From a virus, in IMG/VR virus record IMGVR_UViG_3300023198_000838, positions 1-47,281 of that record: 47,281 bases of DNA; one strand, 5' to 3'. The notes beneath the pieces are model-generated. The model made no database searches. It was not told the origin of the DNA and saw only the letters and a program-made list of their open reading frames with translations. The translations under genes and the position numbers were made by a program. How positions within the stretch are numbered: the stretch's first letter is position 1; each line of letters begins with the position of its first letter. Below, one piece after another: positions 1 through 47,281 of this stretch.

Positions 1-2
1 AT

Positions 3-144
3 GTTAACTGCGCACCTCGATACTTTCACTCTGCGAGTAAAAAATCTCGGTTAACCATCCGACATGTAGCCCTTTGTCTTTTGATGTACGACAAGAGCCC
101 ACACAATTAACCAAACCCGGTTAACCTTGACATATCGGTTAACC
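3..144. promoter_or_regulatory. Repeated palindromic operator GGTTAACC
   Basis: Three perfect copies of the 8-base palindrome GGTTAACC lie at 49-56, 119-126 and 137-144, and a further GTTAAC core lies at 3-8. The last two are centred 18 bases apart. The third falls in the spacer of the promoter at 127-155, so a bound protein would block RNA polymerase. The binding protein is not identified. Confidence 0.6.
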
Positions 145-155
145 ATGGCGACAAT
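127..155 (+). promoter_or_regulatory. Sigma-70-like promoter for the methyltransferase/terminase genes
   Basis: A perfect -35 box TTGACA (127-132) is followed, after exactly 17 bases, by GACAAT (150-155), which matches four of six -10 positions. The first gene begins about 20 bases downstream. The operator copy at 137-144 sits between the two boxes. Confidence 0.6.
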
Positions 156-172
156 GAAACAGAGAGGCGATG

Positions 173-373
173 ATGAGTCAACTTGAGCTATTCGAAGAGC
201 GGGCGGCAATCATGCAGCACGACGGAGGCCTGACCAAACAGGAGGCCGAGCACGCCGCGGCCCTAGCCGTGGTCCGCTGCCTACCGCTAACCCAGGAGCA
301 GGCAAAGACGTTCCAGGGGCTCGGATGGAGCGCCGGGAAGGCTATCCGGTTTTTGGAGAGGGGTCATGCGTGA
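173..373 (+). CDS. Small hypothetical protein upstream of the methyltransferase
   Basis: A 66-residue protein of unknown function, rich in Glu, Ala and Gln, with no membrane segment or cysteine motif that I can recognise. Two ATGs lie side by side at 170 and 173. The second is preferred because the AGAGAGG ribosome binding site ends five bases before it. The gene overlaps the start of the methyltransferase by eight bases, so the two are probably translated together. It is the first gene after the promoter at 127-155 and could serve as a leader or accessory gene of the modification locus. No function can be assigned. Confidence 0.6.
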   Translation: MSQLELFEERAAIMQHDGGLTKQEAEHAAALAVVRCLPLTQEQAKTFQGLGWSAGKAIRFLERGHA

Positions 374-1235
374 GCTGGCATTATTTGCCGGAGCTGGCGG
401 AGGAATTCTCGGGGGGGAGCTCCTCGGATGGCGAACAGTGTGCGCCGTTGAAATCGAGCCCTTCTGTCGGGAGGTGCTCATGCGACGCCAGTTGGGTGGA
501 TGCCTACCGAAGTTCCCTATCTGGGACGATGTCCGAACGTTCGACGGTAAACCGTGGCGTGGAAAAGTGGATATCATCTCTGGAGGATTCCCGTGCCAGG
601 ACATCAGCGCCGCCGGCAAAGGGGCAGGAATCGACGGCCCGAAATCTGGGCTTTGGCGGGAGATGGCAAGAATCGTTGCAGAGGTACGACCGCAATTTGT
701 CTTCGTGGAGAACTCACCTTTGCTTGTTCGCCGAGGCCTTGCCGTGGTCCTCGGTGACCTTGCCGAAATGGGGTTTGATGCGCAGTGGTGTTGTGTATCG
801 GCGGCGGACTGCGGAGCGCCCCATAAACGGGAGCGGGTGTGGATACTGGCCGACACCCCGGAACAACACTGGACCGGACACGAGCAAACGGAATCTGTCG
901 TTGGACGGCGCGGTTCTACTGTTTCCTACCCCTCGGGCGGAGGACAGCCAGTGCTCCGGGGGGCACCGGGGAAAGGACGATACACTCTACGGTCTGATAT
1001 GCAAACCGAAAGCAGGCACCATGGCGGACATGAATCAGGCAAGATTTGCCTGGAGCGACCAGAGGCGGCAGATATGGTCAACCCCCACTGCCACCGATGC
1101 CATCAAAGGGGGAAAAGTGTCGCCACGTCCTGGCGCGATGGGATTATCAGAGCAAACGGGTGGCCAGCTGAACCCAACGTGGGTCGAGTGGCTCATGGGG
1201 TGGCCCAGAAATTGGACAAATTTAGAAAGGATTAA
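366..1235 (+). CDS. dcm-like: C5-cytosine DNA methyltransferase, catalytic part (motifs I to VIII)
   Basis: This protein would methylate cytosine in DNA using S-adenosylmethionine. Visible motifs are the AdoMet loop FAGAGG (residues 7-12), the catalytic loop PCQDIS with Cys77, the ENS motif (115-117) and a motif VIII-like segment with KRER (153-156). Near the end it reads GRVAHGV, which in this family precedes motif X, but translation then stops; the usual last motif (RLKALGN...P) is missing here. That motif occurs at about 1582-1620 in the frame of the overlapping ORF. GGAGAGGGG precedes the ATG at 366. With 289 residues it is shorter than a complete single-chain enzyme. It may need the overlapping product for activity, as in two-subunit C5 enzymes such as M.AquI, or it may be inactive. 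Confidence 0.85.
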   Translation: MRELALFAGAGGGILGGELLGWRTVCAVEIEPFCREVLMRRQLGGCLPKFPIWDDVRTFDGKPWRGKVDIISGGFPCQDISAAGKGAGIDGPKSGLWREMARIVAEVRPQFVFVENSPLLVRRGLAVVLGDLAEMGFDAQWCCVSAADCGAPHKRERVWILADTPEQHWTGHEQTESVVGRRGSTVSYPSGGGQPVLRGAPGKGRYTLRSDMQTESRHHGGHESGKICLERPEAADMVNPHCHRCHQRGKSVATSWRDGIIRANGWPAEPNVGRVAHGVAQKLDKFRKD

Positions 1236-1665
1236 CCGTGACGATTTCGATAAATGGCTACAGGAGACGAGCCCAAAAGATGAGGGCGAACAAATGCGAA
1301 CGATGTGGTGGGATAGAGACCCTTCAATCTCATCATCGCGACAGGAATCCAGCGAACGACAGCACAGAGAACATAGAGACGCTATGCCAGGTATGCCATA
1401 CGGCGGATCACTTGGCGGACGGGACATGGGGGAAAGGGGCCGTTCCAGCAGCGGCGTGCGCAATATGCGGAGAGACGTTTCAGCCAAAACGCAGACGGAG
1501 GAAAGGGCGGATATTGTGTGGGAAAGCCAAATGTTCGAGGGAAATGGGGAGACGATCGGCCGCGTTGCGGTGGGTGTCAAACACCGCGTAGACCGACTTA
1601 AAGCCATTGGAAACGGCCAAGTTCCACGAGTGGCAGCAACAGCATGGAGGATTCTGAGCGAATGA
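529..1665 (+). CDS. Overprinted ORF with methyltransferase C-terminal motifs IX/X
   Basis: This ORF is open from 325 to 1665 in another frame over the methyltransferase. The start at 529 is a guess from where family-like sequence begins; 325 is the alternative. From about 860 on it has features I recall from proteins encoded beside phage C5 methyltransferases: repeated WPTP/FPTP/STPTATD segments, GGQLNPTWVEWLMGWP and WWDRDP. It ends with RVDRLKAIGNGQVP, a convincing methyltransferase motif X. Its stop overlaps the terminase start as ATGA, which supports real translation. The stretch at about 1325-1550 is Arg/Ser-rich and low in complexity, and is probably the shadow of the inserted HNH gene. 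It may supply the target-recognition and motif X part of a split enzyme. Confidence 0.6.
   Translation: MSERSTVNRGVEKWISSLEDSRARTSAPPAKGQESTARNLGFGGRWQESLQRYDRNLSSWRTHLCLFAEALPWSSVTLPKWGLMRSGVVYRRRTAERPINGSGCGYWPTPRNNTGPDTSKRNLSLDGAVLLFPTPRAEDSQCSGGHRGKDDTLYGLICKPKAGTMADMNQARFAWSDQRRQIWSTPTATDAIKGGKVSPRPGAMGLSEQTGGQLNPTWVEWLMGWPRNWTNLERINRDDFDKWLQETSPKDEGEQMRTMWWDRDPSISSSRQESSERQHREHRDAMPGMPYGGSLGGRDMGERGRSSSGVRNMRRDVSAKTQTEERADIVWESQMFEGNGETIGRVAVGVKHRVDRLKAIGNGQVPRVAATAWRILSE
1238..1591 (+). CDS. HNH endonuclease embedded in the methyltransferase locus
   Basis: A 117-residue HNH nuclease starting at GTG. The HNH core is CERCG (Cys20, Cys23), SHHRDRNP (His32/His33), the Asn region near 45, and CQVCH (Cys50, Cys53). 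A second zinc-binding unit follows, CAIC (74-77) with Cys94 and Cys99 and a basic linker. This layout is typical of phage free-standing homing endonucleases. The gene begins two bases after the stop of the catalytic methyltransferase ORF and lies wholly within the overlapping motif X ORF. It therefore separates WWDRDP from IGRVAVGV in that frame without closing it. Homing activity is inferred from family and position. Confidence 0.82.
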   Translation: MTISINGYRRRAQKMRANKCERCGGIETLQSHHRDRNPANDSTENIETLCQVCHTADHLADGTWGKGAVPAAACAICGETFQPKRRRRKGRILCGKAKCSREMGRRSAALRWVSNTA

Positions 1666-2213
1666 AGCTCGTTTCGAAAAAGGACTTCGCGGAGCTCGCC
1701 GGAGTCTCGAGACCAGCGATCTCAAAAGCCGTTAGACAGGGGCGAATTCCAGTAACAGCAGATGGCGCCATCGATGCCGATGCCAAGGAATGCAAGGCGT
1801 ATCTGTCCGCAAAGTCGAAGCGCGTGAAGGCAAAGGCGAAGCGACCGAGGCCGAAAAAGAAGCCGACGGCGCCCAAGGTCGACGAAGTTGCCAGCGCAGC
1901 CGACAGGCTCACGCTGGAGCGCCGGAAGCTCGCCGCGCAGACCCAACAGATAGAGCTCAAGAACGCCCAAATCGAAGGCCGACTGGTAGCCCGCGAGGTC
2001 ATGATAAGTGGGGTCTGGAATCCCCTAGAGACGTTCTTGGTTCGGATACTGACGGACGGCGCTAAGACGATGGCGGCCACGGTCCACCCACTCGTGAAGT
2101 CAGACGGTACCCGGGAGGAGGTCGAGGTCGCACTTCGGCAGGAGCTCACCTCGTTTATTGTCCCTCTCAAGGAGTCGATACAGAGGGCGCTGAAGCTGGA
2201 TAAGAACGGGTGA
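1662..2213 (+). CDS. Terminase small subunit (Nu1-like)
   Basis: A DNA-recognition subunit for genome packaging. Residues about 5-25 form a helix-turn-helix (KKDFAELAGVSRPAISKAV), as in lambda Nu1. A Lys/Arg/Pro-rich linker and a predicted helical region that would bind the large subunit follow. The ATG at 1662 overlaps the previous stop as ATGA and is preferred to the ATG at 1644. The large subunit starts two bases after the stop. With 183 residues the size matches Nu1-type proteins. The specific packaging site it recognises is not identified. Confidence 0.85.
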   Translation: MKLVSKKDFAELAGVSRPAISKAVRQGRIPVTADGAIDADAKECKAYLSAKSKRVKAKAKRPRPKKKPTAPKVDEVASAADRLTLERRKLAAQTQQIELKNAQIEGRLVAREVMISGVWNPLETFLVRILTDGAKTMAATVHPLVKSDGTREEVEVALRQELTSFIVPLKESIQRALKLDKNG

Positions 2214-2214
2214 G

Positions 2215-4185
2215 ATGTGTAACATAGATGTAGTAGGCAGCCAGTGGGCGTCAGAGAGCGCCGACGGCTTGACCCATGAGATAGCCCAGCTCTCCCCCGT
2301 CGAATTCAACCAGGCGCGCCGCTTCCTTCCCGCATCGGTCACCAGCAACCCGGGGTACATTAATTTTGACCGGACACCCTACTTGATAGAGATTCTAGAG
2401 TGCTTCGATGTCCGCTCCCCAGTCCGTGAGGTTGCTGTTCTGAAGGCGGTCCAGACGGCCTATTCAACCATGCTGGAATCCATCCTGATGTATTTCGCGG
2501 CCCACGTGCGGACGGCGCCGGTGATGTATTCGAACGCAACAGTTGAGATGGCCAGGGCGCGAATCAAACGGAACTACCTACCGATGTTCCAGCAATCCGG
2601 GCTGGACCATATCTTCCAGTCGTCCGACATCGGCAACACTCGAAAAAAGGGGATTACGAAAGAGGAGCTCCAGTGGGTCGGCGGCGGGTACATGGTCCCG
2701 AAGGGCGCCCAGACATCGCACATGATGACGGACATATCCATCCTTCTGATGCTGATGGATGAGATCGACAGGTGGCCAGACGTCACCGATGGCGACCCGG
2801 TCCAGCTGTTCAAAGATCGTACCACGGGTTTTACCGAGGTCCGGAAAATACTCATGGGCTCGACGCCTGCCATAAAGGGTTCCAGCAAAATCGATGTCCA
2901 ATTTCTCCGAGGTGACCAGCGCGCCTACATGGTGCGGTGCCTAAAGTGCGGGAATCCGCAGGACATGAGATTCAACGGGACGAACAAGGAGACCAAGGCG
3001 CACTACGGGCTCGAGTGGGACTACCTGGACGGCGGCACGCTCGACATTGACAGCGTTCGGTATCACTGTAAAAACTGCGCAAATCCGCACATGGAGCACG
3101 ATAAGGTTCGGCTCATCACAAAGGACAATTGTTTTTGGAAGCCGACAACGGCGCCGGCTGAGCCGCACATCAGGAGCTACCGGGTTCAAGGTCTGATTTC
3201 CAGGCGGGCGCCATGGTACAAGGGTGTGTCGATGTGGCTCGAGGCCCATGACGTTGAGAGCGGACGGACGAAGAACGTGGTTGCGCTAAAGCGATTCTAC
3301 AACAACTACCTGGCCAAGTCATTCGAGCAGCAGGATGGAAAGATACCCTTCCGGGCGGCCTCCGCCCACCGCCGGCGCTTCTACATGAAGGGCCAAATAC
3401 CGAATGCTGAGATTGAAAGATGCTGTGAATCCGGAATCATGATGTTGGTATGCACTGTCGACGTGCACAAGAGCAACCTAGCGGTAGCGGTTTGGGGGTT
3501 CACGGCCGGGATGACGTGCTGGCTCATTGACTACATCCGGATAGAGGACGACTCGGAAGCCGGGTGCGAAGTCATTGAGTCGCCGGCATGGGAGCAGCTT
3601 CAGGATTTGATTGATAACAAGACATGGACAGCCGGCGATGGTCTGAGGTATCGCTTAAATATAACTTTCATCGACTCCGGATGGGCGCCGTCCACAGTGG
3701 TTGAGTTTTGCTCGCAGTACTCGGCATGGGTCTACCCGATTGCTGGCCGTGTGAAGACCGCGGCGGCTTCGGCGATCCGTGAGTTCTCCGAATTTAAAAC
3801 CCAGCGGGGAACGACAGGATTCCTCATCGATGTCAACTACTATAAGGACAGGTTGGCGCCGGTGTTGAGGAGCCATTGGCGCATCGAGGACGGGGATCAG
3901 CCAGAATACACCTTCAACGCCCCGCTGGACACCACCGACAAGGAGCTAACCGAGCTCACCAGGGAGTACGTCAAAGAGGAGACGGCGGCGAACGGGGTCA
4001 GTATCCGGAAGTGGATACGTCCCCACGGCGCACCAAATGAGCTGTGGGACCTCATGGTGTACGCTCACGCGGCCGTTGAAGTGATGGCGTGGCTCATCTG
4101 CACGAAAAACTTTGAGCTAGAGACGGTCAATTGGCCTGATTTTTGGAATTATTGCCGGGGCGGGGTTTTCTTCATGAGCGAGTGA
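2215..4185 (+). CDS. Terminase large subunit (lambda gpA type)
   Basis: The packaging ATPase and nuclease that cuts concatemers and drives DNA into the prohead. The N-terminal ATPase carries a deviant Walker A, KAVQTAYST (77-85), and a Walker B, LMLMDEID (about 178-185). Two CxxC pairs (Cys242/245 and about 283/286) suggest a zinc-binding insert. The C-terminal nuclease shows spaced acidic residues in VCTVDVHKS, TFIDSGW and the LIDVNYYKD region. The length of 656 residues is normal for the gpA family. In gpA relatives this ATPase type usually goes with site-specific (cos) ends. A reverse-strand cassette follows instead of the portal gene. Confidence 0.93.
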   Translation: MCNIDVVGSQWASESADGLTHEIAQLSPVEFNQARRFLPASVTSNPGYINFDRTPYLIEILECFDVRSPVREVAVLKAVQTAYSTMLESILMYFAAHVRTAPVMYSNATVEMARARIKRNYLPMFQQSGLDHIFQSSDIGNTRKKGITKEELQWVGGGYMVPKGAQTSHMMTDISILLMLMDEIDRWPDVTDGDPVQLFKDRTTGFTEVRKILMGSTPAIKGSSKIDVQFLRGDQRAYMVRCLKCGNPQDMRFNGTNKETKAHYGLEWDYLDGGTLDIDSVRYHCKNCANPHMEHDKVRLITKDNCFWKPTTAPAEPHIRSYRVQGLISRRAPWYKGVSMWLEAHDVESGRTKNVVALKRFYNNYLAKSFEQQDGKIPFRAASAHRRRFYMKGQIPNAEIERCCESGIMMLVCTVDVHKSNLAVAVWGFTAGMTCWLIDYIRIEDDSEAGCEVIESPAWEQLQDLIDNKTWTAGDGLRYRLNITFIDSGWAPSTVVEFCSQYSAWVYPIAGRVKTAAASAIREFSEFKTQRGTTGFLIDVNYYKDRLAPVLRSHWRIEDGDQPEYTFNAPLDTTDKELTELTREYVKEETAANGVSIRKWIRPHGAPNELWDLMVYAHAAVEVMAWLICTKNFELETVNWPDFWNYCRGGVFFMSE

Positions 4186-4222
4186 CTATGGGCCTGGCGG
4201 ATCTCCCGGCGGCCAGCCGTCA

Positions 4223-4378
4223 TCAAACTTGCCACAGGCTGGCTAGATTCCGAGCAACTTTGGATATCTTGCGTAGCCCCAGGTTTTTTAGGAAACACGG
4301 AGGTGACTCCCTGCATTCAGCTACGATATCACCGGATTCGCCTTGCCAGTAGATACAGTCTCGGCATCTGTCGGGCAT
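4223..4378 (-). CDS. Small zinc-binding-like protein, last gene of the reverse cassette
   Basis: A 51-residue protein starting MPDRCRDCIYWQ, with a CxxC pair, a later Cys in AECRES and another in PPCF, suggesting one metal site. The ATG at 4378 is chosen over the one at 4417 because GGAGG lies six bases before it. It is the most downstream gene of the leftward cassette and ends 38 bases from the converging terminase gene. Similar short cysteine proteins are common in phages, but no function is known to me. Confidence 0.6.
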   Translation of the reverse strand: MPDRCRDCIYWQGESGDIVAECRESPPCFLKNLGLRKISKVARNLASLWQV

Positions 4379-4441
4379 ATTGCCTCCATCGCCTTTCCAG
4401 TAATTGGATATTTTCACGATATAGTGAATGATTGGAGAATG

Positions 4442-4708
4442 TCAAGTGGTTATCCGTGGCAACTGGATTTCTTTTCGCTTGTCTTGGATCATGGCGTTGA
4501 TTACGAGTAGTTTTTGGCTCAGCGTCCTGGCCAGCTCGATTAATGCATCGATAGGAGTGTCGCCTAACGCGGCACAACTGCGCAAGACATGGCCATAAGC
4601 TGAGTCCTTCAGGTCACAGTTTATAATTTGTGCACCGCAACGCCCGCTTATTGTTGCAAATATCTTGATTTCTGTATCAGTCATCGTCAGCAGTTCAGCG
4701 AGTGTCAT
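4442..4708 (-). CDS. Hypothetical protein of the reverse cassette
   Basis: An 88-residue, mostly helical-looking soluble protein with no domain that I recognise. The start overlaps the stop of the gene before it as ATGA, and a GGAGG ribosome binding site precedes it, so it is translated as part of the leftward cassette. There is no signal peptide or membrane segment. Its setting between terminase and portal genes, on the opposite strand, suggests an accessory role rather than a structural one. Confidence 0.65.
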   Translation of the reverse strand: MTLAELLTMTDTEIKIFATISGRCGAQIINCDLKDSAYGHVLRSCAALGDTPIDALIELARTLSQKLLVINAMIQDKRKEIQLPRITT

Positions 4709-4968
4709 TGTCCGCCTCCGTTTTCTTCAAGCTGTATCGCTTCCAGGTCGGGGCAGATGGTCCCAAGTGCAACGCAAAGCCGCATGATATAGACGATTTC
4801 AGACTCGGCAGCGGTCATCGAATTAAAGATGTAGGGCTCCTGCAGCACCTCGCCAGTGTCCGTTCTTTTGATTCCGTAGCGTGTCATTTTGCATACAATA
4901 TCATATAGTTTATCAATGGAAGATGAATCGTTTGTCGGCAGATCCTTCACAGGTTTTGTGATATCCAT
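4705..4968 (-). CDS. Hypothetical protein of the reverse cassette
   Basis: An 87-residue acidic protein without a recognisable domain. An AAGGAGA ribosome binding site lies just upstream of the ATG at 4968. The stop overlaps the next gene as ATGA, showing translational coupling. Length and helical character resemble the gene downstream (4442-4708), and both have a conserved-looking segment around an Ala-Leu-Gly (RSCAALGD and RLCVALGT). The two may therefore be distant duplicates. Function is unknown. Confidence 0.65.
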   Translation of the reverse strand: MDITKPVKDLPTNDSSSIDKLYDIVCKMTRYGIKRTDTGEVLQEPYIFNSMTAAESEIVYIMRLCVALGTICPDLEAIQLEENGGGQ

Positions 4969-4977
4969 GATTTCTCC

Positions 4978-5205
4978 TTAGTCGACCTTGACGGCCCACG
5001 GGCCGTTGTGGTCGCAGATGACGATCATGTCATGGCCATCGTGGCAGACCACCGAGCCCTCGGGCGTGATTTCGGTAATTGACTCGTGTCCGCTTCGTTC
5101 GGCGGCCTCGAGTGGTGTGTCATCCTCGTGTCCGATGGCGTAACCAAGGCCGGCATCGTTTCCTTTTCGCCACATTTCCAGAAGTTTTTCATTTTGGGTT
5201 TTCAT
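4978..5205 (-). CDS. Hypothetical acidic protein of the reverse cassette
   Basis: A 75-residue, strongly acidic protein whose second half (EGSVVCHDGHDMIVICDHNGPWAV) looks like a short beta-rich fold with His and Cys residues. An AAGGAGA ribosome binding site is present, and the start overlaps the stop of the upstream gene as TAATG. Small acidic phage proteins are sometimes inhibitors of host nucleic-acid-binding enzymes, but there is no direct sign of that here. No family was recognised. Confidence 0.6.
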   Translation of the reverse strand: MKTQNEKLLEMWRKGNDAGLGYAIGHEDDTPLEAAERSGHESITEITPEGSVVCHDGHDMIVICDHNGPWAVKVD

Positions 5206-5408
5206 TATTCGTCTCCTTGCCAGTTGTTAAAGCAATCTTCACAAAGAGGACCATTCTCACCAACACAGAGAGAGTCGTCTTCGCATCTACCGGTATATGA
5301 TCCACACTCTGAGCATAATTGCCTTGTACCCGGATGGTTATCCGCATTCCACTTCTCATGGTCACTCTGGGAAAGGGCCCTTCTTTTTCCGCTTGGCCAT
5401 GTATTCAT
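5205..5408 (-). CDS. Zinc-ribbon-like small protein
   Basis: A 67-residue protein whose second half is cysteine-rich: CSEC, GRCEDDSLC and CEDC. This spacing is typical of a treble-clef or zinc-ribbon fold with one or two metal sites. An AGGAGG ribosome binding site precedes the ATG. Two tandem hairpins (5427-5456) lie in its 5' leader. It belongs to the leftward cassette. A role in protein or nucleic-acid binding is inferred from the fold only. Confidence 0.6.
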   Translation of the reverse strand: MNTWPSGKRRALSQSDHEKWNADNHPGTRQLCSECGSYTGRCEDDSLCVGENGPLCEDCFNNWQGDE

Positions 5409-5426
5409 GATTCCTCCTTGCCCATC

Positions 5427-5456
5427 GGGCCGCTACTGCGGCCCACCTGTTAGGTG
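5427..5456 (-). other. Tandem hairpins in the leader of the zinc-ribbon gene
   Basis: Two perfect adjacent inverted repeats: GGGCCGC-TACT-GCGGCCC (5427-5444, 7-base stem) and CACCT-GTT-AGGTG (5444-5456, 5-base stem). They lie between two genes of the leftward cassette, directly upstream of the ribosome binding site of the zinc-ribbon gene. There is no U-run, so an mRNA processing or translation-control element is as likely as a terminator. Confidence 0.5.
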
Positions 5457-5474
5457 AGCCGGGTAGCGGTCTGA

Positions 5475-5735
5475 TTACATGTTGCTGATGAATTCTCTTG
5501 CTACTCTCAGCTCTTCTACTCTGATTGCGAGGTAGGCTGCGTGATTTTCGATCTTGGTAGCGGTGTTTTTGTTGGCCTTCCGGAAAGATTTTGCAGTGAT
5601 GACTCCTGCATCCAATCGCTTGGCGTTGTATAACTCCCGCCCTTTTCCGGCGGAGTTAGCAATTTTGGTAATCTCAAAGATTTCCTTGTCGGCTTCGAAT
5701 TTCTCAAACGTTATTTTGTCATAATCACTGTTCAT
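5475..5735 (-). CDS. First gene of the reverse cassette, hypothetical helical protein
   Basis: An 86-residue, highly charged protein predicted to be almost all helical. The ATG at 5735 is chosen over the ATG at 5765 because AAAGGAGA lies directly before it and nothing useful lies before the other. It is the promoter-proximal gene of the leftward cassette and faces the repeat-rich regulatory region at 5736-6267. That position suggests it could be the cassette's regulator, but no helix-turn-helix can be pointed to with confidence. Confidence 0.6.
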   Translation of the reverse strand: MNSDYDKITFEKFEADKEIFEITKIANSAGKGRELYNAKRLDAGVITAKSFRKANKNTATKIENHAAYLAIRVEELRVAREFISNM

Positions 5736-6057
5736 GTCTTTCTCCTTTGTTGTTGCGGCGTTCATACCCTAAGACAATGCACATGCCGTGCCATGTTTTA
5801 AAAGAATCACACCGTTGAAATCATTACGTTTTTTGCTATGAAAAAAGGTCAACCACGCAATTTATGCGGGGTTCGCTATGCACAAAGTATCAGGTAGCGA
5901 GAAAAGAGAATGATTACGGTTGCTTGTGTCCGTGTCGCTGTTTGCGTAGCTTGAAACTTTTTGCGTGGTGATGATTCCCTCAAAAAAACGCCACTTTTTG
6001 AGCGGGAGCTTCCTTCCCCAAAATAGCCCAAAAAAAGGGAGGAGATTTAATTAGAAG

Positions 6058-6178
6058 TGGCATGAAATTTGGCATGGTCATGGCATGAAATGTTTTCCAG
6101 AATACTTTTATTCAACAAGTGGTTGTAATAATTGCAGAAGTAGCTGGTATGAATAAGTGGCATGAAACCGGCATGAAG
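6058..6178 (+). repeat. TGGCATGAAA direct repeats (operator or iteron array)
   Basis: Three exact copies of TGGCATGAAA occur at 6058-6067, 6081-6090 and 6158-6167. Close variants are CGGCATGAAG (6169-6178), TGGCATGG (6070-6077) and TGGTATGAAT (6145-6154). All read in the same direction just upstream of the head operon. Such arrays typically bind a phage regulator. Confidence 0.65.
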
Positions 6179-6215
6179 CACCGTTGGAAAAATACTTGCT
6201 CTGGGAATTGACATA

Positions 6216-6230
6216 CACTACAATATAGTG
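6216..6230 (+). promoter_or_regulatory. Palindrome upstream of the head operon
   Basis: CACTA-CAATA-TAGTG is a perfect 5-base inverted repeat just before the first head gene. Extending it by two bases keeps six of seven matches per arm. It overlaps the region where a promoter for the head operon is expected and could be an operator. Confidence 0.35.
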
Positions 6231-6267
6231 CAGTACATGTATGGTCACTAGGCCAGCAAGGAGGCGG

Positions 6268-6534
6268 ATGGCCTCAGCAATCACAGATCAGTATCTCCAG
6301 GACAGGATAGACAATGCCCTATTGGTCATCGCTGCGCTTGAGGATGCCATCCTGGACCTGTCAACCGGAACCCTTAGATCATATACATTAAATACCGGAC
6401 AGACTACGCAGACCGTCACCAAGAAAAATATCTCAGTCCTCAGCTCGGCAATTGACTCCTGGTACGCACGCATGGACTACTGGAATTCACGCTTGAACGG
6501 CGGCGCCGTAGTTTATGTAAGGGGGGCATGCTGA
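6268..6534 (+). CDS. Small head protein at the gpW position
   Basis: An 88-residue protein immediately upstream of the portal gene, where lambda-like phages carry gpW-type head-completion proteins. It has an N-terminal helix pair (TDQYLQDRIDNALLVIAAL), a short beta hairpin and a C-terminal helix with conserved-looking YARMDYWNSRL. The ATG at 6268 is preferred because AAGGAGG precedes it, although only three bases away; an upstream ATG at 6241 lacks a ribosome binding site. Its stop overlaps the portal start. The role in head-tail joining is inferred mainly from position and size. Confidence 0.6.
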   Translation: MASAITDQYLQDRIDNALLVIAALEDAILDLSTGTLRSYTLNTGQTTQTVTKKNISVLSSAIDSWYARMDYWNSRLNGGAVVYVRGAC

Positions 6535-8174
6535 TGCCGTGGAGCGAGGAAACCCCTTGGACATGGCCTACCTCTGAGACCACGGCGCCAATCGAGGCAG
6601 CATACCAGTATACGAGTCCTCCAGGCGGCATCTACAACGGGGAGACGTTCCTCGAAGGCGTATCCGGACAAATCGACGACATCGCCAATCTGGATTACTG
6701 GACCCTTCGGCAGCGGTCCGCGGCGCTGTTCTACGGCAACTCCTACGGCCGGGGCATCATCCGCCGGTTTGTGAATGACATCGTGAATACCGGCCTCGAG
6801 GTCGAGGTGATTCCCGATGAGGAGATATTGGGCCTCGAGGAATATGCCCTCGAGGACTGGTCCGACCTGCTCGAGCGAAGGTACAAAATCTATCAGAGCT
6901 CGCCGGAGATAGTCGATGCGAAGGGCCGTCGGGAAGAGGGTGAACTCCTCGCCCAAATCGACCTCGAGGCCCTCGTCTGCGGCGATTGCCTTGTCGTAAA
7001 CCGGCAGGACACGGCCACCAAGCTCCCGCAGATTGAGATTGTCAACGGTGACCGGGTGCAGACTCCGCCCAATATGGCGATGGATTCCAGTATCGTCGAC
7101 GGAGTCCACCTCAATTCACGCGGTGTGCATCTCGGTTTCTGGGTCAACAAGGGCACCGTTGACGTATTTGATGACGATTTTGAGTACATACCGGCTCGCG
7201 GGAAGAGCACCGGACGCAAAGCGGCCTGGATGGTCTACGGGCTGGACAAGCGAGAGGATGGCGTTCGTGGGGAACCTCTCCTCAGTGTCGCGATTCAACC
7301 GCTGAAATCGATTCTCGATTACCGCGGCTCGGCGCAGCTCAAGGCCGAAGTCAATTCCCATCTCGTAGGGTACATGGAGCGCACGCTGGACAAGCCGGCA
7401 ACGCTTCCGATGCAGGGCGGAGCGGTAAAGACGGGTACAGTCACGGGTGACGGCACAAACCTACCCGTTGGACTAAAAAAGATTCTTCCCGGGATGTTCA
7501 TCGAGCAGCTGCAACCGGGCGAAAAGCCAACGGTCCACTCAACCCAGGGGACGGATGTTAATTTTGGTCCCTTCGAGGCGGCGGTCATGGTTGGCGTGGC
7601 ATGGTCCCTCGGCGTTCCCCCCGAAGAGCTCCTCATGAGCTACAACAAGTCGTGGAGCGCGTCGCAGGCCTCTAAAACCAAGTGGCGTAGCCTCATTTTT
7701 AAGGAACGCCGGCGCCTGGCCCGTCAGCATTGCAAGAATCTTTATGAAGAGTGGTTTATCTCGGAGCTCCTGCTCAGCAAGTTCGCAGCCCCGGGATTTC
7801 TCGAGGCACGCGTTGACCCGTCCCAATATGACATCAAGCGGGCATGGCTCAGGACCCAATGGCACGGGCCGATTGAGCCCAGCATTGACTCGGTGAAACA
7901 GACCGCCGGATACACTGCGCAGATGAACGAGTGCCTTATTACCGCAACCCGGGCGGCACGCGAGATGAACGGAACCAAATTTTCGGACAACTGCAAGCGG
8001 CGGAAAAAGGAAATTGAAATGAAGATGGCCGCGGTTCGTCCGCTTCTCGATGCGCAGAAGGAATTCGGGTCGGATCAGGTAACCGAGGCGCTGGCGAGTC
8101 TTGGACTGACGACCGCGTCCACGCTGAACGTAAAACAAGAGGAGGATCCCGATGTGGCTGATGCTGCAAACTGA
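6534..8174 (+). CDS. Portal protein (lambda gpB family)
   Basis: Forms the dodecameric ring at one head vertex through which DNA enters and to which the neck binds. Recognisable lambda-type portal features are the N-terminal region around YGNSYGRGIIRRF, the ICGD-like LVCGDCLVV segment, and the C-terminal helical region VAWSLGVPPEELLMSYNKSWSAS with a basic wing. About 546 residues is a normal length. Two ATGs (6528, 6534) are possible. The second overlaps the upstream stop as TGATG and lies seven bases after a G-rich ribosome binding site. The protease gene starts inside its last 23 bases. Confidence 0.92.
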   Translation: MPWSEETPWTWPTSETTAPIEAAYQYTSPPGGIYNGETFLEGVSGQIDDIANLDYWTLRQRSAALFYGNSYGRGIIRRFVNDIVNTGLEVEVIPDEEILGLEEYALEDWSDLLERRYKIYQSSPEIVDAKGRREEGELLAQIDLEALVCGDCLVVNRQDTATKLPQIEIVNGDRVQTPPNMAMDSSIVDGVHLNSRGVHLGFWVNKGTVDVFDDDFEYIPARGKSTGRKAAWMVYGLDKREDGVRGEPLLSVAIQPLKSILDYRGSAQLKAEVNSHLVGYMERTLDKPATLPMQGGAVKTGTVTGDGTNLPVGLKKILPGMFIEQLQPGEKPTVHSTQGTDVNFGPFEAAVMVGVAWSLGVPPEELLMSYNKSWSASQASKTKWRSLIFKERRRLARQHCKNLYEEWFISELLLSKFAAPGFLEARVDPSQYDIKRAWLRTQWHGPIEPSIDSVKQTAGYTAQMNECLITATRAAREMNGTKFSDNCKRRKKEIEMKMAAVRPLLDAQKEFGSDQVTEALASLGLTTASTLNVKQEEDPDVADAAN

Positions 8175-9285
8175 GATTGACCGGATAGAGGCGTATGAAC
8201 GCGAGCACGTGGCACAGTCCGAACTTGACGGGGCAATCCGGGCTATTGAGCCGATGCACATGGGGCGCGGCAAGGTGGCGACTATCCAGGTAAAGGGGCC
8301 TCTGTTTAATAGCCGTCGTCCACTGCTTGATTTTTTCGGGGTTGATTACACGACATATGGAGACGTCATCTACCAATCAGCGGCGGCTGTAAAGGCTGGC
8401 GCCAGGCGGGCCGATTACTATTTTGATACCCCTGGCGGCACCACAGATGGGATGTATTCGGCGATGTCCGCTATCAAGGATATGCCCATCAAGACACGGT
8501 CAATCGCTGGCCCGACGATGGCCTCGGCTGGTTTCATGCTGGGTTCCCAGACCAATGAAATCATCGCTGAAAATGATATGTCCATCATTGGAAGCGTCGG
8601 GGTTGCTATGGATGTTGATACCCGCAAGGGTGTCAAGAGCATCGCCAATTCGGACAGCCCCAAAAAGCGGCCGGACACGAGTACGGATGAGGGGATCGCC
8701 GATGCCCGCGAACCTCTCGACGATGTCTTTCAGGTGCTCGCCGAAAAGATAGCAATCGGTCGCGGTGTTACCGCCGAAACAGTCAAAAACGAATACGGCC
8801 AAGGCGCGGTGATGACCGCGCGGACGGCTTTACAACGGAGGATGATCGACGCCATTGGAGGCGCGGCATCAAAATCAACCGCCCCCAAACAGGCGGCAAA
8901 ACAGGAGTCAAGAATGGACGCGAAGGAATTGAAAGAAGAGCATCGCGGCACCTATGACGCCGTCTTTGAGGCAGGGCGGCAGAACGGTATCGAAGCGGGG
9001 CAGGCTACTGAGCGCGGCAATGCGCGTGCTCACTTGAACCTTGCTGATGTTAGTGGTGATTACAAGTCAGCACATGATGGCATCAGGGAGGGACTAGAGG
9101 TCACGACAGAGATTCAGTCTCTACATCAAGCGGCGTTGATGAAAAAGGCAATGATTGCACAGCGCGAAGGCGAGAACGCTGACGACACCGGCACGGGCGC
9201 CGCGGCAGCGGATCTTGATGAAGCTCAGGAGACGAAAAAGGGCCTCGAGGCCTCATGTCCTGGCCTGGTAGTGGAGGTGCTCTAA
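8152..9285 (+). CDS. Head maturation protease (S49) with C-terminal scaffold domain
   Basis: Like lambda gpC, this is a serine protease fused to a scaffold. The protease domain (about 35-250) shows DTPGG, the nucleophile in MASAGF (Ser125) and the general-base region SPKKRPD (Lys171 or 172), as in SppA/S49 enzymes. From residue 255 the protein becomes charged and helical, as expected for scaffold. A strong GAGGAGG precedes the ATG at 8152. An in-frame ATG at 8914 with AGGAG upstream could start the scaffold separately, as lambda Nu3 does. The stop overlaps the decoration gene start as TAATG. Confidence 0.9.
   Translation: MWLMLQTEIDRIEAYEREHVAQSELDGAIRAIEPMHMGRGKVATIQVKGPLFNSRRPLLDFFGVDYTTYGDVIYQSAAAVKAGARRADYYFDTPGGTTDGMYSAMSAIKDMPIKTRSIAGPTMASAGFMLGSQTNEIIAENDMSIIGSVGVAMDVDTRKGVKSIANSDSPKKRPDTSTDEGIADAREPLDDVFQVLAEKIAIGRGVTAETVKNEYGQGAVMTARTALQRRMIDAIGGAASKSTAPKQAAKQESRMDAKELKEEHRGTYDAVFEAGRQNGIEAGQATERGNARAHLNLADVSGDYKSAHDGIREGLEVTTEIQSLHQAALMKKAMIAQREGENADDTGTGAAAADLDEAQETKKGLEASCPGLVVEVL
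8914..9285 (+). CDS. Probable internal scaffold product (Nu3-like)
   Basis: An in-frame ATG at 8914 has AGGAG six bases upstream and would give a 123-residue protein, MDAKELKEEHRG onward. It equals the charged helical tail of the protease. In lambda the scaffold Nu3 is made in the same way from inside gene C. The separate product is inferred; the start signal is seen in the sequence. It would guide capsid assembly and then be removed. Confidence 0.6.
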   Translation: MDAKELKEEHRGTYDAVFEAGRQNGIEAGQATERGNARAHLNLADVSGDYKSAHDGIREGLEVTTEIQSLHQAALMKKAMIAQREGENADDTGTGAAAADLDEAQETKKGLEASCPGLVVEVL

Positions 9286-10004
9286 TGGCCCTAGTCAGAA
9301 ACACAAACGATCTCAATGATGGCATCGTCAAAACCGGCGTATTCGAGGACCAGCTGTTGACCTCGGATATCACAGGCACACAGGGAACCATCACGGACAC
9401 TACCACCTATGCGGTCACCGACCAGGACGGGCTCACCTCTATCGTAACCGTCAATGATGGCTCGGGCGAAGCATGGGACGGCGTAGCGCAGACGGTTACC
9501 TTCGCGGGCGCGACTACAACCGCTCTCCAGGTTGCAGCACAGATGAACGACGGACTCAAGGGATGTTCCTCGGTCGTCACTGGTGGCCAAGTGGTCATTA
9601 CTAACGACCTGTCAGGGTCCACATCGACTATCTCAGTCGCGGCCGGCACCGGCGGACTCACATGGGCAACCCCTACCGCCGGCACGGGTCAGGCCGGTGT
9701 GCATTTGGACAATACGTTGCTTGCTTTTGACACTTCGACGCTGAAGCTGGTTCCGTACGTCAAGGGCGGTTCGACTAACGGTAACGGGGTTGTTTACGGC
9801 GTGCTCACGAACGGTTTTACCGCGACGAGCTCCGGAGACACTGCGATAAGGGTCATGATTGGTGGGATACTGCTCAAATCCAAGACGGTCATCGATGTGG
9901 ACGGAGACGCGAGCAACATTGACGCAACGGTAAAATTCCTATGCGTGGACAAGGGCTTGTTCTTGGAGGAATCCACGAACCTACACACTGCGGATAACGC
10001 ATAA
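9285..10004 (+). CDS. Head decoration protein (gpD-like) with inserted surface domain
   Basis: It occupies the lambda gpD position between protease and major capsid. The N-terminal part (DGIVKTGVFEDQLLTSD) and C-terminal part (YGVLTNGFTATSSGDTAIRVMIGGIL) resemble the two halves of gpD-type proteins. Residues about 35-135 are an inserted Thr/Ser/Gly-rich beta domain (AQTVTFAGATTTALQVAAQ and GQVVITNDLSG). This is unusual next to plain gpD and would lie on the capsid surface. The start at 9285 overlaps the upstream stop; the ATG at 9255 is less likely. Its role would be to stabilise the expanded head. Confidence 0.75.
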   Translation: MALVRNTNDLNDGIVKTGVFEDQLLTSDITGTQGTITDTTTYAVTDQDGLTSIVTVNDGSGEAWDGVAQTVTFAGATTTALQVAAQMNDGLKGCSSVVTGGQVVITNDLSGSTSTISVAAGTGGLTWATPTAGTGQAGVHLDNTLLAFDTSTLKLVPYVKGGSTNGNGVVYGVLTNGFTATSSGDTAIRVMIGGILLKSKTVIDVDGDASNIDATVKFLCVDKGLFLEESTNLHTADNA

Positions 10005-10015
10005 AGGAGTTAGTT

Positions 10016-11110
10016 ATGGCTAATACTGCAACCGTACGGGCGCTTAGGCCCTATATCAACGATGCCCCGGCTCCGGGGGTTCTTCAAGGCATGTTTGGCA
10101 CCACGGCCGACAGCTACAAAAACTCCGTTGAAGTCCGATGGGACGTCAAGCGAGATGACGAAGACATCGCCTTTCCTCTCGCGTCCACTGACTCTGGCTC
10201 ATATCACAATAGGGATGATGAGTTTGAGGACAAAACCGTGATTCCTCCTCCCTACGGAGAGAAATTCACCATTTCCGCAACTTCGCTTGGCAAAAGCCGG
10301 CAGCTCGGCAAGACCGAATACGACGATCCAGGCTTTATTCGCGAAGCGAATGAGCGCGCGGCGTACATGACCGGCAAACTTCAAAAGAAGCTCCGGCGAG
10401 GCATGGAGCTGCAGGCCAGTCAAATTCTAACCCTCGAGACCGGCCTCAATCTCATCAACGATTCCGGGGTATCCGTGTACACACTGGACTACCTTCCGAA
10501 GTCGACGCATTTTACGAATGCTGGGACCGCGTGGAGCTCGGCAACGATGGCTCAGATGCTGGCGGACCTCCTGGCCCTCGGTGAGGTGGTTCGAAACGAC
10601 GGGCTTAACAGCCCAGCGAGAGTATTCATGGGCGCCGGGTCGTTTACGGCCATGTCAAACGCTACCGGATTCAAGGACCATTTCGACGCTCGACGGGCCG
10701 ACAAGGGACAGATCGTCCCCCTGACAACCCCTGGCACCGAGTCGGCACAATACCGCGGCGCCTTGGACGTTGGAAACTACAAATTGGATATCTGGACCTA
10801 CGGCGGACGGTACAAACACCCACAGACGGGCACCAAGACTCTGTATATTCCAAACGACAAGGTCATTATGTTGTCCGGTAACATGGGCTTTGAGACCGTT
10901 TTCGGCGGTATCTTCCTGTTCAACAACGGCCTCCCGACTCCGCTTAAATCGCTCCGGTTCCGTGGCAAAATGATCAAAGACGGAATGGATATCTATTTCA
11001 ACAACTGGACTGAGCTGAACGGGTCTGGCGTGACAGTCGAACTGCTCTCGCGGCCGCTGCTCATTCCCAAGGGAATTGATACCTTTGGCTGCCTGGACAC
11101 GGGGATCTAG
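10016..11110 (+). CDS. Major capsid protein (lambda gpE family)
   Basis: The shell protein of the head. It follows the decoration gene after a short gap with an AAAGGAG ribosome binding site. Family features are the N-terminal segment with DDEDIAFPLAS, PPPYGEKFTI near residue 80, the long helix with RGMELQASQILTLETG, the KLDIWTYGGRYKHP strand region and the C-terminal RPLLIPKGIDTFGC. The length of 364 residues is close to gpE-type proteins. The fold is expected to be HK97-like. Confidence 0.92.
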   Translation: MANTATVRALRPYINDAPAPGVLQGMFGTTADSYKNSVEVRWDVKRDDEDIAFPLASTDSGSYHNRDDEFEDKTVIPPPYGEKFTISATSLGKSRQLGKTEYDDPGFIREANERAAYMTGKLQKKLRRGMELQASQILTLETGLNLINDSGVSVYTLDYLPKSTHFTNAGTAWSSATMAQMLADLLALGEVVRNDGLNSPARVFMGAGSFTAMSNATGFKDHFDARRADKGQIVPLTTPGTESAQYRGALDVGNYKLDIWTYGGRYKHPQTGTKTLYIPNDKVIMLSGNMGFETVFGGIFLFNNGLPTPLKSLRFRGKMIKDGMDIYFNNWTELNGSGVTVELLSRPLLIPKGIDTFGCLDTGI

Positions 11111-11112
11111 TC

Positions 11113-11355
11113 ATGAAGAAAAAGAAAGTTGAAAGAATGCCCTTGCCTCCTCCTCCGAAGGAGAAGGCTAAGGCTCCGGAGGCGCCGCCGGCTCCACCGG
11201 AAAAGAAAGAAAAACGGTGCTACGTAAAATGCAGTTCACTGACTTGCGGCTCTATCATCATAGAGCGTGGCACTGAAATCACCGAGGCCTTCGCGAGAGA
11301 GCGAAATCTCGACATAGAGCACCTTCTATTGAGAGATTTGATTGAGATAAAATGA
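11113..11355 (+). CDS. Small Pro/Lys-rich protein after the capsid gene
   Basis: An 80-residue protein in two parts: a Pro/Lys/Ala-rich, probably unfolded N-terminal tail (residues 1-35), then a small domain with two cysteines (CYVKCSSLTC) and a helical end. It lies two bases after the capsid stop and overlaps the next gene as ATGA. In lambda this position holds FI, a packaging accessory protein. The position and the charged flexible tail are consistent with such a role, but there is no clear sequence match. Confidence 0.65.
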   Translation: MKKKKVERMPLPPPPKEKAKAPEAPPAPPEKKEKRCYVKCSSLTCGSIIIERGTEITEAFARERNLDIEHLLLRDLIEIK

Positions 11356-11732
11356 GCCTACGCGATTTAGCACACACCGATCTCAAAGAGATCATGGGCG
11401 ACACGGAAACCGGCGGGGATTTAGCGACCATTACCTCCCCGGCCGGCGCTCCGCTGCCGTTCCGTGTGCTGATGAATGACATTCATATCTCAATCGATCC
11501 AGGTACAGGAGAGACCGTCACGGGCAGGCAGAGCACCGTGGCGGTCCTCATTTCTGATCTTATTACAGCAGGTTTCCAGGACATCAAAGGCGTTCCAGAC
11601 ACGGATAAAAAACCGTGGGTGGTCGACACTGTCGACGTCAACGGCATTGCAGGAACATTCAAAGTGGCTGAGTCCAACCCAGACCACGGGGCGGGGCTCA
11701 TGATACTGTTTTTGGAGCTGTACACCAAATGA
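11352..11732 (+). CDS. Probable head-tail connector or neck protein
   Basis: A 126-residue protein between capsid and tail genes. It is mixed alpha/beta with IHISIDPGTGETVTGRQSTVAVLISDL in the middle. I recall this arrangement from head-closure or joining proteins that combine a GxTVTGR-like strand with a central helix. It starts in an ATGA overlap with the preceding gene and ends in another with the following one. The likely role is to seal the portal and receive the tail. The assignment rests on position and general character. Confidence 0.55.
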   Translation: MSLRDLAHTDLKEIMGDTETGGDLATITSPAGAPLPFRVLMNDIHISIDPGTGETVTGRQSTVAVLISDLITAGFQDIKGVPDTDKKPWVVDTVDVNGIAGTFKVAESNPDHGAGLMILFLELYTK

Positions 11733-12079
11733 CTATTGTCGCGAAATTTGGGCCGGCGTCTGGCGGCGGGAGCGCAAGCCTCGCGGTCGAGGACCTGACC
11801 TATTCCGACACGGCCAACAAGGTGATCGGCCCATTGGGTGCGACACCAACGAGCATCACCGAATCACTGTCATGGTTCGGTGGAGTATCACAGAACTACA
11901 TCAAAGATTTCACCCTCCGTCTTGTGGTCGGAGGGTCGGCGCCAGGGTGGTATATGGCGATCGCTACCGACAGCTCAGCACCGGGCGGCGGCTCGTTCAG
12001 CGGGAGCGCAAACCCGGCAACGGGGCTGGCGGAGGCGGAGCTAAACGACATTTTTCAGCTGTTTTACCAGACGGTTTAA
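11729..12079 (+). CDS. Hypothetical virion protein
   Basis: A 116-residue Gly/Ser-rich protein with alternating beta strands and no domain that I can name. It overlaps the preceding gene by four bases (ATGA) and lies nine bases before a fibre-like gene, so it is part of the late operon. The composition suits an extracellular or virion surface protein. It may form the base of the accessory structure encoded by the next genes. Confidence 0.6.
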   Translation: MTIVAKFGPASGGGSASLAVEDLTYSDTANKVIGPLGATPTSITESLSWFGGVSQNYIKDFTLRLVVGGSAPGWYMAIATDSSAPGGGSFSGSANPATGLAEAELNDIFQLFYQTV

Positions 12080-12088
12080 GGGGTCAGC

Positions 12089-13492
12089 ATGAGCAAAATC
12101 ACTACCAAGCACATCACCGACGCAGCGGTAGACGCTGATAAACTGGCATCCTCTGCCTTGGGGAACGGGCTCACGGGTGGGTCCGGCTCGGCGGCCTCTG
12201 TCTCTCCGGACACCACTGGCGGCGCGAACCTATCAGAGTCTATCAACGTCTCGGCAAATGGCGTTGCGGTGAAGGTCGATGACTCCACCATTGAGGATAA
12301 CGGCGCGGGGCTCCTCCGGGTGAAGGCGGACGGAATCGGGGCAACTGAGCTCGATGAGACCGAGGGCTACACCTGGACGGGCGCGCATGATTTCACGGGC
12401 GGATCTGCGACCGTAACGACGCCTACGTTGGCCGGGCACGCGGCCACCAAGGCCTATGCTGATGCCCTTCGCAACGGCATCAGGACCAAGGACAACTGCA
12501 AGGCCGTTGCGGTGGCACAGACGACCCTTTCAGGGGTTCCCTCCCCGATTGACGGCGTCACCATCGTTGCGGATGACCGCCTACTGCTCACCAACCAGAC
12601 GACCGACGCTGAGAACGGTATTTGGGTGGTCGCGGCCGGGGCATGGGCGCGGCCGGATGATTTCGCCGCCGGCTCGTCTGCATCGGGGTCCGAAATCTGG
12701 GTAGACCAAGGGACCACATACCAAGACACAAAATGGGAGTGCACGACCAACGAGCCGAATGACATCGTTGATACAAATGACCTCGCTTTCACGCAGCGGC
12801 CGGTCGGAGAGACAACCACGGGCGGGACAGGGCTAACCAAGACCGGCGTTGACATCCGTATCGGCGACGGCTCAACCGGTGACATCAACGGCATCAACCG
12901 GGCGGCGGACCAAATCTCAGCAGCCGTGGACGACACAACGATCGAAATCTCATCCAACCTTCTCCAAGTGAAAAACCTTGGGATTGCCACGGGGAAGATC
13001 GCCGCCACGGCGGTTACCGCGGCCAAGCTCGGGTCAGACGTCGCAGGGGTCGCACTGGGCGGGGGCAGCGGTGCTGCAATTAATGTGGACATCCCGAATA
13101 CCACGCTCGAGACGACTGTAGCAAACGATGATGAGGTATTGATTTACGATACGTCGGCAGCGGGTCACCGGTCTATGAGCCGGTCCAATTTCCTCGCCGG
13201 TGTAGGAACAGGGGAGACGCGCGGACAGGAGGCGCACCTCGTCACCTCGGGAGAGGTCACCGCGGGGTACTTCACCCTGGCGCAGACACCGTCGGGCGCT
13301 GGGAACGTATCCGCGTTTGTCGTGAGCGGCCTTCCGCAGGTCAATAAACAGATTGTAGGCGCAACCGGGGCGTCCCCCGACTTTGACATTCTGAGCTCGA
13401 CACAATTCCATATTAACAACAACGGTTCGGCCACGGGGCTGACTGAGCACATTGTTGAGGACGATGTCGTTATCGTCAGGTATGCCTACTAA
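12089..13492 (+). CDS. Fibre-like protein encoded in the head-neck region
   Basis: A 467-residue, Thr/Gly/Ala/Asp-rich protein with fibre repeats. It has two related segments of the type D-TIE...LL-VK-GI (near residues 66-85 and 285-305) and several AVDADKLASSA-like coiled elements. In the middle is a domain known from tail fibres (DDRLLLTNQTTDAENGIWVVAAGAWAR and GTTYQDTKWECTT). Fibre genes usually lie downstream of the baseplate; here the gene sits between neck and tail terminator. It may therefore form a head fibre, collar whisker or side fibre. Start ATG 12089; it overlaps the next gene as TAATGA. Confidence 0.75.
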   Translation: MSKITTKHITDAAVDADKLASSALGNGLTGGSGSAASVSPDTTGGANLSESINVSANGVAVKVDDSTIEDNGAGLLRVKADGIGATELDETEGYTWTGAHDFTGGSATVTTPTLAGHAATKAYADALRNGIRTKDNCKAVAVAQTTLSGVPSPIDGVTIVADDRLLLTNQTTDAENGIWVVAAGAWARPDDFAAGSSASGSEIWVDQGTTYQDTKWECTTNEPNDIVDTNDLAFTQRPVGETTTGGTGLTKTGVDIRIGDGSTGDINGINRAADQISAAVDDTTIEISSNLLQVKNLGIATGKIAATAVTAAKLGSDVAGVALGGGSGAAINVDIPNTTLETTVANDDEVLIYDTSAAGHRSMSRSNFLAGVGTGETRGQEAHLVTSGEVTAGYFTLAQTPSGAGNVSAFVVSGLPQVNKQIVGATGASPDFDILSSTQFHINNNGSATGLTEHIVEDDVVIVRYAY

Positions 13493-13953
13493 TGACTACC
13501 CTGGCCACAAACCAACTTGCAACGCTTGACGAGCTCGTCATGTTCGATCCGGCGCTCTCCACCGATGGAGATTTCAGCGGGCTCGGCGACACGGTCCAGG
13601 TCGATGAGAACTCTTTTGGATTCGCCGCGGTCCTGTCTTTGACCATCGCCGATGGTCATTGGGACATGGCTAACGCCTCCGCATCGGCAACTCCGGAAAT
13701 GAATGACCTTGTTTTGGCCATCGACACCGGTACGGGCGCGGGAAAGCGCGTGCTCAGAAAAGGCTACATCCGAGAGGACGCTTGGACTTGGACAGTGGGA
13801 GGCGCGGTCTACGTGTCGACGACCAATGGGACACTGACACAGACGGCCCCCTCGGGGAGCTCGCAATTTGTTAAGCGCGTCGGGTACGCGAAAACGGCCG
13901 ACATTCTGTGGTTCGACCCGAACGGGTCTCCGCTGATTGAGCTGGTGGCGTAG
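13492..13953 (+). CDS. Hypothetical virion surface protein after the fibre-like gene
   Basis: A 153-residue beta-rich protein. The C-terminal half, with GGAVYVSTTNGTLTQTAPSG, FVKRVGYA and ILWFDPN, resembles the end domain of many phage fibre and decoration proteins, which bind as trimers. It overlaps genes on both sides by one to four bases, so it is made together with the fibre-like protein. It could be the tip or the capsid-anchoring unit of that structure. No enzymatic motif is seen. Confidence 0.65.
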   Translation: MTTLATNQLATLDELVMFDPALSTDGDFSGLGDTVQVDENSFGFAAVLSLTIADGHWDMANASASATPEMNDLVLAIDTGTGAGKRVLRKGYIREDAWTWTVGGAVYVSTTNGTLTQTAPSGSSQFVKRVGYAKTADILWFDPNGSPLIELVA

Positions 13954-14744
13954 TGGGTGACATTGGCAAAATAGAGCACATCGCCATATCAGGCAGTGAG
14001 TCAGTCGGCGGCGTGGACGTCTCTGGAATTGCCAAAATCGAAGGCCAGGATGTTCCGTCAGCAATTGAGGCCCTGTTCGATGTGGTGATATCCGGCGGTA
14101 AGACAACCTCTTTTTCGATGACTCTCCCAAGCGGCAAAACCGTTTATGTTGACTGGGATGATGGTGATGGGGACGAGACCTACAACGGAACGGGGTCACC
14201 GCAGACGGTCGGGAATACCTACTCAGGGGCTGGCACGTACAATTGCGTGATGACTGGCGATATCGATTTCATTACGGCTATTCAGACGTTCTCAACGCCT
14301 CTCACTGATATCGGCGGGAATCTGATGGATTTCATCAGCCCGATGACTGCCCTGACGACTTTCGATACCGGTTACGGTACATCGTGGAGCGGCGGATTCA
14401 GCGGTATCCCCACCACGATGACATATCTGAATATTCAAAACACGGATGGTATAACGGGCGATTTAACGGACCTTGCATCATCGGGACCGTTCACAAATAT
14501 CGATCTGTCAGAGGATGACTACTTGAGCATATCGAGCGCACTGATGCCGGATTGCTCGAGTCAAGTCTATCTATTTTCTGACAGCCTTGATTCCACGGAC
14601 GGAGACAGGGTTGTAATTGGAATGGATGACGCCGGGTGTGCATCCGGTGGGTATCTGTGGATGTGGCATGGGCGGACGAGCGCCAGCGATACAGAGGCGG
14701 CCAGCCTTGTCACCAAGGGCTGGACTGTGGACGTTGGGAGTTGA
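13953..14744 (+). CDS. PKD-like plus leucine-rich-repeat-like surface protein
   Basis: A GTG-started, 263-residue protein. Residues about 45-95 look like a PKD or Ig-type fold with the hallmark VDWDDGDGDETYNGTG and a YSGAGTYNCVMTG strand. Residues about 110-230 contain repeats of the type LTTFDTGYG, TYLNIQNTDGITGDL and FTNIDLSEDDYLSIS, like BspA-type leucine-rich repeats. It ends TEAASLVTKGWTVD, a phrase that often closes such repeats. Both fold types mediate adhesion, for instance to polysaccharide. Position in the fibre cluster supports a host- or surface-binding role. Confidence 0.7.
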   Translation: MGDIGKIEHIAISGSESVGGVDVSGIAKIEGQDVPSAIEALFDVVISGGKTTSFSMTLPSGKTVYVDWDDGDGDETYNGTGSPQTVGNTYSGAGTYNCVMTGDIDFITAIQTFSTPLTDIGGNLMDFISPMTALTTFDTGYGTSWSGGFSGIPTTMTYLNIQNTDGITGDLTDLASSGPFTNIDLSEDDYLSISSALMPDCSSQVYLFSDSLDSTDGDRVVIGMDDAGCASGGYLWMWHGRTSASDTEAASLVTKGWTVDVGS

Positions 14745-14745
14745 T

Positions 14746-15024
14746 ATGGCTGAGTATGTAGGCGAATTTCTGGCATGTATCGAGGACGGTGTGGTCAAGC
14801 ACGGGTACTCTCCAGAGTCGAATTATACAGAGCCGTTTGACCGCCTCCCAGGCAGCAAAATTGTGACTGAAAACCCAGCCGTCACCGTTGTTGTGCCCGA
14901 TGTCCCATCACCAGAAGACACGGAGGAGCCTGGCGATTCTGACGAGGTAAAAAAGGCCAAGAAGGACAAGCGCCGCGACAAATTCAAAATCAAGGTTGAA
15001 AATGAAAAGGACAAGGATAAATGA
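14746..15024 (+). CDS. Small protein with charged C-terminal tail
   Basis: A 92-residue protein. The first 45 residues look folded (MAEYVGEFLACIEDGVVKHGYS). The rest is a Pro/Glu/Asp stretch followed by a run of Lys/Asp/Glu that is probably unfolded or a charged helix. The ATG at 14746 follows a GGGAG site; an in-frame ATG at 14617 is a shadow inside the preceding gene. The stop overlaps the next start as ATGA. It may be an assembly factor or small virion protein of the accessory cluster. Confidence 0.6.
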   Translation: MAEYVGEFLACIEDGVVKHGYSPESNYTEPFDRLPGSKIVTENPAVTVVVPDVPSPEDTEEPGDSDEVKKAKKDKRRDKFKIKVENEKDKDK

Positions 15025-15497
15025 TTGCATCCCTAAATCAGGCCGTTGTCACCCTTGGAATTTTCGCCGTAAATCCGAACGGGTCGATTAAGACAAATGT
15101 AGTTTCGGGGACTGTCCGTGTTTACTCAGTCGCCGCCGGCGGTACCGAGACCAATATTCTGGCGTCAACGGCACTGGAAGAAGCATCAAGTGGTAAATGG
15201 CGCTATGTCTGGTCTCCTACTACGCTTGCCGTGGGTCAGTACATCATTGAATACGATCTCATTGACACGGATACGATACAGACGCGAGTTGGCGAGGATC
15301 TCATCGTGAGGGACATCGCAAGCCAGACGGATCTCTTGATCATAAAGGCAATCCAGACAGGGCGCTGGCGCATTTATTTGAATCAGCTGTTTTTGTATGG
15401 CACCGATGGGGTAACGGTCACCCATCTTTTCAACCTGAAGGATGCGGACGGAAACCCGGCGACGAATAACGTGACTGAACGGGTGCCAGTGCCATGA
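15021..15497 (+). CDS. Ig-like virion protein
   Basis: A 158-residue protein whose residues about 15-95 look like an Ig-type beta sandwich. It has strand pairs such as GTVRVYSVAAGG, SGKWRYVWSPTTLAVGQYIIEYDLID and VGEDLIVRDI. A helical segment and a second small beta unit follow. Ig-like domains on phage particles often bind carbohydrate weakly and help the phage stay near its host. It overlaps its neighbours by four bases on both sides, closing the accessory cluster. The function is inferred from fold type and context. Confidence 0.6.
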   Translation: MIASLNQAVVTLGIFAVNPNGSIKTNVVSGTVRVYSVAAGGTETNILASTALEEASSGKWRYVWSPTTLAVGQYIIEYDLIDTDTIQTRVGEDLIVRDIASQTDLLIIKAIQTGRWRIYLNQLFLYGTDGVTVTHLFNLKDADGNPATNNVTERVPVP

Positions 15498-16237
15498 CGA
15501 ATCAGTCCATCATAACGCTCGGGCTCGGACTGGACGATTTGCTCGTTACGCAAGGGCTATGGTTTGGAGAGGTGGATATTTTGTCAAGTGTAATTCCATT
15601 TATCGACAAAGGCGACAATTTCGAGAAGGTCCGCGACCGTATCGCCGCTATCCTGGCCTTCGAGACACAGTCTCAGCAGACATTGGCCACCACTGCAGGC
15701 AAGGACCCTACACTATGGAAATGGCGCGTGTTTTCGGAGCGGATCAACACAGTGGAAGTGCTGACACAGGGGGATGACAAAACCCCCATCGTCAATATCT
15801 GGTACGACAACAGCAATTTTGACAAGAGCGGGTCCAATATGACCACTCGTCAGGTCACCACTTCCCGCTACAATATCGACATCTACTGCCACGCCGAATC
15901 AATCGCGACTTCAGAGGGGCACAACTCCGGCGATGAGCTCGCCGCGAAGCTGGCGCACAATACGGCCAAGCTGCTCCGTAATATCCTGATGCACGACACC
16001 TATAAATACCTCTTGTATCAGGGGGTTGTTGAGAGCCGATGGATAGCTGATATTCGGTCGTTCCAACCGGGGTCAGGTAGCCAGCCGGTCGAGCGCGTGT
16101 CGGCGGTCCGCATCGAATTCGATGTGCGGCATATCGAAACAATACTTTTGCAGGATCCTTCGATTCTGGAAATCGTAAACGTAAAAATGTACCACGACCC
16201 CGATGGGGCCGTTATAGCCGAGTTGGAATACTCGTAG
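15494..16237 (+). CDS. Probable tail terminator or neck protein
   Basis: A 247-residue protein immediately upstream of the sheath gene, where Mu-like phages encode the protein that caps the tail. It is mixed alpha/beta with a helix-rich centre (HNSGDELAAKLAHNTAKLLRNILM) and beta strands near the end (AVRIEFDVRHI). The N-terminal region mentions an acyl chain of helices around DNFEKVRDRIAAILAFE. There is no catalytic motif. An ATGA overlap links it to the gene before and ten bases separate it from the sheath. The assignment is positional. Confidence 0.6.
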   Translation: MTNQSIITLGLGLDDLLVTQGLWFGEVDILSSVIPFIDKGDNFEKVRDRIAAILAFETQSQQTLATTAGKDPTLWKWRVFSERINTVEVLTQGDDKTPIVNIWYDNSNFDKSGSNMTTRQVTTSRYNIDIYCHAESIATSEGHNSGDELAAKLAHNTAKLLRNILMHDTYKYLLYQGVVESRWIADIRSFQPGSGSQPVERVSAVRIEFDVRHIETILLQDPSILEIVNVKMYHDPDGAVIAELEYS

Positions 16238-16247
16238 GAGGCAGGCG

Positions 16248-17753
16248 ATGGCATTATTGAGCGACGCTTTCCCCCAAAGCCAAAAGGCGACCGGGGTAGC
16301 AATCAAAACACAGTACGAGGAGCGCGGCGCCGCCGGAACGAGATTTCGCCCGGTCCGTGTGGTCATCATGGCGCAAGGGGATGCGGCTGTTACGTATGCC
16401 CAGGACAAGCGCCAAATCACGAAGGCGTCAGAGGCGGGGGACCTGTACGGATATACCTCCCCCATCTACCTCATGGCGCGGTCACTTCTACCGGCCAACG
16501 GCGATGGCGTCGGGTCCATACCGGTTTGGGTCTATCCCCTGGCAGTGGCAACCGGGGTGCAAGCAGTTTGGGACATTACCCCATCTGGCACGCAAACCAA
16601 GTCGCAGACGTACTACCTCAAGGTAAACAACGTTCTTTCGAATCCGATCAACATGATTGCCACCGATACCGTGGCGGAGTTCATCACTAAAGCGATTTCG
16701 GCCACTAATGGAGTTTTCGGCATGCCGGGGCTCGCGTCTGACGGGACGACCACTCTAACCTTCACGGCCGGATGGGATGGCTCGACAGGGGATGACATCG
16801 TGATGACGGTTGTCTCTCCCGATGATGCCGAAATGACCTTCGGATCGGCAGTGGCCACCACACCGGGAACAGGAACGATCGATGTGGGAGCCTCCGGCGA
16901 GGGACTCAACCTCATCGGGGAAACCTGGGAGACCCATATTGTCAGCGGGCTTCTCTACACCGACAGCACCAACCTGGACAAGTTTGACGCATTCGGCGAG
17001 GGCCGATGGTTGCCCACGGTTCGGAAGCCGCTCAAGGTCTACACCGGCACCGCTGAGGCCACATTGGCCACTGTGACGGCAGTCACGGACGCGCGTAAGG
17101 ACGACCGAACGAACATCATCCGTTCCAATGCGGGCTCGAATGACCTGCCGTTCATGGTCGCGGCCGACACGGTTCGGAGAATTGCCGCACTTGCAAACAG
17201 GATACCGGCTCACGACTACATCGGGCAGAAGTGCCCAGCGCTCACCCCTGGAGCTGCAGGAACAACCTGGGACCCAGACCAACGACAGGTTGCTTTCCTG
17301 GCGGGCGCCTCCTCGGTCATCATCAAGGATAAGGCTGTCACCATCGCGGACACCATCACCTGTTACCACCCGACAGGAGAGGACCCTCCCCCGTATCAGT
17401 ATGATTGCGACATCGAGAAGATATCGACCATGATTCACAACTTCGATCTGGAGTTCGATTCGTCCAAATGGGTCGGGGCGCCATTGATTCCGGACGACCA
17501 GCAGAGCAGCGAGCCGACGGCCAAAAAGCCGATGCATGCCGTTGCTGCCATGGGTAGAATCTTCGATGCGGCCGCGCTGGATGTCATCATTTCGGATCCG
17601 GATTTTGCCAAGGCGAACAGCACGGCTCAGATCAACTCAACAAATCCGAAGCGGCTGGACATCAAAGCCGTTTTCAAGCTCAGCGGCAACGTGAACGTAG
17701 TTTCCATCACGCTCGCCTTCGGATTTTACTACGGCGAGGAGGTGGCGGTATGA
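16248..17753 (+). CDS. Contractile tail sheath protein (Mu gpL type)
   Basis: Forms the outer tail tube that contracts to drive the inner tube through the cell envelope. With 501 residues it is typical. The N-terminal part has the usual RPVRVVIMAQGD and VYPLAVATG strands. A variable insert (about 110-215) with SQTYYLKVNNVLSN and AEFITKAISATNGV resembles the surface domain seen in other sheaths. The C-terminal region with NTKRLDIK-like NPKRLDIKAVFKLSGNVNVVSI is the conserved interlocking part. AGGAGGC precedes the ATG. It overlaps the tube gene by four bases. Confidence 0.9.
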   Translation: MALLSDAFPQSQKATGVAIKTQYEERGAAGTRFRPVRVVIMAQGDAAVTYAQDKRQITKASEAGDLYGYTSPIYLMARSLLPANGDGVGSIPVWVYPLAVATGVQAVWDITPSGTQTKSQTYYLKVNNVLSNPINMIATDTVAEFITKAISATNGVFGMPGLASDGTTTLTFTAGWDGSTGDDIVMTVVSPDDAEMTFGSAVATTPGTGTIDVGASGEGLNLIGETWETHIVSGLLYTDSTNLDKFDAFGEGRWLPTVRKPLKVYTGTAEATLATVTAVTDARKDDRTNIIRSNAGSNDLPFMVAADTVRRIAALANRIPAHDYIGQKCPALTPGAAGTTWDPDQRQVAFLAGASSVIIKDKAVTIADTITCYHPTGEDPPPYQYDCDIEKISTMIHNFDLEFDSSKWVGAPLIPDDQQSSEPTAKKPMHAVAAMGRIFDAAALDVIISDPDFAKANSTAQINSTNPKRLDIKAVFKLSGNVNVVSITLAFGFYYGEEVAV

Positions 17754-18127
17754 GTATCTCAGGAGGAGTGCCCGAAAGTATTTCCTTTGACGGGCAGGAG
17801 TTTAAATATGTAGGCGATACCGCTCCGACCTTTGATGATGGAGTGGTCGTCACATGGGAGTCAAACGCAGGTGGGAAGACGGCAAGGAAGCTGTTCACCT
17901 ATCAGCCGTGGACCATCACCGGCGGGGCTGTTGAGGCAAATCTCGATACTATCGAGCTCCTTAAGGCACTGAAAAATACGACCAGTGATGTCGATGTTGT
18001 CGTGGCCATGGCTGATGGGACGTTCTATCAGGGGATCGGTTCGCCGACTGATACCATCAGCTACGACCCGAGCAAGGCGACGGCGTCTTTCGACGCTGGC
18101 GGAGCCGGTGAAATGAAGAAACAGTAG
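17750..18127 (+). CDS. Tail tube protein (Mu gpM type)
   Basis: A 125-residue protein directly after the sheath in an ATGA overlap, as in Mu-like phages. It is beta-rich with EFKYVGDTAPTFDDGVVVTWE, KLFTYQPWTITGGAVEANL and a C-terminal strand. This matches the expected tube fold, in which stacked hexamer rings form the channel for DNA. The size agrees with Mu gpM. A stem-loop follows before the chaperone gene, so expression may fall after this highly needed structural gene. Confidence 0.85.
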   Translation: MSISGGVPESISFDGQEFKYVGDTAPTFDDGVVVTWESNAGGKTARKLFTYQPWTITGGAVEANLDTIELLKALKNTTSDVDVVVAMADGTFYQGIGSPTDTISYDPSKATASFDAGGAGEMKKQ

Positions 18128-18143
18128 GAAGGGCAAAATTTAT

Positions 18144-18190
18144 GCTCCGCCTGGGAGACCGCCTTTCCTCCCGCTCGGGCGGAGCGCTTT
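18144..18190 (+). terminator. Stem-loop after the tail tube gene
   Basis: GCTCCGCC (18144-18151) pairs perfectly with GGCGGAGC (18178-18185). A second inner stem GGGAG (18153-18157) / CTCCC (18168-18172) lies in the loop, and GCTTTT follows. It separates the abundant sheath/tube genes from the chaperones. A partial terminator or mRNA-stabilising end is likely; the U-run is short. Confidence 0.5.
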
Positions 18191-18205
18191 TAGAAAGGCA
18201 AGACG

Positions 18206-18610
18206 ATGGAAGACAAGGTTTCAAAAGAGGTCGCTGAGAGTGACTTCGAAAAAATGGCGCTTGCCGCCGATGTGGATACCGGCGGGATGGATGAAGAGGA
18301 GCTCGAGGAGTTTGAGGCAACCAAGAGGAAATTCGTCAGGCTCATCATGCGCGGGAAAATGGAAGTAGATGAGGCCGGTCTACCCACGCTCTTTACTGGT
18401 ACGGAGCTCGTTCCAGAGCTGAAATTCAGGACACCGTACAGCGATGTTTTAATCGCTCAGGGGCGCGTGCTCAATGAAAACGAGACCGCAAAATCGAGGG
18501 CGATGATTGCGGCCTCAACCGGCGTGGCGCCGAAGCTTTTCAACAAGGGCGTGAGCGGTCGTGATTTTATCACGGCTCAGAAAATCATGAATTTTTTTCT
18601 GGTCGACTAG
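18206..18610 (+). CDS. Tail assembly chaperone, first frame (G-like)
   Basis: A 134-residue acidic, helical protein between tube and tape measure, the standard place of the lambda G or Mu gp41 chaperone. It ends in IMNFFLVD. The codons AAT TTT TTT CTG contain a run of seven T (18592-18598). Here ribosomes may slip to the frame that continues to 18839. Expression is probably set by the GAAAGG ribosome binding site. The unshifted form is normally made in excess to coat the tape measure protein during assembly and is absent from the virion. Confidence 0.85.
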   Translation: MEDKVSKEVAESDFEKMALAADVDTGGMDEEELEEFEATKRKFVRLIMRGKMEVDEAGLPTLFTGTELVPELKFRTPYSDVLIAQGRVLNENETAKSRAMIAASTGVAPKLFNKGVSGRDFITAQKIMNFFLVD

Positions 18611-18839
18611 GATTAAGGGACCATTGTTGGTCCGGAATGGAGCGAATGTACAGCTCGGGCGCGATAAGGACGGCAGGCCACTGCATACCCGGATCGGAGT
18701 GTACACCGAGATGTATTTGACGATATGCTATCGCTATCCATCCCTTCCGCCGCATGATGGCCTGACGGCTGCTCGGATTAAGTTTTTCTACGATGGAATT
18801 CGGGATCACTTGATCAAGAATACGAGTCCCAATGCCTAA
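18597..18839 (+). CDS. Tail assembly chaperone, frameshifted extension (T-like)
   Basis: This frame is open through the end of the G-like gene and continues 80 codons to overlap the tape measure start. It contains YTEMYLTICYRYPSLPPHDGL and IKFFYDGIRDHLIK, which fits the helical extension of GT fusions. It is reached from the first frame by a -2 slip on T7 (18592-18598), or equally by +1. A -2 shift is the reported mechanism in Mu. Independent initiation at the TTG at 18624 after AAGGGA cannot be excluded. The fusion would recruit G-like copies to the tape measure. Confidence 0.7.
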   Translation, partial: FWSTRIKGPLLVRNGANVQLGRDKDGRPLHTRIGVYTEMYLTICYRYPSLPPHDGLTAARIKFFYDGIRDHLIKNTSPNA

Positions 18840-20547
18840 GAAAAATTTCTTTATTAGCACTGTGTTTACGGCCAAGGACAAGGTTTCCAAGGTCGTCGGC
18901 AAAATGCATAAGAATCTTGGTAAGTTCACGGCCAAGGCATCGATGTCACTCCGAAAGATGGATCGTGCAGCGTCCAGGGTGGCCAAGACATTCACCGGAT
19001 TCGCCAAGAAAGCGGCTTTTGGCGCCGCAGCAGGGGTGACCGCGCTTGCCGGTGCCGTTGGGCTGTTGATGAAACAGTTTTCCAAGGTGGAGGATTACGA
19101 AGCCGCGTTCACGCCGCTTATGAAAGGCGCTGCAGGAGCCAAAAGACTTGTTGCAGCGCTGAACGAAACGGCAGCGACGACACCTTTTCAGCTTGAAAAT
19201 TTGGCCGATTCTGCACAGCTGTTTTTGCCATCGGTTAACGGGAATATCGAGGAGACGATAAGATTGACCCGTATGATGGGAGACGCATCAGGAGGTAATG
19301 CCCAGAAATTCAAATCGGCGTCCTTGGCCATGGCCAAGATCATGATGACCGGAAAGACAACGGCTGAGGGGCTGACATCTTTTGTCATAGCTGGAATTCC
19401 TATTTATAAAGAGTTGGCCGAGGTGCTAAACGTTCCAGCTGAATCGATCGCCACATTGTCTAGGCAAGGGAAGTTGTCATCCGATATCATGCTTAAAGTT
19501 TTTGAAAAGATGACATCGAAGGGCGGGATATTTTTCAAGGGAATGGACATTGCATCTAGGACGCTGACCGGTAAGATATCAACGCTGAAAGATAATATCA
19601 GCCTTACCGCTGCAGAGATAGGATCTACTCTTGCACCAACACTCAAAGAGGCAACTGACTATCTAATTAAAGTTGCCGCAGAAGCTCGATCGTGGGCAGT
19701 GGCAAACAAGGAACTCATCAAGACCAAGGTCACAGAGTTTATCAAAAAGATCCCTGGATACTTCAAAGAGACCGTCTATTGGCTCAGAAAGCTAGAAAAA
19801 TACGGCAAGTTTTTTATCACGTTCGTTGTGATTATAAAATCCGCGCGGGTGGCCATGGCACTGTTTAGCGCTGTCACCATGGCCGCGACCACGAACGTCG
19901 GCAAGCTCCAGAAATCGGGTAAGAAGTTCGGCAAGACCATGCCCGAAGATGTCGGCAAGGGGACCAAGGCAATTGGTAAGTTTCAGGCTTCGTTGTTTGC
20001 CCTTCAGGCGTTCATGGTCGGGTGGGAGATCGGGACGGTCATTCATGACAAGATAGTTGAACCGCTCATGAAGGCCAGGCATGAGGCCAAAATGCTGCGC
20101 CTCGAGATGGAAGACACCATGAAGCGCGACGTTGACAAGCGCGGGACCGAGCAGCTCAGAAAGGACAAGGTTGTCGCCGAGAAGGTCATCAAGGCCGACA
20201 AGTCTGCAATCGCAAAACTGAAAGCCGCATCAGCCGCGCGCGGGTTCGCTCCCACTGGCTCTATTGTCGGAGGCGGCGGAAAAATAGGCGCAAAAGAGCG
20301 GTATTTGAGCAAGGTGAGCAGCACATTAGAAGCTCGATTCCAAAAACACCAAGAGGCCAACGTGTCCAAGTTTTCGGTATCGGCGCCGGCAGCTGTCGGG
20401 CCAGGCCGAACTGACACCCTTGAGACGTTCAGCAACCAATCGAGCGAAGTCGTCGTGAAGATTCAGGACGACACCGGGCGCGCCAAGATAGTCAAGGGCA
20501 AGTCGGTCAGAAACGTGGAGCTCGTCCACAGTGGGGCGCCGCTATGA
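18832..20547 (+). CDS. Tape measure protein
   Basis: Sets tail length and is ejected with the DNA. It has 571 residues with long Lys/Ala-rich helices and the conserved tape measure domain near 70-240 (EAAFTPLMKGAAGAKRLVAALNETAATTPFQLENLADSA, then GKTTAEGLTSFVIAGIPIYKELAE). A hydrophobic segment near 325-350 (KFFITFVVIIKSARVAMALFSA) is typical of the part that enters the membrane. The start overlaps the chaperone extension. By the usual length-to-size rule the tail would be short to medium for a myovirus. Confidence 0.92.
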   Translation: MPKKNFFISTVFTAKDKVSKVVGKMHKNLGKFTAKASMSLRKMDRAASRVAKTFTGFAKKAAFGAAAGVTALAGAVGLLMKQFSKVEDYEAAFTPLMKGAAGAKRLVAALNETAATTPFQLENLADSAQLFLPSVNGNIEETIRLTRMMGDASGGNAQKFKSASLAMAKIMMTGKTTAEGLTSFVIAGIPIYKELAEVLNVPAESIATLSRQGKLSSDIMLKVFEKMTSKGGIFFKGMDIASRTLTGKISTLKDNISLTAAEIGSTLAPTLKEATDYLIKVAAEARSWAVANKELIKTKVTEFIKKIPGYFKETVYWLRKLEKYGKFFITFVVIIKSARVAMALFSAVTMAATTNVGKLQKSGKKFGKTMPEDVGKGTKAIGKFQASLFALQAFMVGWEIGTVIHDKIVEPLMKARHEAKMLRLEMEDTMKRDVDKRGTEQLRKDKVVAEKVIKADKSAIAKLKAASAARGFAPTGSIVGGGGKIGAKERYLSKVSSTLEARFQKHQEANVSKFSVSAPAAVGPGRTDTLETFSNQSSEVVVKIQDDTGRAKIVKGKSVRNVELVHSGAPL

Positions 20548-21854
20548 GGTTCATCGCCGATTTCCTGGGGATCAACCTTCCGGGCGGGTTCGACGGTACC
20601 CAGGTTCGAGACCCTGGCCAGGCGGTCCTCAAGAGCCCCTCGGGCGCGCGTATCCCGTTCGACTTTGAGGATGTCACGAGCTCTATTGAGACGAAGGCGG
20701 CGGTGTTCGAGAATGCGGCCGGTCCGGGAACCTACGTGCAGCCGAACAGCCACACCTCCGGACGGTTCCCCATGGTCGCAATATTCCACGGAGACGGACA
20801 CGAGGACAAAGCGCAAGCATTCATAGGCGCCCTCCTCGAGGATGGCGTAAGCCAGCTCACCCACCCGGCCTACGCGGTGCCGATATCGGTTGTTCCGGTC
20901 GGCGAGATACAGAGGATAGACGCCTACAAGACATCGGCGAATGAGACGAAGCTCTCAGTGTCGTTTTTCGAGACAACCGGCCTGCTCATCGGTGGAGTTG
21001 ACGCGCTTCCCCAACTCTACGATTCGTTTATTGACGCCTCGGCAGTCGATTTCAGCAACAAAACCCTCCTCGATGACGCCGCGGACCGGGAGTCATTCGC
21101 GAATAAAGTGCTCAATGTCGTCAAGAATATAGAGATGGTTATGTCTCTCGCCTCTCAAGGGCTCTCAGGGGCAACTGAGCGCATCGAGGATGCAGGCGAT
21201 TCCATCGACAGGGGGATTGATTTGCTCGTAGGCAAGCCCCTTGCCCTGGCCCGTCAGACACAGATGCTCATCGGTGAGCCCCGTCGCCAGTCGGATGGAA
21301 CCCGGGCGAAGCTCGACGGATACAAAAATATGGCCGATTCGATATTTGGGCGGGATGCGGTAGAGTCAAGCGCCTACACGGTTGATAAGTCCAACTACTT
21401 CCAGATGGATAAGATGGCGGTCCAGGCCATTGTTGCCAATTCCGCTATGCTCTCCTCGGAGGGCTCCGGGGAGTTCGTTACCCGGTCGGATTTCATCAAG
21501 GCTGCCGAGGACCTGCAGGCGCTCATGGATGCCTACCAGGAATGGAGTGATGACAACTACACCGAACTGGCATCCACGACCATCTCAGAGGCGGCCACCG
21601 ACACGGGTGGCGGCATGTTGGAGCTTAACGAGATTGTGGCCTTTGCACTGTCGGACCTGATTACGAAATCATTCTCCGCCAAAACGGAGATGAGGGCGCC
21701 AAACGAAAACGAGCGGACACCGATAGACCTCTGTTATGAGCTCTACGGGACCGCCGAGGGCGACACCATGGACCTGTTTCTGTTCTCCAACAAAATCCAG
21801 GGGGACGAACACTTTATGATACCGAAGGGACGCGAGATTGTCTGGTACGTTTAG
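20544..21854 (+). CDS. Mu gpN-like tail/DNA circularisation protein
   Basis: A 436-residue protein of the family often called DNA circularisation protein in Mu-like phages. The N-terminal domain (about residues 25-130) has the conserved IPFDFEDVTSSIETK, NSHTSGRFPMVAIFHGDGH and GVSQLTHPAYAVPISVVPVG. The rest is helical. In Mu, gpN belongs to the baseplate hub that connects the tube to the spike. It overlaps the tape measure stop as ATGA and shares 17 bases with the next gene. Confidence 0.85.
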   Translation: MRFIADFLGINLPGGFDGTQVRDPGQAVLKSPSGARIPFDFEDVTSSIETKAAVFENAAGPGTYVQPNSHTSGRFPMVAIFHGDGHEDKAQAFIGALLEDGVSQLTHPAYAVPISVVPVGEIQRIDAYKTSANETKLSVSFFETTGLLIGGVDALPQLYDSFIDASAVDFSNKTLLDDAADRESFANKVLNVVKNIEMVMSLASQGLSGATERIEDAGDSIDRGIDLLVGKPLALARQTQMLIGEPRRQSDGTRAKLDGYKNMADSIFGRDAVESSAYTVDKSNYFQMDKMAVQAIVANSAMLSSEGSGEFVTRSDFIKAAEDLQALMDAYQEWSDDNYTELASTTISEAATDTGGGMLELNEIVAFALSDLITKSFSAKTEMRAPNENERTPIDLCYELYGTAEGDTMDLFLFSNKIQGDEHFMIPKGREIVWYV

Positions 21855-23043
21855 AGCAGATGGCGGGGAATCGTGGAACCTTATCGCCCGGAAGGCGACA
21901 GGGAATGACCTCGATGCCGACAAGATCCGACGTGCCAACCCGGGTGTTTTAGAGCCAATCATCGCGGGCACCGTTCTGCAAATCCCGGTCGACGACATCC
22001 CGTCCCCCCCCGATTTGGAGCCTGGCGACACCGAAATCACGGTCAACGGGCAGGCTATCGGGACATTCAACGGGCTCACGGTGGCCCGGTCAATTGACGC
22101 CATCGGGAAGGCTGGCTTTTCCGTACCGAACGAGCCGGTTACTCGGGCCATCTTCGTCCCCCTGTCTAATCCCGCGGTGGTGATTTCAGCGGGTCCGGTC
22201 CTGCTCACGGGGCGATGTGAGACGCCGAACCCGGTCAACCGGGCCAACGAGAAGGTTCTAAACGTAGGCTGCTACTCAACCCCTGGGATACTCGAGAGGG
22301 GCCACCCCCCGATCGCGTCCTTCCCTCATGAGTGGACGAACGCAAATTTCGTGCAAATTGCGAACGAGCTTTGCCTCTATCACGGTGTCTCGTGCGAGTT
22401 TCTCGCCGACACCGGGCCGACCTTCAAACGGGTTGACATCCAACCCGGCGGGGTTGTGTTGGACTTTCTGGCGGACCTCGTCAGGCAGCGCGGGCCGGTC
22501 ATCTCATCGAGCTATTACGGGTCCCTCGTCGTGTGGGAGGGCGCCGCGGTCGGCAATCCTGTTTCCGACATCGAGAAGGGCCAGCCGGGGGTAATTGACG
22601 TCGTGCCGAATATTGATGAGTCAAAATATTACTCATCCGTGACGGGAAAAGTGCCGGCCAAAACCAAAAAACCGGGTTACAGTTTCACTGTCGAGAACCC
22701 GCATAAAAATGACCAGGTTCGTCCGTTCGAGGCGGAATTTAAGGACATCGATGAGGGTGAGCTCGAGACGGCGGTGCAGGCCATGGCGGGGCGGATGTTC
22801 TCCGCGATAGTCTCCTACGATGTGGAGCTCGCCACCTGGATAAACGGTCAGGGGCAGATTTACGAACCGAATACCACCATGAAAGTGCTGAGCCCAGAAG
22901 ACTACATTGAGCGGCCGTACGAGTTTCTGATTGCTGACGTCACGCTGAACCAAGCGGCGGACGGGGCGCGGACGTCGTCGCTCCGTCTCGTTGTCCCGGG
23001 GTCATACTCGGGAGAGATACCGGAGGTGATGCCGTGGCAATGA
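21838..23043 (+). CDS. Baseplate hub protein (Mu gpP-like) with LysM-like N-terminus
   Basis: A 401-residue hub protein (gp27/gpP type). The first 45 residues look like a LysM module: ESWNLIARKATGNDL...IRRANPGV...AGTVLQIPV. The central part has beta-barrel-type strands, and the C-terminal region with NAVYVEN-like SFTVENPHKND and ATWINGQGQIYEPNTTMKVL is typical of the family. The start is TTG at 21838 with AAGGGA about eight bases upstream; no ATG or GTG fits better. LysM may contact peptidoglycan during injection. Confidence 0.82.
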   Translation: MSGTFRADGGESWNLIARKATGNDLDADKIRRANPGVLEPIIAGTVLQIPVDDIPSPPDLEPGDTEITVNGQAIGTFNGLTVARSIDAIGKAGFSVPNEPVTRAIFVPLSNPAVVISAGPVLLTGRCETPNPVNRANEKVLNVGCYSTPGILERGHPPIASFPHEWTNANFVQIANELCLYHGVSCEFLADTGPTFKRVDIQPGGVVLDFLADLVRQRGPVISSSYYGSLVVWEGAAVGNPVSDIEKGQPGVIDVVPNIDESKYYSSVTGKVPAKTKKPGYSFTVENPHKNDQVRPFEAEFKDIDEGELETAVQAMAGRMFSAIVSYDVELATWINGQGQIYEPNTTMKVLSPEDYIERPYEFLIADVTLNQAADGARTSSLRLVVPGSYSGEIPEVMPWQ

Positions 23044-23573
23044 TTGGCGAAATCAAGGAAATATCAACCGTTGACGGCCAGATGATAGCCATCATTAAGG
23101 ATATGAACAAAATTGACGGCTCGGGGCCGGAGGTGACCGCCACGATAATGCAGTCCGGAGGGAGCGAGTTCTATCCGCTGGTGGGAGACAAAGTTGTCTA
23201 TCACCGGACCGGCCAGGAAATCGTTGTCACTGGAATCTTTGCCAAGGACACGGATACGAGCCGGGGCGAAGGGCTCCTGTTTTCCCGTAGCGCGGCCGGC
23301 ACCATAGCCGCGACAGTGCACCTTAAAGCCAATGGGGCGATCGAGGTAAAACCGGGGACGGGGCAGGTTGCGGCCGTCGGCAACGGGGCTGATTTTGTGG
23401 CGATGGCGGCCAAGGTCGACGCATCGATTGAGGCGATTGCAACCGCGATTGAGGGAGCCGGCGTCCAGGCGGGTGATGGCGGGGCAGTTTTCAAGGGTAA
23501 TATTGTTACGGCATTGGGTATCTCCCTCCCTCTCATTGGCTCGGTCGCATCCACAAACCTAAAGGCTGACTGA
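23034..23573 (+). CDS. Baseplate spike protein (Mu gp45 / gpV-like)
   Basis: A 179-residue protein in the position of the Mu gp45 spike. It starts at GTG 23034 inside the end of the hub gene. It has an OB-like N-terminal domain (GEIKEISTVDGQMIAIIKDM, FYPLVGDKVVYHRTGQEIVVTGIF), then a repeating beta region (GTIAATVHLKANGAIEVKPGTGQ) as in the triangular needle. The C-terminal part ends in a helix and NIVTALGISLPLIGS. The spike is the first part to pierce the outer membrane. No His-rich iron-binding tip is visible. Confidence 0.8.
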   Translation: MAMIGEIKEISTVDGQMIAIIKDMNKIDGSGPEVTATIMQSGGSEFYPLVGDKVVYHRTGQEIVVTGIFAKDTDTSRGEGLLFSRSAAGTIAATVHLKANGAIEVKPGTGQVAAVGNGADFVAMAAKVDASIEAIATAIEGAGVQAGDGGAVFKGNIVTALGISLPLIGSVASTNLKAD

Positions 23574-24031
23574 TGGTGAATTATCAAACCAATACCAGCC
23601 AAGGCGGGGACGTCCTGATGTACCACGGCCCCCAGGACCGCGGGGACATCAACGAGAGCGGCGGCATCATCGAGATGACTCAGGCCTTTGAGACGATGGC
23701 ATACCTCTGCTTGTTCGGGGGGAACGAGGAGGACGACGGGAGCGAGGCCACCGCTAAGCTTCAGTGGTGCGGGAACGATGGAGAGCCGGAGGAGCTCCAA
23801 TATCGCGGGCGCCTCCAATCGCTTTTGGACGGTACGCCGCTCAACAGCTCATCGGTCCGAACGCTCGAGGCGGCGGCCCTAGAGGACCTTGTTCCAGAAT
23901 TCGTCCCCAACTACGCCGCGTCCGTGTCCGTATCGGTATCGGTCCGGACGCCGAAACATATCAGCATCTACATTACCATTGAGCTCCACAACGCAGAGGT
24001 TGTGCCAATCACATTGGAGGCCGCAGCATGA
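23573..24031 (+). CDS. Baseplate protein (Mu gp46-like)
   Basis: A 152-residue protein that I match to Mu gp46, a gp25-type wedge component. Features are the start QGGDVLMYHGPQDRGDINESGG, then the helix TQAFETMAYLCLFGG, and later EDLVPEFVPNY followed by the VSVSVSVRTPKHISIYITIEL strands. It follows the spike gene by a one-base overlap and precedes the J-like gene in an ATGA overlap, exactly the Mu order. It joins the inner ring of the baseplate to the sheath. Confidence 0.82.
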   Translation: MVNYQTNTSQGGDVLMYHGPQDRGDINESGGIIEMTQAFETMAYLCLFGGNEEDDGSEATAKLQWCGNDGEPEELQYRGRLQSLLDGTPLNSSSVRTLEAAALEDLVPEFVPNYAASVSVSVSVRTPKHISIYITIELHNAEVVPITLEAAA

Positions 24032-25224
24032 CCACCCAACGAAAGACATCCAAGGAGATTTCAGACGCCATCATTACCCAGCTCGAGACGAGCCTGAATA
24101 CTACGATTCCTCTCTTACCGAAGTCGTTCTGTCGGGTGCTCGCCAAGGCCCTCGGGCTCGTGTTCGTGCTCCTCTATCAGTTCGCTGGATGGATTATGCT
24201 CCAAATGTTTGTGAAGACGGCGTCAAATGAGCCGTTCACAATCGGCGGAATCACTATCAGGCCGCTGGCCATGTGGGGATCGCTGGTCGATGTGTTTCAG
24301 GATGCAGGCCAACGGGCGGAGCTCACCATAACAATCGACGTCATCACCCAAACGGGGTCGCTCACCAGCGGCATGAGAGTGGTTAATCCTGCCACCGAAA
24401 TTATTTACACGCTGGTCAATGACGTCCCCCTCGACGCGTCCACGAAGTCGGCCACCATCCGGGCGACAGAAGCCGGGGCCCTTGGCAACGTCGACGCAGG
24501 CGAGACTCTCAATTTTGTATCCCCGCCGTCGTCGGTTGAGAAAGCCGTTTCTGTGACCGCGCGGACAGTGGACGGGGTCGATCCGGAGGACACAGAGGTT
24601 TTCCGCCAGCATGTTTTGGACCGGTGGAGCGCGCGTCCCCAGGGCGGCGCCTATGCAGACTATCGCGACTGGGCTCAGGAGGTTTCCGGGGTTCTGAACG
24701 CCTATCCATATTCCGGGTGGAGCTTTATTGAGACATATCCCAGCCAGGGGGCCGGATACGTGTTCATCTACATCGAAAGCACCTCTGACACCGATGGGAT
24801 ACCGCCCGACCCCGGGGCGCTTCTGACCGCCGTTGAAACCTATGCAAATGCAAATGTAGCGGGGCTGGCCACTAGAAGAAATATCAACGCGTTTGTCAAA
24901 GCAAAGCCCATCACGCGGACGACTATCGATGTCGCCATCGAGGGGCTTTATCCCGTAGAGGACAAGACCGAGATTGAGGCGGCCGTCCTGGCGGGGCTCA
25001 CCGAGTTTTTCTTAGACCGTGGGCCGTTCATCCTCGGGCTCCACCTGCAGCCAAGGAAAGACATCATCCACCAGATGGACGTAGGGGGTGTTGTTGGCAA
25101 GATAGTGGCCTCCCGCGGCGCCTACGTCAATACGGTCACGATGTCGATAAGCGCGGTAGAAACGCAGCTGCACGCCCTACAGGAGGGTGAGAAGGCCAAG
25201 ATGGGTACGTTGACATGGACTTAA
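24028..25224 (+). CDS. Baseplate J-like protein (Mu gp47)
   Basis: A 398-residue wedge protein of the baseplate J family. It has an N-terminal helical region (QLETSLNTTIPLLPKSF... KALGLVFVLLYQFAGW), then the typical beta domain AGQRAELTITIDVITQTGSL and the highly recognisable TIRATEAGALGNVDAGETLNFVSPP. The second half includes VDPEDTEVFRQHVLDRW and QGGAYADYRDWAQEVSGVLNAYPY, the conserved core. It overlaps both neighbours. It forms the outer baseplate that changes shape on adsorption. Confidence 0.92.
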   Translation: MTTQRKTSKEISDAIITQLETSLNTTIPLLPKSFCRVLAKALGLVFVLLYQFAGWIMLQMFVKTASNEPFTIGGITIRPLAMWGSLVDVFQDAGQRAELTITIDVITQTGSLTSGMRVVNPATEIIYTLVNDVPLDASTKSATIRATEAGALGNVDAGETLNFVSPPSSVEKAVSVTARTVDGVDPEDTEVFRQHVLDRWSARPQGGAYADYRDWAQEVSGVLNAYPYSGWSFIETYPSQGAGYVFIYIESTSDTDGIPPDPGALLTAVETYANANVAGLATRRNINAFVKAKPITRTTIDVAIEGLYPVEDKTEIEAAVLAGLTEFFLDRGPFILGLHLQPRKDIIHQMDVGGVVGKIVASRGAYVNTVTMSISAVETQLHALQEGEKAKMGTLTWT

Positions 25225-26012
25225 ACCGATGGGTAGAAGTGTTTGACAGCTTGCTCCCGCGCTCGCGTGCGTGGAACCTGGTATTCAATCGCGTCCTGAA
25301 GAAGTTTTTCCACGGGATAGCGATTCTTCCGAAGACGCTTCGAGATCACATCGGTTCGATTCTCCTCGATATGTTTCCTACAGACACAGACTATCTCGAG
25401 GACTGGTCAAAACAGCTTGGAAGCCCTACGGAGCTCACGGCCAGTGAGCTCGAGGCGGAGTTTGCCGACACGGGCGGACAGGACCCGAGTCACATCCAGG
25501 GCGTTTTGCAGGACCATGGATTTACAAACTTGTTTGTTCATGAGTGGTGGTACACGCCAGCTGCGGATCCTCCGGTGGCCCGCAACCCGATTCCACTGAC
25601 GGAGATTTATCGAGTTCTGGTCAATGACCTTTCGCACGCGGAAAAAGACTATCTGTACCAGTTTGGGGACGACATCTCTGAATTTGCCGGTGATGACACA
25701 ATAGGATTCGGCGAGTACAACCGATGGTTTATGGTTGGGAAGCAATACCCCACACCGGACATCATCCAGGAATACCCGCTATACTACTACGTTTGCTCAG
25801 CTGTATGGCCAGTGCCCGCGACCATTTTGGAGTCTGAACTGGATGAGGTAAAGAGGCTGATTTACAAAACCAAACCGTGTCATCTTCGGTGTATTCTGTG
25901 CGTCAACGTAGTGCCGGATAGCACCTATGGAAACATTCAGGACACCACTTGGCACACAGACTGGATACAGGACACTATTGACGCTGTGGATATAATCCAG
26001 GATAAAATATAG
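25215..26012 (+). CDS. Baseplate/tail protein (Mu gp48-like)
   Basis: A 265-residue protein in the gp48 position, starting ten bases before the J-like gene ends. Typical features are the N-terminal SLLPRSRAWNLVFNRVLKKFF, TDTDYLEDWSKQLGSP and the helix following it. After a family-like fold with GFTNLFVHEW the C-terminal part has LIYKTKPCHLRCILCV, a variant of the usual KPAHT segment. It links the baseplate to the tail fibres encoded next. Confidence 0.85.
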   Translation: MDLNRWVEVFDSLLPRSRAWNLVFNRVLKKFFHGIAILPKTLRDHIGSILLDMFPTDTDYLEDWSKQLGSPTELTASELEAEFADTGGQDPSHIQGVLQDHGFTNLFVHEWWYTPAADPPVARNPIPLTEIYRVLVNDLSHAEKDYLYQFGDDISEFAGDDTIGFGEYNRWFMVGKQYPTPDIIQEYPLYYYVCSAVWPVPATILESELDEVKRLIYKTKPCHLRCILCVNVVPDSTYGNIQDTTWHTDWIQDTIDAVDIIQDKI

Positions 26013-26025
26013 AGGAGGCCCGACT

Positions 26026-27654
26026 TTGGCAACCGAAAACAAAAGAATATTCCACATCGTTGACACACTGGCAAACACGCCAATTACTCAGGTGTCAGTT
26101 GCCCCCACTGCTGACTCAGTCCTTGGGTATCGCCCATGGGGCGGGGTCGATGCGACCGGGCACGCTACCGCATGGCTCGCAAAGGACGAAACGGCGAGCA
26201 TCTCCAGCTTGATTCTGTCCGGTGGGTCTACGACCGGCGCGGCCGGGCTTCTGAAGCACGACACGGGTGGAGTGGTCACCGGCGGATTGATTACCGTTGC
26301 CCAGTTCAACAGCTACCTGTCTGATGGCCCGCTAACCGCCGCGCTCACCGCCGAGCAGATCGGATATGGTAGCGTATCGAATCTGTTGACGGGGAAAAGT
26401 ACGTTTGTTTTTGATCCGACCAATAACTATCTTGGCATCAATAACAGCTCTCCAGCGTGTGGAATTGATATAAATAGCGCAAGCCCTGATCATGTATCCG
26501 GGGACAGCCGAAACGCCAATTTTAGCAATATTGAATGCTCGAACGCGTATGTAAAAAGTAATATCCGACTCCCTAATGAGACCTATGGAACGATTCTGTT
26601 TTTGAACAGCAGCACGCCGGGAATGATGGTTTCAAGCGTCGGGAATTTCAACTACAAAATAACCGACTCGATGTACCGCACCATCAACGCGGCCGGGGCC
26701 GCCAGGACGGACATCATCTCTAACGGGTCAACATCCGGAGAGATAGATATCGCATCATTCGGCGTAACGTCGACATCGAAAGCGTATCTCCGTTCCGAGG
26801 GCACAACCGTATCGACGCTCACGCAGGCAACGGCAACGTCCACAACTGGCACCGCCCAAGTGCTTCTCCGGGCGAAGCGGACAAGTCCGTCTCTCGCTCA
26901 GTCTATTCTTGACCTTCAGCACGGACAGGCATCGTTCACGTCTACCGGGAATATGACGATGAGCACTAGCCAGAGTTTGCAGGATGGTACGATTGATATT
27001 CTGGCGACAAATGCCGGGGCGACCTATGGTTCTCACATAACGATTCATGCTGAAAAAACAGTCGGTACCTCTGTAAGTGGCCAGTCTGTGATTGATATCA
27101 TCAGCGATTCACTGGGCGGCGAAGGTGGCCCAAATTCGGTAGTCAACATCATCGCTCATTCCAATGCGTCGCTTGACCAAACTCATGAAGTGAATCTAAA
27201 CTGCCGCGTCAACACAACCGACTACGAAATCAGCGTCCAGGAAGCGCTTGTCAATTTCAATAATATCGCAACCGTCGATTTCAACAGTGCAAAATTAGCG
27301 GATATTAAAAACGCAGCCTGGGGGGAGCCGACGACGGCGACATATGACACGAGTACGATTACTGTCAATTTCAGCACCGGGAAAGATTTTCAGGATGTGA
27401 ATCTAACAGGGGATGCAACCACACTCACTCTCACGGCACCAACCGGGGGGGCCGCGAAGGGCCTAGTCATTCGCATGTACGCATCAGCCGGAGATAGGGA
27501 CGTGGGTGGAGGGGCTGGTTTCAACGGGGTCAACTGGGACGAAGGGGTTGACTTGGCAATAATTTCAAAAACTATTCCGAGTGGAAAATACGGGATCATT
27601 TCTCTAGTGTATGATGATTCAAATTGGTTTGGGTCCATGGTGGTATTTACATGA
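26026..27654 (+). CDS. Tail fibre protein
   Basis: A 542-residue, Thr/Ser/Gly/Asn-rich, beta-dominated protein that starts at TTG 26026 after a clear GAGGAGG. The N-terminal 100 residues probably bind the baseplate (YRPWGGVDATGHATAWL, TAAQ-like VAQFNSYLSDGPL). The shaft contains FDPTNNYLGINNSSPACGIDI and many short repeats. It ends with strands ending in SLVYDDSNWFGSMVVFT, a typical C-terminal tip phrase. It overlaps the next gene as ATGA. The receptor is unknown. Confidence 0.82.
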   Translation: MATENKRIFHIVDTLANTPITQVSVAPTADSVLGYRPWGGVDATGHATAWLAKDETASISSLILSGGSTTGAAGLLKHDTGGVVTGGLITVAQFNSYLSDGPLTAALTAEQIGYGSVSNLLTGKSTFVFDPTNNYLGINNSSPACGIDINSASPDHVSGDSRNANFSNIECSNAYVKSNIRLPNETYGTILFLNSSTPGMMVSSVGNFNYKITDSMYRTINAAGAARTDIISNGSTSGEIDIASFGVTSTSKAYLRSEGTTVSTLTQATATSTTGTAQVLLRAKRTSPSLAQSILDLQHGQASFTSTGNMTMSTSQSLQDGTIDILATNAGATYGSHITIHAEKTVGTSVSGQSVIDIISDSLGGEGGPNSVVNIIAHSNASLDQTHEVNLNCRVNTTDYEISVQEALVNFNNIATVDFNSAKLADIKNAAWGEPTTATYDTSTITVNFSTGKDFQDVNLTGDATTLTLTAPTGGAAKGLVIRMYASAGDRDVGGGAGFNGVNWDEGVDLAIISKTIPSGKYGIISLVYDDSNWFGSMVVFT

Positions 27655-28133
27655 CGGATATTTTAATAGGGGTTGATTCAACCGGCTCTCAAATAATGAG
27701 CGTAGATAACATCTGGGTATCCAGGTTCACGGCTGTTCATTCGGCCACCTCTGGAAGTTTTATTCTGTGGTCTAACTCGGCTGGAAATGCCAGGGTTGCG
27801 GTTTATAATCATTCTGGAATTGCGCCATCAACGCTCAATGTCGGGAATGACACCAGCCAAGTAATTTCAGCCGGTAGAAATGTATTAACCCTATCCGGTG
27901 GGACAATCGTAGAGGGTGTTGATTATTGGTTGGCCGCAGTATCGGATACAAACATACTTGGACAAGATACAAGCGAATCATGCAGATTTAAATCACAGGC
28001 GTATAGCTCGTTCACGACCTGGCCATCCCCGCTCACCGGTACAACGCTGCAGAGTGATTACACTCTCAGATATGCGGTTTACGAGATCTATCACGGTGGA
28101 GGACTGTTTTCGATTGGCGGGGTTGGTTTCTGA
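27651..28133 (+). CDS. Small fibre-associated protein
   Basis: A 160-residue beta-rich protein. Its sequence alternates strands such as NIWVSRFTAVHSATSGSFILWS and GNVLTLSGG-like turns and resembles a jelly-roll receptor-binding domain (WLAAVSDTNILGQD, YTLRYAVYEIYHGGG). The ATG at 27651 overlaps the fibre stop; an upstream in-frame ATG at 27624 is inside the fibre gene. It may be a detachable fibre tip or fibre chaperone. No enzymatic motif is visible. Confidence 0.65.
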   Translation: MTDILIGVDSTGSQIMSVDNIWVSRFTAVHSATSGSFILWSNSAGNARVAVYNHSGIAPSTLNVGNDTSQVISAGRNVLTLSGGTIVEGVDYWLAAVSDTNILGQDTSESCRFKSQAYSSFTTWPSPLTGTTLQSDYTLRYAVYEIYHGGGLFSIGGVGF

Positions 28134-28134
28134 A

Positions 28135-28398
28135 ATGGAAGGCAAAATGATATCTAAAGCGGAAGAAAAATTTATCGAGCGGATTGTGGAGATTGCTATC
28201 ATGGCCCTTGAATTGAAGCACACGGAGAATATGAGCGAAATTCGCCTATCTCTTGCGGGCCTACCGGAGATGGTCAACAAGAAAATAACTCACTGCCAAG
28301 ATGAGCAGGAGAAGCGGCGCCGGTGGAGCGTTGGGACGTTCATTTCGTTCGGCGGGGTGATGACCGGCGTGGCTGCATTAGCGCTACACGCGTTTTAG
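28135..28398 (+). CDS. Small protein with C-terminal membrane helix (XhlA-like)
   Basis: An 87-residue protein with a charged helical first part (AEEKFIERIVEIAIMALELKHTENMSEIRL), a helical middle and one membrane-spanning helix near the end (VGTFISFGGVMTGVAALALHAF). This matches the layout of XhlA-type accessory holins, which have a coiled domain and a tail anchor. An in-frame ATG at 28147 after GGAAGG is an alternative start. The gene sits among the fibre genes, apart from the lysis cassette on the other strand. A role in lysis is inferred. Confidence 0.55.
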   Translation: MEGKMISKAEEKFIERIVEIAIMALELKHTENMSEIRLSLAGLPEMVNKKITHCQDEQEKRRRWSVGTFISFGGVMTGVAALALHAF

Positions 28399-28406
28399 GA
28401 GGTAGG

Positions 28407-29831
28407 ATGTTAAATCTGGTGACAAAATATGGGTCTAGGGCAGATGCTGCAACCGCTGGTTTTCCAGAGGGATCGGTTAAAAACGCTACAACGCTTGGGG
28501 CAAAAAACGGGACGCCATTAGAAAAAGACTGGCGAAACGATAAAGGGGAAAGTTTTCCACAGTCGCTACTTAGCCGGTCTGGACAGCGGGCGAATAATGC
28601 AGTTGATACGGTAACTCACTCGCAGGCAATGAACGGACTGGACATGCTCAAATCGAACGGGACCGCGCCGCCAAACGCAACCCCGGGAGACATCTGTGCT
28701 GGTATGCCTACGGTAGACTGGGCCGATCCGTCGGCATCTCCGAACTACCTCAACACAAGCCAGACGATTCGAGATTCTTGCATTGGGTGGAATCGCCTTC
28801 TCGGAGAGCACTTCATTTTTGTCGTCTACGGCACCTCGATTGCAAAGGTTACTGGATGCCTGGATTATTCTGCGGCGCCGTCCATCGGATCGCCGTTGTC
28901 TGTGACATGGGCAACGACACCGGACGACATCCTGGCCATCTGTTGCGATGGGGATTACCTCTATGTCATGTGGAGGGAGACGGCCAGCAACGTGATGATT
29001 TCAAAATTTGCTGCCGACTTATGGACCGGTGTTGAATTGTGGGTCAAGGATACGGGATATGAGACCTATACTACAACTCCATGGTCATGCCGTCTGTGCA
29101 TAGCTGATAGCGGAAGTTTGGGCGTTCTGATACAGGATGACAGCACAAGTCGCATCAGGATGGGCGTCTTGGACAAGGGCGGACTCGTGTTTTCGGCATC
29201 GTTTTTCACTTTGTACAAAACAGACCTTGTCACTGCAAATATCATTTCAGATGGAACATATCTCTACACGATTGGGCGGGACGAGGTGAGCTCGTCTCCG
29301 AGTTACGATTACGCACTCTTGAGGATAAACATCGCCAACCCGGCAACCCAGCAAATCACCGCGCTCGTCTCCGCCCTGCCTTCTGCATTCGTCGAGTTCC
29401 CCACGGGTCTAAGCAGGGTAAGAGGGCTCATCCTCGTTACGACAATGCAGGGCGACCTTATCGCCTACAATCCGTCAACGGGCATCAGAGACGACATATT
29501 CGAGGCGCTCCCGTATGACCGATTTTTGGGAACATACGGCACCATGCTCGGATCGGACGGGGAGAACCTCCACATCCAGGTAATCGAAAATGAGCAGAGT
29601 GGAAACGGGTTCTATTCCGTCTTCAAGGTGCCAATAGGGGAATTCTTGTGGGAGGCGCGGCGGACGACACCTGACGCGGTCAGTTCGACGCGTACCAGGG
29701 TGACGCCGATTACCTCGGCAGTCGTCGCGAACAACGCTCCTAACGGCCGGCTCTTGTTTGACCGAGTTGATATGTGGCTAGTGACCGCAGCGGGTTACGT
29801 TTACCGGATTTGCAACCCGGGGATTGGATAG
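28407..29831 (+). CDS. Second tail fibre or tail-associated protein
   Basis: A 474-residue protein starting at 28407 after AGGAGGT. The first 75 residues (ATAGFPEGSVKNATTLG, GTPLEKDWRNDKGESFPQSLLSRSG, VDTVTHSQAMNGL) match the N-terminal region common in phage tail fibres. The remainder has repeated strands of about 45-60 residues (DILAICCDGDYLYVMWRE, NIISDGTYLYTIGRD, GLILVTTMQGDLIAYNPSTG, MLGSDGENLHIQVIE). This suggests a beta-propeller. Such domains bind sugars or other host surface molecules. It is followed by a lipoprotein gene. Confidence 0.7.
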   Translation: MLNLVTKYGSRADAATAGFPEGSVKNATTLGAKNGTPLEKDWRNDKGESFPQSLLSRSGQRANNAVDTVTHSQAMNGLDMLKSNGTAPPNATPGDICAGMPTVDWADPSASPNYLNTSQTIRDSCIGWNRLLGEHFIFVVYGTSIAKVTGCLDYSAAPSIGSPLSVTWATTPDDILAICCDGDYLYVMWRETASNVMISKFAADLWTGVELWVKDTGYETYTTTPWSCRLCIADSGSLGVLIQDDSTSRIRMGVLDKGGLVFSASFFTLYKTDLVTANIISDGTYLYTIGRDEVSSSPSYDYALLRINIANPATQQITALVSALPSAFVEFPTGLSRVRGLILVTTMQGDLIAYNPSTGIRDDIFEALPYDRFLGTYGTMLGSDGENLHIQVIENEQSGNGFYSVFKVPIGEFLWEARRTTPDAVSSTRTRVTPITSAVVANNAPNGRLLFDRVDMWLVTAAGYVYRICNPGIG

Positions 29832-29844
29832 AAAGGCATTGAAG

Positions 29845-30132
29845 ATGAGAGTAGAAACAATGGATGTTGTCTATGCTGTAGTGGCTTTTATTTGGGTGGT
29901 CGCGATTGCGTCAGCACTTTCCGGCTGCGGGTCCGTCCCTCTCGAGGTATGCGGCCAAGGCCAGGTCAGCGATAAGCGGTGCTCCGAAGATGGGACCGAG
30001 GTTCAACTGTGCTCCGGTGGGTATTGGAATCCGATATCGAAGTGCGATGAGCTCACGGGGCCGGATGGGAACCCGGTTGAGAGCTCATGCCGCGGGGCGG
30101 ATAGGCAAGCAGAATGCGAGGTGATGAAGTGA
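29845..30132 (+). CDS. Cysteine-rich lipoprotein
   Basis: A 95-residue protein with a hydrophobic signal (VVYAVVAFIWVVAIASAL) ending in a lipobox, LSGC, so the mature protein should be lipid-anchored in the envelope. The mature part has seven further cysteines, as in a compact disulfide-linked domain. The ATG at 29845 follows GAAAGG; a TTG at 29824 is possible. It overlaps the next small ORF by GTGA. Phage lipoproteins may act as outer-membrane spanins or exclude superinfecting phages; this one lacks the proline-rich look of Rz1. Confidence 0.65.
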   Translation: MRVETMDVVYAVVAFIWVVAIASALSGCGSVPLEVCGQGQVSDKRCSEDGTEVQLCSGGYWNPISKCDELTGPDGNPVESSCRGADRQAECEVMK

Positions 30133-30239
30133 CAATCTGGTATTCTGGATACGTTCACGAGTGGACAGTCTGCGACGAATACGGAAATTCGTATTATTCG
30201 TGTCAATTTTTTGGCGACACAATGGAGGTGCTCAGGTGA
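30129..30239 (+). CDS. 36-residue peptide ORF coupled to lipoprotein and protease
   Basis: A GTG-started ORF that overlaps the lipoprotein stop (GTGA at 30129) and the metalloprotease start (GTGA at 30236). The product reads MTIWYSGYVHEWTVCDEYGN and continues 16 residues with aromatic residues and two Cys in all. The double GTGA overlap is the main support for its being a real gene. No function is known. It could simply be a coupling ORF that feeds ribosomes to the protease gene. Confidence 0.45.
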   Translation: MTIWYSGYVHEWTVCDEYGNSYYSCQFFGDTMEVLR

Positions 30240-30832
30240 AAAAATCCCAAGTAAAAGCCTTCGCGAAGGACTACGCCAAAGCTGCAAAGGTCCGATTCGT
30301 GTCGAAAAAAGGTATTTCGCGCTTTCTGTCGTGGCTCCTCCGGAGGGCCTCTGGCAAGTGGGCCAAGATGCTACCGGAGCTCGCCGATAACATGCGCCCT
30401 TGTATCGTCAGGTTCGGCCGGCGGGTCTACATCATTCTACCGTCAAGCCCCGGAGAAGGGTCGCTCCCTCTGGCTCAGCAAATTGAAATCATGGTTCACG
30501 AGGTCGCTCACGCGTTCAGGATTGTGGACTGGGTTGAGAAGGGCGGCTCCGTGTCGGAGTGGTACAAGGAATACTTCAAAAATCCGGCATTCCGCGCGGT
30601 TGAGGAGGGGCTCCCGTGCGCGGCAGAGGCTGAAATTCGTTACGCGCTCTATGGCAAGGTGCCGAAGCCCCCGAATCTGGATTCCTACTACCTGTTCCAG
30701 GAGAATATCGCAGACGCCCACCGCGCTTACGCGGCCAATATCGACAAGGTTCGAGAGCTCGGGCGGGGCGGCTCCACTTTCGAGGCGTCATCTATCGCCA
30801 TCAAGCTCATGAAAAAGCACGATATTCTTTAA
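30236..30832 (+). CDS. HExxH zinc metalloprotease-like protein
   Basis: A 198-residue protein with the zinc motif HEVAHAF (His88, Glu89, His92) inside a predicted helix. A possible third ligand is a Glu in the region EEGLPCAAEAEIRY (about 123-132), so a gluzincin-type site is plausible. The first 60 residues are strongly basic. There is no signal peptide. The GTG at 30236 follows GGAGGT; the ATG at 30161 would lie inside the preceding ORF. It ends the rightward late operon. Substrate and role are unknown; late expression suggests virion processing or envelope degradation. Confidence 0.7.
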   Translation: MKKSQVKAFAKDYAKAAKVRFVSKKGISRFLSWLLRRASGKWAKMLPELADNMRPCIVRFGRRVYIILPSSPGEGSLPLAQQIEIMVHEVAHAFRIVDWVEKGGSVSEWYKEYFKNPAFRAVEEGLPCAAEAEIRYALYGKVPKPPNLDSYYLFQENIADAHRAYAANIDKVRELGRGGSTFEASSIAIKLMKKHDIL

Positions 30833-30863
30833 ACGGTGTCGGCGTTCGTCATCCTTATAAACG

Positions 30864-31427
30864 CTAGCCAACTTCCACAATCCCTTTTAATATCCTCTGG
30901 TCTTCGAAAAACCAATCCCCGTCAACATCCATGCCCCATGGGTATTTTTTTGGCGTGCTTGGCAGGCTGGCCCAATTTGTGATCCTGGGGTGGGCGCAGT
31001 CAACGAGGTCGTCCGGCGGAAACAGTTTTCCATCCCGAAAATTGCGCACGGCGCTGACAAGGGGATTTTTAAATTCCTCGAGATCTGTCCAATTGATTCT
31101 ACAAATCCTCCGTCTCCGCGCAAGTCTCGCCGGTGAGCCCGCATCCTTTTTGCGAAACTTGTAGGCGAGATCTCCGCCCATCTGCCAACGCGGATTGATG
31201 GGTTGCGAGAAAGCGCGCATCAATGACAGGTAGCTCGAATACCGCCGCTTCTTATCCCACAGCATCCACCGCCGCATCAGCGCCCACAGCATCATCGAAG
31301 CCTTGTCCCTGCTGCATTTGAATCCACCTTCCCCTACACACATCCGCACCATCCAGAGAGCTGTCTTGTCGTCGATGCTGCATTCCCTCGGTTTGCCCGG
31401 CCCGTTGTAACTGTAAATCGCCGTCAT
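30864..31427 (-). CDS. Possible cell-wall hydrolase, end of the leftward operon
   Basis: A 187-residue protein with no sure family. Its N-terminal half has the pattern TALWMVRMCVGEGGFKCS followed by a helix MMLWALMRRWML, then YLSLMRAFSQPINPRW. I recall a similar Glu-Gly motif, helix and AFSQPINPRW combination from wall-hydrolase-like phage proteins. The Glu in VGEGG would be the candidate catalytic residue. It is the last gene after the transglycosylase and metzincin, which supports a lysis role. The second half carries no recognised motif. Confidence 0.5.
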   Translation of the reverse strand: MTAIYSYNGPGKPRECSIDDKTALWMVRMCVGEGGFKCSRDKASMMLWALMRRWMLWDKKRRYSSYLSLMRAFSQPINPRWQMGGDLAYKFRKKDAGSPARLARRRRICRINWTDLEEFKNPLVSAVRNFRDGKLFPPDDLVDCAHPRITNWASLPSTPKKYPWGMDVDGDWFFEDQRILKGIVEVG

Positions 31428-31442
31428 GTTATTTCAACCCTT

Positions 31443-32006
31443 TCATCTGGTGCCCTCCAAAAGGCGCCGGTCAACTGCAGTGTATTCGATGTTCAGCGGC
31501 CCGATCGCTGGATACATGACCGCCCTTTTGTCCGCCGCGTGCCCAATCCCGACATAGTGCCCGAGTTCGTGCATCGCAATCGCAAGGGCGTAGTTGTCTG
31601 CCATGCCAGGGTTACGAAACGTGAACAGTCTCACGTTCTGGTAGTAGTCGCTCCATCCCAGTTTGGATTCGTAGCGAGAACCATCATACCACTCAGGCTC
31701 ACCGTAGTAGCACGCCACGGCATCAACCTCTGTCCCCATGTCCTCGCCGTCATGGTTGACAACGACGCTGCCAACGAGCTCCACAAGCGGTTCACAAACA
31801 AGTTCGTTCAGTCGGTCTATCCCGTCCATGATGGCGGCGCGCTCCCGGGGCAGGCATTCCGCATCAATGTAGAGTTCGTAGGCGTCCTCATCGGTCGGGA
31901 TGCAGTAGACTGATTCCTCTGCGCAACCGAGAAGGATCGACATCAGGATCCACACTGCCCAGCCGGTGGCCATCAGGACGAGGATTGTCTTTGTCCGCTC
32001 AGTCAT
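31443..32006 (-). CDS. Membrane-anchored metzincin protease (lipoprotein)
   Basis: A 187-residue protein with a hydrophobic segment (ILVLMATGWAVWILMSILLGC) ending in a lipobox, LLGC (Cys28). The catalytic site is a textbook metzincin signature, HELGHYVGIGH (146-156), with the Met-turn VMYP (Met164). It should be a zinc endopeptidase held on the envelope by lipid. The start at 32006 overlaps the transglycosylase stop as ATGA and follows GGAGG. Metzincins are common in bacteria and eukaryotes but rare in phages. It may cut envelope proteins during lysis or act after release. Confidence 0.82.
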   Translation of the reverse strand: MTERTKTILVLMATGWAVWILMSILLGCAEESVYCIPTDEDAYELYIDAECLPRERAAIMDGIDRLNELVCEPLVELVGSVVVNHDGEDMGTEVDAVACYYGEPEWYDGSRYESKLGWSDYYQNVRLFTFRNPGMADNYALAIAMHELGHYVGIGHAADKRAVMYPAIGPLNIEYTAVDRRLLEGTR

Positions 32007-32473
32007 TTCACTTTCCTCCACCGCCGGCGCCATTCCTTCAGGCGCTGTTTTATTTTCTTCCTGGTCCGCTCTGTCCCCCGGCAACCCCCGGAGGCGTAAT
32101 AGACGGAGCCGCGTTCAAGTGACCCGCATTTCTTGCGTCCTGCATCGAGTAGCATCGCCCCACAAAAAATATTCCACTTGCGAGTAAACACATTGTATCC
32201 CTTGGCCTCACACTGTTTTCTGGCCTTCCCGTGTACCTGAAAATAGCCAATCTCATTTAGCACAACACCCCATTTATTGGGAATCTTACCAACGGCATTA
32301 TGTTTCAATGAACTCTCACGATATGCCCAGTAGACCAGCAACGACGGCTCGAGGTTGTACCGTTTTCCCGCCGTCTCGAAATATCCTGCCACCTCGGCAA
32401 GCAGCTCCGGATCCTTGTTGAGCTCGTGGCGCGGCGTCATGATGATGAGCGATAGGATGAAGGCTTTAAGCAT
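32003..32473 (-). CDS. Lytic transglycosylase-type endolysin (SLT fold)
   Basis: A lysozyme-like wall hydrolase. A short hydrophobic N-terminus (MLKAFILSLIIM) suggests a signal anchor. The catalytic region shows LVYWAYRESSLKHNAVG with the catalytic Glu in RESS, followed by GYFQV, as in soluble transglycosylases. The C-terminal end is strongly basic. The ATG at 32473 overlaps the stop of the two-helix protein as TGATG; the ATG at 32479 is an alternative. With 156 residues it is the size of a simple endolysin. It should cut glycan strands to release phage. Confidence 0.85.
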   Translation of the reverse strand: MLKAFILSLIIMTPRHELNKDPELLAEVAGYFETAGKRYNLEPSLLVYWAYRESSLKHNAVGKIPNKWGVVLNEIGYFQVHGKARKQCEAKGYNVFTRKWNIFCGAMLLDAGRKKCGSLERGSVYYASGGCRGTERTRKKIKQRLKEWRRRWRKVK

Positions 32474-32643
32474 CACCATGCCCCATTTTTATATAACATT
32501 ATTGCAGCGCTTAAAATTAAAGCTACACTAAATACAAATAGCGGAAATAAAGGATACCAAACGAGTTTGTATAAAGATAAAATAAGGCATATAAAACCAA
32601 AGCACATCACGAAAATCAACAATGTAGCTGTAACTGTAACCAT
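32473..32643 (-). CDS. Two-helix membrane protein, holin candidate
   Basis: A 56-residue protein, MVTVTATLLIFVMCFGFICL to KNGAW, made of two hydrophobic stretches (about 3-23 and 29-50) around a short YKLVWYP turn. A GGAGG ribosome binding site precedes the ATG. It is directly upstream of, and TGATG-coupled to, the endolysin gene, the usual place for a holin. This fits a small class II holin that forms pores in the inner membrane. The A+T content is higher than in neighbouring genes. The function is inferred from membrane topology and context. Confidence 0.7.
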   Translation of the reverse strand: MVTVTATLLIFVMCFGFICLILSLYKLVWYPLFPLFVFSVALILSAAIMLYKNGAW

Positions 32644-32837
32644 CACTCCACCTCCGTAATCGTTTTGAATCCCTCAGTTATCGTTTCAACTGCGTTGCAT
32701 TCGATGACTATATCTTTAAAAGAATGCGAAACACAGAACCTACAATTGGCACAAGATGTCGATCCGATCATTCGGTTGATAAAAGCCGGGCATTGGTCCA
32801 TGCAAAAGGCCCCGTGTTTTTTGTATCTGATTTTCAT
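32643..32837 (-). CDS. Cysteine-rich small protein
   Basis: A 64-residue protein with cysteines in FCMDQC and SCANCRFC, so a metal site is likely. The ATG at 32837 follows AAGGAGGT; a GTG just upstream is possible. The stop overlaps the holin candidate's start as TGATG. It lies in the string of small leftward genes between replication and lysis functions. No family was recognised. Confidence 0.6.
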   Translation of the reverse strand: MKIRYKKHGAFCMDQCPAFINRMIGSTSCANCRFCVSHSFKDIVIECNAVETITEGFKTITEVE

Positions 32838-33109
32838 CACTCCACCTCCTTAAGCGTGTCGCGCCAGTTGAGGACATAGGCTCTTTCGGCTCCGTTGTCC
32901 GGTGGATCACCTTTGTGTTTATTGATATACCGTGCTGAAAAATCCCATGTTCCGTCATGATATTTTCTGACTGGACGATCTCTATATTGGTAAACATGCC
33001 CAGTGTGATCCACTGCTGCCCATCTGCAACCAGGCCTAACATTGACCACTATCGTGATTTCAACCGTCTCTGTATTGGAATCATCGTATTTTGCGATGTG
33101 TTTTTTCAT
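32837..33109 (-). CDS. Hypothetical protein
   Basis: A 90-residue protein with a beta-rich centre (VEITIVVNVRPGCRWAAVDHTGHVYQY) that could be a small SH3- or OB-like barrel. The start at 33109 overlaps the stop of the zinc-ribbon gene as ATGA; an in-frame ATG at 33130 is possible. It is followed by the cysteine-rich gene with an overlapping stop and start. No function can be given. Confidence 0.6.
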   Translation of the reverse strand: MKKHIAKYDDSNTETVEITIVVNVRPGCRWAAVDHTGHVYQYRDRPVRKYHDGTWDFSARYINKHKGDPPDNGAERAYVLNWRDTLKEVE

Positions 33110-33261
33110 CTCTCTAGTTTCTCCATCCAATCCTCTGGAACATAAAAGTGCACCTCAAAACACTTCGCGTAAGCCGCGGCGTTTTCCTTCGATGTTCTCA
33201 TCCCGCAATCGCAGATCCAGAAATCGCCGCTCGGTTTGAAATCGTGTTTTTTGCAGGTCAC
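33106..33261 (-). CDS. Small zinc-ribbon-like protein
   Basis: A 51-residue protein starting at GTG (33261) in a GTGA overlap with the preceding gene and ending in an ATGA overlap with the next. It begins MTCKKHDFKPSGDFWICDCG, with further His and Cys residues (KCFEVHF), consistent with a single zinc-binding unit. It ends VPEDWMEKLER. Both overlaps argue that it is real in spite of its small size. Confidence 0.6.
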   Translation of the reverse strand: MTCKKHDFKPSGDFWICDCGMRTSKENAAAYAKCFEVHFYVPEDWMEKLER

Positions 33262-33977
33262 TTCTCACCTTCCTTCCAGTCCTCTGGAATCCCGTGGCTC
33301 TCCCTGAATCCGGCGAGCATCGTCTTGACCGTTGATGGGTCGCCGCAATTGCACTCTCTTCCGTTTTTCAACGGCCGGTTACACTTTGCGCACAGTTGCC
33401 ATCCGCCGTATTTTGGATTCCGCTCAGGGAGCTCTGGCATGCACTGGCCGGGGTTGAATTGTCGATATTCCACTGGTGATAGAATTGCCTCGGCCGTCGC
33501 ATAGGAAATACGTCCGGCCTCAAGAGCGGCCCTAATCGCCGGATAGCGGCCCTCCTTGTCATGCCCTAGGCTCACTTGCCAGTTTGCTGGCTCACGGCGG
33601 TCACGGGCCTCCCTGACGAGCCTGGCGTAGGTTTCCTTGAAGGTCATGCGGGCGGCGACCTTGTCATCATCTCCTATTGTTGAAATAGAAGCCGATGACA
33701 TCTCATCAGTCCAGACCACCGTCTCAGCCTCACCCTTCGGCAGCATGCCCCACGCCTCCTCTGCACCGGGGCGCCCGTCGTCGATCCGCTGGATGATGTC
33801 CGATGGCGCCAAGTGGCCCTTGACCTCTTGGAGGCACCGGTCCAGGGCCAGGGATACCCCCTCCTCTGGATACTGATCCAGTAGGCCAATGGTGATTTTC
33901 GCCGCGGCCTCGGAGATCTCCCGGCCACCGATCGCCTCGTATGTGACCGCCAGTTTTTTTATCAAGTCACTATTCAT
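33258..33977 (-). CDS. Replication-associated protein
   Basis: A 239-residue protein directly after the initiator-like gene (ATGA overlap). The N-terminal half has a helical region with EISEAAAKITIGLLDQYPEEGVS and LAPSDIIQRIDDGRPGAEEAW, a phrase I recall from phage proteins of replication modules. The C-terminal part has a zinc-binding segment (LCAKCNRPLKNGRECNCG). Position suggests a helicase-loader-like partner of the initiator, but no AAA+ motif is present. It might be a structural adaptor instead. Confidence 0.6.
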   Translation of the reverse strand: MNSDLIKKLAVTYEAIGGREISEAAAKITIGLLDQYPEEGVSLALDRCLQEVKGHLAPSDIIQRIDDGRPGAEEAWGMLPKGEAETVVWTDEMSSASISTIGDDDKVAARMTFKETYARLVREARDRREPANWQVSLGHDKEGRYPAIRAALEAGRISYATAEAILSPVEYRQFNPGQCMPELPERNPKYGGWQLCAKCNRPLKNGRECNCGDPSTVKTMLAGFRESHGIPEDWKEGEK

Positions 33978-34816
33978 CGGTCTTCTCCTTCGTTCTCAGC
34001 AATGATTTTTGTCCAAACGTCACCGGTGCCCTGGATTCTGTCCCTCTCCCGAGCTTGAGACTGGGTCATCCGGTTGCCGGTCTTCCACTCGGTGTGCATC
34101 TTCTGGGCGTCGCGCTTCAGGAGCTCCAGAGGGTGCCCTCCGCCGGCGTAGGGTTGCGCGTTGGTTGACAGGTAGTAGTGAGCCACCGCCGGCGCGTCAT
34201 CGGCCCCCAGTGCTTCCACAAGCTGAACACAGAGTGAGTTTGTCTTGGCGTTCCTTGGCGGGGCGGTCCCGTAACGGGCCCTATAGGCTCCAGAGTAGGC
34301 ATCCCAGGTGGGGGTGCCCTTGGCGTATCGGGCCTTGGTGATCGCCTTTTTCCGATTGCTCCCCCCTGTGGTACCAGGAGTAAGAGAAAGAAGCTTCGAG
34401 GGGGAAGATCCTAAATCCCCAGATCCAGGATTCTCCCGATGGGCGACAGGGGCGCTTGCGTCCACTGTCAAGTATGACTCTCCCTCTGTCTCTGTCTCTG
34501 GGGTAGCAAGTTGCTTGCATGGTGCTAGCACGTCGCTTGCATCATACTCAACCCAGTGATTTAATTGCCTTAACTGCTCTGCTAGCAACTTGCTAGCAAT
34601 GTGCGTGGTAAGTGCCAGCCTATTGAGATCGGGCAGCGTGCCATCGGTCGAGAACTCGGACGCGGCCAGCCACAACTTGACCAAGGTTTTCACGAGCTCA
34701 CCGGGAAGCTCTTCGAAGTTTGGGTCATTCAGCAGGTCCCTATAGATGCGTATCCACGGAGGGCGCCGATTCTTATAGTGCTGGAATTTTTCCCAGTTCT
34801 TTATTCGATGGGCCAC
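33974..34816 (-). CDS. Replication initiator-like protein (lambda O type)
   Basis: A 280-residue protein. The N-terminal 110 residues (RIKNWEKFQHYKNRRPPWIRIYRDLLNDPNF, LVKTLVKLWLAASE, IASKLLAEQLRQLNHW) look like the winged-helix domain of phage replisome organisers. After a linker rich in Thr/Glu and Ser/Pro comes a helical C-terminal part (NRKKAITKARYAKGTPTWDAYSGAYRARYG). The GTG at 34816 is preferred because GGAGG lies upstream; an ATG at 34852 is possible. TGCTAGCA-type iterons lie inside the coding region, as in lambdoid O genes. Confidence 0.7.
   Translation of the reverse strand: MAHRIKNWEKFQHYKNRRPPWIRIYRDLLNDPNFEELPGELVKTLVKLWLAASEFSTDGTLPDLNRLALTTHIASKLLAEQLRQLNHWVEYDASDVLAPCKQLATPETETEGESYLTVDASAPVAHRENPGSGDLGSSPSKLLSLTPGTTGGSNRKKAITKARYAKGTPTWDAYSGAYRARYGTAPPRNAKTNSLCVQLVEALGADDAPAVAHYYLSTNAQPYAGGGHPLELLKRDAQKMHTEWKTGNRMTQSQARERDRIQGTGDVWTKIIAENEGEDR
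34504..34599. repeat. Iterons inside the initiator gene, possible replication origin
   Basis: TGCTAGCA occurs at 34523-34530, 34580-34587 and 34591-34598, the last two 11 bases apart (one helical turn). TAGCAAGTTGC (34504-34514) and GCAACTTGCTA (34585-34595) form an 11-base perfect inverted repeat. A stretch with more A+T (34556-34576) lies between them. Lambdoid phages place their origin in the same way within gene O. Confidence 0.55.
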
Positions 34817-35044
34817 GTGAGCTTCTCCTCCCAACCAACCATCACAGAACACACATCGAGTGTGAACACCGGTCCCGGAGAATGGGGTAGGATCCCGATA
34901 TGCGTTCTGTGATAGCTGTTTGGTTTACCAATGTTCACTCCTAAACCCTAGCCCCTTTCGGCGGGGATGTCAAACCGACAGCACGAGACACCGCGGTGGA
35001 GAACGGTTAATGCGATGCCCCGCGCTATCGGTTTGACATTTGGA
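34817..35044. promoter_or_regulatory. Structured intergenic region before the initiator gene
   Basis: About 230 bases without a gene, upstream of the initiator. It holds the 10-base perfect inverted repeat ATCACAGAAC (34841-34850) / GTTCTGTGAT (34904-34913) and GTGAACA (34862-34868) / TGTTCAC (34932-34938). A 15-base inverted repeat with one mismatch, TGTCAAACCGACAGC (34968-34982) / GCTATCGGTTTGACA (35024-35038), surrounds the perfect palindrome CACCGCGGTG (34989-34998). TTGGAC-TAT-GTCCAA (35040-35054) spans the stop of the gene before. Likely an operator, terminator or recombination site. Confidence 0.6.
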
Positions 35045-35335
35045 CTATGTCCAATCCCTGTCTTTGACAATATTCCAGGCGCCAGTGATACACTCATCGA
35101 TGTCGATGCTGTTCAGTGTACAAAAACCCATGAGGTGTATTGCGATGTCTCCAACTGCATCCCTGATGTTGTCATCGTGATTTTCGTCGCCACGGATGCC
35201 CTGATGCTTTTTTAAAAATGCATGGGCGAGCTCGCCGACTTCCTCTTGTAGGCCGACCAGGCATTCCCACTTCTCAGCGTTTGGGAAGTTTTTCTTTTGC
35301 CAAACTCCATGCTCTTTTTGTAATTTAGATAGCAT
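35045..35335 (-). CDS. MazG-like nucleotide pyrophosphohydrolase
   Basis: A 96-residue all-helical protein of the MazG type. The metal-binding motif EEVGEL (about 31-36) and the later DAVGDIAIHLMG fit the EExxE...ExxD pattern, with Asp in place of the first Glu in the second part. MazG proteins hydrolyse nucleoside triphosphates and can lower alarmone levels or clean nucleotide pools. It overlaps the start of the gene map's DNA methyltransferase end by eleven bases. The family is clear; the substrate is not. Confidence 0.8.
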   Translation of the reverse strand: MLSKLQKEHGVWQKKNFPNAEKWECLVGLQEEVGELAHAFLKKHQGIRGDENHDDNIRDAVGDIAIHLMGFCTLNSIDIDECITGAWNIVKDRDWT

Positions 35336-36302
35336 CGAATAACCCGACCTGTTCCGTTTTATCTTTGAGATAAATACCGGGCTTGCATTCTTTCATGTTT
35401 GCGATAGCTTGTCGGTAATAGCTGTTTTTCAATTCGATACCGATGCCTCTACGATTGAGCGCAATTGCCGAATACACCTCCGAGCCGACTCCCATAAAAG
35501 GAGTCAAAACCGTCTCCCCTTCGTTGGACCGCAGGGATATAGCCCGGTCAATAACGTCCAGCTGAAGAGGGTGGACGTGTTTCTCATCTTCCGGATCCTT
35601 GCAATCCTGATACGGCAATACGCGGCCCATATCCACATCATCCCATACGGATGAGGCGTATCGTCTCCATATCCAATGTGAAAATTTATTCAACTTTTGG
35701 TCTCCGTCAAACCCTTTGTATTTATGTAATTCGGATGGAATTGGACACTCGCCAGAGTAGTGGTCAAGCCCAGTAGGATGAGCAACCGGAATCTGATTTT
35801 TGCCGTTTTTGCGAAAAATCAAAAGATAGTCTGCCGATGCCACTCCTCCTAATACGGCGTCATCTATAATCGTCTTGTGCGATAAATTTTTTGTCATTGT
35901 GCGATTGCGAACCCATAGCGGCTCTTTCCATATGGTGTGACGAGCTATGTATTTGAATCCGCATTTTTCGTGCAGGCGTATCAGGTCGCCAGGGAAGTCT
36001 ACAAGATGGTCGCATCCAGAATTGCCAGAAGGCACGTCTGTGCAATGCACTGCTGTTATTCGTCCGCTCATGGTCACTCTGGCCAATTCCTCGACCACAA
36101 ATCCGTAGTGCTCAAAAAACTGGTCGTAGTCTCTGCAATTCGAAATGTCTCGCTCATCGCTTGAGTAGTGATACAGTCCGCCAAAAGGAGGAGAGTAAAT
36201 CGACATATGGATTTTATTATCTCCAATGTCGCTCAATACGTCGATGCAATCCCCATTGTACAGGGCGTAGTTATTTTCTATTAATTGGTCTTTTACAGCC
36301 AT
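35325..36302 (-). CDS. DNA methyltransferase, N4/N6 amino type (SPPF)
   Basis: A 325-residue adenine-N6 or cytosine-N4 methyltransferase. The catalytic motif SPPF (37-40) comes first and the AdoMet motif TPFMGVGSE (about 270-278) near the end, which is the beta order. The NGDCIDVL segment before SPPF and the GIGIELKNSYY following motif I are typical. Ser in SPPF favours N4-cytosine, but this cannot be settled by sequence. It overlaps the helicase by ten bases, so the pair is co-expressed. It may protect phage DNA from host restriction. Confidence 0.88.
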   Translation of the reverse strand: MAVKDQLIENNYALYNGDCIDVLSDIGDNKIHMSIYSPPFGGLYHYSSDERDISNCRDYDQFFEHYGFVVEELARVTMSGRITAVHCTDVPSGNSGCDHLVDFPGDLIRLHEKCGFKYIARHTIWKEPLWVRNRTMTKNLSHKTIIDDAVLGGVASADYLLIFRKNGKNQIPVAHPTGLDHYSGECPIPSELHKYKGFDGDQKLNKFSHWIWRRYASSVWDDVDMGRVLPYQDCKDPEDEKHVHPLQLDVIDRAISLRSNEGETVLTPFMGVGSEVYSAIALNRRGIGIELKNSYYRQAIANMKECKPGIYLKDKTEQVGLFDAI

Positions 36303-37660
36303 GATGGCGCCTCCATTATATTGGTATGGTCGTTGATTTTTCTGAAGTCAGTAGAGCGAGACATCTCTGATACCAGATTTGAAAACATCTTCTGAGCAGC
36401 TGTTTTTTTACGCTGCATATTTTGCATAACACGCTCGTCACCCTTGGTCATTACGACATCAACTTTCACAGGTCGTTTTTGACCAAATCTCCAGCACCTA
36501 CGTATTGATTGATAATACTGCTCATACGAGTGAGACGGAAAAAATGTCACATGGTTGCAATGTTGAAGATTGAGACCCCATGCCCCAATTTTCGGCTTTG
36601 AAACTAAAACCCTCGCCTCGCCCTTCGCGAAGGCAGTCAATTTGCGCTCTTTGGCTTCATCGCTATCGCGTCCAGAAACCTGTATACATCCAGGGATTAG
36701 CTTCTCGAGAAGATTCCCCTCATCATTGAGATGACACCAAACCATCGCATAATCATTGTGGTCAACAAGCTCAGCGACGGCCTCACATCTCTCGCCGATA
36801 GTCCGCTTGCGCTCTATTCGTTGCTCATGGAGGTTCGTGGCAGGGATGTCAAATAACATGTCGTCGCGCGGAGCCCTAGCGTCTATCATTATTCTGTTTT
36901 CGGTTAGTTCTGGAAGAATAAATCCATCGTCGTCAAACCCTAGGTCAGACGGATACCTGCATGCCATGGCCCATGAGGTCACCCATCGCCAAAATGGAGA
37001 CTCCGAATGACCCTTGAATCTCCACTTTGGCGCCTCACCATAAAATCGTTTTGTACCCGAATTGTTCAAATCGTTTTTAAAGTATCGGTTAAGCATATCC
37101 ATGAGCCCGATATTTCCGAGAGCTTCGCTTGAGGTGCCTAGTTCGGTGTAGTCGTTTGGGGCCGCAGTTGCCGTTGCGAGTAGCCTATAGCGGACCTTTT
37201 TCAAAAACTCCGTAATCTGATTTTTGTACGCGCCGTTGAATGATTTCAGTATCGATGATTCGTCGCATATGACACCGGAAAAATCGTCAGGTGAAAAATG
37301 ATGCAATCGCTCGTAATTGGTAATCTGTATTGGCGCATTTATGATACCATCCCTAGCTCTAATGCATTCAATACCGAATTTTTCGCCCTCTGTAGTGGTC
37401 TGGTGAGACACTGCCAGAGGTGCCAGTATCAGAACCGGCTTATTTGTGGCGTAGGAAATATTCTGAGCCCACGTGAGTTCCATTATCGTCTTACCAAGAC
37501 CGCAGTCGGCAAAGATGGCAGAGCGTCCCTTGTTAAGTGACCAGCGAACAATATGCTCTTGAAAGTCGAACAAACCATCCGGCGAGAATTTAAACGGAAT
37601 TTCGTCACCAGCGCCGCAATGGTTTTTAGACTCAACAAATTTGCGATATTCAGTAATCAT
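36293..37660 (-). CDS. SF2 (SNF2-like) helicase or translocase
   Basis: A 455-residue DNA-dependent ATPase. Motifs seen: Walker A DCGLGKT (52-58), motif Ia APLAVSHQ, Walker B CDESS (132-136), motif III LLATATAAPND, and motif VI QSIRRCWRFGQKRPV (about residue 389 onward), the latter being SNF2-like. It is coupled to the SPPF methyltransferase gene. Helicase-methyltransferase pairs occur in phages and in host defence loci such as DISARM, though no nuclease partner is present here. The likely role is in phage replication or in helping modification. Confidence 0.87.
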   Translation of the reverse strand: MITEYRKFVESKNHCGAGDEIPFKFSPDGLFDFQEHIVRWSLNKGRSAIFADCGLGKTIMELTWAQNISYATNKPVLILAPLAVSHQTTTEGEKFGIECIRARDGIINAPIQITNYERLHHFSPDDFSGVICDESSILKSFNGAYKNQITEFLKKVRYRLLATATAAPNDYTELGTSSEALGNIGLMDMLNRYFKNDLNNSGTKRFYGEAPKWRFKGHSESPFWRWVTSWAMACRYPSDLGFDDDGFILPELTENRIMIDARAPRDDMLFDIPATNLHEQRIERKRTIGERCEAVAELVDHNDYAMVWCHLNDEGNLLEKLIPGCIQVSGRDSDEAKERKLTAFAKGEARVLVSKPKIGAWGLNLQHCNHVTFFPSHSYEQYYQSIRRCWRFGQKRPVKVDVVMTKGDERVMQNMQRKKTAAQKMFSNLVSEMSRSTDFRKINDHTNIMEAPSWL

Positions 37661-37848
37661 TTATCATCCTCAATCGCCTCGAAAATCAGACCGTCGGCGA
37701 GTGCTTCTGCCACAATCCTAAATGGGAAAGTCATATATGTATTTTCTTGTATAATGAAGTCGCCGAAACAAATTGGCACACCCTCGCGAACCAATTTAAA
37801 CAGCTGCCGCGCGTCCGTGATTTGCTTTCCTCGTTTCATGATTTTCAC
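37657..37848 (-). CDS. Small hypothetical protein
   Basis: A 63-residue protein, basic at its start and with alternating hydrophobic stretches (CFGDFIIQENTYMTFPFRIV). It is ATGA-coupled to both neighbours in the leftward operon, upstream of the helicase. No domain is recognised. Its tight packing is the main support that it is a gene. Confidence 0.55.
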   Translation of the reverse strand: MKIMKRGKQITDARQLFKLVREGVPICFGDFIIQENTYMTFPFRIVAEALADGLIFEAIEDDK

Positions 37849-38330
37849 CTATGCATCGATGCCTCATGGCATCCCTGATCGTATACCTTTTGAAGTTCTG
37901 CTGCTTCTCGTTTCGCTGAGTCAATATCGCCATCCCATATTTTATTGTTAAAATCGCAGTTGACCACAAGGCTCCCTTGTCGCACTTCTACAGTTTTAAC
38001 CGTTGTCTTCTCAGAAAAATACCTGCGTTCTTCTTCATATCTCACACGAACCATTCGCGTGAATCGCTGCTCATGAGTTGGTTTTGTAATTCTGTACGAC
38101 ACAAGTATAATTTCATCACCAATTTCGTAAGGAAACGATTCCAGCATAATCTCGCTTTTACGTTTCATTTCCTCTTCGCGCTTCAATCTTATGGACTCTA
38201 GTCGTGCAATCTCTTCTGGACGATTTGGGCACTTTTTGAGATGGTTATTGTAACCATTTTCGGTTTTCCATTTTGGACGCGGAAACCTTGGATCGCCGCA
38301 TTTGTGTGGGCAATAGAAAAACTTTCTCAT
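37845..38330 (-). CDS. Zinc-finger protein with beta-rich C-terminus
   Basis: A 161-residue protein. The first 37 residues form a C2H2-like finger: FYCPHKC, then GYNNHLKKCP. A strongly charged helix (about 40-65) follows, then beta strands (YEIGDEIILVSYRI, RMVRVRYEEERRYF, VRQGSLVVNCDF) and a final helix. The composition suggests a nucleic-acid-binding adaptor. It lies between the ATPase operon part and the helicase and overlaps both neighbours by four bases. Confidence 0.62.
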   Translation of the reverse strand: MRKFFYCPHKCGDPRFPRPKWKTENGYNNHLKKCPNRPEEIARLESIRLKREEEMKRKSEIMLESFPYEIGDEIILVSYRITKPTHEQRFTRMVRVRYEEERRYFSEKTTVKTVEVRQGSLVVNCDFNNKIWDGDIDSAKREAAELQKVYDQGCHEASMHR

Positions 38331-38632
38331 GCCTCCCCCTTCGCAAGCGCAACCGAACGCGCGTCGGCCTGCTCTTCGGTGTAGCCGAGGGCCGCGAGAG
38401 TGTCAGCTCTAGTCTTGTTGTACAGGTCAGAAATCATCTTGACTGCATCGCGTTTGTACGGCTCGCGGAGTGCGTGGATGAAAAATAGAAGTTGGGGCAC
38501 GATGTAAAATATCTCATCCTCGGAGTGTCCGAGCTCGCGCAGAATTACCTTGGTGTTGTTTATGTGGTCGTCCACTGTTTTAGTTCCGTTCAGTTTTGGT
38601 GAAAAACGAGGACCGGAATGCCAGCCAGCCAT
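38327..38632 (-). CDS. Hypothetical helical protein
   Basis: A 101-residue mostly helical protein (DHINNTKVILRELGHSEDEIFYIVPQLLFFIHAL). It follows the Rad50-like ATPase by a one-base overlap and could be its partner. No nuclease motif is visible, so it is not a Mre11-like subunit. Function is unknown. Confidence 0.6.
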   Translation of the reverse strand: MAGWHSGPRFSPKLNGTKTVDDHINNTKVILRELGHSEDEIFYIVPQLLFFIHALREPYKRDAVKMISDLYNKTRADTLAALGYTEEQADARSVALAKGEA

Positions 38633-40038
38633 TACTCAACCTCCAAGTCGCCATCGGTGACAGCTGCGAAAAATGCTTGAGCTCCGGCGCGCTCGGTCTC
38701 GGCCGCGATAAGCGCGCGGTTTGTCGTGTCGAGCGCCTCGATTCCGTCCATAAACAGCGGTCGAATATCGCCGTCTTTGAACCGGTGGCACGCTATCCTG
38801 ATGGCCGCTGTGATTTGCTGTGCGGTGTTTAGATCTTTCCATTTTACGTTGTTGATTTTGGTACCGTCGGAGATGTCTAGCCCGGGGACGGGAAGGTCTT
38901 TGACCATGGTCGTCTTGTAGGCGTCAAGGGCATCGAGAGCGGCTGTCAGGTGGCGAGATTTCGCCTTGAGCTCGATTGCGTCAGACTCTGACCTGTTGGC
39001 CTGCTCGTGTAGCGCCTCGATGCGGACGGCGTCATTGGCTTGCTCGTGAATGGTCGCTATTTCCGAGACGAGCGCCTCTATGTCGGAATCCATTTTTCGG
39101 ATTTCGTTTCGGTTGATGTACAGGTTTCCTTCAATTTCAGCGGTGTCTATTCCGACTTGTTCGCGGTGGTATTTGAGTTTACCCTGTTCAAAGGCCAGGT
39201 AGTCTTCAAGCTGTTCAGCCATCTCTGCTTGCAATTTCTTTTTGAGCTGAACAGCCCCGAGCTCCACAGCATCCACGGCGGCATTAAACTTCTGGGTTAT
39301 CTCCGCCTTCGCCTCCCTGGCGCGAAGGTCGGCGGCATAGAGCCGGTCAGTCTGCACCTTGCGGAGCTCGGCAAGCTCCTCGTCCTTCCCATCCGACCGC
39401 TCAACCGTCGGGAGCTCGGCGGGGATGGTCAGGCGGATTTCTTTCATGTTCGCCGTTTTGGATTTCTCTGTGACGTTCACTGCGGTCCGGTGCTCGAAAA
39501 CAGTTTTCCGGATAAGGGCGATCTCCTTGAGAGGATGCACGCCTGTGGGAATTGCGTCAAAATCTGAGGGGTTCAGCGACATCATTTCCCACAGGCGCGC
39601 GGGGTTGAATTCGAGGTCGAGTGCCTCGAGGATGAGATCTATCCGCTCTTTTTCCGAGCAGGTGAGGATTCTTACCGGGTTGCTTGCCACCTTGTTCAGG
39701 ATGCCCTCAAGGTATCGCTGAGGAGGTTTAATCGGCTTGAACTCCTGCGTGTTCCCTACCTGTTCAGATATTTTCAAACGGTTGTCTGCCCGGTCGATGA
39801 CGATTTGCCGGCCGTCGTCGTCGAGCACAATGACGGCCTCCGCCGGCTCGTCATCTGGGGCGTCGTTATTTTTGAGCTTGGCCAGGTTTCCGCCCTCGAG
39901 AGCGGCGTGGATTCCTTTCAGGATTGAGCTCTTACCGACACCGTTTCCGCCGCTGATGCGCGTCACGGGACCGGTTACATCAAGTTCGAATCGCTCGAGG
40001 CCAAGGATATTTTTGAGCGTTATTTTTGAGATTTTCAT
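38632..40038 (-). CDS. Rad50/SMC-like AAA ATPase
   Basis: A 468-residue protein with an N-terminal ATPase lobe (KISKITLKNILGLERFELDV, Walker A SGGNGVGKSS at about 29-38), a long coiled-coil middle (about 190-370, rich in Glu/Lys/Ala) and a C-terminal Walker B (PLFMDGIEALD). This is the architecture of RecN/SbcC/Rad50-type proteins, in short form. It probably acts in DNA repair or recombination with the phage's exonuclease and annealing proteins on the opposite strand. It overlaps the promoter-proximal gene by four bases. Confidence 0.82.
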   Translation of the reverse strand: MKISKITLKNILGLERFELDVTGPVTRISGGNGVGKSSILKGIHAALEGGNLAKLKNNDAPDDEPAEAVIVLDDDGRQIVIDRADNRLKISEQVGNTQEFKPIKPPQRYLEGILNKVASNPVRILTCSEKERIDLILEALDLEFNPARLWEMMSLNPSDFDAIPTGVHPLKEIALIRKTVFEHRTAVNVTEKSKTANMKEIRLTIPAELPTVERSDGKDEELAELRKVQTDRLYAADLRAREAKAEITQKFNAAVDAVELGAVQLKKKLQAEMAEQLEDYLAFEQGKLKYHREQVGIDTAEIEGNLYINRNEIRKMDSDIEALVSEIATIHEQANDAVRIEALHEQANRSESDAIELKAKSRHLTAALDALDAYKTTMVKDLPVPGLDISDGTKINNVKWKDLNTAQQITAAIRIACHRFKDGDIRPLFMDGIEALDTTNRALIAAETERAGAQAFFAAVTDGDLEVE

Positions 40039-40304
40039 TTTGCTTGCACTTTCTCCGATGTGGTGCTGTATTTTTCAATGGCATCGTTGACATCGTGGGC
40101 CAAAGATGCCGCAAAGCCATCTGCTTCTTTTTGTGTTTCGAATTTAAGATTTACCCACATGTTGCGAACGGTAAGCATCAATCTTGGTTCTCTAATATCG
40201 CTCCTGATGTCTGTCACGTTTGAAAGTTTAATATAATTTCCCTGTAAATTGGTCAGTTTTTCACTGCTCATATAGCTCAGATTTGGAGTGCTATCAGTGC
40301 TCAT
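40035..40304 (-). CDS. First gene of the leftward operon, hypothetical
   Basis: An 89-residue protein. The ATG at 40304 follows GAAGGGA; an in-frame ATG at 40433 lies in the promoter region and lacks a good site. The central part has beta strands (YIKLSNVTDIR, LMLTVRNMWVNLKF) and the end is helical, like a small PH- or HTH-less regulator. It is the gene nearest the divergent promoter region and may be a single-strand DNA-binding or control protein, but no family match is certain. Confidence 0.6.
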   Translation of the reverse strand: MSTDSTPNLSYMSSEKLTNLQGNYIKLSNVTDIRSDIREPRLMLTVRNMWVNLKFETQKEADGFAASLAHDVNDAIEKYSTTSEKVQAK

Positions 40305-40699
40305 ATCATTTCCCTTCTTTGCTGAGTTGCCACCGGGAGCATTGCACAACTCATGCCAGGCCTGAATTGTGCGTCTATATTTAATGATTACAATGGTATA
40401 ATACATGTGGCTGATATAAAGAAACGCTTGCACTGCAATTCCTGTTTCAATTCTGAAATATACATGTTAGAATGTGGAAGTGTTGCATGTATGCGTGATT
40501 GTTGTGGAATGCGGTGATATTCCTGTTTTGTGGTTTCAGATGTGAAAAACCGGTTGTTTCCGCTGTGGAAATCACTTGGTTTTCTTCCTGGCACGGGGCT
40601 TGCACTGGGTTAGGGCTGACCGGCGACAGGTGCTGCGTTGCAGTGGGTAGAGTCGCTGACAACCGGAAAGACGGCGAGCGGGTGGAAGGCCCGCATTTT
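40305..40699. promoter_or_regulatory. Divergent control region between leftward and rightward early operons
   Basis: About 395 bases with no secure gene. It contains the rightward extended -10 promoter (40394-40402). The direct repeat GCTTGCACTG occurs at 40426-40435 and 40598-40607. A leftward promoter must also lie here, but no clear -35/-10 pair could be settled. An ORF from 40499 is open in frame with the next gene, but its first 67 codons have no ribosome binding site that I can support. Confidence 0.5.
40394..40402 (+). promoter_or_regulatory. Extended -10 promoter of the rightward early operon
   Basis: TGGTATAAT: a consensus TATAAT (40397-40402) preceded by TGG, the extended -10 element that allows transcription with a weak -35. 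Transcription would begin near 40409 and leave a long leader before the first gene. Nothing like TTGACA lies 17 bases upstream. Confidence 0.6.
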
Positions 40700-40939
40700 A
40701 TGACAATGGCAATAACGCCAAGAAAGAGAGATGGGTTCATCTTGACACCAGAAGAAAGAAAACCTGTTGATTTGCATCCATTCCAAGAGGCGCTTTCTTC
40801 TGCTGACACGGTCGACATACAGTGTAACGGAATTAGAGTTGGAGAGATGCATGTTGAGCAGATTATCAGTCAGAGTTCAAAGATGTTTCCGGTGGAATAT
40901 ACCAGGATAACGCTTTTGGTTATTAAGGAGGTAATATGA
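40700..40939 (+). CDS. Hypothetical protein at the start of the rightward operon
   Basis: A 79-residue protein (start uncertain; ATGs at 40700 and 40706). It reads MTMAITPRKRDGFILTPEER and continues with strands (ADTVDIQCNGIRVGEMHVEQII). The frame is open upstream to 40499, but that part looks unlike a real protein end. The stop overlaps the exonuclease start as ATGA-type coupling (TAATATGA region), so the reading frame is probably used. No function is recognised. Confidence 0.5.
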   Translation: MTMAITPRKRDGFILTPEERKPVDLHPFQEALSSADTVDIQCNGIRVGEMHVEQIISQSSKMFPVEYTRITLLVIKEVI

Positions 40940-41808
40940 CACCAGAAGGAAGAAAACACTGGCTAGACCAGCGCCGCAAAATGATTACCGCGTCAGACGT
41001 GGCGGCAATCCTCGGATTTGACCCTCCCCGGTCCGCTTGGTCTGTTTACGTCCAAAAAAAGACCGGCGAGGAGCTCGAGGACACCGACGAGATGATGATG
41101 GGGCGGATGTTTGAGGAGCCCATAGCTCAGTTGTACGCTATCAAAACGGGGCGTCCGGTCGCGAACATGGGCGCCACTGAAATCCAGGTTCATCCTTCCA
41201 TCCCGTGGATCGGGGCGACGCTGGACCGGGTGACATGGGATGTGGGCGATGACCCATTGAAGGTCGAAGGTTGCCCCCTCGAAATCAAGCACGGCGGCAA
41301 CTACCAGCTGTCCAACTGGGCCGATGGGCCTCCCCTGAAGGTTCAGATACAGCTTCAGATGCAGATGATATGCACTGGCTCACCGTGGGGGGCGTACTGT
41401 GCGGTCATTGGCGGGCAGGCTCCTCGGTTCGATGATTTGGAGTTGAACGATAATTTTTTCGAGTCCATTTTCCCGAAGCTCGAGGAATTCAAACGGCGGA
41501 TGGATGAGAGTGAGCCGCCGCCGGTTGAGTCTCCTCGGGACCTTGCATCGGTTAAAAAGCTGTATCCGCTTGATAGTGGAGAGACGGTTTATATCCATGG
41601 AATGAAGATGATATCGGATGCGTGGGAGGCTGCAAAAATTGAAATTGGTGACTTCCAGGATGACCGCGATGAATACGCAGGCAGGCTCCGGGCGGCCATG
41701 GGAGAGGCCACATTCGGCCACCTGGGGGATGGGACAATGTTGACGCTGCGAAAGACCAAGACGAAAAAAGGGGCGACCTATCGGACGCTCAGGAGGATTA
41801 GGATATGA
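40936..41808 (+). CDS. YqaJ-type viral exonuclease
   Basis: A 290-residue nuclease of the lambda exonuclease/YqaJ fold. Visible are the N-terminal WLDQRRKMITASDVAAILG, FEEPIAQLYAIKTG (catalytic Glu region), GATLDRVTW (Asp), LEIKHGG (the ExK motif) and QIQLQMQM (Gln motif). These enzymes digest one DNA strand from double-strand ends and hand the remaining strand to an annealing protein. The next large gene (41981-43174) is the likely partner. AAGGAGG precedes the ATG. The end overlaps a small zinc protein as ATGA. Confidence 0.88.
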   Translation: MTPEGRKHWLDQRRKMITASDVAAILGFDPPRSAWSVYVQKKTGEELEDTDEMMMGRMFEEPIAQLYAIKTGRPVANMGATEIQVHPSIPWIGATLDRVTWDVGDDPLKVEGCPLEIKHGGNYQLSNWADGPPLKVQIQLQMQMICTGSPWGAYCAVIGGQAPRFDDLELNDNFFESIFPKLEEFKRRMDESEPPPVESPRDLASVKKLYPLDSGETVYIHGMKMISDAWEAAKIEIGDFQDDRDEYAGRLRAAMGEATFGHLGDGTMLTLRKTKTKKGATYRTLRRIRI

Positions 41809-41984
41809 AACAGCAATGGTTTTGTAATGGATGTAAATCAATGTGGCATGACAGTAAGCGATATCAGCGGTGCTCGGAAAACTCGACGGCCAAATTTTAT
41901 TTTTTGTGCCCCAAGGTTGTCACTGAGAGGGTTATTGTTGCGGCAAATTTGGCACTTCCAAAAATTGAGAGGCGATCGAGATGA
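41805..41984 (+). CDS. 59-residue zinc-ribbon-like protein
   Basis: A small protein starting MKQQWFCNGCKSMWHDSKRY, with further Cys in QRCS and FLCP, so a four-cysteine zinc site is possible. An AGGAGG site precedes it. It overlaps both neighbours in ATGA junctions. It may bind DNA or one of the two recombination proteins on either side, but this is inference from position. Confidence 0.62.
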   Translation: MKQQWFCNGCKSMWHDSKRYQRCSENSTAKFYFLCPKVVTERVIVAANLALPKIERRSR

Positions 41985-43174
41985 CAAACGAAATACAGAA
42001 ACACACAGGAGGCGCGGTCACGGCGACAAACGGCGCATTCTCTCAATCGATGGAGATGACCGGTTCGACCGTCGGGGAGGTCATGGCGGCACGCGAGAAG
42101 GCGATGATTGAAAGCCGTCTAACCATCGCGATGCACAACCGAAGGGATTGGGATGACATCCGCGTTAGCCTCATGAAAGCGGTTGAGCGTCCTGGGTTTG
42201 CTGATGCAGACATGCGCAAACAGGCTGGTTCGGCATGGTATAAACTACCGTTCGGCGACAATGCAGAAGGGTTTTCAATTCGCTTCGCTGAGGAGGCCCT
42301 CCGGACGATGGGGAACCTTGATGCCCAATCAACGATTATTTGGGACGATGACGACAAGCGCATTATCCAGGTTGTCGTGTTCGATCTCGAGGCCAATATC
42401 TCGATACCAACACAGATAATCGTCGACAAGACGGTTGAGAAAAAGAAGCTCAAAACAAACAGACAGGGCCACATTGTAGAGGTTGCCCTCCGGACGAGAA
42501 TCAACTCCAGCGGGGAGACCAACTACATTGTTAAGGCCGACGAATCAACGTTGCTCAGAAAACAAAACGCGGCCATCTCGAAGGCGCTCAGAAACGGAAT
42601 AATGCGACTTGTTCCAGGTGATATTCAGGCAACGTGCCGTGAGCGGATAATGCAGATACGCCACGGCGACACGGCAACCGATCCGGACGGGGCGCGAAAG
42701 AAATTGATAGACGCGTTTTCAAGGCTGAACGTGTCACCATCAGACCTTTCTGATTATGCTGGATTTGACCTAGGGAAGCTCTCGCCGGCGCAGATAGACC
42801 ACCTACGTGAGCTCTACGACGCCATCAGGGCGGGGCGCACCACATGGCAAAAGGTGATGGTAGAGGTTCGAGAGGAGCGCGGAGAATTGGAGCCGATGCC
42901 GACCACCCTCGAAGATGTCGCAAAAGAGGTGCAGGCCAAGACCGAGGAGGCTAAGACCGTGGAGCCGAAAAACGGTGTCGACCCGCAACCGGCGATCGAT
43001 TTATCGCGAAAATTATGGACGGATGACCACATGGTGAAGCTGTCCGAGTTGTGTCGAAAGCAGAAATTTAGCGTCACCAGCATGACGCGTGAGCAAAACA
43101 ATTGGCTCATGAATGAGCTTGGCTTGCGGGTCGATGCCATCGAAGCCGAAAAGGATGAGGAGATGAAAAAATGA
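41981..43174 (+). CDS. Probable single-strand annealing recombination protein
   Basis: A 397-residue protein of a family that I recall from phage recombination modules. Conserved-looking segments are SAWYKLPFGDNAEGFSIRFA, EALRTMGN, VFDLEANISIPTQI, TVEKKKLKTNRQG, YIVKADESTLLRKQNAAISK and LVPGDIQATCRERI. Its place right after a YqaJ exonuclease is where Rec/Bet-type annealing proteins occur, though it is not a plain RecT. The C-terminal 100 residues are a charged linker and a small helical domain. It probably anneals single strands during repair and replication. Confidence 0.6.
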   Translation: MTNEIQKHTGGAVTATNGAFSQSMEMTGSTVGEVMAAREKAMIESRLTIAMHNRRDWDDIRVSLMKAVERPGFADADMRKQAGSAWYKLPFGDNAEGFSIRFAEEALRTMGNLDAQSTIIWDDDDKRIIQVVVFDLEANISIPTQIIVDKTVEKKKLKTNRQGHIVEVALRTRINSSGETNYIVKADESTLLRKQNAAISKALRNGIMRLVPGDIQATCRERIMQIRHGDTATDPDGARKKLIDAFSRLNVSPSDLSDYAGFDLGKLSPAQIDHLRELYDAIRAGRTTWQKVMVEVREERGELEPMPTTLEDVAKEVQAKTEEAKTVEPKNGVDPQPAIDLSRKLWTDDHMVKLSELCRKQKFSVTSMTREQNNWLMNELGLRVDAIEAEKDEEMKK

Positions 43175-43512
43175 GTTTACCGTACGAGGAAATTTGTATT
43201 GCGGCCCTAGGTGCAGGCCAGGCCGCAGTGAAACAGCTCGACCATGCGCTGATGGAAGCTGCAAAAAACATCGCCGACCCGAACAGCGACGTGACGAAAA
43301 CGAGAACCGTCACGCTCAAGGTTGTTTTGAAACCGGCGCTCGATAGGCAGTCGGCCGAAATAACGTTTTCGGTTGACAAGAAATTTGCAGGGGACACGCC
43401 TGGGATCAGTCATGTGCAAATTTCACAGGACGGCCGGGGTCATGTCCCGATGGCCGATCAAATACCGTTGACCGGCACGAATCTACGGGCTGAGAATGGA
43501 GGAGACGAATGA
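43171..43512 (+). CDS. Conserved phage early protein of unknown function
   Basis: A 113-residue protein with an N-terminal helical half (AALGAGQAAVKQLDHALMEAAKNIADPN) followed by beta strands (TRTVTLKVVLKPALD, QSAEITFSVDKKFAG). I recall similar proteins next to DUF2303-like genes in other phages' early regions, some named replication terminator proteins, but there is no proof of that role. It overlaps both neighbours by ATGA. Confidence 0.6.
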   Translation: MSLPYEEICIAALGAGQAAVKQLDHALMEAAKNIADPNSDVTKTRTVTLKVVLKPALDRQSAEITFSVDKKFAGDTPGISHVQISQDGRGHVPMADQIPLTGTNLRAENGGDE

Positions 43513-44243
43513 TAAGAGCAGCACTTAAGTATCTGGTTGAACTAGGGCGTGAAAATGGAAACATTCCGATCGAGGTCGATGGGCGGTTATATTGGTCACG
43601 GACCGGAAAGCCGATAAAGCCGCCGTTGACAGACGCCGTCACGACCACCGGTTCTATTGACGCGTTCTTGTCGGTTCTGGATTCTCCAGAACTACAAGAT
43701 CTCAATATTGGGGTAGTTGAGATTGTGGTCGAAGGCACTGACCGTGTCTCTATGGTAGTTCGGCCTAGTCTACTTTGGAGAGAGAGGCACACAATCATCG
43801 AGGCAAGGTGGGGCTGTGAGGAATTTCCATTTAACCAGTATCTTCCGGTTGAGGATTTCGTCATCAAAGCACAGTGCCGATTCCAGGATACCGAGGAAAA
43901 GCGCACACTCATCGAACACGTCTCTGGCATCATCGCAGAGGAATCGATTGAGACACAGGACGACGGAGTCACGCAGGCGGTAATACGGAAAGATTCCATG
44001 AACCGAAAAAACAGGGAATATATTACACCAATCATCAACCTGCGCCCGTATCGGACATTCCCTGAAGTTGTTCAGACCGAGAGTCCGTTTTTGCTTCGGA
44101 TGTCGAAGTCAAATGACGCTCCGACGGTCGCACTTTTCGAGGCAGACGGCGGGATGTGGATTGCTGACGCGTGCTCCAATATCGCTGAGTACATCCGTAA
44201 TGATAAGCGAGTGAAGCGTCACGAGATTGCGGTAATCGGGTGA
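43509..44243 (+). CDS. YfdQ/DUF2303-like phage protein
   Basis: A 244-residue soluble protein. Elements such as RHTIIEARWGCEEFPFNQYLPVEDFVIKAQ, LIEHVSGIIAEE, the ITPIINLRPYRTFPEVVQTESPFLLR run and ALFEADGGMWIADACSNI resemble the DUF2303/YfdQ family. That family is widespread in phage early operons. Its molecular role is unknown. It follows its usual neighbour (43171-43512), which supports the call. The GTGA overlap couples it to the small winged-helix protein. Confidence 0.65.
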   Translation: MIRAALKYLVELGRENGNIPIEVDGRLYWSRTGKPIKPPLTDAVTTTGSIDAFLSVLDSPELQDLNIGVVEIVVEGTDRVSMVVRPSLLWRERHTIIEARWGCEEFPFNQYLPVEDFVIKAQCRFQDTEEKRTLIEHVSGIIAEESIETQDDGVTQAVIRKDSMNRKNREYITPIINLRPYRTFPEVVQTESPFLLRMSKSNDAPTVALFEADGGMWIADACSNIAEYIRNDKRVKRHEIAVIG

Positions 44244-44461
44244 CAGCTGAGGCAAATTGCAAGGCGGTTGTAGACCTGCTCGAGCATCACCAAGGCGCTG
44301 GCGATGGGCTATCCTGGACTATGGAGTTTATCGCAGAACAGCTAGGACTTGAGCTCGTGGCGGCATACCAGGCGCTGATGCTTTTGGTTGGTGTTGGGGT
44401 TTTGAGGATGGTTAAGAACCAATATTTTTTGAACGAAAAAAAGGAGAGACACAATGGATGA
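44240..44461 (+). CDS. Small winged-helix-like protein
   Basis: A 73-residue protein starting at GTG. It has three helices and a short hairpin (TMEFIAEQLGLELVAAYQALMLLVGVGVLRMVKNQYFL), the layout of a winged-helix DNA-binding domain where the second helix pair would read DNA. It could regulate the early operon or bind replication DNA. The stop lies in the start of the coiled-coil gene, which overlaps it by eight bases. Confidence 0.6.
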   Translation: MTAEANCKAVVDLLEHHQGAGDGLSWTMEFIAEQLGLELVAAYQALMLLVGVGVLRMVKNQYFLNEKKERHNG

Positions 44462-44696
44462 TTACGAAGTCGATGAAGTCGGAAATGGCATTATTCTCAG
44501 TGACGCATGTAAGGAAATCGAGCAGCTCAAGGCCGAAAATGAGCAGCTGAGAAATATCGCAGATGGAAACGCGCGGGTTGTTGATAAACTCAAAAACATC
44601 ATCGTTAGTATGGAGGAAAATTCGTATGATCGCCAGGTTGCCGATGCGCAGGCGCGGGCGGCTCAGGAGCAAAATAGTGAAGCAGAAACGAAATAA
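44454..44696 (+). CDS. Coiled-coil small protein
   Basis: An 80-residue acidic protein with a coiled-coil from about residue 17 (ACKEIEQLKAENEQLRNIADG), probably a dimer. AAGGAGAG precedes the ATG at 44454. Its last bases overlap the VRR-NUC gene start at 44677. The function is unknown. Confidence 0.6.
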   Translation: MDDYEVDEVGNGIILSDACKEIEQLKAENEQLRNIADGNARVVDKLKNIIVSMEENSYDRQVADAQARAAQEQNSEAETK

Positions 44697-45063
44697 CGAA
44701 GAGCACAAAATCCAGTGCGCAATCATCGACTGGGCCAGGCTGGCGGAGCGGTCATATCCAGGCCTTGAGCTCCTGCACGCGATACCGAATGGCGGGGCAA
44801 GGGATGTGGTCACCGGCGCCATGCTGAAGCGCGAAGGCGTTCTTCGGGGTGTTCCTGATTTGTTTCTTCCGGTGCCTTACAGCTCCGGATACAGCGGTCT
44901 CTACATCGAGGTCAAAACGCCACGGGGCAAGCTCACGAATGAGCAGACGGCGTTCATGGGTAAGGCCAGGGCTCAGGGGTACGCAACGCGCGTCGTACGG
45001 TCGGCGCAGGATGGGATTGACTGCATAGCTGAGTATCTTTGCTGTGAGTTTGTTCAGAAGTAG
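44677..45063 (+). CDS. VRR-NUC nuclease
   Basis: A 128-residue nuclease of the PD-(D/E)xK fold. Motifs: the N-terminal Glu region (EEHKIQCAIIDWA), GVPDLFLPVP (Asp), LYIEVKTPRGKL (ExK) and the trailing NEQTAFMGKARAQGY. The GTG at 44677 follows CAGGAG; an in-frame ATG at 44563 would lie in the preceding gene. Phage VRR-NUC proteins are thought to act as Holliday-junction or structure-specific nucleases, consistent with the recombination genes upstream. Confidence 0.85.
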   Translation: MKQKRNNEEHKIQCAIIDWARLAERSYPGLELLHAIPNGGARDVVTGAMLKREGVLRGVPDLFLPVPYSSGYSGLYIEVKTPRGKLTNEQTAFMGKARAQGYATRVVRSAQDGIDCIAEYLCCEFVQK

Positions 45064-45075
45064 GGAGGCGAGACG

Positions 45076-45240
45076 ATGGAGTATTTTACTATGATTCTTG
45101 GGGCATCAGCAATTGCGTGGCTTGTCGCGAATACGGCTAAGACGATAGTTTCGATGTTCTATCTACACAAGGCGTCAAAAATTAAGATTTGGCAGCTTGA
45201 GATCGAGCTGGGCAGGATGAAGGATGGATGGGAAGGGTAG
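45076..45240 (+). CDS. 54-residue single-helix membrane protein
   Basis: A small protein, MEYFTMILGASAIAWLVANT onward, with one membrane helix (about 5-29) and a charged, helical C-terminal part (KIKIWQLEIELGRMKDGWEG). GGAGGCGAG precedes the ATG. It could be a host-takeover or superinfection-exclusion peptide, or an accessory holin. No family is recognised. Confidence 0.55.
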   Translation: MEYFTMILGASAIAWLVANTAKTIVSMFYLHKASKIKIWQLEIELGRMKDGWEG

Positions 45241-45246
45241 AATCCG

Positions 45247-45272
45247 TGCTACCATAAAAACAGGAGGTAGCA
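45247..45272 (+). promoter_or_regulatory. Hairpin covering a ribosome binding site
   Basis: TGCTACC (45247-45253) and GGTAGCA (45266-45272) form a perfect 7-base stem with a 12-base loop. The AGGAGG ribosome binding site (45262-45267) lies at the edge of the loop and inside the stem, immediately before the ATG at 45273. Folding would limit access to the ribosome. Confidence 0.45.
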
Positions 45273-46031
45273 ATGATTGAACTGGACATGGACACAAAAC
45301 CGATAGAGCAGCTCGAGAACGACCTGGACAAGTTCGGCGCCAAGGCCCTCCCATGGGGAGTCAAAAACGGGCTCGACACCATGGCGTTCAAAACGTCGGA
45401 TTTGGCAAGGCGAAACGTGAACCGGAAATTCGAGATTCGAAATAAGTTCACCGAGCGGTCAATCCAGTTTCAGAAAACCACAACGCTGAATATCGATAAA
45501 ATGGTCTCTGAGGCGGGCTCAGTCCAGGACTACATGAGAGAGCAAGAGGAGGGCTTTACTAGGCGCAGCACGGGTAGTGAGGGCGTTCCCGTCCCAACGC
45601 CTTATGCAGCCGGGCAGGGCCAGGCGGGCAAACGCACCGACCCGGTGAAACGAAAATATCGGGTGAATCGTTTAAAAGTGCTGAAGCGAACGGCACAGTA
45701 CGGTGATTCAAAACAGTCGCTTGTCCGTCGAGTGCAGAAGGCTATCAAAAGCAGGAAACGAATTATTTTCATTGATAGAAGGGACAGGCACGCAATGGGA
45801 TTTGCGCTCGGATTCTATGAGGTAGTTGGAGGCGAAAAGACCAAGCGAGGTTGGCCGAGGGGGGCATGGCTCAAGATGGTCTACAACTTGGCTCACCCCG
45901 TTTTGACGACGAAGGCCACGCCGTGGCTCGAGCCTTCGGCGAAGCTTGTGCTTTCCAAGCATGATGAAATCTATGCTGATGCGATTGAGAAGCAGATTGA
46001 GAAACAGCGTTTGTTTCGGGATCGGGGATGA
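45273..46031 (+). CDS. Phage structural-like protein (minor tail gpZ-like) in the early operon
   Basis: A 252-residue basic protein. The start (LENDLDKFGAKALPWGVKNGLDTMAFKTSDLARRNVNRKF) resembles minor tail protein gpZ-type sequences, which begin with AVKNALNDTAFDAR-like helices. The middle part is Gly/Pro and Lys/Arg-rich (TPYAAGQGQAGKRTDPVKRKYR) and the end is a helix. It sits among early genes, far from other virion genes. It may be a completion protein in an odd place or have another DNA-related function. Confidence 0.45.
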   Translation: MIELDMDTKPIEQLENDLDKFGAKALPWGVKNGLDTMAFKTSDLARRNVNRKFEIRNKFTERSIQFQKTTTLNIDKMVSEAGSVQDYMREQEEGFTRRSTGSEGVPVPTPYAAGQGQAGKRTDPVKRKYRVNRLKVLKRTAQYGDSKQSLVRRVQKAIKSRKRIIFIDRRDRHAMGFALGFYEVVGGEKTKRGWPRGAWLKMVYNLAHPVLTTKATPWLEPSAKLVLSKHDEIYADAIEKQIEKQRLFRDRG

Positions 46032-46035
46032 TGTC

Positions 46036-46287
46036 ATGGTTACCTGGTTAGAGATGATAATTTGTGAAATGGAATATAATGGCGATTCCCTTGATGACAA
46101 GGTTTCTTGCACGCTTAGCATCGTCGAACTAGGGGTTCCGTTTGACAGTGGCTATGGTGCCATCGAGGGCGAACCATTCACTCTTTGGACAAAAAAGAGA
46201 GTCTATTTCCCGGTTTCATATGATGGCGCAGAATGTGTCGGTTCAGTGTCAAGGGATCCAGATGGCAGGGCCACAAGTCATATATAG
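46036..46287 (+). CDS. Hypothetical acidic protein
   Basis: An 83-residue protein beginning MVTWLEMIICEMEYNGDSLD, beta-rich afterwards (SCTLSIVELGVPFDSGYG, FTLWTKKRVYFPVSYD). The ATG at 46036 follows GGGGATGA; an in-frame ATG at 45946 lies within the preceding gene. No domain is recognised and no membrane segment is seen. Confidence 0.55.
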   Translation: MVTWLEMIICEMEYNGDSLDDKVSCTLSIVELGVPFDSGYGAIEGEPFTLWTKKRVYFPVSYDGAECVGSVSRDPDGRATSHI

Positions 46288-46299
46288 AAAGGCAAGACG

Positions 46300-46530
46300 A
46301 TGGAAAAGCGCTTCGCCCTCGGGCAGCACGTCAGAGCCCTTGGTGATTGGCCAATACGCCGCATTTATAGCAACGGATATGTGAAGATCGCTGATATAGA
46401 GCATGGTGAGCTGGCTATCGTAACTGGGCACGATGGAGACAAGACGATTTTCAACATCGTGAGGTATCAGATTATTGTCACGCTCGAAGAGTACTTATGG
46501 GAGGCAACCGATGAAACCGGAAACGATTGA
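46300..46530 (+). CDS. Hypothetical small protein
   Basis: A 76-residue protein with SH3-like strands (GQHVRALGDWPIRRIYSNGYVKIADIEHGELAIVTGHDGDK). Its ribosome binding site and first codons (46285-46305) are identical over 21 bases to those of the tail chaperone at 18191-18211. It overlaps the next gene by 20 bases. The function is unknown. Confidence 0.55.
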   Translation: MEKRFALGQHVRALGDWPIRRIYSNGYVKIADIEHGELAIVTGHDGDKTIFNIVRYQIIVTLEEYLWEATDETGND

Positions 46531-47161
46531 GAAGCTCGAGAGAGTGGTTGAGGACATTCGGTCGATGGGGCTTGACGTGTATTCCTATAGATTCACTGGA
46601 AAGCTTATCCATGAGGAGCAGGCCTCGATCAATGTGCGCTGCAAATGTGGCGACATGCGACAGACGCTTACCGAGGCCGACATCGATGCCGGCCGATGGG
46701 GGCTGCTAAAGCTGGTCGGTATTCCGTTCAAGGAGGTTGAGGTTATGAAAGGGGCTGCCATGGGTGCGACTGGGGAGTCCGTCCGCTCCGTATCCTCACC
46801 AGAGGAGGCAATGAAGCTGTTTGGGTGGCATATGAAAAAGGAGTTTTTTGAGGGTCACAGGATGACTGTGTGCCCCATCGACAGTTGCGACGATGAAAAT
46901 ATCCAGCTAGAGTCAGAGGGCGATGCGGGCGGGGGTGAGGGCGGAAATCCCTCGGTTGAGATGGAAGCGCTCGTGATGGAGAACAAGGACATCAAGGCCA
47001 GGCTTGAGCTCCTCGAGGCCGAAGAGTTAGTAGCTGAACAAGTAGATGAGCACCTTGTCGGTTTAGTGGAAGAGTTGGCTGAGCGTATTCTGGCGCTTGA
47101 GCAGAAGTGCGAGGGGTTCGAGAAGGACAGGCGCAGCTACCCATTTTTTAGTAAGCCATGA
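46511..47161 (+). CDS. Protein with zinc-like motif and coiled-coil tail
   Basis: A 216-residue protein starting at 46511 after GGGAGG (an in-frame ATG at 46475 lies within the preceding gene). The N-terminal third has a helix, then NVRCKCGDM (Cys pair); a later CPIDSCDDEN gives two more cysteines. After a Gly/Glu linker (EGDAGGGEGGNPS) comes a long acidic coiled coil (about 150-210). No catalytic motif is visible. It might be a transcription or assembly adaptor. It overlaps the last ORF as ATGA. Confidence 0.55.
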   Translation: MKPETIEKLERVVEDIRSMGLDVYSYRFTGKLIHEEQASINVRCKCGDMRQTLTEADIDAGRWGLLKLVGIPFKEVEVMKGAAMGATGESVRSVSSPEEAMKLFGWHMKKEFFEGHRMTVCPIDSCDDENIQLESEGDAGGGEGGNPSVEMEALVMENKDIKARLELLEAEELVAEQVDEHLVGLVEELAERILALEQKCEGFEKDRRSYPFFSKP

Positions 47162-47281
47162 GGAAACGACTACGGAAGAAGCTGCTCAGGAGCGGCAGGG
47201 GCACGCCTCAGATGCTCTACATGGAGATAAAAAGAAGGGTGCGCTATAGAATGCGACTATGGGCTGCGGGTCCTGTGACGG
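47158..47281 (+). CDS. Partial basic ORF running off the window
   Basis: An ORF that starts at 47158 in an ATGA overlap and is open to the end of the window: MRKRLRKKLLRSGRGTPQML and onward, very rich in Arg and Lys. At least 41 codons are present. If the molecule is circular, it would read on across position 1 and stop at 106-108 (TAA), adding about 36 codons. A small nucleic-acid-binding protein is likely by composition only. Confidence 0.45.
   Translation, partial: MRKRLRKKLLRSGRGTPQMLYMEIKRRVRYRMRLWAAGPVT

Follow-up and report, generated by a model that had tools for sequence, protein, structure and literature searches.

Two wholly overlapping reading frames in a phage genome are both maintained by selection: frame B encodes another protein under selection, and it covers the whole of frame A. 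The frames lie on the forward strand of a viral stretch of 47,281 nucleotides (IMG/VR record IMGVR_UViG_3300023198_000838; hereafter the window). Sequence comparisons make it likely that the locus specifies a single C5 cytosine methyltransferase produced as two polypeptides from these overlapping frames, A being the catalytic and B the specificity subunit.

Two reading frames over one methyltransferase locus

A preliminary description of the window had drawn attention to two overlapping open frames with C5 features, A at 366–1235 and B at 325–1665, and had noted that A holds motifs I to VIII and stops before motif X. Both points were confirmed. Frame A (366..1235, + strand, 289 aa) encodes a C5 cytosine methyltransferase catalytic polypeptide: residues 2–170 place it in the Pfam family PF00145 (E 2.7e-33) and the PHROGs profile phrog_363 matches it at E 1.1e-60. 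The catalytic motifs I (381–404), IV (PCQ; 582–608), VI (ENS/ENV; 702–716) and VIII (819–842) are all found on this single chain. Its C-terminus reads GRVAHGVAQKLDKFRKD and then stops, without a motif X; a decayed motif X, VAQKLDKFRKD, is present in frame A at 1200–1232.

Frame B is open on the same strand from 325 to 1665 (446 aa) and, as first described, it is this other frame that ends with motif X (IGRVAVGVKHRVDRLKAIGNGQVP, 1555–1626), a motif read in frame A in loci without the insertion discussed below. The protein counted from GTG 370 (370..1665, 431 aa) consists of an N-terminal part over motifs I–VIII (370..846), which stays open under weak constraint; the target-recognition region (TRD; 847..1158), with PTP units in B at 847, 922 and 1078 and an open linker in A; motif IX (1159..1206); and, in this lineage, motif X. 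The shared bases at motif IX, which the preliminary description took for family sequence in both frames, read WPAEPNVGRVAHGV in A (1161–1202) and GGQLNPTWVEWLMGWP in B (1159–1206). Frame B has no match in Pfam; phrog_1008 (DNA methyltransferase) matches the section of it that shares DNA with A, at E 7.2e-22.

The open stretch of B stood as described. As its start, ATG 325 was rejected because it is not conserved. The start of B is most likely GTG 370, since a start codon exactly 4 nt after the start position of A is found in 142 of 148 distinct loci (ATG in 134, GTG in 8). In the window A begins with ATG 366. The commonest start string across the loci is ATGAATGAG, and an Asn at the second residue of A is always written AAT, never AAC. 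There are 32 loci without a start codon at position 0 of A (TTA, CTA and others in its place); in most of the listed examples A begins upstream and the start of B is kept. Shine-Dalgarno-like 4-mers occur upstream in only about two thirds of loci and, where found, cluster at −9 to −7 relative to A, a position that suits both starts. From a single Shine-Dalgarno site, which the two frames would share, ribosomes probably initiate at the start of A and at the second start 4 nt downstream.

The next gene downstream resembles a terminase small subunit (1662..2213, + strand; phrog_57, E 1.2e-15), and its ATG at 1662 shares bases with the TGA stop of B (ATGA). Upstream, a small ORF at 170–373 ends in a TGA (371–373) that overlaps the GTG start of B (GTGA), just past the ATG of A; this suggests that it is translationally coupled to the A/B pair.

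The arrangement is not peculiar to the window. Loci were gathered by B peptides, by A peptides and from phage records, and come from isolates, prophages and viral contigs; in tblastn searches of phage genomes A and B hit shared stretches of DNA in other phages, each in its own frame. Across 167 homologous loci we counted 195 stops in the +1 frame against 859 expected from shuffling the synonymous codons of A within each sequence, and 2725 in the +2 frame against 2284 expected. The openness of the +1 frame far exceeds what chance would give. In most loci the remaining +1 stops lie at the two ends of the longest open stretch, as judged from per-locus lengths. Among 80 loci gathered through A peptides only there were 88 +1 stops against 415 expected, so the overprint is no effect of how loci were selected. 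A genome scan returned a further 377 relatives, those listed being mainly from Pseudomonas, Acinetobacter, other Proteobacteria and Verrucomicrobia MAGs.

In the 194 loci with recognisable motifs IV and IX, motif IX is in frame B (+1) in 191; the sole same-frame case is that of mycobacteriophage DillTech15. Motif X was found in frame A in 177 loci of this set and in frame B in five, and motif IX was not seen in any A frame of the window's family. One Gallionella MAG contig (L192) has A interrupted after motif IV and resumed in a different frame, which may reflect a frameshift or an error of assembly. Six phage records of the window's family were inspected: only A is annotated in five and only B in one. 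Frame B alone, as a hypothetical protein, is annotated at locus L002 (PP083311.1, 21734–25216), where the catalytic frame A carries no annotation.

Selection on the two frames

Off-frame similarity may be no more than a shadow of the conservation of A. On account of this risk we relied on synonymous shuffles, on the phase of substitutions and on single-frame controls; shuffled-alignment similarity was by itself indecisive, because the third frame rose too. The first codon position of A is the third of B (A1 = B3), and the phase of substitutions thus reveals which frame rules each region. In 148 close pairs, differences at A1/A2/A3 were.108/.055/.241 over motifs I–VIII,.410/.238/.241 over the TRD and.151/.067/.134 over the IX/X segment: A rules motifs I–VIII, B rules the TRD, and both rule IX/X. 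Of 35 disjoint pairs, those with enough differences gave A3 as the largest over I–VIII in 33 of 33 and A1 as the largest over the TRD in 29 of 33. In the single-frame enzymes of DillTech15 type, which served as control, A3 was largest in every region. A second overprinted lineage, of C72C1 type, gave.350/.195/.180 at A1/A2/A3 over its TRD, which is again the pattern of B.

Each frame also remains open where the other rules. Within the TRD, 1243 B-synonymous differences produced none of 2052 possible stops in A, while the residues of A change freely, with little regard to similarity; the stops that A does have across the TRD number 17, confined to three loci, against 316 expected. Being open yet free in its residues, this stretch of A must be read through, as a linker would be. 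Over motifs I–VIII the converse holds: 2136 A-synonymous differences among homologues include none that creates a stop in B, and very radical changes in B are realised about half as often as conservative ones, a trend that the third frame lacks. These two observations argue that the N-terminal half of B is translated, under weak amino-acid constraint. The idea that B is a mere shadow of A is accordingly rejected: B is itself selected in the TRD and motif IX, and more weakly in its N-terminal half. An outcome that would have counted against the preliminary description, a frame B without homologues or constraint, was not what we found: B has hundreds of homologues, a conserved start and selection at the amino-acid level.

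The C-terminal half of B carries PTPxAxD units and the sequence LNPxWVEWLMGWPxGWT; to judge by these motifs, it is what serves ordinary C5 enzymes as TRD and motif IX. DillTech15 has PTPxAxD units, EWMMGWPAGW and motif X all in one frame, and phrog_1008 matches the TRD/IX/X half of that single-frame enzyme at E 3e-76 and the B protein of locus L026 at E 1.6e-35. In 67 B proteins the motif IX columns L267, N268, P269, W271, E273, W274, L275, M276, G277, W278 and P279 are invariant or nearly so; across loci B carries several different types of TRD.

Structure models were made with AlphaFold. In the complete A of L026, motifs I–VIII and the motif X helix are confidently folded, the best PDB matches are M.HaeIII and M.HhaI, and residues 174–228 and most of 248–275 fall below pLDDT 50. 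That the middle regions of A are linkers overprinting the TRD of a partner would explain their low complexity. B modelled alone is of low confidence (mean pLDDT 53), poor except around motif IX. Such a model would suit a subunit dependent on a partner, though it is no proof of one.

An HNH gene between motifs IX and X

Two features of the locus had escaped the preliminary description. Besides the extent of the overprint, which covers the full length of A with starts 4 nt apart, there is a third ORF at 1238–1591 (+ strand), in the third frame, that encodes an HNH endonuclease; and it was by the insertion of this gene that motif X entered frame B. The ORF matches the HNH profile phrog_14913 at E 2.4e-7, and PF01844 (HNH) at E 0.0026, which is below the cut-off of that Pfam family. 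It contains CERCGG (1295–1312), SHHRDRNPANDSTENIETLCQVCH (1328–1399) and C-terminal zinc-finger-like cysteines (1457–1534), and begins with a GTG 3 nt past the stop of A, with AAAGGA upstream.

Comparison with uninvaded loci, L140 and L124 places the inserted segment at 1207..1591, limits that are approximate. Its 5′ end, read in frame B as RNWTNLERINRDDFDKWLQ (1207–1263), mimics the native C-terminus of B, IGWTDLKPLETDKFxxWLQ. To the left of the insert the GRVAxGVxxRLDRL segment persists as a diverged copy. Downstream, behind the HNH stop, the third frame reads a remnant of the native B C-terminus (TDLKPLETAKFHEWQQQHGGF and then a stop, 1589..1657) and frame B reads the native motif X. The insertion between IX and X therefore changed the relation of the frames.

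Motif X in frame B, together with an early end of A, is found in the window, L030 (of which L032 is a near copy), L045, L124 and L140; a related HNH is inserted in L140 and a different one in L124. Frame B runs through all three of these HNH genes without a stop, against 3.0, 4.6 and 4.7 expected (p 0.026 in the window, where 3.0 were expected, 0.0015 in L140 and 0.002 in L124). The HNH ORF is presumably mobile. A Staphylococcus phage gene annotated as a DNA-cytosine methyltransferase (ON325435.2, 38028–38147) matches the window's HNH, possibly another such insertion.

A proposed two-polypeptide enzyme, its alternatives and its relatives

The enzyme that we propose would work as follows. A would be the catalytic subunit, with SAM binding, the PCQ nucleophile loop and motifs I–VIII; B, in the +1 frame, would be the specificity subunit, contributing the TRD and motif IX. 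In most relatives A bears motif X as well, past an unstructured linker that overprints the TRD of B. In this phage an HNH endonuclease gene has entered between motifs IX and X; A was left without X, and B now reads in frame across the insert as far as the former motif X. The TRD, IX and X of the window are all in frame B, and its enzyme is complete only if A and B act together; it would consist of A (I–VIII) plus B (TRD, IX and X), with the third-frame HNH ORF as a mobile passenger. A and B are thus predicted to form a heterodimer, the A+B enzyme to methylate, and the window's shortened A and extended B may likewise be active together.

We weighed three other explanations. Programmed ribosomal frameshifting would yield one enzyme, translated in A for motifs I–VIII, slipping +1 into B for the TRD and IX and, in most loci, slipping back for X. 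The order of motifs in the DNA is indeed the normal one (I–VIII, TRD, IX, X), the phase of substitutions passes from A to B beyond motif VIII, and in loci of the window's type one slip would suffice; most loci, however, would need two opposite slips. Moreover, a slip after motif VIII has no use for the conserved second start at +4, for a B that is open and constrained over I–VIII, or for an A kept almost free of stops over the TRD, and the B of C72C1-like loci has its own stop 42 nt past IX in 29 of 30 cases. For these reasons we consider frameshifting improbable. We give the same low weight to the view that A and B are separate proteins of unrelated function, B being for example a regulator or an anti-restriction protein. 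The N-terminal half of B is another reading of the catalytic region, with no function assigned to it, and B alone is not confidently folded, as that view would allow; but the C-terminal half corresponds to what ordinary C5 enzymes have as TRD and motif IX (phrog_1008), no motif IX was seen in the A frames of the family, and the loss of X from A coincides exactly with its gain by B in five loci.

The remaining explanation, a sequencing error or the frameshifted relic of a normal single-frame methyltransferase, scarcely merits belief. The window's A does stop ahead of motif X, as such a relic might; yet the identical relation of frames recurs in 191 of 194 loci, with both frames under selection. 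A single-base error, named at the outset as a possible undoing of the observation, is hard to reconcile with an arrangement present in about 190 loci, and error and pseudogene are both rejected. The split, overprinted enzyme to which we return had been offered at first as one of two readings, the other being an enzyme and a second conserved protein sharing the same DNA; in a sense both appear to hold. A broader proposition is a tentative one, quite possible and still short of our full assent: that a large class of phage C5 enzymes is an obligate two-protein enzyme encoded by fully overlapping frames with starts 4 nt apart, catalysis and target specificity thereby being written in one stretch of DNA, that the N-terminal half of B was added by overprinting and has a part to play in assembly or regulation, and that third-frame HNH inserts can shift a catalytic motif between subunits with the enzyme still working.

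Split C5 enzymes have precedents. The two ORFs of M.EcoHK31I overlap in different frames. In that two-polypeptide enzyme motifs I–VIII and X are on one chain and IX on the other; in M.AquI, also of two polypeptides, the large subunit has I–VIII and the small subunit the distal variable region with IX–X (PMC3404938). Most relatives of the window share the division of motifs of M.EcoHK31I (IX in B in 191/194, X in A in 177). They differ from it in that the TRD of M.EcoHK31I is predicted in the large subunit, whereas selection places that of the phage family in B, and in that the phage B covers A from end to end, its start only 4 nt from that of A, an arrangement found in hundreds of phage loci; the window differs further in that A ends at 1235 without X, which is in B. 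The window, L030, L045, L124 and L140 are instead like M.AquI, with I–VIII on A and the TRD, IX and X on B, although the split in the window seems to be derived from an EcoHK31I-like state by insertion between IX and X, and its B spans the whole of A.

The insertion too has a parallel. Passages on ShiLan tell of HNH genes inserted out of frame in mycobacteriophage methylases, where the ends show a comparable mimicry (PMC11855218). The two cases share a third-frame HNH ORF in an insertion across which the methylase frame stays open and whose start resembles the sequence of the insertion site. The HNH and the host gene described there are different; the window's host gene is itself two-framed, hence three frames are in use, and its insertion shifts motif X from the A polypeptide to B. 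An A/B overprint is not described in those passages.

Our search covered an open-access full-text collection and found there no description of a full A/B overprint. As far as that collection shows, the new elements are an overprint of the whole gene with starts 4 nt apart, widespread in phages; selection divided by region; and an HNH insertion that shifts X between frames. Long same-strand overlaps with region-wise selection on each frame are rare and hard to prove, and here hundreds of natural variants are to hand. The results suggest that, among phage genes whose annotation is that of a whole cytosine methyltransferase, many supply only half of the enzyme. If so, the practical rule is to clone both frames; and a mobile endonuclease could rewire such a split enzyme and perhaps leave it working.

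Sequence like the TRD and motif IX lies in the +1 frame in further C5 lineages, so the split may be more widespread than this one family. In the C72C1-like methylases (L257–L317), a second C5 lineage, the TRD and IX are in the +1 frame and B is shorter: most of the loci listed have an ATG 281–290 nt ahead of motif VIII, and 29 of 30 distinct loci have a stop 42 nt past IX. TRD/IX-like sequence also occurs in the +1 frame of A in L007, L318 and L319 (Rhodobacter phage RcRios type) and in L171, L172, L173 and L175. The single-frame actinobacteriophage enzymes of DillTech15 type (phrog_116/363/1008) share with the window's family the types of PTP repeat, motif IX (EWMMGWPAGW in the single-frame enzymes) and motif X; they differ in having all motifs in one frame and 72 nt from IX to X, against about 41 in the window's family. 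Among DillTech15-like loci (L322–L401) motif IX is in the same frame as IV in 32 and in the +1 frame in 13; the family may span the transition from single-frame to split. Elsewhere in the window, on the − strand at 35325–37660, adjoining helicase-like and methyltransferase/helicase-like ORFs (phrog_62/16 and phrog_67/16) are possibly one split protein.
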